In this document: positions 1 through 46,460 of the stretch, piece after piece
How positions within the stretch are numbered: the stretch's first letter is position 1
How the letters are laid out: each line of letters starts with the position of its first letter
From: Verrucomicrobiia bacterium
GTDB lineage: Bacteria > Verrucomicrobiota > Verrucomicrobiia > Limisphaerales > UBA11358
DNA length: 46,460 bases
Direction of reading: 5' to 3'
Assembly: GCA_025451535.1 (NCBI GenBank)
Contig: JANWKE010000002.1
Coordinates: forward strand, 1-46,460
Translations under genes and position numbers: made by a program
The notes under the pieces: model-generated
Seen by the model: only the letters and a program-made list of their open reading frames with translations
Databases searched by the model: none
What the model was told of the DNA's origin: nothing

Positions 1-21
1 AGGCGAGGGTCGGAATCGAAC
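1..21 (-). other. Possible tRNA 3'-end fragment (attachment-site scar)
   Basis: Read on the minus strand, this stretch is G-TTCGATT-CCGAC-CCTCGCC-T: a T-loop, a T-stem 3' strand, a seven-base acceptor 3' strand and a discriminator base. The bases just upstream do not form the matching T-stem 5' strand and no D-arm or anticodon arm follows, so this is not an intact tRNA. Identity to a tRNA end that begins in the T-loop is the usual footprint of tyrosine-integrase insertion. No tRNA with this end is present in the window; tRNA-Thr at 4283-4357 differs. The call rests on a short match at the window edge and is tentative. Confidence 0.3.
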
Positions 22-437
22 GGCTAATGCCCGTTTTTCGGGTAAAAACTACATGGTACGCCGAACAATTTCAATATACTCTTTTACAATTCGGCTTAAC
101 TGGTTTTAACTCTCTTACTGAAGATTTCACTGAAGGTTTTTGCTCTTCACGCAACACGCATCACACTCCCCCATTTTAGGGTTTCCAACCAGTCCATATC
201 ACGCTCGTATCAGCGCGTATTTGGGATATGACCCAATCAAGAAATCGGCGAAATAACAGCCAGAACCGCCGAATGCAACGAACCATAATTCGTTGCCTCT
301 TTGTGAAATGCGGTTGTCCGGACGTATTGAGTCAATGGTGTATGTGTCGACCTACTGATTGATGACCAGATTAACATCATCCTGCAAAGCAGCGAGGATG
401 CTCTTAGGAGTTTAGGTTGTAAAAATACGGCTGGCCT
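22..437. other. Non-coding region with small hairpins and a 12-nt-spaced repeat
   Basis: No convincing gene is seen here. The stretch looks more AT-rich than the genes that follow. It contains a GCCGAA...TTCGGC inverted repeat (60-65 and 90-95), a CCCG-TTTTT-CGGG hairpin (30-42), and two near-identical nonamers, TTACTGAAG (115-123) and TCACTGAAG (127-135), 12 nt apart. The same nonamer pair with the same spacing recurs at 4214-4234 beside tRNA-Thr. Together with the tRNA-like end at 1-21 this is consistent with the edge of an integrated element. Confidence 0.4.
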
Positions 438-1592
438 CTACACGATTATTTTCTTCTGACTGGCGGATGCAGAGGCAAGAATGGCCTCGGCCGCTTCCAC
501 AGCGCCATTGATTTCAAAAGCCGGCGGCATCGGTTTGCGTCCGATCCAGCAATCCTGCCGGTGCATTTCCAGAAGGCGATCCAACACGTCCTGCTCCGTG
601 ACACTGAAGCCCAGACCAAGGTCGGACGCGAGGCTGGCATTGATGAATTGCTCGGCGTGGCCGGGCACAGGCAGAACGAAAGTGGGTTTGCGAAAGGCAA
701 AACTTTCCGAGAGCGCGGAATAACCGCCGTTGATGACCAGGGCGTCAGCACTAGCGAGCAACGTAGCGTTGTTCAGCTGACGTCCGTGAAACGTGACATT
801 GCCGTGCGATTCACCTGACCGCCCAACAACTTCAACGGCGAAGGGAAATTGACGCCCATTGAAATTGACCTGGGTGGCATGCACTGAGCCGCTCAACATG
901 AAAACGACCCTGCGGAGTTCGCGTGGCGACAAGGCATTTTCGAGTGAAGCGGTCGCCGCCAGCTCCTTAACGGCGGGGCGGACGACCAGGCCGATACGAC
1001 GGAATTTTGGATGACGAGTCGCCGTGCGAGCAGGAAAGGGACTCAACACCAGATCACAATAATGTCGGTGGAACAAATAGTCGGAAAACTCAACCAACCA
1101 AAAGTGGCTTCTGACTCTTTTTGCTTGGCGACGGCGCTTGAGAAACTCGGTGACGACCACTTCCGAATTGTTGATGGCGATGATGGGAATGCGGCGGTGA
1201 CGGAGGGGGGAAATGGCGTATTCAGAATCAATCACCGCAACATCTGGATCCACTTTGCCCAACAGCTCGGCCAAAGATTCGCGCTTGGCTTTGGCCAGTT
1301 TGGCCAGGGCACCGATGGATTTGAGCGTAGCCCAGCCGCTAATGTTGCCGCGGGATTTAGTATAAAAGAATGATTCCATCGAGTGGAGGGATTCAATGCA
1401 TTTTCTGCCCTCAAAATAAGCCAAGCCGTTTCCGGAAGTCAGCACATGAATACGACAACCCGCTGCGGCAAGTTGCTCGATGACTGCATGACAGCGAGTG
1501 CTATTGCCAAGGCCAAGGCCATTGATGACGAATAGGCAGGAAGTGGGCACCCCGGAATGAAACATTGCCCGCTTGACAAAAGCAACAGACAT
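438..1592 (-). CDS. GT28/MurG-like glycosyltransferase
   Basis: A 384-residue protein resembling GT-B fold glycosyltransferases of the MurG/GT28 type. The N-terminal glycine-rich motif GLGLGNSTRCH (about residues 25-35) sits where these enzymes have G-x-G-H-x-x-R. A C-terminal nucleotide-sugar segment has NGGYSALSESFAFRKP followed by PVPGHAEQ (about residues 290-320), typical of the donor-binding half. It probably transfers a sugar from a nucleotide donor to a cell-surface or lipid acceptor; the substrate cannot be read from sequence. It diverges from the YdjC-like gene, with 53 bp between them. A second possible start is MFHSGV, nine codons in. Confidence 0.75.
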   Translation of the reverse strand: MSVAFVKRAMFHSGVPTSCLFVINGLGLGNSTRCHAVIEQLAAAGCRIHVLTSGNGLAYFEGRKCIESLHSMESFFYTKSRGNISGWATLKSIGALAKLAKAKRESLAELLGKVDPDVAVIDSEYAISPLRHRRIPIIAINNSEVVVTEFLKRRRQAKRVRSHFWLVEFSDYLFHRHYCDLVLSPFPARTATRHPKFRRIGLVVRPAVKELAATASLENALSPRELRRVVFMLSGSVHATQVNFNGRQFPFAVEVVGRSGESHGNVTFHGRQLNNATLLASADALVINGGYSALSESFAFRKPTFVLPVPGHAEQFINASLASDLGLGFSVTEQDVLDRLLEMHRQDCWIGRKPMPPAFEINGAVEAAEAILASASASQKKIIV

Positions 1593-1645
1593 TCCGAATA
1601 AACAGTGAAGTACATCTGCACTCCAACCTGACGCAAGAATGTAAA

Positions 1646-2434
1646 ATGATTGTATGCGCCGATGATTATGGCCTGCGCGAAGACATCGACCGGGCGATTC
1701 TCGAACTTTGCAGCCTCAACAAATTGAGCGCGGTTTCCTGCATGGTGTTGTTCAAACGATGCGACGCTAAAGTGTTGAGTGGGTTGCTTACGCACCAGGC
1801 AAAGGTGGACATCGGCCTGCATCTTTGTCTGACCGATGAGGGGTTGCCATCGGCGCTTCCACCGGCAGAATGCAAACTTCCTGAATTTAAATTGCTGTTC
1901 CGGCGCGCCGTGCTCGGAAGAATTAACCCGCAGGACATTTTCCGACAGATCTCAGTTCAATATGAACTTTTCGTCACGAAATGCGGAAGATGTCCGGATC
2001 ATATTGACGGGCATCTGCACGCGCATCAATTGCCCGGCGTGCGCGTGGTCTTGGCGGATTTTGTACGGAGCCTGCCGCTTGAACACCGCCCGTATGTCCG
2101 AAATACACGGATATCAGTCAGCGCAATCCGTCGTCAAAAATTGCCTTGGATGAAAGCTGTTGTCATCGGCGAATTCGGCAGGCGGATGCAAAGTGCCTTG
2201 CGCGCGGCAAAGGTGCCGACCAATGACGGTTTCGCTGGCATTTATAATTTCAAACAGTGGCGCAGATACCCCGGCTATCTGCCAAAATTCGCAGATTGCT
2301 TGCGTAAGCCAAATGGAATCTTGGTCGTTCATCCCGGCTTTGAAGACAGCTGGCGTCTTCAGGAGTTTGAAAGCTTGCGGGAATCCGTGGCATTGAACAG
2401 ACGATTAAACCGTTTTCAACATTCATCGTCGTGA
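1646..2434 (+). CDS. YdjC/ChbG-family carbohydrate deacetylase
   Basis: A 262-residue protein of the YdjC/ChbG family, metal-dependent deacetylases of N-acetylated sugars such as chitooligosaccharides. The metal-site motifs are visible: ADDYG at residues 5-9, GLH ending at His59, and DGHLHAH at residues 121-127. The length is near the family norm of about 250. It ends 12 nt before the convergent membrane glycosyltransferase and is divergent from the GT28-like gene. The context suggests removal of an acetyl group from a sugar during glycolipid or surface-polysaccharide assembly, similar in principle to HpnK or lipid-linked sugar deacetylases. The substrate is inferred only from the neighbours. 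Confidence 0.82.
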   Translation: MIVCADDYGLREDIDRAILELCSLNKLSAVSCMVLFKRCDAKVLSGLLTHQAKVDIGLHLCLTDEGLPSALPPAECKLPEFKLLFRRAVLGRINPQDIFRQISVQYELFVTKCGRCPDHIDGHLHAHQLPGVRVVLADFVRSLPLEHRPYVRNTRISVSAIRRQKLPWMKAVVIGEFGRRMQSALRAAKVPTNDGFAGIYNFKQWRRYPGYLPKFADCLRKPNGILVVHPGFEDSWRLQEFESLRESVALNRRLNRFQHSSS

Positions 2435-2446
2435 GATACCCGTCGT

Positions 2447-4060
2447 TTACGGCTTGGCCGGGACAGCGACCAAGGCAATGCCGTGTTCACGGTAGGCGAC
2501 GGCTGGACTGTCAGGTTTGACCTGGTCGGCAAAGAAAATCTCGTAACTCAACACGGGTGTCTGCATCGTCGAAGGCAGGGCATTCTCACATTCACGGATG
2601 GCAACATATGCACAAATCTGGTGGGGATAAGAATTGGGCCCGCGCCTTAGTAGCATTGTCCGCATATACTCGTCGTCTTCCACCCGGATCAACTGGTTTG
2701 TGCCGGCATGAACTTTCAGGGCCTGGTAAACGTTTTCAAGATTGTGAAAACTTGGGGCAAACGGCGCTCCCTGTTCGATGCACTTTCCCTGATATCGGAA
2801 TAGTGCCAAAACAAGCCAGACGTTGACGCTAAGTGTCACCAAAAGCGGGGGCAGGAAAATCTGCCGAATGCGAGGCATGGACAGCCATCGAACGACTGCC
2901 ACCGCCGCCAGGGAAAACAAAGGTGCGATCTCTACGAGACAATATCGGGCGTGAAACACTTTCCCGTTGACCAGGTTGCACATTAGCGGAACGACAAAAC
3001 CGATTGTTAGGAAGACCATTCCTGGTGACCGGGCAAAAGTCGCGCGTGACGAACACCAGAAACCGCGCAGAGCGTTCCGGGCTTCCCTGAAGGCTCCGAT
3101 GACCAGCAACCCTGCTACGATTGCCGAGACCACATTAAAAATCACCAACAAGGCGAAACTGCCGAAGCAGGCCCGTCCAATCTCTTGATATTCAGTGGGA
3201 CTGAAAGTCCACCGCGATCCCCAATAATTAACCAGGAAACTCAGCGGCGAGGTGAAAACGTGCAACACGCCCAGGTGATAGCCGCCGCCGCCGCCGAAAA
3301 TCATGCCGCGGGTATTCTCCCAGCCGTGCGCCATTTCCCCGAAAACATACGGCAGGTAAAGGGTCAATCCAGCGATGATGCCGCCAACCAGCCATGCAAC
3401 GTTCAATCGTGCCGGCTTCAAGCAAAGCACCAGGATTATCACCGGGATCAGCGTCAGCCCGGACATGTGAAATTGCAGCATCATCAGCGGGAGGAATAAC
3501 AGCCAAAATGCGGCCCGTGAACGGTCCCACTGCACCACCTGCCACAATGCGAGGAACAGGCAGGTCCCCAAAAAGGACATGACCACCGGATTGAAAACAA
3601 CGACAGAGAATTCAATCGCCTCGGGTGAAGTGGCCACGAGTAAAGCCGCCCACAGGGCTGCGGGAAATCCAACCGTTCGAGTCGCCAGCAAATACGTCAG
3701 ATAAATAGCGGCTGTGTTCAACAAAATGATCGCCCAAACCACTCCGTCAATCGACCCCCAAAGATGCAGGCCGGTGGCACAAAACATTGCCCATAGCGGG
3801 CCAGGAAGTTTGGAGTGTTCATTGAAATTGGGCTGGCCAATATATTGCGCACGCGGTTCACCGTGGGCATAATTCACCGCCACCCTGTATGCATCCAAGC
3901 AATCGCCCTGCGAGCCATAGCAAAAAGCCTGTCCCCACGTCAGCCCGGCGACCCGGAGACCAAACCCCAACAATAAAATCAATAATAGCCAAAGTTTGGT
4001 GGATTTTGGCTTTCTGCCATTAGTCAAAGTTGTTCTTTCGGTTTGGACTGAGTTCAACAA
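2447..4060 (-). CDS. ArnT/PMT-like membrane glycosyltransferase (GT39/GT83 type)
   Basis: A 537-residue polytopic membrane protein. A short basic N-terminus leads into a first helix (LWLLLILLLGFGLRVAGL, about residues 23-40), followed by a periplasmic loop with acidic residues (GDCLDAYRVA, about 52-61) where GT-C enzymes carry the catalytic Asp. About ten further hydrophobic segments follow, then a soluble C-terminal domain. Enzymes of this class move a sugar from a polyprenyl-phosphate donor to a lipid or protein on the outer face of the inner membrane. The gene converges on the deacetylase gene; the three genes together look like a glycan-modification locus. The exact GT family is uncertain. 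Confidence 0.75.
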   Translation of the reverse strand: MLNSVQTERTTLTNGRKPKSTKLWLLLILLLGFGLRVAGLTWGQAFCYGSQGDCLDAYRVAVNYAHGEPRAQYIGQPNFNEHSKLPGPLWAMFCATGLHLWGSIDGVVWAIILLNTAAIYLTYLLATRTVGFPAALWAALLVATSPEAIEFSVVVFNPVVMSFLGTCLFLALWQVVQWDRSRAAFWLLFLPLMMLQFHMSGLTLIPVIILVLCLKPARLNVAWLVGGIIAGLTLYLPYVFGEMAHGWENTRGMIFGGGGGYHLGVLHVFTSPLSFLVNYWGSRWTFSPTEYQEIGRACFGSFALLVIFNVVSAIVAGLLVIGAFREARNALRGFWCSSRATFARSPGMVFLTIGFVVPLMCNLVNGKVFHARYCLVEIAPLFSLAAVAVVRWLSMPRIRQIFLPPLLVTLSVNVWLVLALFRYQGKCIEQGAPFAPSFHNLENVYQALKVHAGTNQLIRVEDDEYMRTMLLRRGPNSYPHQICAYVAIRECENALPSTMQTPVLSYEIFFADQVKPDSPAVAYREHGIALVAVPAKP

Positions 4061-4170
4061 TTCAGTGCCAAGATAATGGCAGACTTCATTGAGAATCCAA
4101 AAAGAATTCGTCCTAACTTGCTACTGTTTGTTCTTAGCTGACCCGATGCCCGGCAATTCACATAGTGGGC

Positions 4171-4240
4171 TTCTGCGCGCAATACGCGTGCAGAAACTGA
4201 ACCTCCAGTAAATTTACTGGAGATTTTACTGGAGTTTGCG
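4171..4240. repeat. Palindromic repeat cluster next to tRNA-Thr
   Basis: A hairpin (TTCTGC...GCAGAA, 4171-4195) is followed by a perfect 20-bp palindrome, CTCCAGTAAATTTACTGGAG, at 4203-4222. A third half-site, TTTTACTGGAG, lies at 4224-4234, 12 nt after the second. The cluster sits 40-110 nt downstream of the 3' end of tRNA-Thr. The TTACTG(G/A)AG pair with 12-nt spacing is shared with 115-135. Such arrays are typical of recombinase arm sites or operators, but no recombinase gene is visible here. Confidence 0.55.
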
Positions 4241-4282
4241 CCAGTCTCCTTCGTAAGACCTTGCCGCACACGCGATAAGGAG

Positions 4283-4357
4283 TGGAGCCAATGGCCGGGA
4301 TTGAACCGGCGACCGACGGTTTACGAAACCGTTGCTCTACCGCTGAGCTACATTGGC
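4283..4357 (-). tRNA. tRNA-Thr (anticodon CGT)
   Basis: The minus strand folds as a full cloverleaf. The acceptor stem is GCCAATG/CATTGGC with discriminator T and an encoded CCA. The D-arm is GCTCAGCGGTAGAGC. The anticodon arm ACGGTTTCGTAAACCGT has a seven-base loop with anticodon CGT, reading ACG (Thr). The T-arm is CGCCGG-TTCAATC-CCGGCC. The encoded CCA occupies 4283-4285. Confidence 0.95.
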
Positions 4358-4488
4358 TTGCACAATCGAAACAACCGGCGCAGTTATTTTCCGGTTTTCA
4401 CCATCTGCATCCGATTTACCCATGATGATAAATTTTTTTGCCGCAAAATCAACCCCCGTTTCCACTCCGGCAATTCCCTTGAATTCAG

Positions 4489-5241
4489 TCATACACGAAC
4501 CGGAGGGAACGATTTCAACGCGGCATCGACCCCGGCGACCAGCGCGTTCACGCGAACCGGCAACGGGAAATCCGACGGCGCTTCCAGCGTACAACCCAGC
4601 CGCGATTTGTTCATGATCAGATAAAACGCCTCGGCCCATTGCGGGCGCGTATTCGGATCGAGATTCGGCCGGATGATGCCGCCTTTCGCCAGGCGGTCCT
4701 CGATGACTTCGGACGGGTCAATCGGACAAACCTTTTGCACGGCTTCAATCATGGTTTCCGCGAGCGAAGGTTTGCCGTCAGGATTTTGTTCGTAGAGGTA
4801 AAAACCGTGTGATTCCCAATCCTCGTGGAGACAGAGATAAACGTCAAACCGCGGCTGGCGTTCCAACCACGCAATGTGCGCGCGGACTTCGGCCGTCTCC
4901 AAATGCCGGTAATCGCGATTTAAATCCTTGCCCTCGGGATTCTCACGACGGTTCGAAACAAAGCCCGCAGGATTCAAACACGGACAGAACCAGAGTTCCG
5001 CGTTCGGCGGCCAGTGGTTTTCCTGAAGCAACCGCAACGCGGCCAGCGGTCCCGCCGGTTCATCGCCGTGAATGCCGGCGGAAAGGTAAATGCGGTCCGG
5101 GGATTGCCGACTAGGGAAAGAAACCGGCGCACGATGGAGGGCGATCAAATCGAACTCGCCTTGCCGGCCGAATGTTTCAACGGTCCAACCCTGTTGCTGC
5201 GCTGCGATTTCAATGTCCCGTAACACCGCGCGGACATCCAT
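4489..5241 (-). CDS. M14-family zinc carboxypeptidase / amidase
   Basis: A zinc metallopeptidase of the M14 superfamily, about 250 residues from the preferred start. Visible motifs are HGDEP (zinc ligands His and Glu), NPAGF, a downstream NRDYRHLE segment, and LHED holding the third zinc ligand His. The compact form resembles murein peptide amidase or aspartoacylase-like members that cut small peptides or N-acyl amino acids; the substrate is unknown. The frame stays open to 5370, but the extra 43 residues have no family character and would overlap the next gene, so the ATG at 5241 (MDVRAVL) is preferred. The upstream gene is the AraC-OGT protein on the same strand. Confidence 0.75.
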   Translation of the reverse strand: MDVRAVLRDIEIAAQQQGWTVETFGRQGEFDLIALHRAPVSFPSRQSPDRIYLSAGIHGDEPAGPLAALRLLQENHWPPNAELWFCPCLNPAGFVSNRRENPEGKDLNRDYRHLETAEVRAHIAWLERQPRFDVYLCLHEDWESHGFYLYEQNPDGKPSLAETMIEAVQKVCPIDPSEVIEDRLAKGGIIRPNLDPNTRPQWAEAFYLIMNKSRLGCTLEAPSDFPLPVRVNALVAGVDAALKSFPPVRV

Positions 5242-5335
5242 CGTCTCGCCGTGATAACCACCGTGATTCCTGCCGAGTCTTTCCACGGGGAGAATTTCAC
5301 GCAAACCCGCAAAGACGCAAACAAATTTTATCCTT

Positions 5336-6193
5336 TTACGCTGGTTGCGGAACTCGATTGCCCGGCTCAATGCGCGGCGAACTTTCCCAGGCCACCATGG
5401 TGCGTTTGCGAATTTGTCCCCAGTGATAATTCCCCATCACGCCTGTCTCGCGAATGACGCGATGACAGGGGATGAGATAGGCCAGCGGATTTTGTCCCAC
5501 GGCGGCGCCCACGGCCCGCGAGGCGGCGGGTTGGCCGATCGCCGCCGCCAATCGGCCATAACTGGTCAGCGCACCCGGCGGGACTTGCAGCAACGCCCGC
5601 CAGACGCGTACTTGAAACGGCGTGCCCTGCACAAACGCGCGCAGTGCCGGTCGTGTAAGTGAACCGTTTGGCCGCGCGAAAATTTTTGCGGCGAGCCGGG
5701 CGGCGGCGGAACTATCCCGTTTCAATTTTGCCTGTGGCCAATTGTTTTGCAGTTCGACCAGGGCCCGCTTTTCGTCTTCCACAAACGACAAATGGCAGAT
5801 GCCACGCGGGCTTTCGGCGATGACACATGCTCCAAACGGGCTGTCCACAAAGCCAAACAAAATCGTCCAGCCCGCGCCGCCGGATTTCCATTCGCCGGGC
5901 GACGCGGCGTCCAGATTCACGCAGAGATCGTGCAGTCGTCCCGGTCCGGACAGGCCGGATTTCAGCGTGACATCCAGAACACTTTCGCCTTTACGGAGCA
6001 ACTCCTTCGCGTGAGCCAGCGTGAGACATTGAAGAAAATCCTTGGGTGTGACGCCCGCCCAGGCAGAAAAGAGCCGGTGCAGATGGAACGGACTCAAACT
6101 CGCGCGTGCCGCCAAAGTCGCCAAATCGGGCTGCTCAGCATGACGTTCGTTCAAATAACAGATCATCCGGGCAATGCGTTCGTAATCATTCAT
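5336..6193 (-). CDS. AraC-OGT fusion: methylated-DNA-[protein]-cysteine S-methyltransferase
   Basis: A 285-residue protein with an N-terminal AraC-type helix-turn-helix (about residues 2-100; the motif SPFHLHRLFSAWAGVTPKDF is clear) and a C-terminal alkyltransferase domain. The active-site motif is PCHRV, with Cys243 as methyl acceptor, preceded by the conserved GxAVGxNP region. It repairs O6-methylguanine by irreversible methyl transfer to its own cysteine. It has the architecture of E. coli Ada minus the N-terminal zinc-bound phosphotriester-sensing domain, so it may not act as an inducible regulator in the same way. The frame extends upstream to a GTG at 6229, but the ATG at 6193 (MNDYERI) gives a normal AraC start. 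Confidence 0.88.
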   Translation of the reverse strand: MNDYERIARMICYLNERHAEQPDLATLAARASLSPFHLHRLFSAWAGVTPKDFLQCLTLAHAKELLRKGESVLDVTLKSGLSGPGRLHDLCVNLDAASPGEWKSGGAGWTILFGFVDSPFGACVIAESPRGICHLSFVEDEKRALVELQNNWPQAKLKRDSSAAARLAAKIFARPNGSLTRPALRAFVQGTPFQVRVWRALLQVPPGALTSYGRLAAAIGQPAASRAVGAAVGQNPLAYLIPCHRVIRETGVMGNYHWGQIRKRTMVAWESSPRIEPGNRVPQPA

Positions 6194-6296
6194 GTTCTCA
6201 CATTGCCACGAGACAACGGTTGCTCCCACCCGTTTCTTGCGCCATTTATTCCCTTTCGTTGGCGGGGAGCGGGAGAAGATTCCCGCGTAAGTCGAT

Positions 6297-7400
6297 TTAT
6301 TTCACCGTGATCAGTCCGGCTTCTGTTCTGCAACCCTCTTGCCCGCAGCCGCAATCATTTTCGGCCTGATCACTAAAACCGTGGCGGTCCCAGCCGGGAT
6401 CCAGGCCGAGGTCCTTGAGCATCTGCAAATCCCTTTCGACGGGCTGGTTCAGCGTGGTGAGATAGTTGCCCACCATGAGCGCGCTCGCACCGGCCAGAAA
6501 AATCATGCTTTGCGCGTCACGGAGGTTCACGGTGCGGCCGCCGGCAATCATGATTTCCTGCCGCGGCAAAATGAGCCGGAAGCAGGCGATGGTCTTCAAA
6601 ATTTCCATGACCGGCAACGGCGGATTATTTTCAAACGGCGTGCCTTTGATGGCGTTGAGAATGTTGATGGGCACGACATTCGCGCCGACGGCTTTGAGCG
6701 CAAAGGCCATATCGCAGCGGTCCTCGCGAGTTTCGCCCATGCCGATGATGCCGCCGGAACAAATCTTGATACCGGCTTTTTTCAAATAACCGATGGTTTC
6801 GAGGCGGTCATCATAGGTATGCGTGGTGCAGGTTTGCGGGAAAAAGCGGCGCGAGCTTTCGAGATTATGACCGTAGCACTCGACGCCGGCCGCTTTGAGC
6901 CGGTCGGCAACCTTCTGGCTTTTGATAATGCCCAGCGAAACATCGGGACGCGTTTTGCCGCTGGCTTTCAATTCGCGAATACGGTCGCAAACCTCGTCGA
7001 GCATCGGACCTTCGTTCAAGCCTTTCCAGGCGGCGACCAGGCCGACGGCGGTAACCCCGTTTTTGCCCGCTTCCTCGGCGGCTTCCTGGACCGGTTCCGG
7101 ATCAACAAAACCATATCGGGGTGAGCCGGTCTGGTAGAACGATGATTGCGCGCAAAAACTGCAATTCTCCGAGCACGCGCCCGCCTTGGCGTTGACAATG
7201 GAACAAAGGTGGATTTTGTTGCCTTTGAAATGCTCGCGAATCCGGTTTGCCCAGGACAACAAATCAAAAATGTCGGCGGTGTTTTCGAGTTGAAAGAGCC
7301 ACCGGGCCTCGTCGCGGGTGATGCTCCCGCCGTCCAGCACGCGCCGGCCCAGCCCGGCAATGTGCCCGTGTTTAGTTGCGTCAACCGATTCAACCGTCAT
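6297..7400 (-). CDS. bioB: Biotin synthase
   Basis: A radical-SAM enzyme of 367 residues that inserts sulfur into dethiobiotin, the last step of biotin synthesis. The SAM-cluster motif C-S-E-N-C-S-F-C places the 4Fe-4S ligands at Cys76, Cys80 and Cys83. Typical BioB stretches follow, including YGFVDPEPV, GLVAAWKGL, YGHNLESSRRF and IPINILN-like VVPINILNAIKGTPF. The conserved MIAGGRTVNLRD segment is also present. The C-terminus carries a Cys-rich tail (NDCGCGQEGC) before the last 11 residues, slightly longer than many BioB proteins. No other bio gene is nearby, so it is probably a solitary gene downstream of lepB (76-nt gap). Confidence 0.97.
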   Translation of the reverse strand: MTVESVDATKHGHIAGLGRRVLDGGSITRDEARWLFQLENTADIFDLLSWANRIREHFKGNKIHLCSIVNAKAGACSENCSFCAQSSFYQTGSPRYGFVDPEPVQEAAEEAGKNGVTAVGLVAAWKGLNEGPMLDEVCDRIRELKASGKTRPDVSLGIIKSQKVADRLKAAGVECYGHNLESSRRFFPQTCTTHTYDDRLETIGYLKKAGIKICSGGIIGMGETREDRCDMAFALKAVGANVVPINILNAIKGTPFENNPPLPVMEILKTIACFRLILPRQEIMIAGGRTVNLRDAQSMIFLAGASALMVGNYLTTLNQPVERDLQMLKDLGLDPGWDRHGFSDQAENDCGCGQEGCRTEAGLITVK

Positions 7401-7476
7401 GATTGACAGCCTAGCATCTGAGATAACGGACGCAAGCGGGGATTACCGAAATCAGCCGGGAGTTGGTCGGCCAACC

Positions 7477-7974
7477 TTATTCGATCACTTTGCCGAGAAT
7501 ATCCTGGCGCGGCACTGCCCCGAAAACCCGGCTGTCCAGGCTGTTGTTGCGGTTGTCGCCCATGACAAAATATTTGTCGCCGAAGCTGATAATTTCGTTC
7601 CCATCCCGATCGTAGGCATAAGTGGGCGTCCCGGGCAAAAGATAGGGTTCGCGCAATAACCGGCCATCCACATAAACCTTGCCATTCTTGAGGCAAACAA
7701 ACTCACCGGGGGTGGCAATGATACGTTTGACCAGAAGCATATTATCTTGCGGATCTCTAACGGCAACGATGTCATCACGTTGCGGTTCACTTACCAAATA
7801 GCTATACCGATCCAGCCAATAGTGTCCCGAATTTATGAGTGTGGGGTACATGCTATCACCTACAACCTGGACGGATTGAATAACAAACCGGCTGAACAGC
7901 AAATAACTAAGCCCCGACAGCGCTAAAATCATTGCCAGACTGCAACAATGACGGAAAAACCACGACCAAGACAT
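7477..7974 (-). CDS. lepB: Signal peptidase I
   Basis: A short signal peptidase I (S26 family) of 165 residues from the preferred start. It cleaves signal peptides from exported proteins at the outer face of the inner membrane. One transmembrane segment (about residues 12-32) precedes the catalytic serine in GDSMYPT, and the general-base lysine lies in LLVKRIIA. Box E is GDNRNNSLDSR. The frame is open back to 8121, but a promoter-like sequence at 8056-8083 would place the transcript start near 8049, so only the ATGs at 8043 and 7974 are realistic. The latter puts a normal short cytoplasmic tail before the membrane segment. Confidence 0.9.
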   Translation of the reverse strand: MSWSWFFRHCCSLAMILALSGLSYLLFSRFVIQSVQVVGDSMYPTLINSGHYWLDRYSYLVSEPQRDDIVAVRDPQDNMLLVKRIIATPGEFVCLKNGKVYVDGRLLREPYLLPGTPTYAYDRDGNEIISFGDKYFVMGDNRNNSLDSRVFGAVPRQDILGKVIE

Positions 7975-8055
7975 TCGCAAACGCCAAACTTTCAAATAAA
8001 ACGCTAAAATTCCGGAGAACTTCTTAACGGCAAGGTACGTCATATCCACATTTGA

Positions 8056-8083
8056 AGTGTACCAATTTGATACATTCTTGCAA
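8056..8083 (-). promoter_or_regulatory. Candidate sigma-70 promoter of lepB
   Basis: On the minus strand, TTGCAA (8078-8083) and TACACT (8056-8061) are separated by 16 nt, a reasonable -35/-10 pair in an AT-rich stretch. Initiation would fall near 8049, giving a leader of about 75 nt before the ATG at 7974. Prediction from sequence only. Confidence 0.45.
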
Positions 8084-8190
8084 GTAAAAAAGAGCGAAAT
8101 CGCCCAAAAAACGCACATCAACTCCCTTAACGATAAAATCTTAATAACAATCCGGTAGAGGAGTCTATCAGACCAATGAACTCGCAGCAG

Positions 8191-9021
8191 TCAATGACTC
8201 TTTATGGATTCGTTAAGATAAGTAGCCAGCGAAGAGATTTGCATGTCTGACAACGGACCGCCGTCAGTCCCTGAAAACGCCGGCATCAGGGAGCCGGGTT
8301 TGCCGTGCGCAATCCAAATGCGCCAGAATTCGAAATTGGTCGGCGTTTTGAGCGCATGCAAATCCGGCACCATCGTCGCGCGATTTTCACCTTCATGACA
8401 AATGGCGCAATCAGCCTCGTAAAGCGCCATGCCGTATTTGGCTTCACCGCGCTGCACGTGGCAGGTCACACAGGTCCCTTTGAAAATCGCCTGCCGATCG
8501 GTCAGCGCAACCTGCATGTTCCGCGCGCGGTCGGCTTGCGACATTGCCGGCATCACGAACGGCTGGATGGTGATTTTGAGCTGCAGCAATTTGGAGCCCT
8601 TGTCGGTATAGACGTTCAGGCTCTTATACAACGTGCCACTCTGGCCGGGCAGGTTCACCGTGGCTTCCAGCTGGCCGTTGGTGCCGGGCGCCAGCGTCCA
8701 GGGCAACGGCGGCAATTTCGTGGTGGTGCAGCCACAGGACGGACGCACACTCAGAATGACGACGGGGTTGGGGGAGGCGTTGGTAAAGTTAAAAACGAAA
8801 TGCGCCGGACCGCTATTCGCGATAACATTGGTTTCTTTGGTCGTCGCGTCCCACGCCAGTATCCCGTCGGGTAACTGCCCCGAGGCGCTCGACAAGTTCG
8901 GTACATAAACCGGCGGGGTAGCAACGGTCGTATTGGATGACTTAAGGTCTGCAGCCAGGAGACCGGTGCCGGCGAAAATAACGCCCGCAACTCCGAAAAG
9001 AAAGTGACGGCCTGATTTCAT
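8191..9021 (-). CDS. DUF1573 - c-type cytochrome fusion, exported
   Basis: A 276-residue exported protein. A signal peptide (MKSGRHFLFGVAGVIFAGTG, cleavage near LLAA-D) is followed by a DUF1573-like beta-sandwich (about residues 60-155) with its usual S-C-G-C-T motif near residue 96. Then comes a c-type cytochrome-like domain with two haem-attachment motifs, CVTCH (184-188) and CAICH (205-209), and a possible distal Met ligand in LMPAF. DUF1573 domains are related to periplasmic Ig-like/ASPM-type folds. The likely role is periplasmic electron transfer, partner unknown. Two CxxCH so close together may mean a small dihaem domain. The ATG at 9021 is chosen because it starts the signal peptide. 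The gene lies 68 nt downstream of leuA. Confidence 0.8.
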   Translation of the reverse strand: MKSGRHFLFGVAGVIFAGTGLLAADLKSSNTTVATPPVYVPNLSSASGQLPDGILAWDATTKETNVIANSGPAHFVFNFTNASPNPVVILSVRPSCGCTTTKLPPLPWTLAPGTNGQLEATVNLPGQSGTLYKSLNVYTDKGSKLLQLKITIQPFVMPAMSQADRARNMQVALTDRQAIFKGTCVTCHVQRGEAKYGMALYEADCAICHEGENRATMVPDLHALKTPTNFEFWRIWIAHGKPGSLMPAFSGTDGGPLSDMQISSLATYLNESIKSH

Positions 9022-9089
9022 AACGACGCCGGATGCTAAACAGGCCGCCGCCTTTTGACGAGCAGGAAATGATTGAGCCGCCAGAGCCA

Positions 9090-10745
9090 TCACAACCGGT
9101 TCAAGGCACTCAAGACGGCGCGCACGGAAGCCAGTTCAATATTCGTGTCCACGCCGGCACCCCAGCGGGTTTTACCGTCACTACGTTTGATTTGAATATA
9201 GGCAATCGCCGCGGCTTCCTCGCCGGAACTCAGGGCGTGCTCGCTGTAAGCCGTGATCTCAAAACTCGGCCCGTCCGCCTTGCTGAATCCATGCACCAAC
9301 GCAGCCAACGGGCCATTGCCCTGGCCGGCGAGTTCCACCACCTTCCCGTCGCACAATAATTTTGCGCGGCATTTGACGATGCCATTTTTGCTCTCCGTTT
9401 CAAATTTCTTGAGCTGCCAGGGTGACGTGCGCTCGATATATTCATTCCAGAACATCTGTTTCAATTCGGCGGCGGTCACTTCACGGCCAAGCTTGTCCAC
9501 TTCATCGTTGGCAATCGGGCCGAACTCGCGCTGCATGTCCTTGGGCAATTCGATGCCGAACTGGCTTTCGAGCAAATACGCCACGCCGCCCTTGCCGGAT
9601 TGCGAATTGACACGAATAACTTCCCGATATTCGCGGCCGATGTCCGTTGGATCAATCGTGAGATACGGCACATCCCAATGCGTGCGGCCGTTCTCCTTCC
9701 ATTCATTCAATCCTTTGCGGATGGCGTCCTGGTGCGAGCCGCTGAAGGCGGTGAAGACCAGTTCGCCCGCGTACGGCTGGCGGGCGGGAACCGTCATGCC
9801 GGTGCACCGCTCATAAACGTCGATAATCGAATTGAGGTCGGTAAAATCCAGTTTCGGATCGATGCCGTGCTGGTAAAGGTTCAACGCCACGGTGACGATG
9901 TCCAAATTGCCCGTCCGTTCGCCGTTGCCGAAAAGCGTGCCCTCAACGCGCTCGGCACCCGCGAGCAAACCAAGTTCCGTCGCTGCCACGCCGGTGCTGC
10001 GATCATTGTGCGTGTGAACGCTGACGATGAGCGAATCGCGATTTTTGATGTTCCGGCAAATCCATTCAATCTGGTCAGCGTAAACGTTCGGCATCGCGAC
10101 TTCCACGGTGTCCGGCAAATTCAAAATCATTTTCCAATCGGGCGTCGGTTGCCAGACCTTCATGACAGCTTCAGAAATTTCCCTGGCAAATTCAACCTCC
10201 GTGGCGCTGAAACTTTCCGGTGAATACTGGAGCATGACCTCCGTACCCTTGAGCCGCGGCAAACGGTCCTTGATCCATTGCGCGCCGCGTACGGCCACTT
10301 CAACGATTTCCTGCTCCGATTTGCCAAAAACGACGCGGCGTTGCGCCGGTGAAGTGGAATTGTAAAGATGAATGATGGCCTTCTTCGCACCGATGAGTGA
10401 TTCCACGGTGCGGTCAATCAAATCTTCGCGTGCCTGCACGAGCACCTGGAGCCACACGTCGTCCGGCGTGCGGTTTTCCTCGATGAGCCGGCGGTTGAAC
10501 GCAAACTCGGTGTTCGACGCGGACGGGAAGCCGATTTCAATCTCCTTGAAGCCGGTTTTCACGAGCGTCTGGAAGAGTTCGAGTTTCTGGCTGACATTCA
10601 TCGGCACGGCCAGCGCCTGGTTGCCGTCGCGCAAATCCACACTGCACCAGCGCGGCGCATGGGTGAGGACGCGGTTCGGCCATTGCCGGTCGGGCAGGCT
10701 GACTGGCGGGAACGGACGGTATTTCTTTGACGGATTCTTGTGCAT
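9090..10745 (-). CDS. leuA: 2-isopropylmalate synthase
   Basis: A 551-residue LeuA that condenses acetyl-CoA with 2-oxoisovalerate, the committed step of leucine synthesis. The catalytic HMGL-like domain has DLRDGNQA with the metal-binding Asp, EIGFPSAS, and HTHNDRSTGVA with metal-binding histidines. The C-terminal part (GNGPLAALVHGF to the end) is the regulatory leucine-binding domain. Length and motifs fit the long 'type 2' LeuA found in actinobacteria and others. The ATG at 10745 is chosen because longer frames would start inside the terminator at 10784-10819. Expression is probably controlled by attenuation through the leader peptide at 10841-10924. Confidence 0.97.
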   Translation of the reverse strand: MHKNPSKKYRPFPPVSLPDRQWPNRVLTHAPRWCSVDLRDGNQALAVPMNVSQKLELFQTLVKTGFKEIEIGFPSASNTEFAFNRRLIEENRTPDDVWLQVLVQAREDLIDRTVESLIGAKKAIIHLYNSTSPAQRRVVFGKSEQEIVEVAVRGAQWIKDRLPRLKGTEVMLQYSPESFSATEVEFAREISEAVMKVWQPTPDWKMILNLPDTVEVAMPNVYADQIEWICRNIKNRDSLIVSVHTHNDRSTGVAATELGLLAGAERVEGTLFGNGERTGNLDIVTVALNLYQHGIDPKLDFTDLNSIIDVYERCTGMTVPARQPYAGELVFTAFSGSHQDAIRKGLNEWKENGRTHWDVPYLTIDPTDIGREYREVIRVNSQSGKGGVAYLLESQFGIELPKDMQREFGPIANDEVDKLGREVTAAELKQMFWNEYIERTSPWQLKKFETESKNGIVKCRAKLLCDGKVVELAGQGNGPLAALVHGFSKADGPSFEITAYSEHALSSGEEAAAIAYIQIKRSDGKTRWGAGVDTNIELASVRAVLSALNRL

Positions 10746-10783
10746 GTTCGTACCTAGTTGTGGCGGCAGCGCTTTCGTTTGGC

Positions 10784-10819
10784 AAAACAAAAACCCCACC
10801 GCCGGGTTGGCAGTGGGGT
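10784..10819 (-). terminator. Attenuator terminator upstream of leuA
   Basis: Read on the minus strand, ACCCCACTGCC pairs with GGCGGTGGGGT: 11 base pairs with one G-U, closed by a five-base AACCC loop. It is followed directly by TTTTTGTTTT. This is a strong Rho-independent terminator placed between the leader peptide stop codon (21 nt upstream of the stem) and the leuA start codon. Its loop AACCC can pair with CGGGTT at the end of the leader coding region, giving a plausible antiterminator. Confidence 0.9.
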
Positions 10820-10840
10820 CCGCTAAAATTTGTCAACGAA

Positions 10841-10924
10841 TCAGAACCCGACCGCAGCGCGGCACAACCGCAGCGCGTTCAGCAGCAGGCTCAGATTCAA
10901 ATTACGATTCACCGGGGCAACCAT
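10841..10924 (-). CDS. leuL: leuA leader peptide (attenuation), leucine-rich
   Basis: A 27-codon open frame starting ATG at 10924 and ending TGA at 10841-10843. It encodes seven leucines in 12 codons (core NLNLSLLLNALRL), including three consecutive CTG codons, and ends RAAVGF. A leucine-rich peptide followed 21 nt later by a strong intrinsic terminator just before leuA is the classic layout of attenuation. When charged tRNA-Leu is scarce, the ribosome stalls at the Leu codons and the terminator is not formed. The frame is found directly in the sequence; its function is inferred from position and codon content. The start lies 12 nt after the stop of the zinc-ribbon gene; no strong Shine-Dalgarno is seen. 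Confidence 0.85.
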   Translation of the reverse strand: MVAPVNRNLNLSLLLNALRLCRAAVGF

Positions 10925-10936
10925 AACCGCTCGGAT

Positions 10937-11584
10937 TCAGCGGGTCAAATCCTTTTTCCTCTTTTCAAATCGCTGTTTTTCCCCGTTCCAGGCCACGTCC
11001 ATGCGCAGCGTGGAATTCAACAGCGGCACGAGCAGTTGAATCGCTTTGTTCATTTCGGCCGCATTCTCAAATTCGCATCTGATTCTTTCTCCGTGCCGCA
11101 CGACCAGGTTCAATCGTCCGCTCTTTCCGACGGTAGCGAATCGGGCAGGCGCTTCCATTGCGGCATCGCGAATTTCGGCCAGGTTCAGTTTGAAGTTGGA
11201 CGTGCTTTCGCGCAGCAATTCCTCCGGATCTTCTGCCTCCAATCGTTGCCGTTTCGCCTTTGTTTTCCTGATCGCAAACAGCCACAAAACCAACGGAATG
11301 ATGTTACCCAGAGGGCCCAATAAAGGCGCCACTGCCGCCAAAACGGACTTTGACCCGCCCTCCATCTGGATGAAAAGCAGATCGCTGCGTTCGACAAAGA
11401 CCCGGTATTTACCAGCTGACAAAATGGGAGAAACCAGCCGAACATCGAATGCCAGCCGAGCGGCTTGTGGCGAGGCCGCAGCCTTCCCCTGGCTTACCAG
11501 CGGACTAATGACCGGCTGGCCGTCAATCGGGCAAATGCCCACGTCATCGGCGTATTCCCTTCCGCAGTCGGAACAATTTTTCAT
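10937..11584 (-). CDS. Zinc-ribbon membrane protein of unknown function
   Basis: A 215-residue protein not recognised beyond its parts. The N-terminus has a zinc-ribbon-like pattern (CSDCGREY...CPIDGQP, Cys at 4, 7 and 18) of the kind found in many bacterial membrane-anchored proteins. A hydrophobic stretch (VLAAVAPLLGPLGNIIPLVLWLF, about residues 81-103) is followed by a basic segment and a soluble C-terminal domain. It ends 12 nt before the leuL start, so read-through into the leucine leader is possible. No function is proposed. Confidence 0.6.
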   Translation of the reverse strand: MKNCSDCGREYADDVGICPIDGQPVISPLVSQGKAAASPQAARLAFDVRLVSPILSAGKYRVFVERSDLLFIQMEGGSKSVLAAVAPLLGPLGNIIPLVLWLFAIRKTKAKRQRLEAEDPEELLRESTSNFKLNLAEIRDAAMEAPARFATVGKSGRLNLVVRHGERIRCEFENAAEMNKAIQLLVPLLNSTLRMDVAWNGEKQRFEKRKKDLTR

Positions 11585-11763
11585 CGGCTGAAAGGTGGCT
11601 AAAGAAATTCAAAGGCGATTCGCGCCCAGCGTCCATCAAAAAATACTCTTCGAATCCGGGTGGTTGGTATCCTGTTTCCCGGACAAAATTTTGTAGACGA
11701 GAAAACAGAAGTTGGATTTTCGCGCTTGCTTCTTTCCAGCCGTCGCCGGGAAACTGCCGCTTC

Positions 11764-12132
11764 ATGGCTTGGAAACGCAAAATCTCCGGCGGCATTCTGG
11801 CGACCATTGGTTACCTGCTCTCGCCATTGTCGTGGTGGAACGACGCGTTCGTGAACATCCCGTTGGCGCTGCTCTTTGCCTGGCTCGTGAGTTTCCTTTA
11901 CCCGCCGGGCTTCACGGCCGGTTTGATTCTGGGTTACTGGCTGACGAATGTGCTGGGCCTGGTACTCATGCACAAGGGCGCGCGGAAAATGCTCTCGGAA
12001 AAACCGACGGTGGACCGGCGCCGGGAATTGTTGATCGACGTGATTGTGTCGCTGGTTTACACCGGCGTCATCGTTGTCCTGGTCAGGGTGGAAATTCTCA
12101 AGCCGTTTTCCGGCTATTTCAATTCCCGATGA
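11764..12132 (+). CDS. Small membrane protein of unknown function
   Basis: A 122-residue protein with a basic N-terminus (MAWKRKISGG) and about three hydrophobic segments: about residues 28-45, 50-68 and 92-110, the last reading IVSLVYTGVIVVLV. I do not recognise a family. It converges on lysC, and the two stop regions overlap by 14 nt (12119-12132), a compact tail-to-tail arrangement. It is divergent from the zinc-ribbon gene with 179 nt between them, which must hold both promoters. No clear ribosome binding site precedes the ATG, so the start is tentative. Confidence 0.6.
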   Translation: MAWKRKISGGILATIGYLLSPLSWWNDAFVNIPLALLFAWLVSFLYPPGFTAGLILGYWLTNVLGLVLMHKGARKMLSEKPTVDRRRELLIDVIVSLVYTGVIVVLVRVEILKPFSGYFNSR

Positions 12133-13339
12133 ACGCCGCGTGGATGGCTTTCATCGCCGATTCGCCCTTCGCCAGATCAATCACCACGGAAATTTTGATT
12201 TCGCTGGTTGAAATCATGTCCACGTTGACACCTTCGTTGGCGAGGGTTTCGAACAGTTTTCCCGCCACGCCGGTATGGCTTTTCATGCCGACGCCGACGA
12301 TGGAGAGCTTGCCGATCTTTTCCGTGGAGATCACGTCGCGGAAACCGAGTTCCTTTTTCAGGCCGTCAATGACCTTTTGCGCCTTGAGCAAGTCCGGCTT
12401 GTCCACCGTGAACGAGAGGTCGGTCGCCGGCACGCCACTGCCGTGACTGATGTTTTGGACGATCATGTCCACATTGACGGTCGCGTCGCCGAGCGCCTTG
12501 AAGATGCGCGCGGCCACGCCGGGTTTGTCGGGCACGCCGACGAGCGTGACTTTGGCCTGGTTCTTGTCGAGCGAGACGCCGCGCACCATGACGTCTTCCA
12601 TGCTTTTGGTTTCTTCTTTCACAATGGTTCCGGGGTTGTCATTCAAGCTGGAACGAACTTCGAAAACGACGGCGAATTTCTTGGCAAATTCCACCGACCG
12701 CGATTGCATCACCTTCGCGCCGAGGCTGGCGAGTTCGAGCATTTCGTCATAGGAAATTTCCTCGAGCTTTTTTGCGTCCTTCACGATGCGCGGATCGGCC
12801 GTATAAACGCCATCCACGTCCGTGTAAATCTGGCAAAGGTCGGCCTTGAGCGCGGCGGCCAGCGCGATCGCGGTCAAATCCGAGCCGCCGCGGCCCAGCG
12901 TGGTAATCTGGCCTTCGGGGGTCTCACCCTGAAAACCGGCGACAATGACGACGTTGCCCTGATTCAAGAGCTCGCGGACTTTTTTGGGCGTGATGTTGTG
13001 AATCTTCGCCTTGGTATGGACACCGTCGGTGACAATACCCGCCTGCGCGCCGGTCAGCGAAACTGCCGGCACGTCCAATGAGTGCAGCGCAATCGCCGTG
13101 AGCGCAATGGTTTGTTGTTCGCCGGTAGCCAGCAGCATGTCCATTTCGCGTTCACTGGGCAGCGGCGCGATGTCCTTGGCCAGTTTGATCAGGCCATCGG
13201 TCACGCCGCTCATCGCGGACACAACGACGACCACCTGATCGCCACGCGAACGATATTCCGCCACGCGCCGGGCGACGTTTTTAATACGGTCGGTGTTGCC
13301 GACCGAGGTGCCGCCGTATTTCTGAACAATCAAGGCCAT
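12119..13339 (-). CDS. lysC: Aspartate kinase
   Basis: A 406-residue aspartokinase that phosphorylates aspartate, the first step to lysine, threonine and methionine. The kinase domain opens with the hallmark KYGGTSV (residues 7-13) and includes GRGGSDLTA and TDVDGVYTADPR. The C-terminal third holds two ACT domains (VTLVGVPDKPGVAARIFKAL and SIVGVGMKSHTGVAGKLFETL), where lysine and/or threonine normally bind for feedback control. Length matches the single-function class. The frame is open well upstream, but the ATG at 13339 gives the canonical start with AGGA 8 nt before it. No lysine riboswitch is apparent upstream. Confidence 0.97.
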   Translation of the reverse strand: MALIVQKYGGTSVGNTDRIKNVARRVAEYRSRGDQVVVVVSAMSGVTDGLIKLAKDIAPLPSEREMDMLLATGEQQTIALTAIALHSLDVPAVSLTGAQAGIVTDGVHTKAKIHNITPKKVRELLNQGNVVIVAGFQGETPEGQITTLGRGGSDLTAIALAAALKADLCQIYTDVDGVYTADPRIVKDAKKLEEISYDEMLELASLGAKVMQSRSVEFAKKFAVVFEVRSSLNDNPGTIVKEETKSMEDVMVRGVSLDKNQAKVTLVGVPDKPGVAARIFKALGDATVNVDMIVQNISHGSGVPATDLSFTVDKPDLLKAQKVIDGLKKELGFRDVISTEKIGKLSIVGVGMKSHTGVAGKLFETLANEGVNVDMISTSEIKISVVIDLAKGESAMKAIHAAFIGN

Positions 13340-13538
13340 GGTTTGTCCTGCTGCGCCAAATTTAATTTTCCCGCTGGTGTTTGTGTATTTGAGCGGCGCG
13401 AAGGATAACAATTTTGCCGTGATTTGCAAGGTGCGGAATCGGTCCCCGGCCTGACGCGGAAATTCATGACGGTTGAAAATGTTCCGGTTCAAAAAGATTT
13501 TAAGCGCGGGCGCCGAACATGAATTATGTTGCACCAGA

Positions 13539-13564
13539 GCAAGCCGGCGTTCCCGCCGGCTTGC
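13539..13564. repeat. Perfect 11-bp-stem hairpin, REP-like
   Basis: GCAAGCCGGCG-TTCC-CGCCGGCTTGC forms a perfect 11-bp stem with a four-base loop. It lies between the divergent lysC and yqjD-like genes, about 30 nt before the yqjD-like start. No T-run follows on either strand, so it is more likely a dispersed palindromic element or an mRNA-leader hairpin than a terminator. Confidence 0.6.
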
Positions 13565-13595
13565 CCGGACGAGAGACAAGGAGAAAGGACAGGTT

Positions 13596-13901
13596 ATGAC
13601 TAACGAAACCAACATGGAAAAGCTCAGCTCGGATTTGAAGGAGTTGACGAGCGACGCGGAAGCGATGTTGCAGGCGACCGCCGGCCAGGCGGGTGAAAAA
13701 ATGAATGAACTGCGCCATCGTTTGTCCTCGGCCCTCGACTCTGCCAAAGCCATGTACCATCAAATCGAGGAAAAAACGGTTGCCAGCGCGAAGACTGCGG
13801 ACAGAACCATGCGCGAACATCCGTATGAATCCATCGGCGTCGCGGCCGGGGCGGCGTTTGGTTTGGGTTTGTTGATCGGCGTGCTCGCCGGTCGCCGATA
13901 A
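13596..13901 (+). CDS. DUF883/YqjD-ElaB-like membrane-anchored protein
   Basis: A 101-residue protein with a long amphipathic helical N-terminal region (KLSSDLKELTSDAEAMLQAT to about residue 70). A REHPYESIGVAAGAAFGLGLLIG motif spans the C-terminal single membrane helix, ending in arginines. This is the signature of DUF883 proteins such as E. coli YqjD and ElaB, which anchor to the inner membrane and bind ribosomes in stationary phase. The ATG at 13596 is preceded by AAGGAGAAAGG, a good ribosome binding site. It leads a three-gene operon with a YqjE-like and a YqjK-like gene, as in E. coli. Confidence 0.85.
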   Translation: MTNETNMEKLSSDLKELTSDAEAMLQATAGQAGEKMNELRHRLSSALDSAKAMYHQIEEKTVASAKTADRTMREHPYESIGVAAGAAFGLGLLIGVLAGRR

Positions 13902-13904
13902 ACC

Positions 13905-14291
13905 ATGGACAAAACGTCGCCAGCCGGGGACGGCCTGTGGTCCACCCTCAGGCGCATGGTCAAGACACTGCGTGACGCGGGGGAAAACCGCATCCAACTG
14001 TTCCTAGTCGAATGGCAGGAGGAACGGTTGCGGCTATTGGACGCGCTGTTGTTGTTGATGGTCGGGACGGTTTGCGCGTTGATGGCCCTGCTCACGGTTA
14101 CGTTCGCCGTTGTGGCGGTTTTCTGGAACACACATCGCGTACTGGTATTGGCGCTGATCATAATTGCCTATGCCGGCGCCGCAGCGACGGCGTTTGTGAT
14201 GCTGCGTTCCCGGTTGCGGCATTGGCGGGCGTTCGCCGCCACGTTGGAGCAAATCAGGAAGGATCAGGCATGTTTCAAAGAAAAGAATTAG
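13905..14291 (+). CDS. YqjE-like phage-holin superfamily III membrane protein
   Basis: A 128-residue membrane protein. A charged helical N-terminal half contains the typical NRIQLFLVEWQEERLRLLDAL segment, followed by two hydrophobic helices (about residues 50-72 and 80-98) and a charged tail. This matches the YqjE/DUF1469 'putative actinobacterial holin-X, holin superfamily III' group. Despite the holin name these are chromosomal inner-membrane proteins of unclear role. It starts 3 nt after the YqjD-like gene and overlaps the next gene by 22 nt, so the three are surely co-translated. Confidence 0.82.
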   Translation: MDKTSPAGDGLWSTLRRMVKTLRDAGENRIQLFLVEWQEERLRLLDALLLLMVGTVCALMALLTVTFAVVAVFWNTHRVLVLALIIIAYAGAAATAFVMLRSRLRHWRAFAATLEQIRKDQACFKEKN

Positions 14292-14587
14292 CGCAACTGC
14301 GGCGGGAAAAGGAACAACTCGTATTCCAAAGCGACGCTCATCGGCTGCAGTTGAAGTCCGACTGGCAACGGCTTCAGTCGCCGGGGCTCTGGCTGGATGA
14401 AACTCTGGGTCTGGCACGCCGTCATCCCGTGTGGATCGCGGGGCTGGCCACAGTGGCAGGGGCACTGGTGGTTAATACCTTGCGTCAACCCCGCACGCTC
14501 ATGGCTGGAATCGGCCGGCTGGGGGAGCTTGCCTCCGTGGCATTCCCGGTCTGGAGATTACTCCGAAGAAAATGGCGGCAATCATAA
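14270..14587 (+). CDS. YqjK-like small membrane-associated protein
   Basis: A 105-residue protein with a charged N-terminal helix (KELAQLRREKEQLVFQSDAHR) and a central hydrophobic segment WIAGLATVAGALVV. The ATG at 14270 overlaps the end of the YqjE-like gene by 22 nt and has GGAAGGA 5 nt upstream. Position after yqjD and yqjE and the helix-then-hydrophobic layout match E. coli YqjK-type proteins, though sequence similarity cannot be judged from memory. It converges on thrC, with 13 nt between the stop codons. Confidence 0.7.
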   Translation: MFQRKELAQLRREKEQLVFQSDAHRLQLKSDWQRLQSPGLWLDETLGLARRHPVWIAGLATVAGALVVNTLRQPRTLMAGIGRLGELASVAFPVWRLLRRKWRQS

Positions 14588-14600
14588 TTCAGCCGGGCAG

Positions 14601-15959
14601 TTACATCGCGTGTTTCTGGATCAAGTACGCCTTGAACTTTTCGTAATCCGCGCCCATGCGGTCGAAGTCTTCCGGTGATTTCAAGGCCGCCTCCATTTGA
14701 GGGGGGATGTCCGGCTCCCATTTCATCATCTTTTGAATTTCTTCCGGAAACTTCGCTGGATTGGCCGTCTCGACGATCACGGCGGGCGCGTCGCCGGGCG
14801 GTTCAACGGCCTGCCAGTCGAGGAACCCCTGCCACGCGACCGCACCATGCGGTTCCAGCAATAATTGATATTTATCCCAGAATTCCTTCAGCGCCGCGCG
14901 GGTGCGATCGTCGGAAACGGAACTGGAAAACAAATCCCGGCGCATCGCGGCGAGGTCGGGCTGCCGATGGATTTTGCCGGTCTCGTCCATCTGCCCGCCG
15001 TAATTCGCCACGAGCCGGGCGAGGTTGCTGGGATGGCCGACATTCATCGCGTTGGAAACCGAGTTGCGCGAGGGCACAACTTTCTCATAAACACCGCTGG
15101 CGAGAAAACGCGGGAAAGCATCGTTGTCATTCACCGGCACCACGAGCTTTTTCACCGGCAAACCCATTTGCCGCGCGACGACAGCCCCCATGGCGTCGCC
15201 GAAATTCCCGCTGGGAATGGAAAAGACCATGGGTTCGCCGGATTTCGCCAGCCGGGATGCGGCGTAAAAATAATAAACACTTTGCGGCAGGAGCCGGCCA
15301 ATATTGATGGAATTGGCCGACGACAGGGGAATGTGCTTTAACTCCTGATCGGCAAAGGCGCGTTTGACCATGGCCTGGCAATCGTCGAACTTGCCATCAA
15401 TGGCCACGATCCGAACGTTGCCGGTGAGCGTGGTCATCAGCTTGCGCTGGCTCACGCTGACTTCGGCGAGGGGAAAAAGCACGATGACGCGAACCCCCGG
15501 CACACCGTGAAAGGCGTGCGCCACCGCCGAACCGGTATCACCGCTGGTGGCCGTAAGGATAGTGACCTGCTGGCCGTCATCGCGCAGGAAATGGCCGAAC
15601 ATCCGCGCCATCATCTGCGCGGCAAAGTCCTTGAACGAAGCGGTCGGCCCCTGATCCAGCCGCATCAGGAAGATACGATCGTGAATCTGTTCCAGCGGGA
15701 TGGGGAAATCGTAAGCGTCGCGGCACATGGCCGCCAGGTCATTGTCGGAAATGATTCCCTCGGTAAATTTTGAGAGGACGCGAAAGGCGATTTCGGGATA
15801 GGGCAACGTGGCAAACGCAGCGATTTCATCCGGCGGCATTTGCGGAAATTTTTCCGGCAGATAAAGTCCGCGGTCGGGGGCCAGTCCGGCATGAAACGCT
15901 CCGCGCAAATTGACGGCGGGTGATTGCCCGTTGGTGCTGCGGAAAAGAAGCGGAGGCAT
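14601..15959 (-). CDS. thrC: Threonine synthase
   Basis: A 452-residue PLP enzyme that converts O-phosphohomoserine to threonine. The PLP lysine lies in PTASFKDF (Lys110), and the phosphate-binding and core motifs TATSGDTGSAV and SIPSGNFGDAMG are intact. The N-terminal LRGAFHAGLAPDRGLYLPE is typical of the long bacterial/fungal threonine synthase class. The ATG at 15959 lies 1 nt after the hom stop codon (TAA-G-ATG), so translation is coupled. An in-frame TTG at 15968 would extend it by three residues. It is the second gene of a hom-thrC operon. Confidence 0.96.
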   Translation of the reverse strand: MPPLLFRSTNGQSPAVNLRGAFHAGLAPDRGLYLPEKFPQMPPDEIAAFATLPYPEIAFRVLSKFTEGIISDNDLAAMCRDAYDFPIPLEQIHDRIFLMRLDQGPTASFKDFAAQMMARMFGHFLRDDGQQVTILTATSGDTGSAVAHAFHGVPGVRVIVLFPLAEVSVSQRKLMTTLTGNVRIVAIDGKFDDCQAMVKRAFADQELKHIPLSSANSINIGRLLPQSVYYFYAASRLAKSGEPMVFSIPSGNFGDAMGAVVARQMGLPVKKLVVPVNDNDAFPRFLASGVYEKVVPSRNSVSNAMNVGHPSNLARLVANYGGQMDETGKIHRQPDLAAMRRDLFSSSVSDDRTRAALKEFWDKYQLLLEPHGAVAWQGFLDWQAVEPPGDAPAVIVETANPAKFPEEIQKMMKWEPDIPPQMEAALKSPEDFDRMGADYEKFKAYLIQKHAM

Positions 15960-15960
15960 C

Positions 15961-17328
15961 TTACTCAAAACTTTCGACGCGAATCATCACGGGCTTGCTT
16001 TTGACCACCGGTAATTTGCCAATTTTGGAAAGCGCCTTCATTACCGCGCCGTTGGTCGCATAATGCAGCATGAAAATCAGCGGCACACTTTCGCCTTCGT
16101 GGCCTTCGGGTTGAATCACGGACGAGATACCGATTTTCGACTGGCCGAAAATGGCCGCGATTTTTGCCAGCACACCCGGGCGGTCCGCGACGTTTAAGCG
16201 CACGAAATATTGGGAAACGACATCCTCAATCGGCATAACGGCCCCGGCGCATTCGTGTGGCACAAAGGGCGGCAAGCGGTATTTGGTGCCTAATTTCAAA
16301 TCCAGCGCCGCGTCCGCCAGGTCGCTCAGAACCGCGCTGGCGGTGGCATCCTTGCCTGCGCCGCGCCCATAAAACAGGGTGTCACCGACAATGTCACCGC
16401 GGACAAAAACGGCGTTGAAAACATGGTTCACACCCGCCAAAACGTGCGAATTTGGAATCAGCGTCGGGTACACCGACACCTGCACCCGGCATTTGCGATT
16501 TGCGATCTTCGATTTGCGCGCTGGCCGGCCTTTTGACTCGTCAATTGCCAATCGTAAATCGTCATTTCGTTTGATAATTCCCAGGAGCTTGATCGTGTAA
16601 CCCAGCTCCCTGGCGAATTTAATGTCCAATGCGGAAACAGGACGAATGCCTTCCACGTGAATTTTTTTGGGACTCACCCAGAAGCCATGCGCGAGCGAAG
16701 CGAGAATGCCGATCTTGTGCTGGGCGTCCCAGCCGTCAATGTCAAGGTCCGGCGGTGTTTCGGCGTAACCTTGCTTTTGCGCGTCCGCCAGCACGGCGGC
16801 GAAATCCGCACCTTCCAGTTTCATCCGGGTCAGGATGTAATTGCAGGTGCCGTTGACGATTCCGTACAGCGCCTTGATGCGGTTGCCGACAAAACCTTCG
16901 CGCAGCGATTTGATAATGGGAATGCCGCCGCAGACGCTGGCCTCGTAATAAAGATTGGCACCGAACTTTTCAGCCGTGGCAAAAAGCTCCTCGCCATGCG
17001 CCGAAAGCAACGCCTTGTTCGCGGTAATGACCGGCTTGCCGAGCTTGAGCGCGGACAAAATGATTTCCCGGGCGAGGGTGGTGCCCCCGACGAGTTCGGC
17101 AACGAGGTGGACGTCCGGATCATTGACCACGCTTCGCCAATCGGTGGTCATCACCGCGCGGGGAATTTCGTAAGGACGGGGCTCGTCGAACGCCTTGACG
17201 GCGATTTTGCGGATGGCGACGTTGACCCCGATGCGCGAAGCCATGAGCCCGCCGTTGAGCTGAAGCGCGTGAAACACGCCGCTGCCCACGGTGCCGCCGC
17301 CAATCATTCCCAGGTTCACCTGCCGCAT
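15961..17328 (-). CDS. hom: Homoserine dehydrogenase, with repeat-derived insertion
   Basis: A 455-residue enzyme reducing aspartate semialdehyde to homoserine. The N-terminal NAD(P) motif is GMIGGGTVGSGV, the catalytic domain has NGTCNYILTRM and DLDIDGWDAQHK, and a C-terminal ACT domain starts near FVRLNVADRPGVLAKIAAIF (about residue 380). About 25 residues (about 257-281, reading through KSKIANRK) interrupt the usually compact stretch before VSVYPTLIP. This segment is encoded by four heptanucleotide repeats at 16491-16518 plus an inverted copy near 16550-16560. The insertion keeps the frame, and all catalytic motifs remain, so the enzyme is probably active. The start at 17328 is chosen because the Rossmann motif follows directly. 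Confidence 0.95.
   Translation of the reverse strand: MRQVNLGMIGGGTVGSGVFHALQLNGGLMASRIGVNVAIRKIAVKAFDEPRPYEIPRAVMTTDWRSVVNDPDVHLVAELVGGTTLAREIILSALKLGKPVITANKALLSAHGEELFATAEKFGANLYYEASVCGGIPIIKSLREGFVGNRIKALYGIVNGTCNYILTRMKLEGADFAAVLADAQKQGYAETPPDLDIDGWDAQHKIGILASLAHGFWVSPKKIHVEGIRPVSALDIKFARELGYTIKLLGIIKRNDDLRLAIDESKGRPARKSKIANRKCRVQVSVYPTLIPNSHVLAGVNHVFNAVFVRGDIVGDTLFYGRGAGKDATASAVLSDLADAALDLKLGTKYRLPPFVPHECAGAVMPIEDVVSQYFVRLNVADRPGVLAKIAAIFGQSKIGISSVIQPEGHEGESVPLIFMLHYATNGAVMKALSKIGKLPVVKSKPVMIRVESFE
16491..16518. repeat. Heptanucleotide array (4 x ATTTGCG) inside hom
   Basis: ATTTGCG, ATTTGCG, ATCTTCG and ATTTGCG are joined without gaps. An inverted relative (ATCGTAAATCG) lies at about 16551-16561 within the same coding insertion. 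The same four-unit, 28-bp layout occurs at 20117-20144 and 31549-31576. Confidence 0.8.
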
Positions 17329-17424
17329 AGGAGCGCATAGCTTGCCGTGAAATGAATCGGGGAACAATCCATTTTTGAAGACGGCGATCCGAAACAGCAC
17401 CTTTCAGCTTCCTGCAAAAGCGAT

Positions 17425-17501
17425 GGTAGCGCGGGCATCCTGCCTGCGGGTTTACGAAGCCAGAGGCTTCTCTCACCCGCACGCTGGAAGCGCGCGCTAC
17501 C
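17425..17501. repeat. GGTAGC-bounded palindromic element (77 bp)
   Basis: GGTAGCGCG at 17425-17433 and CGCGCTACC at 17493-17501 are perfect 9-bp terminal inverted repeats. Between them GCGGGT...ACCCGC and GAAGCC-AGA-GGCTTC nest, so the whole unit can fold into one long interrupted hairpin. It occupies the gap between hom and the SulP gene. The ends resemble those of the larger element at 27511-27669, suggesting one REPIN/MITE-like family. Confidence 0.75.
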
Positions 17502-17563
17502 CGCCAAAGAAGTGAGGTGCGTCCGATCCGCAATGCCCGGTTCGAAGCCGGGACACTGTGACC

Positions 17564-19411
17564 TCAAATTTCGTAATCCAGGACGTCTTTGAGAGTTCCA
17601 GAATCGTTGTCCAGCGGGCGGCCGTAAAACAGCCGGACATCCGCTTTCTGCGGCAGCAGTTCCCGGGCACGTACCAGCGCCCGCCGGGTGGCAATCGTCG
17701 GATTGATTTCGGCCGGAAAGATGTTTTCCTCGCCAATTTGCCTCAGCAGACCGCTGTTGCGCAGAACCCGGGTCACATCAGGGCTGCTCCCGCTGATCAG
17801 CAAGTAGCGGCCCGTCTTGCGCAGGTAATCGTGAAGCGATTCCAGCGCCATGACGGTCGTAGCATCCAGGTGCCGGGCATTCTTCATGCGAAGAATGAAA
17901 ACGCGGATATTTTCGTCCTCGGCCTGACGGCGGATTTGGTCCTGGAACAGGTCCGCGGCGCCGAAAAACAACTCGCCTTCGACGTGAATGATGGAAATTT
18001 GCGGATTGGGGCGTAGTTTCCGGTCGCGCAATTCGGCCAGTTGCCCGCTTTCGTTGAAGGTATATTCTGCAAGCGTGGGCGTGCTGGTTTTTTGCAGGAA
18101 CAACGCCAGCGCCACGCCGATGCCGACGTAAATGGCGGTGTCGAGCTTCAGGAAGAGAGCGGCTGCCAGCGTTGCGAAAAATACGACGGCGTCCGAGCGG
18201 GTGGAATGAGTCGAGACTCGGATTTGCGGCCGGTTAATCAACTTGTAGCCGACCCGCATGAGATGGGCGGCCAGGGCGGGCACCGGGATATAGTTAAAGA
18301 GCGGAGTCAGGAAGAACAGGATGAGCAGCACAGTAACGCTGCTCAACATGGACGAAAGCTGTGTCACCGCGCCGCTCTGGTAATTGACCGCCGAACGGGT
18401 AAAGGAGGAAGAGCCGGGCGTCAGCCCGAACAAACCCGCCGCGAGATTGCCCACGCCCATGCCCATGAGTTCCTGGTTGGGGTCGAGATGCTGGCCGCTC
18501 CGGGCGGCCAGCGTTTTAGTGATGGCGGTGGCTTCGAGCATTCCGATGATGGCGATGGCGAGAGCACTGCCGGCCAACTGACGGACGATGGGTAATTGAT
18601 CCTGCCAGGTGGGAAGGTGTTTGAGGGTGGGTAATGCCGCACTCAGCGCGCCCTCATCCTTGACCAGGTGGAACGGTAATTCGTAGTGGAAATGGGCAAA
18701 AACGAGAGCGGCGATTGCCAGAAAGGCCAGCCCCAACAACGGCTCAGGCCAGGTCGGCCGCAAGCGTTTGATGCCTTCAAAAATCAACAGCGTCAGCATG
18801 GCAACGCCGACCGACCACCAGGAAAAATTACCCACGCCGATGGCCACGCCCACTCGCTCGAGCGTGGTCAGGAAGTCTTCGCCTGCCGGACTGGAAAAGC
18901 CCATCCCATTGTGCAGCTGGCTGAAAATCAGCAGCACGCCGATAGCTGTTGTGTAACCCACCACCACCGAACGCGAGATGAATTTCGTGACCTCGCCGAA
19001 ATTGAACAGCCCGGCCACGAACTGAACGACACCGATCATAAACGCCAGATAGGCGGCCAATTGCAACGGGTGCAGGCCGAGATTGGTATTCGCCGCCAGC
19101 GTGGCCGCCGTGATGAGGCAAACCGAAGTGGTCGGCCCGAAAACGTGATGGTGAGAGGAGAAAAACAGCGCGCTGAAAAATCCGCCGACCACCACCGACA
19201 GAATCACCGGCATCGGCGGCAGGCCAAGAATCAACGCAAAACCGATCGCCTGGGGGATGGAAACCAGCGTCAAGGTTGCGCCGGCAATCGCGTCATGACG
19301 GAATTTGTCCCACGAATAGCGCCGCAGTTCCGGGATGAACGGAAAACGGACCCTGGGCAGAGACAACTGCCAGCCGCCCACGCCGATTCCCGCCTTGGAG
19401 AAAAGATTCAT
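17564..19411 (-). CDS. SulP-family anion transporter with STAS domain
   Basis: A 615-residue SLC26/SulP permease. The N-terminal part has the family entry motif (ELRRYSWDKFRHDAIAGATL, SIPQAIGFALILGLPP) and about 10-14 hydrophobic segments. A C-terminal STAS domain begins near ISIIHVEGELFFGAADLFQDQI and contains the ARHLDATTVMALESL helix. These carriers move sulfate, bicarbonate or other anions across the inner membrane; the substrate here cannot be told. The family's GSSSFTRSAVNYQSGA region is intact. The ATG at 19411 is preferred to an in-frame TTG at 19438. No carbonic anhydrase or sulfur-assimilation gene lies adjacent. Confidence 0.9.
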   Translation of the reverse strand: MNLFSKAGIGVGGWQLSLPRVRFPFIPELRRYSWDKFRHDAIAGATLTLVSIPQAIGFALILGLPPMPVILSVVVGGFFSALFFSSHHHVFGPTTSVCLITAATLAANTNLGLHPLQLAAYLAFMIGVVQFVAGLFNFGEVTKFISRSVVVGYTTAIGVLLIFSQLHNGMGFSSPAGEDFLTTLERVGVAIGVGNFSWWSVGVAMLTLLIFEGIKRLRPTWPEPLLGLAFLAIAALVFAHFHYELPFHLVKDEGALSAALPTLKHLPTWQDQLPIVRQLAGSALAIAIIGMLEATAITKTLAARSGQHLDPNQELMGMGVGNLAAGLFGLTPGSSSFTRSAVNYQSGAVTQLSSMLSSVTVLLILFFLTPLFNYIPVPALAAHLMRVGYKLINRPQIRVSTHSTRSDAVVFFATLAAALFLKLDTAIYVGIGVALALFLQKTSTPTLAEYTFNESGQLAELRDRKLRPNPQISIIHVEGELFFGAADLFQDQIRRQAEDENIRVFILRMKNARHLDATTVMALESLHDYLRKTGRYLLISGSSPDVTRVLRNSGLLRQIGEENIFPAEINPTIATRRALVRARELLPQKADVRLFYGRPLDNDSGTLKDVLDYEI

Positions 19412-19570
19412 CGCGGATGGCCCGGGGGAAATGGGCAAAATCCATCCGTTCTCTGCGCGGCGAAGCAGATTGGGAACCTTTGCTCAAACACGTTATTAGC
19501 TTAAATCGTGTCTCTGCGAAAGCAACGGGAACTTGTCCTTCGGGCGCCCTACCCCTTCGCGTGGTTCCCA

Positions 19571-20116
19571 CTACCAACTCACTGGCACCGTCATCTTTTT
19601 GCCGAAGCGGTTGTGGTAATGCAACTGCCGGTGCCTCTGGCCGTATTCGTGGACGAGTTTCGTCAATTTCACGTCGTAGCAGCAGTACTCGGCAATTTCC
19701 GCGAGCTTGCCGTCTTTGAACCAGCGGATGGCCTGCATACCCTCCGCCGTTTTTTCCACGCCAAAGGTCGCCGTCGCAATCGAATCGAGCGAGAGCCGGT
19801 GCTGCAATTTGTTCTGCAACTCCACCATCATGTCCAGAGTCGGCAACTGGCGCAGGTCAAACGGCGTATAACCGTGCAGCACCTCGTAATCAAAGCGCAA
19901 AATGTTGAACCCCACCACCAGATCCGCACGCTGCAAGTCCACAATGAGGTCGTTTACCTGTTTTTCGCCGTAAATCCGGTAGCCACCGCGCCCGGTGCTG
20001 AAGGTCACGCCAACGCTCATGCCCATTTTGGAAATGTGGCTCCAGCCGCCCACCTCCTCGGCGGATTTCTGGGTTTCCAGATCGAAATAGACGATGTTCT
20101 TCGGCACAGCCTTCAA
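19571..20116 (-). CDS. DEDDy 3'-5' exonuclease, RNase H-like (YprB-type)
   Basis: A 181-residue nuclease-fold protein. The DEDDy metal-binding residues are visible: Asp12 and Glu14 in YFDLET, Asp76 in GFNILRFDYEVL, and Asp148 in YCCYDVKLT with a tyrosine four residues before it. The stretch GYTPFDLRQLPTLDMMVEL and the AEYCCYDV ending resemble the YprB-like/RNase_H_2 exonuclease domain often linked to DEAD/DEAH helicases. It stands alone here, with no helicase domain. It may act on DNA or RNA 3' ends; the substrate is not known. The heptanucleotide repeat array lies directly upstream of its start codon. Confidence 0.78.
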   Translation of the reverse strand: MKAVPKNIVYFDLETQKSAEEVGGWSHISKMGMSVGVTFSTGRGGYRIYGEKQVNDLIVDLQRADLVVGFNILRFDYEVLHGYTPFDLRQLPTLDMMVELQNKLQHRLSLDSIATATFGVEKTAEGMQAIRWFKDGKLAEIAEYCCYDVKLTKLVHEYGQRHRQLHYHNRFGKKMTVPVSW

Positions 20117-20144
20117 ATTTACGATTTACGATTTACGATTTACG
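20117..20144. repeat. Heptanucleotide array (4 x ATTTACG), intergenic
   Basis: Four perfect ATTTACG units in tandem, abutting the start codon of the exonuclease gene (minus strand), so they occupy its ribosome-binding region. A second periodic sequence, TTTGGACTTTGAACTTTGGAC, follows at about 20209-20229. Both fall between the exonuclease and the thioredoxin-like gene. Confidence 0.85.
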
Positions 20145-20250
20145 AGCTTTTTCACAACTCGCCCAGGTCTCGTAAAAATCGCGGATCAAAACTCATAAAC
20201 CCGGAAAAATTTGGACTTTGAACTTTGGACCTCGGACTTATATTCCCTGC

Positions 20251-20826
20251 ATGGCATTGACACCTTCGACCATGCTGCCGCTCGGCACGACAGCGCCTGA
20301 TTTCAAGCTGCCGGATACCAATGGAAAGATCGTCGTCCGGGCGGACTTTAAGGACAAGTCCGCGCTGCTGGTTCTGTTCATCTGCAATCATTGTCCCTAT
20401 GTGAAGCACATCCGCACCGGCCTGGCGCAACTCGCGCGCGATTACTCGCCCCGCGGCGTTGCCATTGTCGGCATCAATTCCAACGACGTGGCGAATTATC
20501 CCGAGGACAGTCCCGCGAAGATGAAAGAGGAAGTGAAATCTGCGGATTACACTTTCCCCTACCTTTACGACGAATCGCAGGCCGTTGCCCAAGCCTACCG
20601 CGCCGCCTGCACACCGGACATCTACCTCTTCGACCAGAACCGCAAGCTCGTTTATCGCGGCCAGTTTGACGACAGCCGTCCGGGCAACGGCGTCCCCGTG
20701 ACGGGAAAGGATTTGCGCGCCGCGCTGGATGCCATACTGGCCGGCAAGCCCGTTTCGCCAAACCAAAAAACCAGCATGGGCTGTAGCATCAAGTGGAAGC
20801 CTGGCAACGAACCAGACTATTTTTGA
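20251..20826 (+). CDS. Thioredoxin-like AhpC/TSA-family protein
   Basis: A 191-residue protein with a peroxiredoxin/thioredoxin-like fold. It begins LGTTAPDFKLPDTNGK, the usual AhpC/TSA entry, and carries a CxxC active site, CNHCPYVK (Cys45 and Cys48). It continues with AIVGINSND and CTPDIYLFD, where a cis-Pro is expected. This matches a widespread family of cytoplasmic 'thioredoxin family' proteins of about 190 residues with unknown partners. The ATG at 20251 is preferred; an upstream in-frame TTG lies within a repetitive stretch. No signal peptide is seen. Confidence 0.87.
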   Translation: MALTPSTMLPLGTTAPDFKLPDTNGKIVVRADFKDKSALLVLFICNHCPYVKHIRTGLAQLARDYSPRGVAIVGINSNDVANYPEDSPAKMKEEVKSADYTFPYLYDESQAVAQAYRAACTPDIYLFDQNRKLVYRGQFDDSRPGNGVPVTGKDLRAALDAILAGKPVSPNQKTSMGCSIKWKPGNEPDYF

Positions 20827-20979
20827 GGCTGTCCAGCCAGCTCTGAACGCATCGTTGTGCTGATTCCAGCCGGCACATGACAACAGGTTTTGTTCAGTTT
20901 GTCTTGCCCGGCACGGCTGGCTGTGTGACTAATCCCGGGCAGCCTTGTCCAATTGGTTGGAACATCATATTGACAACCC

Positions 20980-22083
20980 ATGATTGTCGAGGAAAACCAA
21001 ACCGAAACGGGAACAGCCCGCCGCCGGCATTCAGCCCCGCAGATTCTGGAAGAAATGGTTCGTCAAGCCGAACGTGCCGGAGCGAGCGACATCCACCTGC
21101 AGATGCGTGGCAAATCTGCCGAGATCGGTTTCCGGCTCGACGGGCTTATTGTTTCCGGCAACGAACTTGCGGCTGATGTTGCCGACCGCGTTTTCGGCCG
21201 GATCAAATTTCTGGCACGCTTGAAAACATATCAGGAATCGTTGCCACAGGACGGTCGGATTGCGCACGACGAGCTCGGAATCCAAAACGACATCCGCGTT
21301 GCCACCTACCCCACGGTCACCGGCGAAAAAATTGTCCTCCGGCTTTTCAACTCGTCTTCGGCGAAATCGCTCCGCGAACTGTCCCTGCCCGCAGCCGCCG
21401 GGACCGAACTCGAACATTTTCTCCGGCAATCCACCGGCCTGCTGTTGCTCACCGGTCCGGCCGGCAGCGGCAAAACGACGACGATTTATGCCTGCCTTCG
21501 ACATCTTGCCGGCCTCGGCGGACGCCACATCATAACGGTCGAAGACCCGGTGGAACAGATTGTTCCCGGCACGATGCAAACCGAAGTCAACGAAGCAATC
21601 GGCCTTGATTTTGCCCGCGCAGCGCGGCATTTGTTGCGACAGGATCCGCAGGCACTCATCATTGGTGAAATCCGCGATGAAGCCACCGCGCAACTCGCCG
21701 TCCGTGCCGGCCTCACCGGGCATCTGGTGATTTCCACGCTGCACGCCGGCTCGTGCCGTGGCGTGTTCGAGCGGCTGCTGGCGATGTGTGCCGATCATTC
21801 CGCCGTGGCGAGCGCCGTGGAATTGGTCTTGAACCAGCGCCTCATCCGCAAACTCTGCCCGGCGTGCAACGGCGGGGGGTGCGAAACCTGTTTACAAACC
21901 GGCTATCAGGGCCGGGTGCCGCTGGTCGAGTGGCTGCGCGTAAACGAAAAAATGCGCGAACAAATCCGCCGGCGCGAACTGTCTTCGCTCATCCCGGCAC
22001 AAACTCTGGAAGCTTCGGCGCGCGTGTTGGTGGAACAGGGTGTAACAAACGAAGCGGAGTTCAAACGAATTTTCGGCTTATGA
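20980..22083 (+). CDS. GspE/PilB-like assembly ATPase lacking the N1 domain
   Basis: A 367-residue secretion ATPase. The N2-like domain opens with GASDIHLQ, followed by Walker A GPAGSGKTT (159-167), the Asp box around ITVEDPVEQ, Walker B ALIIGEIRD (225-233) and the His box STLHAG. A zinc tetracysteine, CPAC (293-296) and CETC (301-304), marks it as GspE/PilB rather than PilT. Typical GspE proteins have about 500-570 residues; here the N-terminal domain that binds GspL is absent. It would drive assembly of the pseudopilins encoded downstream. Its stop overlaps the next start (ATGA), so translation is coupled. Confidence 0.9.
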   Translation: MIVEENQTETGTARRRHSAPQILEEMVRQAERAGASDIHLQMRGKSAEIGFRLDGLIVSGNELAADVADRVFGRIKFLARLKTYQESLPQDGRIAHDELGIQNDIRVATYPTVTGEKIVLRLFNSSSAKSLRELSLPAAAGTELEHFLRQSTGLLLLTGPAGSGKTTTIYACLRHLAGLGGRHIITVEDPVEQIVPGTMQTEVNEAIGLDFARAARHLLRQDPQALIIGEIRDEATAQLAVRAGLTGHLVISTLHAGSCRGVFERLLAMCADHSAVASAVELVLNQRLIRKLCPACNGGGCETCLQTGYQGRVPLVEWLRVNEKMREQIRRRELSSLIPAQTLEASARVLVEQGVTNEAEFKRIFGL

Positions 22084-23090
22084 AAAACGACGAATTTGCC
22101 TTTTTTAATCAACAGCTCGCCGCGATGTTGCGCGATGGCATTCCGCTCGAAGGCGCCTTGCGGCGGCTCTGCGAGGAAATGCGCCGCGGGACCTTGCGTG
22201 ACGAATTGCAGGCGCTCGAGGCCGGCCTGGCCAAAGGCACACCCATTGCCGAGGCGCTGAAAGCGCGCCGGCTCCCCGAACTTTATAAACGGATGATACT
22301 CGTCGGTGTCAAAAGCGGCGATCTGCCCGGCGCGTTGACGATGCTGGCAGATTATTTCCAGCGGCAGAACGACGTCTGGACGCGGCTCAAAAGCATGATG
22401 ACCTACCCGCTCATCGTGATGTTCGCCGCATTTTTGATTTCGACGCTCATCGCCCTGCTCTGGACCTGTGTCATCGGGCCATCTTTCAGGGACGTGTTTT
22501 CCGGCATGAACATTAGGCTCCCCGCAGCCACCTTGTTTGCGTTTGCAACGCTGCGAATTATTTGGGTTTTCCCGGCCGTGCTTGGTGTTCTGTTCTTGCT
22601 CGCCGGGTTCGTGGTCTTTCAGCCGGCGCTGCGCGGAAAATTTCTCTGGCGGCTGCCCGCCTTCAAGGAAGCCACCGTCTCACGCGTTGCCTCCGCGTTG
22701 ACCTTGCTGCTCAAAAACGGTGTTCCCCTTCCGGAGGCCGTCGGCCTGGTGGAACAACTCGAAAACAGTACTGCCGCGGCCGCAGATTTGCGGCAATGGC
22801 GAAATCGGCTCGCCGCGGGCGTCGCAACATTTTCCGAGGTCGCCGGCACCAATCGCATGATCCCGCCGCTGTTTGTTTGGGTTGTGGCCAGTGCCGGCGA
22901 AAACCTGGCCGCCGGGTTTAATCGCGCGGCGGAAATTTACCAGGCGCGCGCCATCTATCGCACCGAAGTCGCCCTGTTCTCGGTGTTGCCGGTAGCGTCG
23001 CTGTTTTTGGGCGCCATCGTCATCTCGCAGGCGTTTCTGGTCATCAGCATGTTTTTGCCGCAGATCGCCATGCTGTCCGACTTGAGCTGA
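22080..23090 (+). CDS. GspF-like inner-membrane platform protein (first copy)
   Basis: A 336-residue protein with two T2SSF domains. The first contains FFNQQLAAMLRDGIPLEGAL and MILVGVKSGDLPGALTMLADY; the second RVASALTLLLKNGVPLPEAV and VVASAGENLAAGFNRAAEIY. Hydrophobic helices lie near residues 103-125, 140-180 and 305-330. GspF/PilC proteins form the inner-membrane platform that couples ATPase motion to pseudopilus growth. It starts in a 4-nt overlap with gspE. It is followed 9 nt later by a second, divergent GspF gene. Confidence 0.9.
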   Translation: MKNDEFAFFNQQLAAMLRDGIPLEGALRRLCEEMRRGTLRDELQALEAGLAKGTPIAEALKARRLPELYKRMILVGVKSGDLPGALTMLADYFQRQNDVWTRLKSMMTYPLIVMFAAFLISTLIALLWTCVIGPSFRDVFSGMNIRLPAATLFAFATLRIIWVFPAVLGVLFLLAGFVVFQPALRGKFLWRLPAFKEATVSRVASALTLLLKNGVPLPEAVGLVEQLENSTAAAADLRQWRNRLAAGVATFSEVAGTNRMIPPLFVWVVASAGENLAAGFNRAAEIYQARAIYRTEVALFSVLPVASLFLGAIVISQAFLVISMFLPQIAMLSDLS

Positions 23091-23099
23091 TTTGATTTT

Positions 23100-24260
23100 A
23101 TGGCCGATTTCTCCCAGGTTGTGTTCGACTTTTTCTGGTTTACGATTTTGATTCTATTGCCGGGCGGCGCGTTTGCCGTGCTGTTGCATTTCCTGCTCTC
23201 GCTGCCCATGCACCGGCGTGATCGCGCGCTTTTCTTCCTCGACCTGTTGGAAACCGTCTTGCAGCGCGGCCAGCCGGTGGAACCGGCCATCATTTCCGCG
23301 GCGGAGAATCACGACCGGGGCATCGGCGTCCGCTTTTTCATGGTCGCCGCGCATGTCGAAGGTGGCGCGCGGCTGGACGGGGCGTTGGAAGAAGTACCGA
23401 CGTTTCTGCCGCCGCAGGTCAACGCCATCCTCCACGCCGGTGGAAAACTCGGTGACCTGAACAGGGTTTTGCCCGCCTGTCGCGAAGTGTTGCGTGTCGC
23501 GCCAGATACCGTCCGCACCACCATGTACTACATGGTGGCCATCCTGATGCTGTTCGCGCCGATTGCCATCGGCCTGATTGGTCTCCTGTCAACCTTTGTC
23601 ATTCCAAGATTCAAGGCAGTGGCTGAGGGGACGGGTGCCAGGTTGTGGCCGCTTACGACGTTCGTGTTCGGGCTCAACAATTCACACATTCTGGTCGGTT
23701 TTGAGGTCCTGGTCTTCCTCGCCCTGGCCACGGTGGTATTGATTTACCTTGGCGGACCCGGCTTTGTCCGGCGGTTTCAATTCCGCCGCGTTCCCGTCGT
23801 GGATTGGATCACCTGGCACGTGCCGTGGAAGCGGAAGAAATTGCTGCGAACCTTCTCGGCCATGCTCGCCGTATTGCTGGACGGCGGCGTGCCGGAAGCC
23901 GAGGCGGTCCGGCTGGCCGGCGACTGCACCGTCAACGAAATCGGCCAACGCCGCGCCCAACGTGTGATCACCGCGCTGGAGCAGGGAACGAAGCTCAATG
24001 AGGCCGTCCGCGCCTTCGACGACAACGGCGAGTTTCACTGGCGGCTGACGAACGCGATCCATGGGGCCGGGACGCGCGGCGGATTTCTGCGCGCGCTGCG
24101 CGGCTGGCACGAGGCGCTTGAGGCCAAGGCCTTTCAGCAGGAAGAAACCGCCACGCACGCGTTGACCAGCGGCCTGGTAATTCTGAACGGTCTGGTGGTG
24201 GCTTTGATTGCAACCGCGATGTTCGGCCTGTTGATAGCCATCTTGAGAAACGAAATGTAA
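23100..24260 (+). CDS. Second GspF-like platform protein
   Basis: A 386-residue protein with the same double T2SSF plan but clearly different sequence from its neighbour. It has an extra N-terminal membrane segment (FFWFTILILLPGGAFAVLLHF, about residues 11-31). T2SSF-type stretches are FFLDLLETVLQRGQPVEPAI, ILHAGGKLGDLNRVLPACREV, TFSAMLAVLLDGGVPEAEAV and IHGAGTRGGFLRALRGWHEAL. Two GspF proteins side by side suggest a heteromeric platform, whereas standard type II systems have one. Its end is 5 nt before the first pseudopilin gene. Confidence 0.85.
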   Translation: MADFSQVVFDFFWFTILILLPGGAFAVLLHFLLSLPMHRRDRALFFLDLLETVLQRGQPVEPAIISAAENHDRGIGVRFFMVAAHVEGGARLDGALEEVPTFLPPQVNAILHAGGKLGDLNRVLPACREVLRVAPDTVRTTMYYMVAILMLFAPIAIGLIGLLSTFVIPRFKAVAEGTGARLWPLTTFVFGLNNSHILVGFEVLVFLALATVVLIYLGGPGFVRRFQFRRVPVVDWITWHVPWKRKKLLRTFSAMLAVLLDGGVPEAEAVRLAGDCTVNEIGQRRAQRVITALEQGTKLNEAVRAFDDNGEFHWRLTNAIHGAGTRGGFLRALRGWHEALEAKAFQQEETATHALTSGLVILNGLVVALIATAMFGLLIAILRNEM

Positions 24261-24265
24261 ATATC

Positions 24266-24658
24266 ATGAATATAAAATTGTCACGGTTGCCCCCGGTCAG
24301 ATTTCACCGCAAACATGGTTTTCTGACGATGGATTTGATTATTGGCATGGCGATTCTCGTGGTGGCCTTCATGCCTCTGGCATTTTCATTTGTACATGAA
24401 CGTCAATTGCTCCGCGCGGAATATCTTCGTGCCGTCGCCGTGGAAATTGTGGATGGTGAAATAGAAATCCTGGCCGCGGGCGAATGGCAGAATCTTCCTG
24501 AAGGCCAGCAGGCTTACACAGTTCATGCGCAGGCCTCTGGCAGTTTGCCGCCCGGCCATTTTCAGTTGACGAGGACCGGAAAACATTTGCGCCTCGAATG
24601 GAAATCAGACAAACCGCGCGGCATTGGAATCGTCGTCCGTGAAATCACCGTCAAATGA
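24266..24658 (+). CDS. Pseudopilin-like protein with Asp at position 5
   Basis: A 130-residue protein. A positively charged leader (to HG) precedes FLTMDLIIGMAILVVAFMPLAF, a type IV prepilin-like cleavage site (G|FLTMD) and hydrophobic helix. Mature position 5 is Asp rather than the usual Glu that pairs with the N-terminal amine during assembly. The rest is short, with beta-rich content, close in size to minor pseudopilins of the GspI type. It lies in the gspE-F-F operon and overlaps the next gene by 4 nt (ATGA). Confidence 0.75.
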   Translation: MNIKLSRLPPVRFHRKHGFLTMDLIIGMAILVVAFMPLAFSFVHERQLLRAEYLRAVAVEIVDGEIEILAAGEWQNLPEGQQAYTVHAQASGSLPPGHFQLTRTGKHLRLEWKSDKPRGIGIVVREITVK

Positions 24659-25161
24659 AACTCTCGCCCCCCATCTCCTCCGCGCGTGTTCGAACCGGCT
24701 ATCTTTTGTTGGAGTGCCTGGTTTATATCGCCGTTTTCGCCGTCATCACCGGGTTGGGGCTGACCACGTTCTATCTGTGCTGGGATAACTCGAAGGCGTT
24801 GCGGCTTACTACGGACGACGTTGCGGCCGCCTTGCGTGCGGGTGAACGCTGGCGCGCAGACATTCGCGGCACCACTGGAAAAATTACTGTCGAGCACACG
24901 GCAACCGGTGATCTCCTGCGCATTCCTTGTGGAACCAACGAAATCCTCTACCGTTTTACAGACGGTAAAATCCGCCGCCAATTGGCGTCATCGGGATTCG
25001 CCGAGCCTGTGCTGAACGCCGTCAAGGCCTCGCAAATGGTCATAGACACGCGCGGGACTGTGACTGCGTGGCGCTGGGAACTGGATCTGAAACCCCACCG
25101 CAAGGTAACGCATTTGCCGCTGCAATTTACCTTTGAGGCGGCGACCAAAACCGCACCATGA
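24655..25161 (+). CDS. Pseudopilin-like protein (GspJ-type size)
   Basis: A 168-residue protein with a prepilin-like N-terminus: leader ending RTG, then YLLLECLVYIAVFAVITGLGL. The cleavage site is G|Y with Glu at mature position 5, followed by a long hydrophobic helix. The globular part is beta-rich and ends in charged residues. Order and size fit a GspJ-like minor pseudopilin, but the assignment to J rather than H is by position only. It overlaps both neighbours by 4 nt. Confidence 0.75.
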   Translation: MKLSPPISSARVRTGYLLLECLVYIAVFAVITGLGLTTFYLCWDNSKALRLTTDDVAAALRAGERWRADIRGTTGKITVEHTATGDLLRIPCGTNEILYRFTDGKIRRQLASSGFAEPVLNAVKASQMVIDTRGTVTAWRWELDLKPHRKVTHLPLQFTFEAATKTAP

Positions 25162-25394
25162 AAACTTCCTTGGCTGATCTTTCCCCACGTCGCCGGCAGG
25201 ACGGTTCCACCGTCCTGGTTTTGATCACGTTGCTGGCCATCATGGTGATGTTGGCCACCGCCAACAGCAAAGCCCTTTTCCATCTGCATCGGGAAATCAA
25301 GCTGTTGGAAACCCGGCAGATTCAGCGTCTGAACGCCTCGCCATCCAACAATGTGATTGTGGCCGAACCGCCGGTGAAACTGGAATCAAAATGA
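25158..25394 (+). CDS. Short GspK/PilX-like prepilin-type protein
   Basis: A 78-residue protein. The leader ends RRRQDG, followed by STVLVLITLLAIMVMLATANSK. The pattern of a charged leader, Gly, then a hydrophobic helix without Glu5 recalls the N-terminus of GspK, the tip pseudopilin that lacks Glu5. Normal GspK has about 300 residues, so if it is related it has lost its globular domain. The remaining tail is charged and ends LESK. Overlaps of 4 nt at both ends tie it to the operon. Confidence 0.6.
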   Translation: MKTSLADLSPRRRQDGSTVLVLITLLAIMVMLATANSKALFHLHREIKLLETRQIQRLNASPSNNVIVAEPPVKLESK

Positions 25395-25660
25395 ATGCCG
25401 ACATCGAAGCCAAAATACAGATGCTGAAAAGCTCGCTGGAATGTTTCGTATTCGGATTACTGGGATTGTTGCCACTCATCGGATTTCCCTTTGCCATTGC
25501 GGCACTCGTGATTTCAGGGAAGGTCCGCGTCCGGCAGAGGAAATACTGGAATGCAGCCAAGCCCTACTGGATCGCCGGGGTGGCGTGCGGCTGCATGGGA
25601 ATGCTCTTGTGGGGTGCCGCCTGGATTTTGATCCTATTTAACCTGGTAAGCCACGGTTAA
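25391..25660 (+). CDS. Two-helix membrane protein ending the pseudopilus operon
   Basis: An 89-residue protein with two hydrophobic segments (about residues 18-43, FVFGLLGLLPLIGFPFAIAALVISG, and 61-85, WIAGVACGCMGMLLWGAAWILI) joined by a basic loop, KVRVRQRKYW. This resembles small DUF4190-like two-helix proteins. Its ATG overlaps the preceding stop by 4 nt, so it belongs to the operon. It could substitute for a GspL/GspM-like membrane component, but that is only a guess from position. Confidence 0.6.
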   Translation: MNADIEAKIQMLKSSLECFVFGLLGLLPLIGFPFAIAALVISGKVRVRQRKYWNAAKPYWIAGVACGCMGMLLWGAAWILILFNLVSHG

Positions 25661-25695
25661 CTTTAACAACTGAGCACGCGCCGAACTATTTACAA

Positions 25696-25745
25696 ACACG
25701 GATTACACGGATTCTCACGGAGAAAACAGAAAATGAATCCGTGCT
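25696..25745. repeat. CACGGATT-type interspersed repeat
   Basis: ACACGGATT-ACACGGATT-CTCACGGA (25696-25721) is followed by an inverted AATCCGTG (25736-25743). The motif also occurs as three 10-nt units at 31971-31999. It lies between the pseudopilus operon and the convergent gmhA gene. Confidence 0.65.
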
Positions 25746-25764
25746 GATCTGTGAAAGTCGTATC

Positions 25765-26331
25765 TTATTTTCGGGGCAGTTTTTCTTCCACGATCTCGCA
25801 GAGCACGTGCATCAGTAACTTGTGGCCCTCCTGAATGCGTGCCGTCTTGTCACCCGGCACCAGCAGATCCAGCGTCGCCACGCCCTTGGTAAACCCACCA
25901 TCACGACCCAGGAAACAAATGCTTTCAACACCCTTGCGTTGGGCCTCTTCCAGCGCGCGCAACACGTTCCTGGATTTGCCGCTGGTCGTTAACGCAATCA
26001 GCACATCGCCTTTCCCGGCCAGACCGCGAATCTGGCGCGCAAACATTTCGTCAACGCTGTAATCATTGCAGACGGCGGTCAGGAATCCGCCATCGGCGGC
26101 CAGAGAAATGGCCGGATAGGGCCGCCGGTCTTCCACAAAGCGGCAGAGAAACTCCGAGGCCAGGTGCGTGGCGTCCGACGCGCTGCCGCCGTTGCCGCAG
26201 GTGAACACCTTGTGGCCGGTGGTCAGACAACGTAAAACCATCTGGGCGGCGCGGTTCAGCGGTTCTTCCAAATCCGCAAGCCCGCGGCAGGTTTTGACGG
26301 AATCTTCAATCGCCCGTTGCAAGAGAGTCAT
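25765..26331 (-). CDS. gmhA: Phosphoheptose isomerase (sedoheptulose 7-phosphate isomerase)
   Basis: A 188-residue SIS-domain isomerase that converts sedoheptulose 7-phosphate to D-glycero-D-manno-heptose 7-phosphate, the first step to the ADP-heptose of lipopolysaccharide core. Visible features are VFTCGNGGSASDATHLASEF, NDYSVDEMFARQI and LTTSGKSRNVLRAL (sugar-phosphate-binding Ser/Thr), and a C-terminal EGHKLLMHVLCEIVE helix with metal or substrate-binding residues. The length is normal. It diverges from an orphan prepilin gene with only about 40 nt between their likely starts. No other heptose gene is in the window. Confidence 0.93.
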   Translation of the reverse strand: MTLLQRAIEDSVKTCRGLADLEEPLNRAAQMVLRCLTTGHKVFTCGNGGSASDATHLASEFLCRFVEDRRPYPAISLAADGGFLTAVCNDYSVDEMFARQIRGLAGKGDVLIALTTSGKSRNVLRALEEAQRKGVESICFLGRDGGFTKGVATLDLLVPGDKTARIQEGHKLLMHVLCEIVEEKLPRK

Positions 26332-26372
26332 GCGTGCAAAGTTAATGGTTGGCCGTTGAAAGAAAAGGCGAA

Positions 26373-27173
26373 ATGAAGTATGGCTTGAGTATGGCCAGCC
26401 CGTATAAAAATTCGGCCTTCACCTTGATTGAACTTCTGACGGTCATCGCCATCATTGGAATTCTGGCGGCGCTCCTGTTGACAGCCGTTGCCAAAGCCAA
26501 GGTAAGAGCGTTGCAAATCCAGTGCGCCAATAACGTGGGGCAACTTGGATTGGCTTTGCATGAGTTTGTGACAGACAACAGTGTTTATCCTCTGTACGTA
26601 AAACCAAGTTGGATATTCGCCCTACAACAAATCGAACTTTCACAAACAACAAATCACGTCAATGCCAGTGTGTATTTGAGCCAAGGTTTTTGGAAATGCC
26701 CTGCCGTCAAGAAACCGGCCGACTGGCCTGAAAAGATAATATACACCAGTTACGGATACAACACTTACGGCATGAGCGCCCAGACGGATACAAATTCTCT
26801 CGGACTTGGAGGACATTGTGTTTGGGACTTCCCGAAGAACACACGGTACACCGCCCCGCCGGTGAGGGAGGCAGAAGTTGTGGCTCCAAGTAAGATGATG
26901 GCCATTGGCGATGGGTTTGAAGGTGACAGTAGTACCATCCGCGATGGAGTAAATTTTTTATGGCGACATGATAACGTGGAGAACTATCTTGGAAGCAAAC
27001 TCGGAAGCACACAAAGAGCTTACGCAAGACATCAAGGTCGTGCCAACGTGGTGTTTTGCGACGGCCATGGCGAATCGCCAACGCTGAAATTTCTTTTTGT
27101 TGATACCAGCGACACCGCTTTGGTGCGTTGGAACCGCGACCACCAGCCCCATCGCGAAAAATTGTCGCCCTGA
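26373..27173 (+). CDS. Prepilin-type protein with C-terminal H-x9-DG signature
   Basis: A 266-residue protein from the ATG at 26373. The N-terminus has a prepilin cleavage site with Ala at -1 ([10 protein letters not shown], Glu5 present) and the helix [17 protein letters not shown]. The globular part ends with [13 protein letters not shown], the H-x9-DG signature of a family expanded in Planctomycetes and Verrucomicrobiota. Such proteins are thought to be pseudopilins of an uncharacterised type II-like system. It stands alone, separated from the pseudopilus operon by gmhA. An earlier in-frame ATG at 26349 and a later one at 26391 are alternatives. Confidence 0.85.
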
Positions 27174-27178
27174 TAATG

Positions 27179-27233
27179 AACAGAAGGTAACAGAGAAAGC
27201 AAAGAGTCTTCGTTACCTTTGTTTGCTTCTGTT
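27179..27233. repeat. Imperfect inverted repeat after the prepilin gene
   Basis: AACAGAAG (27179-27186) pairs with CTTCTGTT (27226-27233), and inside it GGTAAC (27186-27191) pairs with GTTACC (27212-27217). The long imperfect hairpin is 5 nt past the prepilin stop codon and may slow or end transcription, but it lacks a clean T-run. Confidence 0.5.
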
Positions 27234-27281
27234 AAATTGAAGCCGGCTTGTATTTTTGCAGCAAAAAGTTAACTTTGGTTC

Positions 27282-27503
27282 ATGCCGATTTACGAATTTC
27301 ATTGCGAAAAATGCAAGCAGGACAGCGAAATCCTCGTTCGTTCCAGCGATTGGAAAGGAACTGAGTGCCCGCATTGCGGCTCGACTAAATTGACCAAGAA
27401 GCTCTCGGTCTTCGCCTCGGCCGGGGGTGACGGTCATTCCATGCCGGCGTCCGGCGGTAACGGCGGTGGCCATGGTTGCGGCGGCGGATGCCAGTGTCAT
27501 TGA
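27282..27503 (+). CDS. FmdB-family zinc-ribbon protein
   Basis: A 73-residue protein. The N-terminal MPIYEFHCEKC (Cys8, Cys11) and CPHCG (Cys29, Cys32) form the zinc ribbon of the FmdB family of putative regulatory proteins. The tail is rich in Gly, His and Cys (GGGHGCGGGCQCH), as is common in this family, and could bind metal. Molecular function is not established for the family. A second FmdB-type gene lies at 39824. Confidence 0.85.
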   Translation: MPIYEFHCEKCKQDSEILVRSSDWKGTECPHCGSTKLTKKLSVFASAGGDGHSMPASGGNGGGHGCGGGCQCH

Positions 27504-27510
27504 AACCCGT

Positions 27511-27669
27511 GGTAGCACCCGCCTCCGGCGGGTTCAATTCGGCGTCCCGCCGAATTGCGAATGGCAAGTGATGTGAAATGGTGAAGAGGATGCGGTAAAC
27601 AGGTTGCGCGCCTGGCTTGCGAGTTTCGGGCGTGACGCCCGAAACCACCCGCGGGACGCGGGTGCTACC
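27511..27669. repeat. GGTAGC-bounded REPIN/MITE-like element (159 bp)
   Basis: Perfect 12-bp terminal inverted repeats, GGTAGCACCCGC (27511-27522) and GCGGGTGCTACC (27658-27669), enclose four hairpins: ACCCGCC-TCC-GGCGGGT, AATTCGGCG-TCC-CGCCGAATT, TTTCGGGCG-TGA-CGCCCGAAA and ACCCGC-GGGAC-GCGGGT. It begins 7 nt after the FmdB stop codon, and its right end supplies the TAG stop of the HAD gene. No transposase is encoded, so movement would need one in trans. Confidence 0.85.
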
Positions 27670-28357
27670 GTAAACTTTCTGATGCGCAAATTTCTCCTGC
27701 GCTGATTCGCGTCAAATCTTCCACTGCCCAATCGGGCTCATGTTTTCTTAATTGATCCAGTTTGGCGCCGCCGGTGGCCACGGCCAGCGTTTTCGCGCCA
27801 ATAAACTGTCCGCAACGAATGTCGTGCGGCGTGTCGCCGACTACGACGACTTCTTCGCCGCGTAATTGCCGGTCCAGCACGCGGCAGCCACGTTCGAGCG
27901 CAGCCACGGCGATTTGGCTGCGGTCTTCACTGTCGTCGGCAAAGCCACCGGTCTCAAAAACCTCCCAGAGGTTGTAACGGCGCAACTTGATTTCTGCGCC
28001 AAGCCGGATATTACCGGTAAGCAAACCCAGCTTCGGCGGGTTGGGCAGAGCAAGCAGGTCATCAATGAACTCCAACACTCCGCGGCAGGTGCCGCCATGG
28101 CTTTGCGCAACCGTCTGGTCCAGCCAGAAAACGTAATTTTCAAAGAACCGCCGGAAATTCTCGGGCGTTGTCGCTATCCGGTGAATCCCGAAAAATTCGC
28201 GCACCAGATTCACGTCCGTGCGTCCGGCAAAACTGATTTTTTCAACGCCATCTAGGGCATTGAACTCCGTGGCGAAAGTTTTGGCAAAAGCCTTGATGCC
28301 CGCCCCCCCGGTGTGAACGAGCGTGCCGTCAATATCGAACAATACAAGCCGCACCAT
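27665..28357 (-). CDS. HAD-family phosphatase (phosphoglycolate phosphatase-like)
   Basis: A 230-residue haloacid dehalogenase-type hydrolase. Motif I is DIDGT (nucleophile Asp8, acid Asp10), motif II is LLTGNI, and motif IV is VVGDTPHDIRCG. A helical cap lies between motifs I and II. The closest named members are phosphoglycolate phosphatase-like enzymes, but the substrate is not defined. The last codons (SLR, then TAG) run into the terminal repeat of the adjacent REPIN-like element, which provides the stop codon. The original C-terminus may therefore have been altered by insertion. Confidence 0.85.
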   Translation of the reverse strand: MVRLVLFDIDGTLVHTGGAGIKAFAKTFATEFNALDGVEKISFAGRTDVNLVREFFGIHRIATTPENFRRFFENYVFWLDQTVAQSHGGTCRGVLEFIDDLLALPNPPKLGLLTGNIRLGAEIKLRRYNLWEVFETGGFADDSEDRSQIAVAALERGCRVLDRQLRGEEVVVVGDTPHDIRCGQFIGAKTLAVATGGAKLDQLRKHEPDWAVEDLTRISAGEICASESLR

Positions 28358-28486
28358 CCGAAGAGCTTAATCGCTACCGCTCCCACTGGCAACGCAGCGG
28401 TATCCGATGTGAATAAGTTTATCTGGACAATAGCTTGGTATATGTTTTACAAAACTAATCAATTTAGAGGCGTTGGATGACAAATC

Positions 28487-29158
28487 ATGCCGCGAGATCG
28501 GGCATTTACACTCATCGAACTGCTGGTGGCGATGGCGATTATTGCCATCCTGGCCGCGTTGTTGTTGTCCGTCATTGGCCGCGCCAAGGCCTCGGCGCAA
28601 GGGCTCACCTGCCGGAATAATCTCAGGCAATGGGGACAAGCCACCCAACTGTATGCAGCGGATCATGGAGATCACCTGCCCCAGGAAGGCCGCTCCAATC
28701 CTCCATTAATTCCACACGTAGCGATGGACACCAACAGTTGGTATGTAATACTCCCCCAAACCATCGGTTTGCCTTCGTACTACGACATGCCTTGGCGCTC
28801 CAATTTACATGCCAACCTGGGACATTCGATTTGGATTTGTCCTAGCAACCGCAGGCGCAGTAACGGTAACAACCTCTTTCATTACTGCTTAAACGAGCAT
28901 GTAAATGGTACGGGGGGAAGCAATAGTTCAATACGACTGGTTTCCGTTCCACATCCAACAGTCGTTGTTTGGCTGTTCGATAACGGGGGACTCGCGGCGG
29001 TAGCGCAATGGAACAATGTTCACTCCAATTTGCACAGTCACGGGGCGCAATTCACATTTCTCGATGGTCACGTCGCGTGGTTCAAAAATACGGAATATTG
29101 GAATTTCAGAACCAACAAAGGCCTGACCAACAATCCAAAACTGGTCTGGTTCCCTTGA
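28487..29158 (+). CDS. Prepilin-type protein with H-x9-DG signature (second copy)
   Basis: A 223-residue protein starting [13 protein letters not shown], so the leader is only six residues with Ala at -1 and Glu5 present, followed by VAMAIIAILAALLLSVIGRAK. The C-terminal region has H-SHGAQFTFL-DGH, the H-x9-DG motif. It is a paralogue of the 26373 protein with a diverged middle. It stands alone between a HAD gene and the secreted EEP protein and converges tail-to-tail with the latter (1 nt between stops). Confidence 0.87.
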   Translation: MPRDRAFTLIELLVAMAIIAILAALLLSVIGRAKASAQGLTCRNNLRQWGQATQLYAADHGDHLPQEGRSNPPLIPHVAMDTNSWYVILPQTIGLPSYYDMPWRSNLHANLGHSIWICPSNRRRSNGNNLFHYCLNEHVNGTGGSNSSIRLVSVPHPTVVVWLFDNGGLAAVAQWNNVHSNLHSHGAQFTFLDGHVAWFKNTEYWNFRTNKGLTNNPKLVWFP

Positions 29159-29159
29159 A

Positions 29160-31238
29160 TCAGTCTCCAGGGACACGGTAGACACGGAAAAATCGGGATA
29201 TATCGGACATGTTGGTTTGCAGAGTGCAATTGGACCCGGTGGCAATCAGATTGCGGGCCAGCGGTGTCCACGTCATTAGATTCGAGGAGACTTCGACGTT
29301 ATACCACCGATTGCTTTGCGATTCCCAGGACAGCGAAACGATTTGATTCGTCATCCTCACGGAAATGAGCCGGAAGGGCACGTTGAACGGATTGGCAAAG
29401 ACCATGAACACCGGCAAATGGTCGGAGGCGATCCTGTCATCGTTGCCATAAAGGTTGACGGGCAGCGGGTTCAGTAAATCCGTGCGGAAGACCTGGCTGC
29501 TGACGATGTTCGAGAACAGCTCCGCGCACGGCAGGATATAATCGTAGCGCATCGTCGGGCCGGTGTTGGTGTCCTGAATGGACCAGGTCAGTTCGCTGTC
29601 GTTGAGCGGATTAACCGCCGTTGTCATCGCCAATCCTGTCGGCGCGCCGATGAGGCGCTGGACAGACCGCGGATTACTCAACGGCGGACGGAGAATGTCT
29701 TCGTTCATATCGCCGCTCAACACACAGGGTTCATTGCCATTGACGGGCAGATAAACGGTGGCGAAAAAGTTGGAAACCGCAGCCGCCTCCGCCGCTCGTT
29801 TTGCCGTCGAATTGGCATCCTGACCCGATTTTAAATGGACCACGAACACGTGCAAGAGCCGGGGAAAACCCGGTACGGAAATGTCCGTTTCAAACAAGTC
29901 CCGGGTAAAATAGGGAGCAGCATTGGTGTTCGTGTAGCCGAATGGCGCGAGTTCGGCGCCATGCAGCCAGCTGCGCGATGCGATGATGGGATACCGACTG
30001 AGGATGACGCTGCGGATGAAACCGTCGTCCACGGAATTGGTGGCCAGGTAATAACCCGGACGAAAGGCCGTAACAAAATCTGCCATCTGCGCTGTGCAAT
30101 TGTTGGTAACCGGGATTTCATTGAAGGTGATGATGTCCGGGTCGAGGCATTCCACCTGGCGGCCGATGGCCTGTACGTGCCACATGTTCGTGCTCCAGTT
30201 GGTCAGCCCGTTGCCATGCGCGTTGTACGTCAGATACGAAAAAGCCGGCGGAGCGGCGCACCAGACACTCAAGGCCGCCGGGTCGCTGAGGGTTGACCCG
30301 GCGGCATTGGTGACGGAAACAGTATAAAAGCCGGACTGGGCAAAAGTTGCTCCGGCCAGGGTGAGATTGGAATCAACTGCTTCGGGCAAGTTGGTGCCGT
30401 TCAACCGCCACTGATATGCCAGTGGCGGCGTACCGGTGGCGGTCACGCTGAAAACAACATCGGCGCCATTCAGAATGGTTTGATGCTGCGGCTCGGAAAC
30501 AATCGCCGGGGGCTGGCCAGTTGGCCCACCGGTAGTCATCTCGGCAAACGTGGTGCCGATTTTCAGATTATCCACGCTCAACGCGCCTTCCCCGGTATTG
30601 TCCCGAAAGGCATAGCCGGCCACGGTAAACGTTGAAAACCCTTCGCTGGTTGAAACAGCGGCATCCGTTTCCGCCGCCGGATTGATCCAAAGGGTTGCGA
30701 TTGAATTGCTGTTTACCAGGCAGGTCACAATGGTGTAGTCCGTATCGAGACGCAAATCCATGGGGTTGGTAACACCGATGGCCGAGCCACTGGTGGAAGA
30801 AATTCCCAGGCGGAATCTGCCTGGGGCAGCGCCGCCGGTCAGTGCCCAGACGCGTGCCCGGAAGTCGGTGCCCGAACCTTTGAAATGGGCAAAGTAAGTG
30901 CCGCTGGCAGCCGGCAGCGCGGTGAATTTCACGGTGAAACTGGCGTAGAAAACATTGGTCGCACCGGAGGCTGGATAAGGTTGGCCGGCCAGCCGTACGT
31001 TGACATCCTCCGTATTGGCGCCACTCAACAGCACCCGGCCTGACGCGACCAGGACTTCGCCGGTGACAGAACCGCTGTGGTGCGCCCATAAATTGGTGCT
31101 TACGGTCACCAAAGCGCCGTCGGGATAATCGAAGGAATCGCTGAACAATACGACCGCCTCCGCCGTGATGGCGAAAACCATGAATACGGCCAGTCCCGAG
31201 GCAGCTTTCTTCACGATGATTGCGGGACATGTTCCCAC
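29160..31238 (-). CDS. Secreted endonuclease/exonuclease/phosphatase-fold protein with Ig domain
   Basis: A 692-residue exported protein. After a signal peptide (hydrophobic AASGLAVFMVFAITAEA) comes a lectin/LamG-like beta domain (about residues 30-235), then an Ig-like domain (QPPAIVSEPQHQTILNGADVVFSV to SVWC). An EEP nuclease/phosphatase domain follows: LTYNAHG, PDIITFNEI with the metal-binding Glu, HVFVVHLKSG, LSGDMNE, RYDYILP and ASDHLPVFM with the catalytic His. A C-terminal module (WYNVEVSSNLMTW...FFRVYR) ends it. The core catalytic residues look complete, so it may hydrolyse extracellular nucleic acid or phosphoesters. The substrate is unknown. Confidence 0.82.
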   Translation of the reverse strand: MGTCPAIIVKKAASGLAVFMVFAITAEAVVLFSDSFDYPDGALVTVSTNLWAHHSGSVTGEVLVASGRVLLSGANTEDVNVRLAGQPYPASGATNVFYASFTVKFTALPAASGTYFAHFKGSGTDFRARVWALTGGAAPGRFRLGISSTSGSAIGVTNPMDLRLDTDYTIVTCLVNSNSIATLWINPAAETDAAVSTSEGFSTFTVAGYAFRDNTGEGALSVDNLKIGTTFAEMTTGGPTGQPPAIVSEPQHQTILNGADVVFSVTATGTPPLAYQWRLNGTNLPEAVDSNLTLAGATFAQSGFYTVSVTNAAGSTLSDPAALSVWCAAPPAFSYLTYNAHGNGLTNWSTNMWHVQAIGRQVECLDPDIITFNEIPVTNNCTAQMADFVTAFRPGYYLATNSVDDGFIRSVILSRYPIIASRSWLHGAELAPFGYTNTNAAPYFTRDLFETDISVPGFPRLLHVFVVHLKSGQDANSTAKRAAEAAAVSNFFATVYLPVNGNEPCVLSGDMNEDILRPPLSNPRSVQRLIGAPTGLAMTTAVNPLNDSELTWSIQDTNTGPTMRYDYILPCAELFSNIVSSQVFRTDLLNPLPVNLYGNDDRIASDHLPVFMVFANPFNVPFRLISVRMTNQIVSLSWESQSNRWYNVEVSSNLMTWTPLARNLIATGSNCTLQTNMSDISRFFRVYRVPGD

Positions 31239-31259
31239 ATCGTGAATAAATGTAAATGG

Positions 31260-31964
31260 TCAGCGCCTGGTTATAAATTCCGGTTGAGAATATTTCTGGC
31301 GGACTAATGCTTCCGTCCGTTTACGCAATGGCTCGTCCGGCTCGAAATCCGACCATTCGACCCCAAAAACGGCCTGGGCGACATCGCACATTGCCTGTTG
31401 CCAGTCCGTTCGGACCAGCGGAACCGGTGGCTGGACCGAGCCCTGGATCAACAACCCCAATTGGTTGCGGCGTTGGGCCGCACCCGCGATTTTTTTCCCC
31501 TTCCAAAGCAGATCAGATTTCACGTGGCCCACAAAACACGCACCGGGAATTTCCGATTTCCGATTTCCGATTTCCGATTGGCGACAGCACGGCGCGAGTC
31601 CGGTTTGGATCTTCAATTCAGCGAACGCCAGGCTTAACCATTCGTGGATGCGCCGGTAACTTGCCTCGGCCTTGAGCGAATGCCATTCGTGATCCGGCTG
31701 AAAGGTCAGGCTATAGGTCCAGTCGGCGTCATGCGGCACGATGCCGCCGCCGGTGGGCCGGCGAATGAGCGGCCGCAACAACGTCGCGCGTTCCACGTCT
31801 GCATATTTCTGGAAATAACCGAACGTCGCCGCCGGCTCCGTCCAGCCGTAGAACCGCAGCACCGGCCGGCCGAGGCGCGCCGCAGCCTCCAGTAATGCCT
31901 CATCCAAGGCCATGTTGTCCGCCGGACTGCCTTTACCGGAATTGAGTAAAAACCAGGAATCCAT
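31260..31964 (-). CDS. Lipoate/octanoate ligase-family protein (LplA/LipM-like) with repeat insertion
   Basis: A 234-residue BPL/LplA/LipB-superfamily protein. RRPTGGGIVPHDADWTYSL (residues 68-86) is the lipoyl/octanoyl-binding motif, and KGKKIAGAAQRRN carries the conserved adenylate-contacting lysine. It likely attaches lipoate or octanoate to carrier domains; a ligase and an octanoyltransferase cannot be told apart here. Residues about 129-140 (QSEIGNRKSEIP) are encoded by a four-unit ATTTCCG array (31549-31576) and sit in the loop before the CFVGHVKSDLLW segment. The ATG at 31964 is used; a GTG at 31973 falls within another repeat. Confidence 0.82.
   Translation of the reverse strand: MDSWFLLNSGKGSPADNMALDEALLEAAARLGRPVLRFYGWTEPAATFGYFQKYADVERATLLRPLIRRPTGGGIVPHDADWTYSLTFQPDHEWHSLKAEASYRRIHEWLSLAFAELKIQTGLAPCCRQSEIGNRKSEIPGACFVGHVKSDLLWKGKKIAGAAQRRNQLGLLIQGSVQPPVPLVRTDWQQAMCDVAQAVFGVEWSDFEPDEPLRKRTEALVRQKYSQPEFITRR
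31549..31576. repeat. Heptanucleotide array (4 x ATTTCCG) inside the lipoate ligase-like gene
   Basis: Four perfect ATTTCCG units plus a partial ATT. The array lies inside the coding sequence and is translated in frame. It has the same unit length and copy number as at 16491-16518 (inside hom) and 20117-20144 (intergenic). Confidence 0.85.
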
Positions 31965-31970
31965 TTTCAC

Positions 31971-32074
31971 CACGGATTAACACGGATAGACACGGATGGT
32001 TGTAAATAAAATCCCCTCACTCGGCCTTTGGCCGCCCTCTCCCCGCCAAGCGGGGAGAGGGACAGGGCGAGGGG
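31971..32074. repeat. CACGGAT direct repeats followed by a CCCCTC...GAGGGG hairpin element
   Basis: Three 10-nt units (CACGGATTAA, CACGGATAGA, CACGGATGGT) at 31971-31999 occupy the region directly upstream of the lipoate ligase-like start. A palindromic element, 32013-32074, follows, with outer CCCCTC/GAGGGG arms and an inner perfect stem CCCTCTCCCCGC-CAA-GCGGGGAGAGGG (32035-32061). Two unrelated dispersed repeats are thus stacked in the gap to nth. Confidence 0.75.
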
Positions 32075-32094
32075 CGCGTCCATAAAAGTTGTCT

Positions 32095-32766
32095 TCATCC
32101 GAGGTTTAATTTTCCTTTGACGCCGAGGCGTGGACACCATTTGAGCACCTCGCAATGTGCGCAATCGGGCTTGCGCGCGAAGCAACGGCGGCGGCCATGC
32201 CAGATGAGCCAGTGACTGAACAGCGTCCATTGCGTTTGCGGCACGAGCGACATCAATTCGCGCTCAATTTTCTCAGGCGTTTTCTGCTTCGTTAATCCCA
32301 GCCGATAAGACAACCGCGCGACATGCGTGTCCACGACGACGCCAACATTGCTGCCAAAGGCGCTTCCTAGAACAACGTTGGCCGTTTTGCGCCCGACGCC
32401 GCCGAGTTGAATCAATTCCTCCATCGTTTGCGGGACCTTCCCGCCGTGCTTTTCGACGATGGCCTGGCAGGCAGCTTTGAGGTTGCGCGCCTTGTTGCGA
32501 AAAAAACCGGTGGTCCTGACGGCCTGCTCCAGTTCGGTGAGCGGCGCGTTCGCATAATCCACTGCCGAACGGTAACGTTTGAACAAATCCTGCGTGACGA
32601 TATTGACCCGCTTGTCGGTACACTGCGCCGAAAGTATGGTGGCGATGAGCAGCTCGAGCGGACTTTTGTGATCCAACTCGCAGTGGGCTTCGGGATAAGC
32701 CTGGTCGAGCGCGACGATGATTTTCTTCAATCGCGTGATCCTGGCCTTGAGCGTTTCGCGTGGCAT
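32095..32766 (-). CDS. nth: Endonuclease III (DNA glycosylase/AP lyase)
   Basis: A 223-residue HhH-GPD base-excision repair enzyme that removes oxidised pyrimidines. The helix-hairpin-helix LGGVGRKTANVV carries the catalytic Lys, and VVVDTHVAR carries the catalytic Asp. The C-terminal 4Fe-4S ligands follow the canonical C-x6-C-x2-C-x5-C spacing (CFARKPDCAHCEVLKWC). Early motifs LLIATILSAQCTD are typical. The ATG at 32766 is preferred to a GTG two codons upstream. Length is normal. Confidence 0.97.
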   Translation of the reverse strand: MPRETLKARITRLKKIIVALDQAYPEAHCELDHKSPLELLIATILSAQCTDKRVNIVTQDLFKRYRSAVDYANAPLTELEQAVRTTGFFRNKARNLKAACQAIVEKHGGKVPQTMEELIQLGGVGRKTANVVLGSAFGSNVGVVVDTHVARLSYRLGLTKQKTPEKIERELMSLVPQTQWTLFSHWLIWHGRRRCFARKPDCAHCEVLKWCPRLGVKGKLNLG

Positions 32767-32883
32767 TGACACGAAATTTTATCCGTGAAGGCATAAAGGC
32801 GCGAAGAAAAACTTCATTTGTGAATGAATTTGTCCCCGCGTCACCCGACCTCTCGGACCACTACGTCTCTTCCTGCACTGCGC

Positions 32884-33726
32884 TTATACCCGCAGGTAGA
32901 CGTAAATGGCAAAAACAACGGCGGCGATGCCGGCGGCGGCGGCCAGCGTCCAGAGCAGGTTTCGTTGCCGCGCAGCCATGGCGAAGGTGGAAACGATAAT
33001 GCCGGCCTGCGCAGCGAGCATGCCAAAGAAAAATTTCTGGCTGCGGCGGTGGTGTCGCTCCGCCGAGAGGTTCGCCTTGCGGACTTGTAGTTCCAGCAGA
33101 TAGCCGATGTTCTGGTTCAGGGCGGCTTCGGCATCGTAACGCATGCCGGAAAAGCGCATTTTAGTGGCGGCTAAATTCCGGGCGGCGGATTTATCGCCGG
33201 CGGGCAGCGATTTTTCAAGCTGCGCAATGGCTTGATTGGCCGGGGCGAGCGCAGCATCAAAATTCCGCGCCTGATCGCGGGCGGCTTGCAGCGCTGCGGC
33301 GAGGGTTTTGTCATCCACCTGTTTCAAGTCGCCGGCGATTTCGGTTTCGGGCTTCTCGGTTTCAACCGCTTCGAGCGCGGTCTCCAGATTCGGGTCCAGC
33401 GTGAGAGGTGCAAGGGAAGGAATTTTATCCAGCGCCGGATTTTCGAGCGGGTGGACGTCGGTGGTGGCCTGAAGAAGTTCCAGCGAGTTGCGCTGCATGG
33501 CGCCGCGCAGTTTTTTGGCCTGGAAATAACCCCACTGGTCACCCGCCTTGGATTGAAGTTGCGCGCCAAAGGCGCGGTCGTATTGGGCGCGGGTCATCTC
33601 GCTGGAGGCAAGCCCGGCCAGCAACGTGGCAATGACGGTCATGACGATGGGCGTGGCCGCGAGGATTTTGCCCCACGTGGTTTGCGGCATATCCTTCTTC
33701 AACTCTTCAGGGATCGTGACTTTCAT
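32884..33726 (-). CDS. DUF4337-like membrane protein
   Basis: A 280-residue protein with one hydrophobic N-terminal segment (ILAATPIVMTVIATLLAGLA) and a motif, SSEMTRAQYDRAF...KAGDQWGYFQAKKLR, typical of DUF4337. A long helical middle region leads to two C-terminal hydrophobic helices (about residues 233-250 and 256-277). Function is unknown; related proteins are predicted inner-membrane coiled-coil proteins. It starts 10 nt after the stop of the 773-residue protein and is likely its operon partner. Confidence 0.75.
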   Translation of the reverse strand: MKVTIPEELKKDMPQTTWGKILAATPIVMTVIATLLAGLASSEMTRAQYDRAFGAQLQSKAGDQWGYFQAKKLRGAMQRNSLELLQATTDVHPLENPALDKIPSLAPLTLDPNLETALEAVETEKPETEIAGDLKQVDDKTLAAALQAARDQARNFDAALAPANQAIAQLEKSLPAGDKSAARNLAATKMRFSGMRYDAEAALNQNIGYLLELQVRKANLSAERHHRRSQKFFFGMLAAQAGIIVSTFAMAARQRNLLWTLAAAAGIAAVVFAIYVYLRV

Positions 33727-33736
33727 ATGGCGAAAA

Positions 33737-36058
33737 TTATTTTGCCGGGACAGCGTTGGTCGCCGTGGAAACCGCGGGCGGTGCCGTAATGGCGGTGGTG
33801 GATGTAGTCACTGGCACTTGACCGGTATTGGCCGGCTTGTCTGATTTGCTCTGTGCTTTTTGGAGATCGAGCAGCTTTTGGACTTCCACAGATGGCTTGC
33901 CGTGTTTGCCGTCCGTCCAACGGTAGAGCCGGCCCTGGCTGTCATTGAGAAATGCCCAAATAAACCAGATGACAAATGCGACGAGCAACAGTTTGGGCCA
34001 GATCGAGGGTTTCTCGGCGTACTTGTCCGCCGCACTAAACGTGGAGCCGGGAGGCAAAGCTGCCACCCCCGTCAACGCGCCCCCAAACGGCACATTCATT
34101 TTCGCCTTGGCATTCACGGCCCAGCCGTTGGCATCGAGAATCGGGCCCAGATTGCGTTTGCGCAATTTCAACCAGGCGATGGCCATGGACGGAGCGGAAA
34201 TGACCAGCATGATTCCGATGATGACCAGCGGCACCTGCCAGGCTTCGAATTTGCCGAGGAAACCCAGGATCCCGGCAAAAGCCGCCGCCAAAGTGCCCAA
34301 AGCCAAACTCAGCAAGGCAATGACACTGGGATCAAAAGCGGGTTTGGCCGGAGTTGCTGGAGCCGCCGGCGCCGCCGGGCTGGCCGGGACGAGGGGTACA
34401 TTGGCAACGCTTGTCAATTGCGCGTTGGCACTGGCATCCGCATCAGCGGCCTGCTTGGCAGCACGCTCTTCAATCATGCGTACCAGTTTTTTATAAGGCG
34501 ACCAGAACGCTTGCCGAACACTGATCGGGTTGTCCACAATCTTGGTAATGGTGGCGTCCCAGTCGCGACCCTGGCGGTCATAGAAAATTCCATTGCGGCC
34601 AATGATGAGATTGTCCGAATCCCCACCCGTGAACGCGGCGACAATGGACAATTTCTCGCCGCTCCCCTTGCGCACGCAATCGCAATACGCGAGGTAAGTG
34701 CCCGCCATGCCGGCCATGGCGGCGTGCTTGCCGGCGTCATCCACGATGAGGCACAAGTCACAACTGCGCTGGTCGAGATATAGCGTGCCCGCCTGGAAAA
34801 TGGCCTTGTCTTTCCGGCCATAAAAATCGCTGAAGTTGACGAAATTGCGGCAAAGCCTGGCGAGGTCGCGATGATAATGAATCAGGCGATGCAGGCCGAT
34901 GACGGCAACCGAATTGCCTTCCTCAGCCTTGTCCCTGGCAATCAGAGCGGTCAGGGTTTCCCGGGCCTGGGTGGCGAGAATTTCGCGGGCATGTTTCAGG
35001 CCGATTTTTTCGACCGAACCGCCGGTCTTGCCTGCGTTCCAGGCGTCGAAAGCAGCGAGTTTGCCGACCAGCGCATTCCAATCCGCCTCGGTCAGCACGG
35101 TCCGGGCGCCGAGCAGCGGCACGATGGCATTGGTTTGCAACGCGGCAATGGCATTGGCCCACGCGGGATTGAGGCCCTGGGCCAGCGGCAACGGAGTGGT
35201 GGCCCCGACTTGCGCCAGCGGCAGGCTGGCAATGTCCGCGTGCGTGTTGGTCAGATCTTTGGCACTCAACGCGGCGTATTCCTTCTCGTCGCGGTTCAGC
35301 GCGCTGATGGAGCGCGGATCGAAAGCGGCCAGCCGTCCGCGCGCAAAATAGTCGTCCACCTTGGCCTTGACGGCCCTGACGGCACCGGAAGCGGCTTCGG
35401 TGTTCACACCCAGCGGCAACACGGCGGCATCGCCTTCAGCCTTTTTCCACCAATCGGAATAAGCCGCGGCGTCAGAGAAAAACCGATCTACTTTGGCCTG
35501 GCTGACGCCGGGCTTGCCGCTGGCATCCGTGTCCGCGCCGAGGCAGGTGATGATGTCGGCGATCACCGCCCGGGTGAGATCATCACCGGCGGAATCAACG
35601 GGCACGATGCCATCGCCATTGAATGGTTTGGCGGCGAAGGTCTGCGCGGCGGCGGCGGCTTCGTCAAAGGTGACCTCATCCGTGTCTGACTTGCCCAGAA
35701 CCTGCCGGGCAAAATTGGCGATCAATTTGCCTTCCGGTGTAGCGTCATTGATGGCGGATGGCCGCAGGGTGGGGCTGCCGTTGAGCAGATCATCCGGATT
35801 TTTCATCAGGCCGCCGGCCCACTTGGCAGCGGCAATGAGTTCCGGCACGCGGACGCGTCCATCCTTGTCGGTGTCAACCAACACGAGCGTGGTCTTGTCA
35901 AATTCGACGCCCGTGGTGGGACACGCCAGCGCTACCCAAAGTTTCTGGTCGAGCTGGTCCAGGTTCAGGAGGTCGGCCCCGGAACCAATGACGACCTGAT
36001 TGAACCCGCCGGCGCGAAAGAATCGCCAGCGATAGGAGGATGTCGTGGGCTTTCTCAT
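33737..36058 (-). CDS. Large EF-hand-containing membrane protein of unknown function
   Basis: A 773-residue protein not assigned to a known function. Near the N-terminus is an EF-hand-like calcium loop (DTDKDGRVRVPE, residues 62-73), then weaker Asp-rich loops (NGDGIVPVDSAGDD and DTDASGKPGVSQ). A long, mostly helical soluble region follows, including a distinctive Cys-containing stretch (RSCDLCLIVDD, AYCDCVRKG). An Ala/Pro-rich linker precedes hydrophobic helices (ALLSLALGTLAAAFAGILGFLG, VPLVIIGIMLVISAPSMAIAWL) and a third near LLLVAFVIWFIWAFL. The tail is Thr/Ala-rich. AAGG upstream of the ATG supports the start. It forms a tight pair with the DUF4337 gene. Confidence 0.7.
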   Translation of the reverse strand: MRKPTTSSYRWRFFRAGGFNQVVIGSGADLLNLDQLDQKLWVALACPTTGVEFDKTTLVLVDTDKDGRVRVPELIAAAKWAGGLMKNPDDLLNGSPTLRPSAINDATPEGKLIANFARQVLGKSDTDEVTFDEAAAAAQTFAAKPFNGDGIVPVDSAGDDLTRAVIADIITCLGADTDASGKPGVSQAKVDRFFSDAAAYSDWWKKAEGDAAVLPLGVNTEAASGAVRAVKAKVDDYFARGRLAAFDPRSISALNRDEKEYAALSAKDLTNTHADIASLPLAQVGATTPLPLAQGLNPAWANAIAALQTNAIVPLLGARTVLTEADWNALVGKLAAFDAWNAGKTGGSVEKIGLKHAREILATQARETLTALIARDKAEEGNSVAVIGLHRLIHYHRDLARLCRNFVNFSDFYGRKDKAIFQAGTLYLDQRSCDLCLIVDDAGKHAAMAGMAGTYLAYCDCVRKGSGEKLSIVAAFTGGDSDNLIIGRNGIFYDRQGRDWDATITKIVDNPISVRQAFWSPYKKLVRMIEERAAKQAADADASANAQLTSVANVPLVPASPAAPAAPATPAKPAFDPSVIALLSLALGTLAAAFAGILGFLGKFEAWQVPLVIIGIMLVISAPSMAIAWLKLRKRNLGPILDANGWAVNAKAKMNVPFGGALTGVAALPPGSTFSAADKYAEKPSIWPKLLLVAFVIWFIWAFLNDSQGRLYRWTDGKHGKPSVEVQKLLDLQKAQSKSDKPANTGQVPVTTSTTAITAPPAVSTATNAVPAK

Positions 36059-36215
36059 AGATTACCTTAATGATGTTGTTGATTCAAAGCCGCCATGCCA
36101 ATCAAGGGTTTAACCACGGCACAACAAACCGGGCACCTCGTTACCATCGAGTTGCCACCCTTCAGGGAGGAAGGATTGCACCCGGCGTTTGTCACCGCAA
36201 GCCCCGATGCGCTCC

Positions 36216-36441
36216 CTAAAATTTGTACGCAATGGCCGTTACCCACATCACGTCGTTCTTTTGGCGGCCCGGGGCCGGCTCGTTGCTGAACGTATCGGTA
36301 ACGTGGCCGCGTAAGGCGAATTTTTTTGTCCCGGGTGAGGTCGGCCTCGATGCCGATCCCGGCGTGGGCAATATAATTGTCAAATTTGTTCACCTGGGGC
36401 AACCCGAACTATCCCAGGCGCTGCAAATACCAGTTGGACGT
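36216..36441 (-). pseudogene. Decayed C-terminal end of an outer-membrane beta-barrel protein
   Basis: On the minus strand, one frame reads SNWYLQRLG-stop-FGLPQVNKFDNY, then IAHAGIGIEADLTRDKK. After a run of seven A's (36321-36327 on the plus strand) it continues in another frame as FALRGHVTDTFSNEPAPGRQ, then NDVMWVTAIAYKF and a stop at 36216-36218. Alternating aromatic/polar residues and a terminal Phe are typical of the last strands of outer-membrane barrels; NxPAPGRxKND is seen in DUF481-like porins. A TAG in place of a probable TGG and a +1 slip in the poly-A run are two separate lesions. The 5' part is missing, the lipoprotein gene abutting it. Confidence 0.65.
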
Positions 36442-36939
36442 TTATTTGCCCAACAGATTGCCAACACTGTTTACCGCATTGGACACCGTCTGATTCGACA
36501 TGAGGTTTTGAATCTGCGTCTTGAGATCGTCCACCGTTTTCTGCTGTTCCGCAGTCAACTGGAAACTGCTCAACTGTTTCAAAGTATCCAGGGCGTCCTG
36601 ATATTTCTGTTCACCCACCAGATTCTTCGCCTGATCAATCAGACTCTGAACCTGTGTCGTAGCGGCAGTCGTCTGGGTTGAAGCCGTCGCAACCGCCTGC
36701 GTTACCGCTTGGGTCGCCGGCGCAACCACCTGCGTTACCGCCTGGGTTGTTGCTGCAGCCGCAGTCGGTTCAGCCATCGTCGCTACAGGGGCGGCTTCCG
36801 GGGCATTGGTCACCGCACTTTCAACAGCTTTCGGCACTTCCGTCGTTGAAGGAGTTGAGGCTTCCTTATTTCCACAGCCGCCGAGCAAGGCGGCAATCAG
36901 ACACGTCACGAAACCAGCACCAATTATTTGAATTTTCAT
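36442..36939 (-). CDS. Lipoprotein with low-complexity linker and helical C-terminus
   Basis: A 165-residue lipoprotein. The signal ends in a lipobox, LGGC, with the lipidated Cys at about residue 22. An Ala/Thr/Gln-rich linker with repeated ATQAVTQ-like units (about residues 58-95) is followed by a helical domain ([20 protein letters not shown]) resembling a tetratricopeptide-type helix pair. No enzymatic motif is present; a periplasmic or outer-membrane structural role is likely. GAGAGGAC upstream of the ATG is a good ribosome binding site. The promoter at 37045-37072 fits this gene. Confidence 0.78.
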
Positions 36940-37044
36940 ATGCAGTCCTCTCTATTGTTTATGCCACCCGGTCCATCAACCACCACCGGCACATTTTATC
37001 ATTTGAAACGTTGAAAACCGCTTTAAAACGACTAAAGCATTCTA

Positions 37045-37072
37045 ATTATAAGAAGATACAAACAAATGTAAA
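37045..37072 (-). promoter_or_regulatory. Sigma-70-type promoter for the lipoprotein gene
   Basis: Minus strand: TTTACA (37067-37072), 16-nt spacer, TATAAT (37045-37050), a near-consensus promoter in a distinctly AT-rich stretch. Transcription would begin near 37038, giving a leader of about 98 nt. Confidence 0.7.
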
Positions 37073-37137
37073 CACAAATAAAAGAATACTCCTTCGGCGC
37101 TTACCACTTCCCGGGGAAACAAAGATGGCCTTGGAGA

Positions 37138-38376
37138 TTAAACCAACTCTGGCTGTTTGATTTCTTTCGGCGGCGTGGACAGTGGCGTGCCATCCTCGGC
37201 TTCGGGATATTCAAAAACTTTACCCTCGTAATTGCGGATGAGCACGCGGCCCGCGTTACGGCACAGGACGTATTCGGGATTAATGGGCACCTTGCCGCCA
37301 CCGCCGGGCGCATCAATGACGTATTGCGGCACGGCGTAGCCGGTCGTGTGCCCGCGCAATTGTTCCATGATTTCCAATCCCTGGCTGACGCTCGCCCGCA
37401 GATGCGCCGAACCGGAAATCAAGTCGCACTGGTAAAGGTAATACGGCTTCACCCGGCACATGAGCAGTTTCTGAACGAGCGCCTTCATCACCGCGGCATC
37501 GTCGTTGACATGCTTGAGCAGCACGGACTGGTTGCCGAGCGGGATGCCGGCGTCAGCCAGGCGCCCGACCGCGTCGCGGACTTCCGTTGTCAACTCGCGC
37601 GGATGGTTGGAGTGAATGCTCAGGAAGAGCGGATGAAATTTCTTTAACATCGCACAAAGTTCCGGTGTGATGCGCTGCGGCAGAAACGTCGGAATGCGCG
37701 AGCCGATTCGCAAAAATTCCACATGCGGAATCGCCCGCAGCCGGCTCAACAGATTTTCCAGTTTTTCATCGCCCAACAACAGCGGGTCGCCGCCGCTCAG
37801 CAACACATCCCGGATTTCCGGGTGGTGGGCGATATATTCGATCTGCTTGTCAAATTCGGGATGAAAATCATAACCGTTCGCGTTACTGACGAGCCGCGAG
37901 CGCGTGCAATAACGGCAATACGAAGCGCACCGGTCGGTGACCAGAAACAGCACGCGGTCGGGATATCGGTGCACCAGGCCAGGCACCGGCGAGTGGGAAT
38001 CCTCGCCGCACGGGTCGCTCATTTCCCACGGGGCCGTGTGCGTTTCCTCGACCCGCGGGATGACCTGCCGCCGGATAGGGCAATGCTCATCCGCCGGATC
38101 AATCAAGTTGAAAAAATACGGGGTGATGGCCAGGGCCAGTTTGTGATTGGCCAGTTTCGCGCCGGCAAATTCCTCGGGCGTGAGCGTGGGCACCAGGCGC
38201 TGCAACTGTTCGGGCGTCGTGATCCGATGTTTGAGTTGCCACCGCCAGTCGTTCCAGTCGGCATCCGAAACGTCATGCCAGAAGCCGCGTCCGGCGGAGC
38301 GGAACTCCTTCAAACTCTGGAGTCGGTGGTCGGACGGCGGCTCCTCGCCGTTGGCCGCTAATTTGTCATCCTTCAT
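37138..38376 (-). CDS. kamA: Lysine 2,3-aminomutase-family radical SAM enzyme
   Basis: A 412-residue KamA-family protein. The radical-SAM cluster motif is C-A-S-Y-C-R-Y-C (Cys150, Cys154, Cys157), and the PLP-binding lysine lies in PGGGGKVP near residue 355. Conserved LLSGGDPLLL and QSVLLKHVND stretches are present. The family interconverts alpha- and beta-amino acids, most often lysine and beta-lysine. EF-P-modifying EpmB is a shorter relative without the long N-terminal region; this protein fits full-length KamA. No partner acetyltransferase (AblB) or EF-P gene is adjacent, so the role (osmolyte, degradation or other) is open. Confidence 0.88.
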   Translation of the reverse strand: MKDDKLAANGEEPPSDHRLQSLKEFRSAGRGFWHDVSDADWNDWRWQLKHRITTPEQLQRLVPTLTPEEFAGAKLANHKLALAITPYFFNLIDPADEHCPIRRQVIPRVEETHTAPWEMSDPCGEDSHSPVPGLVHRYPDRVLFLVTDRCASYCRYCTRSRLVSNANGYDFHPEFDKQIEYIAHHPEIRDVLLSGGDPLLLGDEKLENLLSRLRAIPHVEFLRIGSRIPTFLPQRITPELCAMLKKFHPLFLSIHSNHPRELTTEVRDAVGRLADAGIPLGNQSVLLKHVNDDAAVMKALVQKLLMCRVKPYYLYQCDLISGSAHLRASVSQGLEIMEQLRGHTTGYAVPQYVIDAPGGGGKVPINPEYVLCRNAGRVLIRNYEGKVFEYPEAEDGTPLSTPPKEIKQPELV

Positions 38377-38459
38377 TGTCTTTGGTAGCGAACTATAGAT
38401 TTGAATTGCGCCCTGTCAAGTTGACCATTTTCCCGCCACCCCGTTCAAGCAGGCGAAGC

Positions 38460-39821
38460 TTACGGCCGCCAAATGTCCGGTTGGATGGTGGATTCAACGG
38501 CGCGCCTTTGCGCGTCGAGTGCGTCCAATTTTTTCAACGTATCACCGGCGCCAGTTTTTTGCGACGCGGCCAAAGGATGCTTGCCCAAAGGGGACGCGGG
38601 GACGATTTCCTGGCTTTGGCCCAGGTAATCAACCAGGGCAGCACGATAACCGGCGGTCAACGCAGCCAGGGGGCGGGCCATGCGGAATTGCGCCAGTTCA
38701 AGGTCGCGCAATTTGGTCTGGAGAATCGTCATCTGCCGCGCGGAATCGAAGTTGCGAATTACCGCCTGCAGTGAAACTTCCGCATGCACCGGCAGAGCGT
38801 TCGACGTCGTGCGAAAGTCCACCGCCACACTGAGAATCTGGTCGAGCTTTTCGCGGCTGGCCGCCGGTGTCCAGGTCGGACCCGGATTGTGCGCCGCAAA
38901 GTCTATGACCTGCAGCGCCCACCATTTTTCCACGTCCAGCGGCTGTGCAAAATCGGCGCGAAAGGCATTTTGAAAAGCGGTCTGCCAGTTAAAATAATCC
39001 GGCGATGCCTGCAACATCGTGCGTAAATGTGCCGGGCCGTTTTTCAATTTCAACAGTTCGTTTATGAATAATTGTGCGCTGGCGCGATACACACCGCCAT
39101 CCGCACCGGAAACCTGCGCATCCGTCGGCCAGCTCAACTGCTCAAACGTCAACGCAGGATGATCAAGCAAAACCTCGCGCGCCCGGGCGAGGGGATCCAT
39201 GCCGTGCTCGGTCGCGATCATCCGGCTCTCCATCAGCCCATCCCTGGCCCGGGCGGGCGAGGACAGAACAATTTCGACCGCGCCCGTTGCGAGCAGCTGC
39301 TGCGACAGGCCATCGGTCAGCCAGGCCGGAATTTCCGCCGATTGGCCGCCGGCGTTGCGGTTGGCGAACTCGAGCAAGACCACGCTGGTCATGGCGCGCA
39401 CAAAACGGGTGCGGGGCAGGACATCCGGCAGGGCAACATGATAGTCCCAGCCATTAACGAAATGTTCTGAAAAAACGGTGACATTTTCGTCAAGCGACCT
39501 GGCCGGGTGCATCGCAAGGAAAATTTTCCCGCGCCACGGCGCTGCCGAATCGACACCGAGTTCGCGCCACAGGGTCTGTTTGATTCGTTCGGCGGACACG
39601 GCCAGCAGCGCTGGTGCAAGCCGGACAAGATCGGCGCGGGCCGCCGCGGCCGGTGGCGATCCCACCGGGCCCGGCCCGGTGTAGGTGACCACAAACTGGC
39701 CGGAAACACTGCGCGTTAAATTCACATCCGGCAACGAAAGTTGGGCGGGCGCGTTCCCGCCGAAAGCACCGAACAAAGCAACGGCGCAACCGAGGCCCCC
39801 CAGGCAACGCTTACGGAACAT
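38460..39821 (-). CDS. Exported gluzincin-like protein with degenerate active site
   Basis: A 453-residue exported protein with signal peptide (CLGGLGCAVALFGAFGGNAPAQ). The middle contains LLEFANRNAGG...IPAWLTDGLSQQL, where gluzincin peptidases of the MA clan have HExxH followed by P-x-W-L-x-E-G. Both zinc-binding histidines and the third ligand Glu (Asp here) are replaced, so it is probably an inactive relative. Homology to that clan is inferred from this layout only. It begins 2 nt after the FmdB stop codon and ends the serA operon. A TTG two codons earlier is also in frame. Confidence 0.65.
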   Translation of the reverse strand: MFRKRCLGGLGCAVALFGAFGGNAPAQLSLPDVNLTRSVSGQFVVTYTGPGPVGSPPAAAARADLVRLAPALLAVSAERIKQTLWRELGVDSAAPWRGKIFLAMHPARSLDENVTVFSEHFVNGWDYHVALPDVLPRTRFVRAMTSVVLLEFANRNAGGQSAEIPAWLTDGLSQQLLATGAVEIVLSSPARARDGLMESRMIATEHGMDPLARAREVLLDHPALTFEQLSWPTDAQVSGADGGVYRASAQLFINELLKLKNGPAHLRTMLQASPDYFNWQTAFQNAFRADFAQPLDVEKWWALQVIDFAAHNPGPTWTPAASREKLDQILSVAVDFRTTSNALPVHAEVSLQAVIRNFDSARQMTILQTKLRDLELAQFRMARPLAALTAGYRAALVDYLGQSQEIVPASPLGKHPLAASQKTGAGDTLKKLDALDAQRRAVESTIQPDIWRP

Positions 39822-39823
39822 GA

Positions 39824-40147
39824 TCAAGCTTTGGCCGGTGTCGGCTTCGCGGGTTTGCTTTCCGGTTTGGCAGCAGGTTTGGCGTTATCGCCGGCCGGTT
39901 TGGCCGGCGCGGAATCTTTTTTCGCCGCCTGTTTATAGCCCTCGCTACGGTAATCGGTGGTATAAAAACCACTGCCTTTAAACAAGAGCCCCGCGCCGGC
40001 GCTGATTTTGCGTTTCACCCGGCCGCGACCCCATTTCTTCTGCGGACAAAGGCTCTCCGGACAAACCGCCAACGGCCGGGCGGAAATAGATTGAAACGTT
40101 TCAAACTCGCACCCGCATTTCTGGCAGAGGTAATCGTACGTCGGCAT
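39824..40147 (-). CDS. FmdB-family zinc-ribbon protein (second)
   Basis: A 107-residue protein starting MPTYDYLCQKCGCEFE with Cys pairs at 8/11 and 29/34, the FmdB zinc ribbon. It is followed by FKGSGFYTTDYRSEGY, also typical of the family, and a Lys/Pro/Ala-rich disordered tail. The ATG at 40147 is the usual FmdB start. It lies 33 nt after the coiled-coil gene and 2 nt before the gluzincin-like gene. Function is not established. Confidence 0.88.
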   Translation of the reverse strand: MPTYDYLCQKCGCEFETFQSISARPLAVCPESLCPQKKWGRGRVKRKISAGAGLLFKGSGFYTTDYRSEGYKQAAKKDSAPAKPAGDNAKPAAKPESKPAKPTPAKA

Positions 40148-40180
40148 GAGCAATTAACAAGGGACCCGTTTCGGAGTGCC

Positions 40181-40942
40181 TCACGGGGACGACACATTGG
40201 TCGTTGCCGGCGCGTTGGTCGTCGTCGGAACTACCTGCACCGAGCCATCAGAGCTGACTTCGACGTTCAAGTCGTAGTGCGCCGGCCCGACCATCCGGTT
40301 GGTCACGGACCCGCGCGCCATGAGCACCTGGGCCCCTTTGCGCTGCTGGTTGGGATCGGTTCCCTCGCGCATCCACTGCAACCGGCGCGCAATGAGCAAA
40401 TCATCCCGCAGTTTCCTCACCTGGGCGCGGACCTGGGAGAGATTGTTAAACTTGCGTTCCAATTCGGCCTTTTCGGTCACCTGCCGTTTTAATTCGCTTT
40501 CGAGAAACGCATTGTTCGTTTCGGATTCAACCAGTTGCATCTGGGTTTCGGATATCTGCGTGGACAAATTGGTGATGGTATTGGTCATGTTCGCCACTTG
40601 CTGATCCAGCGCCTGATTTTGCGCCTCCAAATCGGTAATCTGGTCCTGGGCGGTTTTGAGCGCGGCGGTGGTGTTCGAGAGCGAAGCAGACGTTGCGACG
40701 TACTGGTTGCTGAGCACGGTCAGCGTTTGCTGGGCGGCCTCGAGATCGTTGGTCAGTATCAGATTGACCTGGCGCAATCCGTCGAGATTGATGTTGGCGG
40801 TGGCTAACTGGTTGGAAAAATCGAGGATCGTATCAGAATCCTTTTTCTGCAGGGTATCCGCGCGTTTCCTTTCCGCCACCAAAGCCACAACCATCCCCAC
40901 ACAAACGACAACGAGAATGACGATGCCTAACTGTGTTTTCAT
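40181..40942 (-). CDS. Membrane-anchored coiled-coil protein
   Basis: A 253-residue protein with a single N-terminal membrane helix (MKTQLGIVILVVVCVGMVVALVA) and a long coiled coil (about residues 30-180), with heptad-like Leu/Asn-rich segments such as LQKKDSDTILDFSNQLA and LERKFNNLSQVRAQVRKL. The C-terminal part ends with a short beta segment and a Thr/Asn-rich tail. No enzymatic motif is seen. The ATG at 40942 is chosen because it opens the membrane helix. It is encoded between the PPIase and the FmdB gene, so it may help in envelope organisation. Confidence 0.7.
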   Translation of the reverse strand: MKTQLGIVILVVVCVGMVVALVAERKRADTLQKKDSDTILDFSNQLATANINLDGLRQVNLILTNDLEAAQQTLTVLSNQYVATSASLSNTTAALKTAQDQITDLEAQNQALDQQVANMTNTITNLSTQISETQMQLVESETNNAFLESELKRQVTEKAELERKFNNLSQVRAQVRKLRDDLLIARRLQWMREGTDPNQQRKGAQVLMARGSVTNRMVGPAHYDLNVEVSSDGSVQVVPTTTNAPATTNVSSP

Positions 40943-40999
40943 AATGCTCCCCAAAATGCGGCGACTCGACCCGTTTGGCAAGCACGCTTCAACATTCCG

Positions 41000-42130
41000 C
41001 TATTTCCCATCTGGCGCCACCGCCGCGTTGGTGGCGGCCTCGGACTGGTTTTCCTGCTCCAATGCGTTCAAATCCGGGTCGAGAATTTCCACACCGGCCG
41101 TTTTTTTCAGAGTGGCCATATAGGGTGGCGCAAGCTTGGCGGCCTTTTGCTGAACGAGCACCCGTTTCAGGTCATCGGCCACCGTGGCGTAATCCAGCTT
41201 TTTGGCCGGTATTTTCTCCAACGATTTGATGAGGTGATAACCACTGGTAGTGACCACCACGTCGCTGATTTGATTGCTGTTCAATGAAAACGCGGCCGCT
41301 TCGAATTCGGGCAGCGTCTGGCCGCGGGCCACGGTGTACACACCGCCTTTATCTTTGGAACCGGAATCTTCGGAATATTGCACCACCAGGTTGCTGAAAT
41401 TCCCGCCGGCGCGGGCGCGCTTCAAAATGTCTTCGATTTCCTTCTTCTTGGTCGCCTTGTCCGTGTCCGATAATTCCGCACCCGTGAGCGGATCATGCGT
41501 GCTCAAGAAAATCTGTGCGATACGGACCATCTCCGGCTGTTCAAATTCCGCCGGATGCTCGTCGTAAAACTTCCTGGCCTCGGCATCCGTCACGGTGACT
41601 TTCAACTCACGTTCCAGTGTTGTTTGCGCAGTGCCCTCCTGCACCAGGCGTGCGTTTAACTGGCCCATGGAAAGGCCCAAGGCGGTGAACTGACGATTCA
41701 GCGCCTCCTGGGAACCGGCCCGCTCCAAAAGTGTCTTCATTTGCAGTTCAGCCATCTTTTTCCCGGCGGTCCGGTCGGCATCCGTGGCTTTTTGCAGCAA
41801 CAACTGAACCTGGATGAGCCGGTCCAGCATTTGACTCTCAACCAGTTTCAATTGCGCCGGGGGAATGGCCTGGTTGCGCATGGCCGCAGCGGACTTGATG
41901 CCGGTCATCACTTCATCCAGATCGCCCTGCTTGATTTCAAAACCTTTGCCCCTGGCAATCACCGGATTACCAAACAGCGCCGTCATGGTGGCGTTCAGGT
42001 TGACATTGGTGCCCGGACCGGCTGACGCGGCGTTGGTTGCGGCGTTGGCCGTGGCGGCGCGCGCCGCCGGGAACGCCAGCAACAATACGCCCAGCGCAAC
42101 AGGGAAAATCACTTTGACTCTTATTTTCAT
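41000..42130 (-). CDS. Periplasmic parvulin-type peptidyl-prolyl isomerase (SurA/PrsA-like)
   Basis: A 376-residue exported chaperone. A signal peptide (FPVALGVLLLAFPAARA) is followed by a helical SurA-N-like region (about residues 70-190) and a parvulin domain. The latter begins near VRIAQIFLS and includes FSNLVVQYSED, KDKGGVYTVARGQTLPEFEAAAF and SGYHLIKSL. It would isomerise X-Pro bonds in exported or outer-membrane proteins. The start is 26 nt after the serA stop, implying one transcript. A C-terminal Asn/Ala-rich tail extends past the parvulin domain. Confidence 0.87.
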   Translation of the reverse strand: MKIRVKVIFPVALGVLLLAFPAARAATANAATNAASAGPGTNVNLNATMTALFGNPVIARGKGFEIKQGDLDEVMTGIKSAAAMRNQAIPPAQLKLVESQMLDRLIQVQLLLQKATDADRTAGKKMAELQMKTLLERAGSQEALNRQFTALGLSMGQLNARLVQEGTAQTTLERELKVTVTDAEARKFYDEHPAEFEQPEMVRIAQIFLSTHDPLTGAELSDTDKATKKKEIEDILKRARAGGNFSNLVVQYSEDSGSKDKGGVYTVARGQTLPEFEAAAFSLNSNQISDVVVTTSGYHLIKSLEKIPAKKLDYATVADDLKRVLVQQKAAKLAPPYMATLKKTAGVEILDPDLNALEQENQSEAATNAAVAPDGK

Positions 42131-42156
42131 ATTTTCTTTGTCAGTCTTATCAACGG

Positions 42157-43755
42157 TTACAATTTTAACACTTTCACGTTGCTGATGTCAGCGTCTTTCT
42201 GGAGCTCTTCCAGCACCGCCGACGGCGGGGCGCTGTCGAGATTTAACACCGTCAGCGCCAGCCCGCCCGCAGTGTCGCGGGTCAGGCTCATGTTGGCAAT
42301 ATTCACTTTATGTTTTCCCAACAACGTGCCGAGATAACCGACGATGCCCGGCCGGTCTTTGTTATTGAGCAACAACAGGGTGCCGCTGATCGGAATCTCG
42401 ACGGGCGTGCTGTACAGCCGCACGATCCGCGGATTGTTCGGGGAACCGAAAAACGTGCCGCCTGCCGAAATCAACTTCTGCCCGTTGTTGAAAACCTGCA
42501 CATGCAACCATTCATTGAAAGTGACGGGTTCGTCGGACTTCTTTTCCTCGACGGTAATACCGATGCTGGCGGCGGCGGCGCGGACATTGACGTTGTTCAC
42601 GTCCTTGATCGCGCTGCTGGCCAGAAATCCCTGCAACACGGCGCGGGTGACCGGGTCCGTGTTCGGCAATTCCCGCGCGTGACCGCCATAAGTAACGTAG
42701 ATGCGATCCGCACTGGCAGGCGAAAGTTGCGCCAACAATTTGCCAAGGGCCACGCCGAGCGGCAGATAAGGCTTCACCTGCTCGTAAGTCTTGGCGTCGA
42801 GATACGGCAGGTTCACCGCGTTGCGCACCTCACCGGTGAGCAGATAAGCCGTGACCACTTCGGCGACTTCAATGCCGCATTTTTCCTGCGCCTCTTTGGT
42901 GCTCGCGCCGAGATGCGGCGTCAAAACCACATTCGGCTGCTTGCGATAGGGATGCTCGGCCGGCAGGGGTTCCACGGCATAAACATCCAGCGCCGCGCCG
43001 CCAACCTTGCCGGATTCGAGCGCGGCAATCAGGTCGTTCTCAGCAATAATTTCGCCGCGGGCACAATTCACAATTCGCACGCCGGGTTTCATTTTGGCGA
43101 AGGCGGCGGCATTCAACATGCGTTTGGTTTCCGGCGTCACCGGCATGTGCACGGTGATGAAATCGGCCGCGAGATAAACATCGTCCACGCTGGCGGCGAA
43201 TTCGGCGCCGACAGCCTTGGCACGGTCTTCCGTAAGATAGGGGTCGTAGGCGATGACACGCATGCCGAACGCCCTGGCGCGTTTGGCAACTTCCGAACCA
43301 ATGCGGCCCATGCCGAGGATGCCAAGCGTTTTGCCCAGTAATTCCGTGCCTTGAAAGAGTTTACGGTCCCATTTGCCCGCCGCCATGGAAGTGTGCGCCT
43401 GCGGCACCTTGCGCGCGAGCGCCAACAGCATGGCAAAGCTGAGTTCGGCCGTGGTCACGGTGTTGCCACCGGGGGTGTTCATCACCACCGTGCCATGCTG
43501 CGTGGCGGCTTCGATGTCCACATTATCCACGCCGACCCCCGCGCGGCCCACGACGCGCAATTTCGGCGCGGCTTCGATCACCTTGCGGGTGACCTTGGTT
43601 TCGGAACGGACCAGCAGCGCGACGGCATCCGCCACGACGGGCAGCAATTCCGGCTCCGGCAGCCGTTTGGGTAAAACAACAACTTCAAATTCAGGCCGCT
43701 GCTGGAGCAGCGCGATGCCTTTGGAAGAGATCGGGTCGCAAACGACAATTTTCAT
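42157..43755 (-). CDS. serA: D-3-phosphoglycerate dehydrogenase
   Basis: A 532-residue enzyme making 3-phosphohydroxypyruvate, first step of serine synthesis. The NAD motif is [17 protein letters not shown], the catalytic pair lies in NCARGEI and ALDVYAVEP with His in TPHLGAST. An ASB-type intervening domain and a C-terminal ACT domain ([20 protein letters not shown]) follow. This long form matches the type I, multi-domain PGDH found in many bacteria. It starts the operon serA-PPIase-coiled coil-FmdB-gluzincin-like. The upstream 108 nt are shared with the divergent lipase-like gene. Confidence 0.97.
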
Positions 43756-43863
43756 TTCAAAAAGGAATGCCAGTCTAGGTCATGGACACTGCAAGTCAAA
43801 CAAGGAATCCGGCGAAATTCCCTCGCCTTCAAATCAAACTGCTGTTATGCTTCAAGCGATCTT

Positions 43864-45525
43864 ATGAGGAAGCTGTCCATCCGTCTCGCAATGGAAAGCT
43901 GCTGGGTCACCGTGCTGCTGTTCTGGTTGAGTGCACTTATTCCTTGTTCTACGCAAGCGGCCGGCGTGACGATTATTACGCATGGGTATAATAGCGACGT
44001 CACGGGTTGGATAACCGGGATGGCCGACGAAATACCCACTTACTTCCACTCTCGTTATCCGGGGTTGAGCACCAATATAACGATTTACACGATCATCCTC
44101 ACCACGGACGGCAGCAATTATTATTATCAATGGGAACGCGACACCAACAGCCCGCCCTTGACGACCGACACCGGTGAGATGGTTGTGAAACTCGATTGGA
44201 GTCAAATGGCAGGGGGTTCGGCACCTTATAACATCAGCACTACCAATGTCGCCCGGGTCGCCAGCTACGTGCTGTCGCAAACGAACGCGATTTCGGACCT
44301 GAATGGCCATGCGCTGGCGGAATTTCCGATTCATTTAATCGGCCATAGTCGCGGTGGCTCATTAATATCGCGGATCAGTTACATTCTCGGCACCAACGGC
44401 ATCTGGGTTGATCACCTCACCACCCTGGATCCTCATCCGCTCAATAACGATGGTTTTAATGACAGCCTTGCAGGCAGTGTGGTGGATGCGTCCGCCAGCA
44501 ATACCTACGCCAATGTTTTGTTTGCCGACGATTATTGGGAAGATTTGGGGAACACCGGCTTTCTTACTGCTCAGCTCGATCCCAATGGCGAACCGGTGGC
44601 GGGCGCCTATCAACGACAACTCACGCAATTAAGCGGCGGTTACCCTCCTGTCGTTCTTTCTTCCGATCCCTACGAATATCATTCCAACGTGCATCTTTGG
44701 TACCATGGCACGATCAATACCAATACCCCGTGCAGCGATACGGAAGCGTCTATTACCGGTTCCGAGCGAACGAGCTGGTATGCACCCTACGAATCCCAGG
44801 GCGTCATCGCGGGATTTTATTATAGCCTGATTGGCGGAGGCGACCGCACCAGCATGGACCATCCACTGGGTCTGCCCAGCGATCCGGAAATTCGTGATGG
44901 TTACAATCAAAGGTGGAACCTGGGCGCCGGCACAAACGCGAACCGTACCGTGCTTCCCACCAACAATGGAACCTGGCCGAACCTCATCAAATTCGACGTC
45001 ATAGGCACCAACGTGGTCATGGCCGGCGATTTGATCGACACCGCCTTCTATTACCAATATGCCGGCAGTTCCAATGTGACTCTCTCGATCTATTTCGACC
45101 AGGATCTCAATCCATATAACACGAACAGCACACTTGTCTTCCAAGGACCGGTGGCCAGCACAGGCGCAGGTACGGTGTATTATTATTCAAATTTTGGTTT
45201 GACCACCACCAATGTGTCGCCGGGCATTTATGCGATTTACGGGAAAATTTCGGACGGCCCGCACACCCGCTATCTTTATGCGCCGCAATTGGTTGAAATC
45301 GTTTCCAGCCGGCAACCGCCGGTCTTGGATATCGCACAGTTGAACGTCACCCAATTTCGCATCGGTGTAAGCGGCGTTTCCGGTCAAACCTTTGTGCTGC
45401 AATCCTCATCCGATCTGCTCAACTGGCAGTCCATCATTACCAACACCCTCACTTCCAGCCGGTGGACTTACACGAACGGTTTGCCGGTCAACCAGCAGCT
45501 CTATCGCGCCGTGCTTAATCCCTGA
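43864..45525 (+). CDS. Secreted lipase-like alpha/beta hydrolase with C-terminal SS-L-W module
   Basis: A 553-residue exported protein. A signal peptide ends near CSTQA-AG. The hydrolase domain has an oxyanion motif THGYN (39-43), the nucleophile elbow GHSRGG (Ser162), and candidate Asp and His partners in LTTLDPHP and [11 protein letters not shown] second beta-rich region (about residues 350-490) is followed by a C-terminal module ([15 protein letters not shown]...LYRAVLNP). The same module ends the secreted EEP protein at 29160. An ester-cleaving extracellular role is likely; the substrate is unknown. Confidence 0.8.
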
Positions 45526-45589
45526 CTTTGCCGGCACCGGTAAAAATCACTGTTCGTCGGAAGAAAATCGGCTATGTTGCGCAGGAAAA

Positions 45590-46460
45590 ATGAGCAAGTT
45601 GTTGCTGATTGATGACGAAGAAGACGTGCGGTATTCGTTCCAGCGGATTTTTGGTCCGCCGGAAGTCGAGCTGGCCACGGCGTCCAGCGGCGAGGAGGGG
45701 TTGAAGGTCATTCCCAAATTCAAGCCCGACCTCGTGCTTATGGACGTGCGCATGGGCGGCATGAACGGATTGGAAACGCTTCGCCGCATCCGCCAAAACG
45801 ACCCGAAGCAGCTGGTGATTCTCATGACCGGTTACGGCACGACCCAAACAACCATCGAGGCAATGAAACTGGGCGCCTACGATTATCTGCTCAAACCGTT
45901 CGACGTGCCGAAACTCAAGGAGATCGTCGCCAACGCACTCAAAGCCGCGCGCGACATGAAGCAGGTTGTATCCTATCAGCCGCTGCTTGAGTCTGAGGAC
46001 TACGAACTCGGATTTGTCGGCGGCGCGGCGTCCATGCAGCAGGTGTTCAAACTTATCGGCCAGGTCGCCGTCAGTAACGCCACCGCACTTATCACCGGCG
46101 AAAGCGGGACGGGCAAGGAACTCGTTGCCCGCGCCATTTATCATCACAGCAACCGCAACCAGCAGCCATTCCTCGCGGTCAACTGCGCCGCGATTCCTGA
46201 ACAATTGCTCGAAAGCGAGCTCTTCGGCCACGAACGCGGCGCCTTCACCGGCGCGACCCTGCAGCGCATCGGCAAATTCGAGCAATGCAACAAGGGCACC
46301 ATTTTCCTCGACGAAATCGGCGACATGACACCGGCCACGCAGACGAAAATCCTGCGCGTGCTGCAATCCGGCACCGGTGAGCGTGTGGGCGGCACCCAGC
46401 CGAGTCAGGTGGACGTGCGTATGTGGGCCGCCACCCACAAGGCGCTGGACCGGGCCGGGG
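45590..46460 (+). CDS. NtrC-type sigma-54-dependent response regulator (3'-truncated)
   Basis: The first 290 codons of a response regulator, cut by the window end. The receiver domain (MSKLLLIDDEEDVRYSFQRI) has the acidic pocket DDEE, the phosphoacceptor Asp in LVLMDVRMGG, Thr in LMTGYGT and Lys in YLLKPFD. The AAA+ domain starts near VGGAASMQQVFKLIGQVA with Walker A ITGESGTGKE, the sigma-54 contact loop ESELFGHERGAFTGA, and Walker B GTIFLDEIGDM. It would activate RNA polymerase with sigma-54; the C-terminal DNA-binding part and any partner kinase lie outside. AGGA precedes the ATG at 45590. Confidence 0.93.
   Translation, partial: MSKLLLIDDEEDVRYSFQRIFGPPEVELATASSGEEGLKVIPKFKPDLVLMDVRMGGMNGLETLRRIRQNDPKQLVILMTGYGTTQTTIEAMKLGAYDYLLKPFDVPKLKEIVANALKAARDMKQVVSYQPLLESEDYELGFVGGAASMQQVFKLIGQVAVSNATALITGESGTGKELVARAIYHHSNRNQQPFLAVNCAAIPEQLLESELFGHERGAFTGATLQRIGKFEQCNKGTIFLDEIGDMTPATQTKILRVLQSGTGERVGGTQPSQVDVRMWAATHKALDRAG

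Follow-up and report, generated by a model that had tools for sequence, protein, structure and literature searches.

A predicted leucine attenuator before leuA and its conservation across an order of Verrucomicrobiota

The window analyzed here, a stretch of 46,460 nucleotides from a Verrucomicrobiia bacterium, carries a short Leu-rich frame and a T-tailed hairpin upstream of leuA, all on the minus strand, which raises the question of whether these elements form a leader that adjusts leuA transcription to the leucine supply. A sequence-only reading had proposed a leucine attenuator at this position, and the elements it described are present: an ATG-to-TGA frame (10924-10841, minus strand) with seven Leu codons, three of them consecutive CTG, and a T-tailed terminator between this frame and leuA (10821-10791, 13 pairs by hairpin scan, loop AACCC). 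When both strands of the whole window were scanned by rule for a short frame combined with a T-tailed hairpin and a promoter just upstream, the leader frame was the single result, and the 146-nt RNA folds 3.8 standard deviations better than its dinucleotide shuffles. Together with the recurrence of frame, terminator and spacing in 60 aligned sequences, these results argue against a chance arrangement. By every comparative test available, the putative leucine attenuator before leuA (10948-10784, minus strand) is real, and it is very probably best explained as a classical ribosome-mediated transcription attenuator sensing charged Leu-tRNA. Its features, in the order of transcription, are:

10943-10948, minus strand: predicted -35 box TTGACC, overlapping the end of the upstream hypothetical gene (10937-11584); a TTGAC box stands at equal distance in relatives
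10920-10925, minus strand: predicted -10 box TATGGT after a 17-nt spacer, containing ATG 10924 (sequence and relatives)
10841-10912, minus strand: leader ORF with probable GTG start, 23 codons, VNRNLNLSLLLNALRLCRAAVGF-stop (window sequence and alignment with relatives)
10882-10899, minus strand: segment 1, the Leu-codon region, predicted to pair with the leader end if no ribosome is present (window fold)
10837-10855, minus strand: segment 2, the leader end, in which GCGGTCGGGTTC (10855-10844) is the 5' half of the predicted antiterminator (duplex, fold and covariation)
10809-10821, minus strand: segment 3, GGACCCCACTGCC, terminator 5' arm and 3' half of the predicted antiterminator (hairpin scan, duplex and covariation)
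10791-10803, minus strand: segment 4, GGCGGTGGGGTTT, terminator 3' arm (hairpin scan and covariation)
10784-10793, minus strand: T tract of the intrinsic terminator, its start partly paired (sequence and hairpin scan)
9090-10745, minus strand: leuA, 2-isopropylmalate synthase of the yeast type, the controlled gene, starting at ATG 10745 (TIGR00970, 722.6 bits, above the cut-off; family assignment TIGR00970/NF002991)

The leuA homologues of 49 genomes of the family and of contigs from named genomes were gathered, and after removal of duplicates 60 element-bearing sequences remained, the window included (contig titles were Limisphaerales, Verrucomicrobia subdivision 3 and Pedosphaera among others, while several, such as Klebsiella and Akkermansia, are labels of mixed bins). 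In the window and its 59 relatives, a Leu-rich frame of 19-24 codons, typically ending in AAVGF-stop, is followed by a T-tailed terminator, and the typical peptide reads V/M-NRNLNLLLTNALLTSAAVGF-stop. The window leader has its seven Leu codons at TTG 10900, CTG 10894, CTG CTG CTG 10888-10880, CTG 10873 and TTG 10867; over the 60 sequences leucine makes up 390 of 1324 leader residues (29%), with all six Leu codons in use. The ORFs measure 60-75 nt, every one a multiple of three, and their C-terminus is conserved, whereas the distance from the stop codon to the end of the terminator 5' arm takes eight different lengths. Triplet lengths set against this variable spacing, along with the use of six Leu codons, are the pattern expected of selection on a translated frame. 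Two further loci stand apart from the alignment: at L063 the leader is kept with an altered conserved Gly codon (AAVRF) and was left out owing to the search pattern, and L040 has leuA with neither leader nor terminator in the region read.

A covariance model was built from the 60 aligned sequences. In the genus, a strong match (E below 1e-6) was found in 42 of the 43 genomes with leuA and in none of the six genomes without leuA; in the sole exception with leuA (G002), the assembly is interrupted by a gap where the leader would lie (L041). Across the order, matches (E<=0.01) were obtained in 258 of 320 genomes, representing 108 of 118 genera; this count includes some weak matches that are due to ilvB leaders or chance, and matches in training genomes are guaranteed by the way the model was built. 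Among 388 genomes drawn across the phylum, only 12 matched besides the window genome and one congener, all of them weakly; matches of the model (R1) outside the order were weak throughout and several arose by chance. Of the 320 genomes in the order, just 169 possess the yeast-type leuA. Genomes without it showed the same leader and terminator before a distantly related, bacterial-type leuA in 20 of 20 sampled cases, all outside model training (one bacterial-type leuA was named by NCBIfam), which indicates that the leader follows isopropylmalate synthase function through gene replacement. The retention of the leader by relatives and by genomes with non-orthologous leuA supports the core claim of a leucine attenuator.

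A different type of leuA leader, with the motif LTSRL, was observed at five loci titled Spartobacteria, Chthoniobacteraceae or Prosthecobacter (L066, L070, L071, L081, L095), where a Leu-codon stretch resembling CCAGCCGACT is complementary to a downstream stretch resembling AGTCGGCTGG; no T-tailed hairpin was seen upstream of leuA at these five. Among the weak matches outside the order, L111 and L117 have Ile/Leu/Val-rich leaders before acetolactate synthase-like genes and at L118 a Leu-containing frame precedes a leuA of the bacterial type; a T-tailed hairpin occurs at all three loci. Branched-chain attenuation may be phylum-wide. In the genome of the window itself, a second near-identical leuA leader (L102, G000:C8:1-1632) sits at the end of a contig, next to a second copy of aspartate kinase. 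It is probably not a paralogue, given that position, the second aspartate-kinase copy and a bin contamination of 4.76%, and most likely comes from another strain within the genome bin.

The start of the leader is best read from the relatives. Their start codons align with GTG 10912, and ATG 10924 lies within the -10 hexamer and is not conserved; for both reasons it was set aside, and the leader peptide most likely starts at GTG 10912. The earlier proposal of a 27-codon leader is thus upheld in its Leu-rich character and corrected in start and length, to most likely 23 codons. The -10 box usually lies 6-7 nt before the first transcribed base. Among 46 clear promoters, the distance from the end of the -10 box to the start codon is 6 nt in 39 and 7 nt in four (the window included), and in shuffled sequences it is scattered over 0-32 nt. 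The transcript is therefore expected to begin at or beside the start codon, which predicts a leaderless mRNA for the leader. A Shine-Dalgarno-like word is absent before 50 of the 60 leaders, and most leuA genes likewise lack one; some Verrucomicrobia are poor in Shine-Dalgarno sites (PMC10783764). The gene upstream of the leader (10937-11584, minus strand) encodes a hypothetical protein of 215 aa whose N-terminus resembles a zinc ribbon (CSDCGREYADDVGICPIDG); Pfam and NCBIfam gave no match for this protein.

Which RNA segments would compete was examined by duplex, folding and covariation analysis. Each of the 60 sequences has the T-tailed hairpin; the terminator is paired in 98.6% of cells and shows coordinated changes, one pair going from C-G to A-U in 20 sequences. 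The predicted antiterminator is formed by the last codons of the leader (GCGGTCGGGTTC) with the terminator 5' arm (GGACCCCACTGC), and not with the terminator loop; in the window it pairs GCGGT-C-GGGTTC with GGACCC-C-ACTGC. The duplex of segments 2 and 3 has a mean energy of -20.1 kcal/mol and a mean z of -3.8 against shuffles of the leader segment, lying at or below the 5% level of the shuffles in 58 of 60 sequences. Its core helix is paired in 96.7% of cells, and the coordinated changes exceed those of all 500 shuffles, which ignore relatedness; kinship inflates the pair counts, so that these values are supportive and are not probabilities. At columns 76 and 123, A-U, G-U and G-C occur and A-C never does. 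Since the segments overlap codons, constraint on the RNA and constraint on the peptide are not fully separable. An antiterminator between the loop AACCC and CGGGTT, as first suggested, can pair in the window but was rejected, because the loop sequence varies and the 6-nt match with the leader end occurs in only 5 of 60 sequences.

In principle, the same leader could act on leuA translation, through Rho or on mRNA stability instead of by intrinsic termination, a view put forward for some leaders of Actinobacteria. Actinobacterial leuA control is not classical attenuation (PMC1262725), and the five LTSRL leaders described above, with their different pairing and no T-tailed hairpin seen, would fit such control; however, the hairpin stands in 60 of 60 sequences here, with a 5' arm that precisely suits capture by the leader end, which makes this alternative quite improbable. 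That the hairpin simply ends transcription of the upstream gene or of a small RNA, with the Leu-rich frame there by coincidence, is very improbable: the hairpin does lie 116 nt past the stop codon of the upstream gene on the same strand, but the frame and its complementarity to the terminator arm are maintained in 60 sequences whose neighbors are diverse, and even where a different leuA follows, and a predicted promoter stands directly before the frame. The first reading taken to the letter, with a leader from ATG 10924 and a loop-based antiterminator, is hardly credible, since both elements exist in the window but the ATG falls inside the -10 box, the starts of relatives align elsewhere, and the pairing of the 5' arm is longer and conserved.

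For the ribosome-mediated attenuator, the states were modeled by folding with the ribosome footprint masked, an equilibrium calculation that substitutes for a kinetic race. With a ribosome stalled on the Leu codons, the antiterminator (2:3) formed in 60 of 60 sequences, and with a ribosome at the stop codon the terminator (3:4) formed in 60 of 60. In the absence of a ribosome, 1:2 formed in 60 of 60 and 3:4 in 59 of 60, with segment 2 paired to the upstream leader. When the nascent RNA was folded before segment 4 was made, again ribosome-free, 2:3 was preferred in 36 of 60 sequences, which makes the behavior of the untranslated state uncertain.

The working of the leader would then be as follows. 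Judging from the -10 spacing, transcription would begin on GTG 10912 or no more than one or two bases away, and a ribosome would initiate on the leaderless 5' end. When Leu-tRNA is plentiful, the ribosome would pass the Leu codons to the TGA and cover segment 2 (10855-10837), so that segments 3 (10821-10809) and 4 could pair and transcription would terminate before leuA. When Leu-tRNA is scarce, it would stall on the Leu codons and cover segment 1; 2:3 would form ahead of the synthesis of segment 4, no terminator would arise, and leuA would be transcribed. If no ribosome is present, segment 1 would sequester segment 2 and the terminator would form. The predicted net effect is that leucine synthesis is on only under leucine shortage.

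This is the same predicted working as in the leu, ilv and trp attenuators of Proteobacteria. The ORF rich in codons for the product, the intrinsic terminator, the mutually exclusive 1:2, 2:3 and 3:4 pairings and the cognate gene place the predicted element among leucine-type ribosome-mediated attenuators. The leuL of Enterobacteria likewise has a Leu-rich peptide and pause, antiterminator and terminator alternatives before leuA, with the same predicted logic, but the element described here belongs to another phylum, has a predicted leaderless start, precedes a yeast-type or bacterial-type leuA and matches no Rfam family. In a search with all families of Rfam 15, including the enterobacterial Leu_leader (RF00512), no match at gathering score was obtained in the region or in nine related loci, and no T-box riboswitch model matched at the region; weak matches to rnk_pseudo and ClpQY_promoter were far below threshold and were discarded.

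The attenuator of Corynebacterium ilvBNC (ilvB-II motif, PMC10272879) shares a branched-chain leader, a terminator and an antiterminator; it differs in phylum (Actinobacteria), in gene (ilvB, not leuA) and in peptide and RNA sequence. Its leader is read without a ribosome binding site, by the account of Morbach et al. (2000) given in PMC10272879. The actinobacterial LEU element (PMC1262725) also carries, ahead of leuA, a leader ORF containing consecutive Leu codons, and it forms a pseudoknot in whose base stem these codons pair with the leuA Shine-Dalgarno. In the element described here, by contrast, the Leu codons are predicted to pair with the end of the leader itself, there is a T-tailed terminator and most leuA genes have no Shine-Dalgarno-like word, which sets the element apart from the LEU class. 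In 2010, Naville and Gautheret surveyed leader-peptide systems known from Proteobacteria and Actinobacteria only and added Firmicutes (PMC2965389). Our literature search, which covered few subscription papers, found no paper on leader-peptide attenuation in Verrucomicrobiota; neither this nor the Rfam result contradicts the initial impression that no Leu leader had been described for the lineage.

Weaker matches of the model within the genus revealed a second attenuator before ilvB, in which MLKNVSQAVILVVVVVSDAVGAC-stop precedes CCCACGGCTGG..CGGCTGTGGG and a T tract, and the genome of the window has a Val-rich leader (MLKNVLQVVNVVVVVASDAVGAC) before ilvB. With a Leu-rich leader before leuA and a Val-rich one before ilvB, the leader codons match the pathway in both. 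Ile/Leu/Val-rich ilvB leaders (MLKNVSQAVILVVVVVSDAVGAC and variants) with a T-tailed terminator were observed in this genome and in relatives (L168 in G000:C40, L148, L150-L154, L156, L157, L159-L162, L164).

A short frame with a T-tailed terminator also occurs before exporters of the EamA/YedA type and, at L155, before a MATE exporter (L103/L189 in G000:C84:5261-6395, L149, L155, L191, L192, L193, L195, L203). These peptides have no amino-acid runs and follow a loose pattern, often AWLR or AWQR and then GGG(R/F); in several, glycine codons (GGCGGTGGG) are complementary to the terminator arm CCCACCGCC. The exporter leaders may sense ribosome stalling caused by drugs or other ribosome-blocking compounds, and may deserve more attention than the leucine leader. 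We tentatively consider, as something short of likely, that leaderless leader-peptide attenuation is general in the order and perhaps in Verrucomicrobiota, covering two leuA types, ilvB, and EamA/YedA and MATE exporters. If so, the leaderless start would dispense with a ribosome binding site and couple transcription initiation to translation initiation.

The same device is conserved throughout an entire bacterial order, for which no earlier description of it could be found. Amino-acid leader-peptide attenuation would thereby extend to most genera of a Verrucomicrobiota order known largely from uncultured genomes, and the leader is a small gene missed by default gene callers. The predicted leaderless start would offer a natural test of attenuation without a ribosome binding site. 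A leader that outlasts the replacement, by a distant relative, of the gene it is predicted to control is a clear case of regulation tracking function, not gene ancestry.

Follow-up and report, generated by a model that had tools for sequence, protein, structure and literature searches.

A conserved seven-gene operon of Limisphaerales-type Verrucomicrobiota encoding a GspE-type ATPase, two full-length platform proteins and predicted pseudopilins

Here we describe a compact operon of a Verrucomicrobiia bacterium in which genes for a GspE-type ATPase and two dissimilar GspF-family platform proteins are followed by genes for three prepilin-like proteins and a small membrane protein. We read it as the motor and tip of an endopilus of type II secretion system (T2SS) ancestry that obtains its major pilin and prepilin peptidase in trans and uses no secretin of its own, a reading that could equally well prove right or wrong. 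It rests on what is shown: the gene content, the predicted GspI and GspJ folds, the conservation of the set, the co-duplication of the platform genes and the presence of a peptidase, a GspG and secretins elsewhere in the genome. As the set contains a GspE/PilB-class ATPase, T2SSF platform proteins and class III prepilins, with the peptidase available only in trans, it has features of the type IV filament superfamily, although filament formation is inferred. No published description of the seven-gene system was found in the open-access literature searched. The initial annotation had suggested that this may be an undescribed variant of that superfamily, and its interpretation is supported.

Operon layout and distribution

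The window is the whole stretch of DNA analyzed, 46,460 nucleotides long. Seven ORFs occupy positions 20980-25660 of its + strand in the order E-F1-F2-p4-p5-p6-p7, with one gene outside the system on either side:

20242-20826, + strand: left flank, AhpC/TSA redoxin gene (Pfam), bounding the inserted or lost block on one side
20980-22083, + strand: E, GspE-type assembly ATPase, 367 aa (Pfam T2SSE)
22080-23090, + strand: F1, GspF/PilC platform protein, 336 aa (Pfam T2SSF, two stretches)
23100-24260, + strand: F2, second full platform protein, 386 aa (Pfam T2SSF, two stretches)
24266-24658, + strand: p4, GspI-like minor pseudopilin, 130 aa (predicted fold)
24655-25161, + strand: p5, GspJ-like minor pseudopilin, 168 aa (predicted fold)
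25158-25394, + strand: p6, helix-only prepilin-like protein, 78 aa (alignment, gene order)
25391-25660, + strand: p7, small membrane protein with two predicted TM helices, 89 aa (alignment)
25765-26331, - strand: right flank, SIS-domain phosphoheptose-isomerase-like gene (conserved neighbor), other edge of the block

The junctions from E/F1 to p6/p7 measure, in order, -4, +9, +5, -4, -4 and -4 nt, with an ATGA overlap at four of the six. Within the cluster, the window contains no gene for a secretin, GspC, GspL, GspM or a prepilin peptidase. The initial annotation, made from sequence alone, had proposed seven tightly coupled genes, mostly overlapping at ATGA or lying within 10 nt; this held, with coordinates and junctions confirmed. 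Its statement that GspC, D, L, M and the prepilin peptidase are missing here held for the cluster; a peptidase and secretins are encoded elsewhere in the genome.

The T2SS gsp operon (E. coli K-12 gspC-O, NC_000913) has in common with this set a GspE-type ATPase, a GspF platform, GspI/GspJ folds and the order E-F-(G,H)-I-J-K, here with F2, a second full platform protein, in place of G and H. The seven-gene set differs in lacking C, D, G, H, L, M and O, in an ATPase that has no N1E domain and a zinc loop of only 4 residues, in the reduction of K, a putative assignment here, to a helix and in the extra protein p7.

Many families of Limisphaerales-type Verrucomicrobiota share the seven-gene arrangement, which also occurs in one planctomycete MAG. 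In this order, whose members live in soil and water, F2 is present in 125 of 320 genomes. Because related genomes share these gene lengths, the gene order and the 4-nt overlaps (-4 nt at p4/p5 in 24/26 loci and at p5/p6 in 21/23), the cluster is not a chance arrangement. The locus is all-or-none, being cleanly present or absent between the AhpC and SIS genes. In four operon-less relatives these two genes lie 10-100 bp apart, and the SIS gene adjoining the AhpC gene in operon-less relatives is 72-75% identical. No operon remnants were found in operon-less relatives; where the gap is longer (L187, L189 and L190), the ORFs within it are unrelated, and the one exception is a tblastn match of 18 residues between L189 and the sigma query (E 5e-4).

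Could the operon be what is left of a decaying T2SS operon, or a chance assembly of paralogues? Many T2SS genes are indeed missing, and beside GspK, p6 is a mere stub. However, lengths and order are constant over many families, the catalytic residues are invariant and presence or absence is clean, which all but excludes this explanation. Neither of the observations that the initial annotation had named as refuting it applies: gene order is conserved in relatives, across many families, and the genes are not scattered paralogues beside a complete gsp cluster, as E, F1 and F2 form their own clades and it is the classic parts that are scattered.

The ATPase and the two platform proteins

E matches Pfam T2SSE at 307 bits (1.5e-91), and its best PDB match is EpsE. 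In profile comparisons, it scores 310 bits against GspE, 231 bits against ComGA and only 31 bits against the TadA/CpaF-type model. The protein starts at a position aligning with GspE residue ~113, such that the N1E domain is missing and N2E, the RecA-like core and a short zinc element remain. N1E is missing from every aligned family member, whereas Walker A, the Asp and His boxes and four Cys are invariant. The zinc loop has collapsed to CxxC-x4-CxxC from CxxC-x26..31-CxxC: Cys spacing is 4 in 20/20 family members, compared with 26-31 for references of the GspE/PilB type and 41 for plasmid PilQ. The family forms its own clade (support 100/100) on a long separate stem. The initial annotation was thus right that this GspE lacks its GspL-binding N-domain. 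As N1E interacts with GspL (PMC8134430), its loss fits the absence of GspL from the cluster. The mitochondrial T2SS-derived machinery of protists is likewise a reduced T2SS with a GspE lacking N1E and no GspL (PMC8134430), but it keeps GspD and GspG, and no counterpart of a second platform or an I-J-K tip is described in the passages of PMC8134430 consulted.

Both platform proteins match Pfam T2SSF over two stretches, F1 at 3.6e-30 and F2 at 8.9e-17. By hydropathy, F1 has three predicted TM segments and no N-domain, while F2 has an extra N-terminal TM segment, giving four in total. They are 30% identical and fall in separate clades (support 100/99 for F1 and 99/96 for F2), each on a long stem. 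Whether these clades are sisters is unresolved, and the joining of F2 with plasmid PilR carries a risk of long-branch artifact. The earlier claim of two divergent GspF proteins therefore held, each having both T2SSF domains and its own clade. We also considered whether F1 and F2 are one split gene; the two T2SSF domains in each rule this out.

The single GspF of the T2SS has Tyr-Pro and Glu-Pro motifs, whereas here this channel motif is intact in neither protein and has been lost differently in each. In F1, column counts show the Tyr-Pro of TMS1 kept in 21/21 sequences and the TMS3 Glu in 0/21, with Leu, Met or Phe instead. In F2, both motifs are lost (TMS1 Pro 0/20, TMS3 Glu-Pro 0/20). For the initial proposal of a different inner-membrane coupling, N1E loss, the missing GspL/M and these altered motifs provide only indirect support.

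F1 and F2 are adjacent in every locus examined and have been co-duplicated at least once: in one locus (L131) they are duplicated as a pair, with both duplicates sisters at 100/100. Another (L072) carries a second F1-F2-p7 set, linking p7 to the pair. Paired platform genes are known from Tad and some archaeal systems (PMC6668835), and the Tad/type IVc pilus likewise has two platform genes, TadB and TadC, with one ATPase gene. However, TadB and TadC arose by gene fission and contain only a single T2SSF domain (PMC6668835), whereas F1 and F2 have two each, as do platform proteins outside Tad (PMC12019362), and the ATPase is GspE-like rather than TadA/CpaF-like.

Since either protein has two T2SSF domains, either could fill the 6:3 motor of the PulF3-PulE6 model (PMC10790770) alone. 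It is therefore possible that F1 and F2 form alternative homotrimeric platforms on one ATPase, for example for assembly and disassembly, and the different divergence of their channel motifs would fit. We consider this unlikely, as the two are adjacent wherever they were seen, have been co-duplicated and have both failed to keep the Glu-Pro motif. Constant adjacency and co-duplication fit a fixed stoichiometry better, and we favor a mixed platform. This remains an inference, as no complex prediction is available and contact between F1 and F2 is not shown.

Predicted pseudopilins and parts encoded elsewhere

In alignment, p4 has a class III prepilin signal with Asp/Glu at +5, and p5 a prepilin helix with Glu5. 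A sequence search of p4 against the PDB gave no match. Foldseek alone returned nothing significant for p4 or p5, even though a GspI complex chain ranked first for p4, and the assignments rest on VIA-align. With the AlphaFold2 model of p4 (pLDDT 84), GspI chains filled the top seven rows (Z 7.8 to 6.0); with that of p5 (pLDDT 90.8), EpsJ and XcpW scored Z 12.0 and 11.9, and the best non-pilin row 5.4. These models predict that p4 is GspI-like and p5 GspJ-like. The p6 alignment shows a mostly small residue at the would-be cleavage site followed by a hydrophobic helix, with Glu at +5 in no family member, and profile searches found no match. Calling p6 GspK-like rests on gene order and the missing Glu5 only, without fold support. 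p7 has a conserved WNPA motif and a weak, below-cut-off match to DUF4190. Of the earlier claims, three pseudopilin-like proteins and a two-helix membrane protein both held, the former now refined to GspI-, GspJ- and, on the grounds just given, GspK-like.

The set could also encode a minimal pilus with which a diderm takes up DNA, similar to the competence (Com) pilus. Like the Com pilus of monoderms (ComGA-GG), the set is a compact cluster of ATPase, platform and pilins with no GspC/L/M-type complex or secretin (PMC10191384), and p5 weakly matches the ComGF profile (7e-4); a difference is that the host genome has secretins. Nevertheless, the fold matches of p5 and p4 are to T2SS GspJ and GspI, there are two platforms versus one ComGB and no ComGC-type major pilin, and E scores higher against GspE than against ComGA. 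We therefore regard this as very unlikely; there are no assay data on DNA uptake. As for type IVa pili (T4aP), PilM-N-O-P, PilQ and PilT are all absent from the operon.

Genome-wide statements are all based on family searches. The initial annotation had proposed checking the genome for a secretin and a prepilin peptidase; several secretins and one peptidase (PF01478, contig C147) are present, outside the cluster. The genome also encodes a GspG and scattered classic T2SS parts (E-F-G-H on C120, F-H-I-J-K on C110 and E-L-M-D on C75), as well as T4aP-type genes on C103 and C9. Contigs C45 and C22 carry short GspF genes, but these are orphans and were ruled out as further operon copies.

No major pilin is present in the operon or linked to it by synteny, and GspD, GspC, GspL, GspM and GspG are not among the recurrent neighbor families (shared by ≥4) of 40 loci. 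Among genus members, GspG occurs in 25/26 with the operon and 19/23 without it, which is not a significant difference (Fisher p = 0.17). In the same comparison (26 versus 23), raw differences in secretin number and in DUF1559 prepilin number, the latter counted from first-look candidates, disappear when genome size is allowed for (t = 0.81 and t = 0.27, respectively).

Given the classic T2SS parts in the same genome, the operon could be an accessory module of that T2SS. E, F1/F2 and I-J-K would then serve as its alternative motor and tip, docking on C-D-G-H-L-M for special substrates. The I-J-K tip is the T2SS part thought to meet substrate. However, E has lost its GspL-docking domain, secretin number is not tied to the operon after genome-size correction, and E, F1 and F2 lie on long separate stems, making this unlikely.

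A proposed endopilus machine and its implications

In the endopilus reading that we prefer, E would assemble as the hexameric ATPase, topped by a mixed F1-F2 platform to which p7 is an accessory, and p4, p5 and the helix-only p6 would make up an I-, J- and K-like minor-pseudopilin tip that starts a short filament. The major pseudopilin would come in trans, most likely GspG from elsewhere or else one of many DUF1559-type prepilins, and so would the prepilin peptidase; that GspG is the filament body is inferred. With no dedicated secretin, the machine may act within the periplasm or through a borrowed one.

How might the operon be switched on? An envelope signal is suggested by relatives in which an ECF sigma factor gene lies upstream (14/40 loci), with a single-TM small membrane protein gene between it and the operon in 10/40. 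The window itself has no sigma gene, a point against such control here, and no sigma or anti-sigma remnant.

A bolder reading, to which we give rather less credence, is that this is a separate, undescribed class of type IV filament machine. Its platform would be an obligate hetero-oligomer of two full-length two-domain proteins, neither with the canonical channel motif, and it would build an endopilus within the periplasm, with no outer-membrane pore of its own, under ECF sigma control over part of its range.

It is not yet settled by what means the platform links a six-fold ATPase to the extraction of pilins, and a paired-platform system offers a natural test of how the motor is constructed. 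The PulF3-PulE6 model (PMC10790770) and predictions for ComGB and CpaGH (PMC10191384, PMC12019362) have three identical platform proteins or three single-domain pairs. These models do not accommodate a conserved system whose two dissimilar platforms each have two domains, which implies either a mixed particle or one motor serving two platforms. The lost Tyr-Pro/Glu-Pro motif also has a bearing on whether the platform needs its proposed ion channel. Finally, the system shows that the putative motor and tip can be inherited together, independently of secretin, GspL/M and major pilin.

Gene order and conservation of the operon

From sequence alone, the initial annotation had claimed a compact pseudopilus operon with two GspF proteins, a truncated GspE and no secretin. 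Its seven ORFs held, and are present on the + strand at 20980-25660 in the order E (a GspE-type ATPase), F1 and F2 (GspF/PilC platform proteins), p4, p5 and p6 (prepilin-like) and p7 (a two-helix membrane protein). F1 starts at the ATG at 22080, within the ATGA terminating E, and the junctions from E/F1 to p6/p7 measure -4, +9, +5, -4, -4 and -4 nt. Pfam assigns E to T2SSE and two T2SSF stretches apiece to F1 and F2, while p4 to p7 have no Pfam match over cut-off. The best NCBIfam model for E is GspE (310 bits versus a cut-off of 630), and E falls far under the curated NCBIfam cut-offs for all named pilus and secretion ATPases. Other features in the window are:

26349-27173, + strand: prepilin-like gene matching DUF1559/H-X9-DG profiles
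28487-29158, + strand: second prepilin-like gene, similar by N-terminus only
20117-20145: short, perfect 7-bp tandem array (ATTTACG x4)
31549-31579: short, perfect 7-bp tandem array (ATTTCCG x4)

No recurring prepilin neighbour of the operon was seen in relatives.

Searching with F2 gave clear relatives in roughly half of the genus, as well as in other families of the same order. The regions surrounding 26 F2 matches agree in gene content and order, their products differ little in length (E 354-370 aa, F1 mostly 323-340 aa, p5 mostly 162-177 aa), and 4-nt overlaps are kept at p4/p5 (24/26), p5/p6 (21/23), p6/p7 (19/23) and E/F1 (19/26). Gene order was judged only where a contig spans the whole set; as exceptions, E has moved downstream in loci L081/L161 and L086, and p7 lies ahead of F1 in L162. 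In a few distant loci, p6 or p7 was undetected. Of 320 genomes from the order, 125 match the F2 profile at E <= 1e-25, representing 60 of 118 genera; the count includes a few fragments and one genome (G623) whose match is likely an ordinary GspF. In a phylum sample of 387 genomes, the sole matches were the window genome and a genome from another class; searching that class gave 2/197. A GTDB contig scan yielded 37 loci, many titled Limisphaerales, Verrucomicrobia subdivision 3 or Pedosphaera; the titles Akkermansia muciniphila (two MAGs) and Methylacidimicrobium (one) were treated as record labels only. One MAG contig titled Planctomycetota (L166) carries E-F1-F2-p4-p5-p6, for which horizontal transfer, an older origin or a misbinned contig are each possible.

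Within the genus, the set is present or absent as a whole. In operon-less members (L186, L188, L191 and L192), the AhpC and SIS genes that flank the operon elsewhere are separated by 10 to 100 bp, whereas operon-bearing members have the entire block between them; the set is therefore an all-or-none unit. These data do not distinguish loss from never having been acquired.

Upstream of the operon, on the same strand, 14/40 loci carry a gene for an ECF sigma factor (Sigma70_r2 and r4_2); these loci belong to the window's genus and to at least one further family (L083):

ECF sigma gene upstream of E: L063, L064, L065, L067, L071, L074, L075, L077, L078, L080, L083, L145, L152, L158

A single-TM protein of ~116 aa, with a conserved 'DEHGLHYLVAE'-like C-terminal tail and no family match, adjoins E in 10/40 loci, often following the sigma gene. 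Judging from position and size only, it may be an anti-sigma factor. Both genes are absent from the window.

The ATPase and the two platforms

Among solved structures, E matches those of GspE/PilB proteins, and EpsE most closely; its match to GspE starts at GspE residue ~113. A stretch of ~25 residues is missing from its zinc domain compared with these structures, and each of the 20 family members compared has a Cys spacing of 4, versus 26-41 in GspE/PilB/HofB/PilQ references. E forms a single clade (support 100/100), as do F1 (100/99) and F2 (99/96).

Three TM segments are predicted for F1, and the same three plus one N-terminal segment for F2. In PulF, a Tyr-Pro in TMS1 and a Glu-Pro in TMS3 are described as channel-lining and as conserved across the GspF/PilC superfamily; single Cys changes are tolerated and the double change is not (PMC10790770). 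Our reference sequences keep Tyr-Pro in 7/7 and Glu-Pro in 6/7. In the same alignment columns, F1 has Tyr-Pro in 21/21 and the second Pro in 20/21, never the Glu; F2 has the Tyr in 16/20 and keeps neither Pro nor Glu-Pro.

Two loci contain second platform pairs:

L131 5746-8006: second F1-F2 pair behind the operon
L072 738-3225: second F1-F2-p7 set behind the operon, genome G020

Both F1 copies of L131 group as sisters, and so do both F2 copies (100/100 each); the pair was therefore most simply duplicated jointly. L072 opens with the final residues of a p5-like frame, and it and L099, also from G020, are likely two ends of one assembly break. We infer, mainly from the joint duplication in L131 and the second set in G020, that F1 and F2 act together, probably with p7. 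The rival reading, that F1 and F2 are two alternative platforms of one motor, fits this evidence less well and seems unlikely.

The window genome also encodes orphan GspF-like proteins:

C45 (L087 5612-6616, - strand): GspF-like gene, 334 aa, adjoining accC- and aroQ-like genes, with no ATPase or pilins nearby; Tyr-Pro kept, Glu-Pro not
C22 (L088 5790-6767, + strand): further short GspF-like gene, very divergent (branch length 4.2)

Putative tip pseudopilins

The p5 model (pLDDT 90.8) scores Z 12.0 to 11.1 against GspJ chains and 10.8 against a Thermus pilin; the first non-pilin row is at 5.4. For p4 (pLDDT 84), GspI chains take the first seven places (Z 7.8 to 6.0), ahead of other pilins. These scores are middling, and the predicted GspI-like identity is convincing because the ranking is unanimous and p4 precedes p5. 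In p6, which has a prepilin-like helix, Glu5 occurs in no member and the globular domain is absent. GspK of the T2SS lacks Glu5. Since the gene order also fits, we call p6 GspK-like, on these two grounds only. The operon shares the gene order of the E. coli gsp operon, but F2 occupies the place of G and H.

A possible endopilus motor

Family searches of the window genome found one prepilin peptidase gene (C147), four secretin genes over cut-off and one GspG (C120). Classic parts, assigned solely from family hits, lengths and N-terminal sequences, are on these contigs:

C120: E-F-G-H
C110: F-H-I-J-K
C75: E-L-M-D
C103: PilB/PilT/PilC-type genes
C9: PilM/N/Q-type genes

After allowing for genome size, counts of secretins and DUF1559 prepilin candidates are not raised in operon-bearing genomes. 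GspG occurs in 25/26 operon-bearing versus 19/23 operon-less genus members, which allows supply in trans without proving it.

The best supported reading, put forward with as much doubt as confidence, is that the operon encodes an endopilus motor that derives from a T2SS and brings its own tip initiator. E would assemble as a hexamer, F1 and F2 would form a mixed platform and the I-J-K-like p4 to p6 would be the starter; major pilin and peptidase would be supplied in trans, and no dedicated secretin would be used. With classic parts in the same genome, it could instead be an accessory motor serving a classic T2SS, which we consider unlikely.

Paired platform genes occur in Tad and some archaeal systems (PMC6668835). 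In Tad they are explained by fission into single-domain proteins (PMC6668835), whereas F1 and F2 have two T2SSF stretches each. In systems other than Tad, the platform carries two T2SSF domains (PMC12019362). In the open-access literature searched (subscription papers were outside its scope), we found no account of a single ATPase paired with two full platforms. Since E, F and the I/J folds clearly belong to the known superfamily, we place the system within it, as a new variant.
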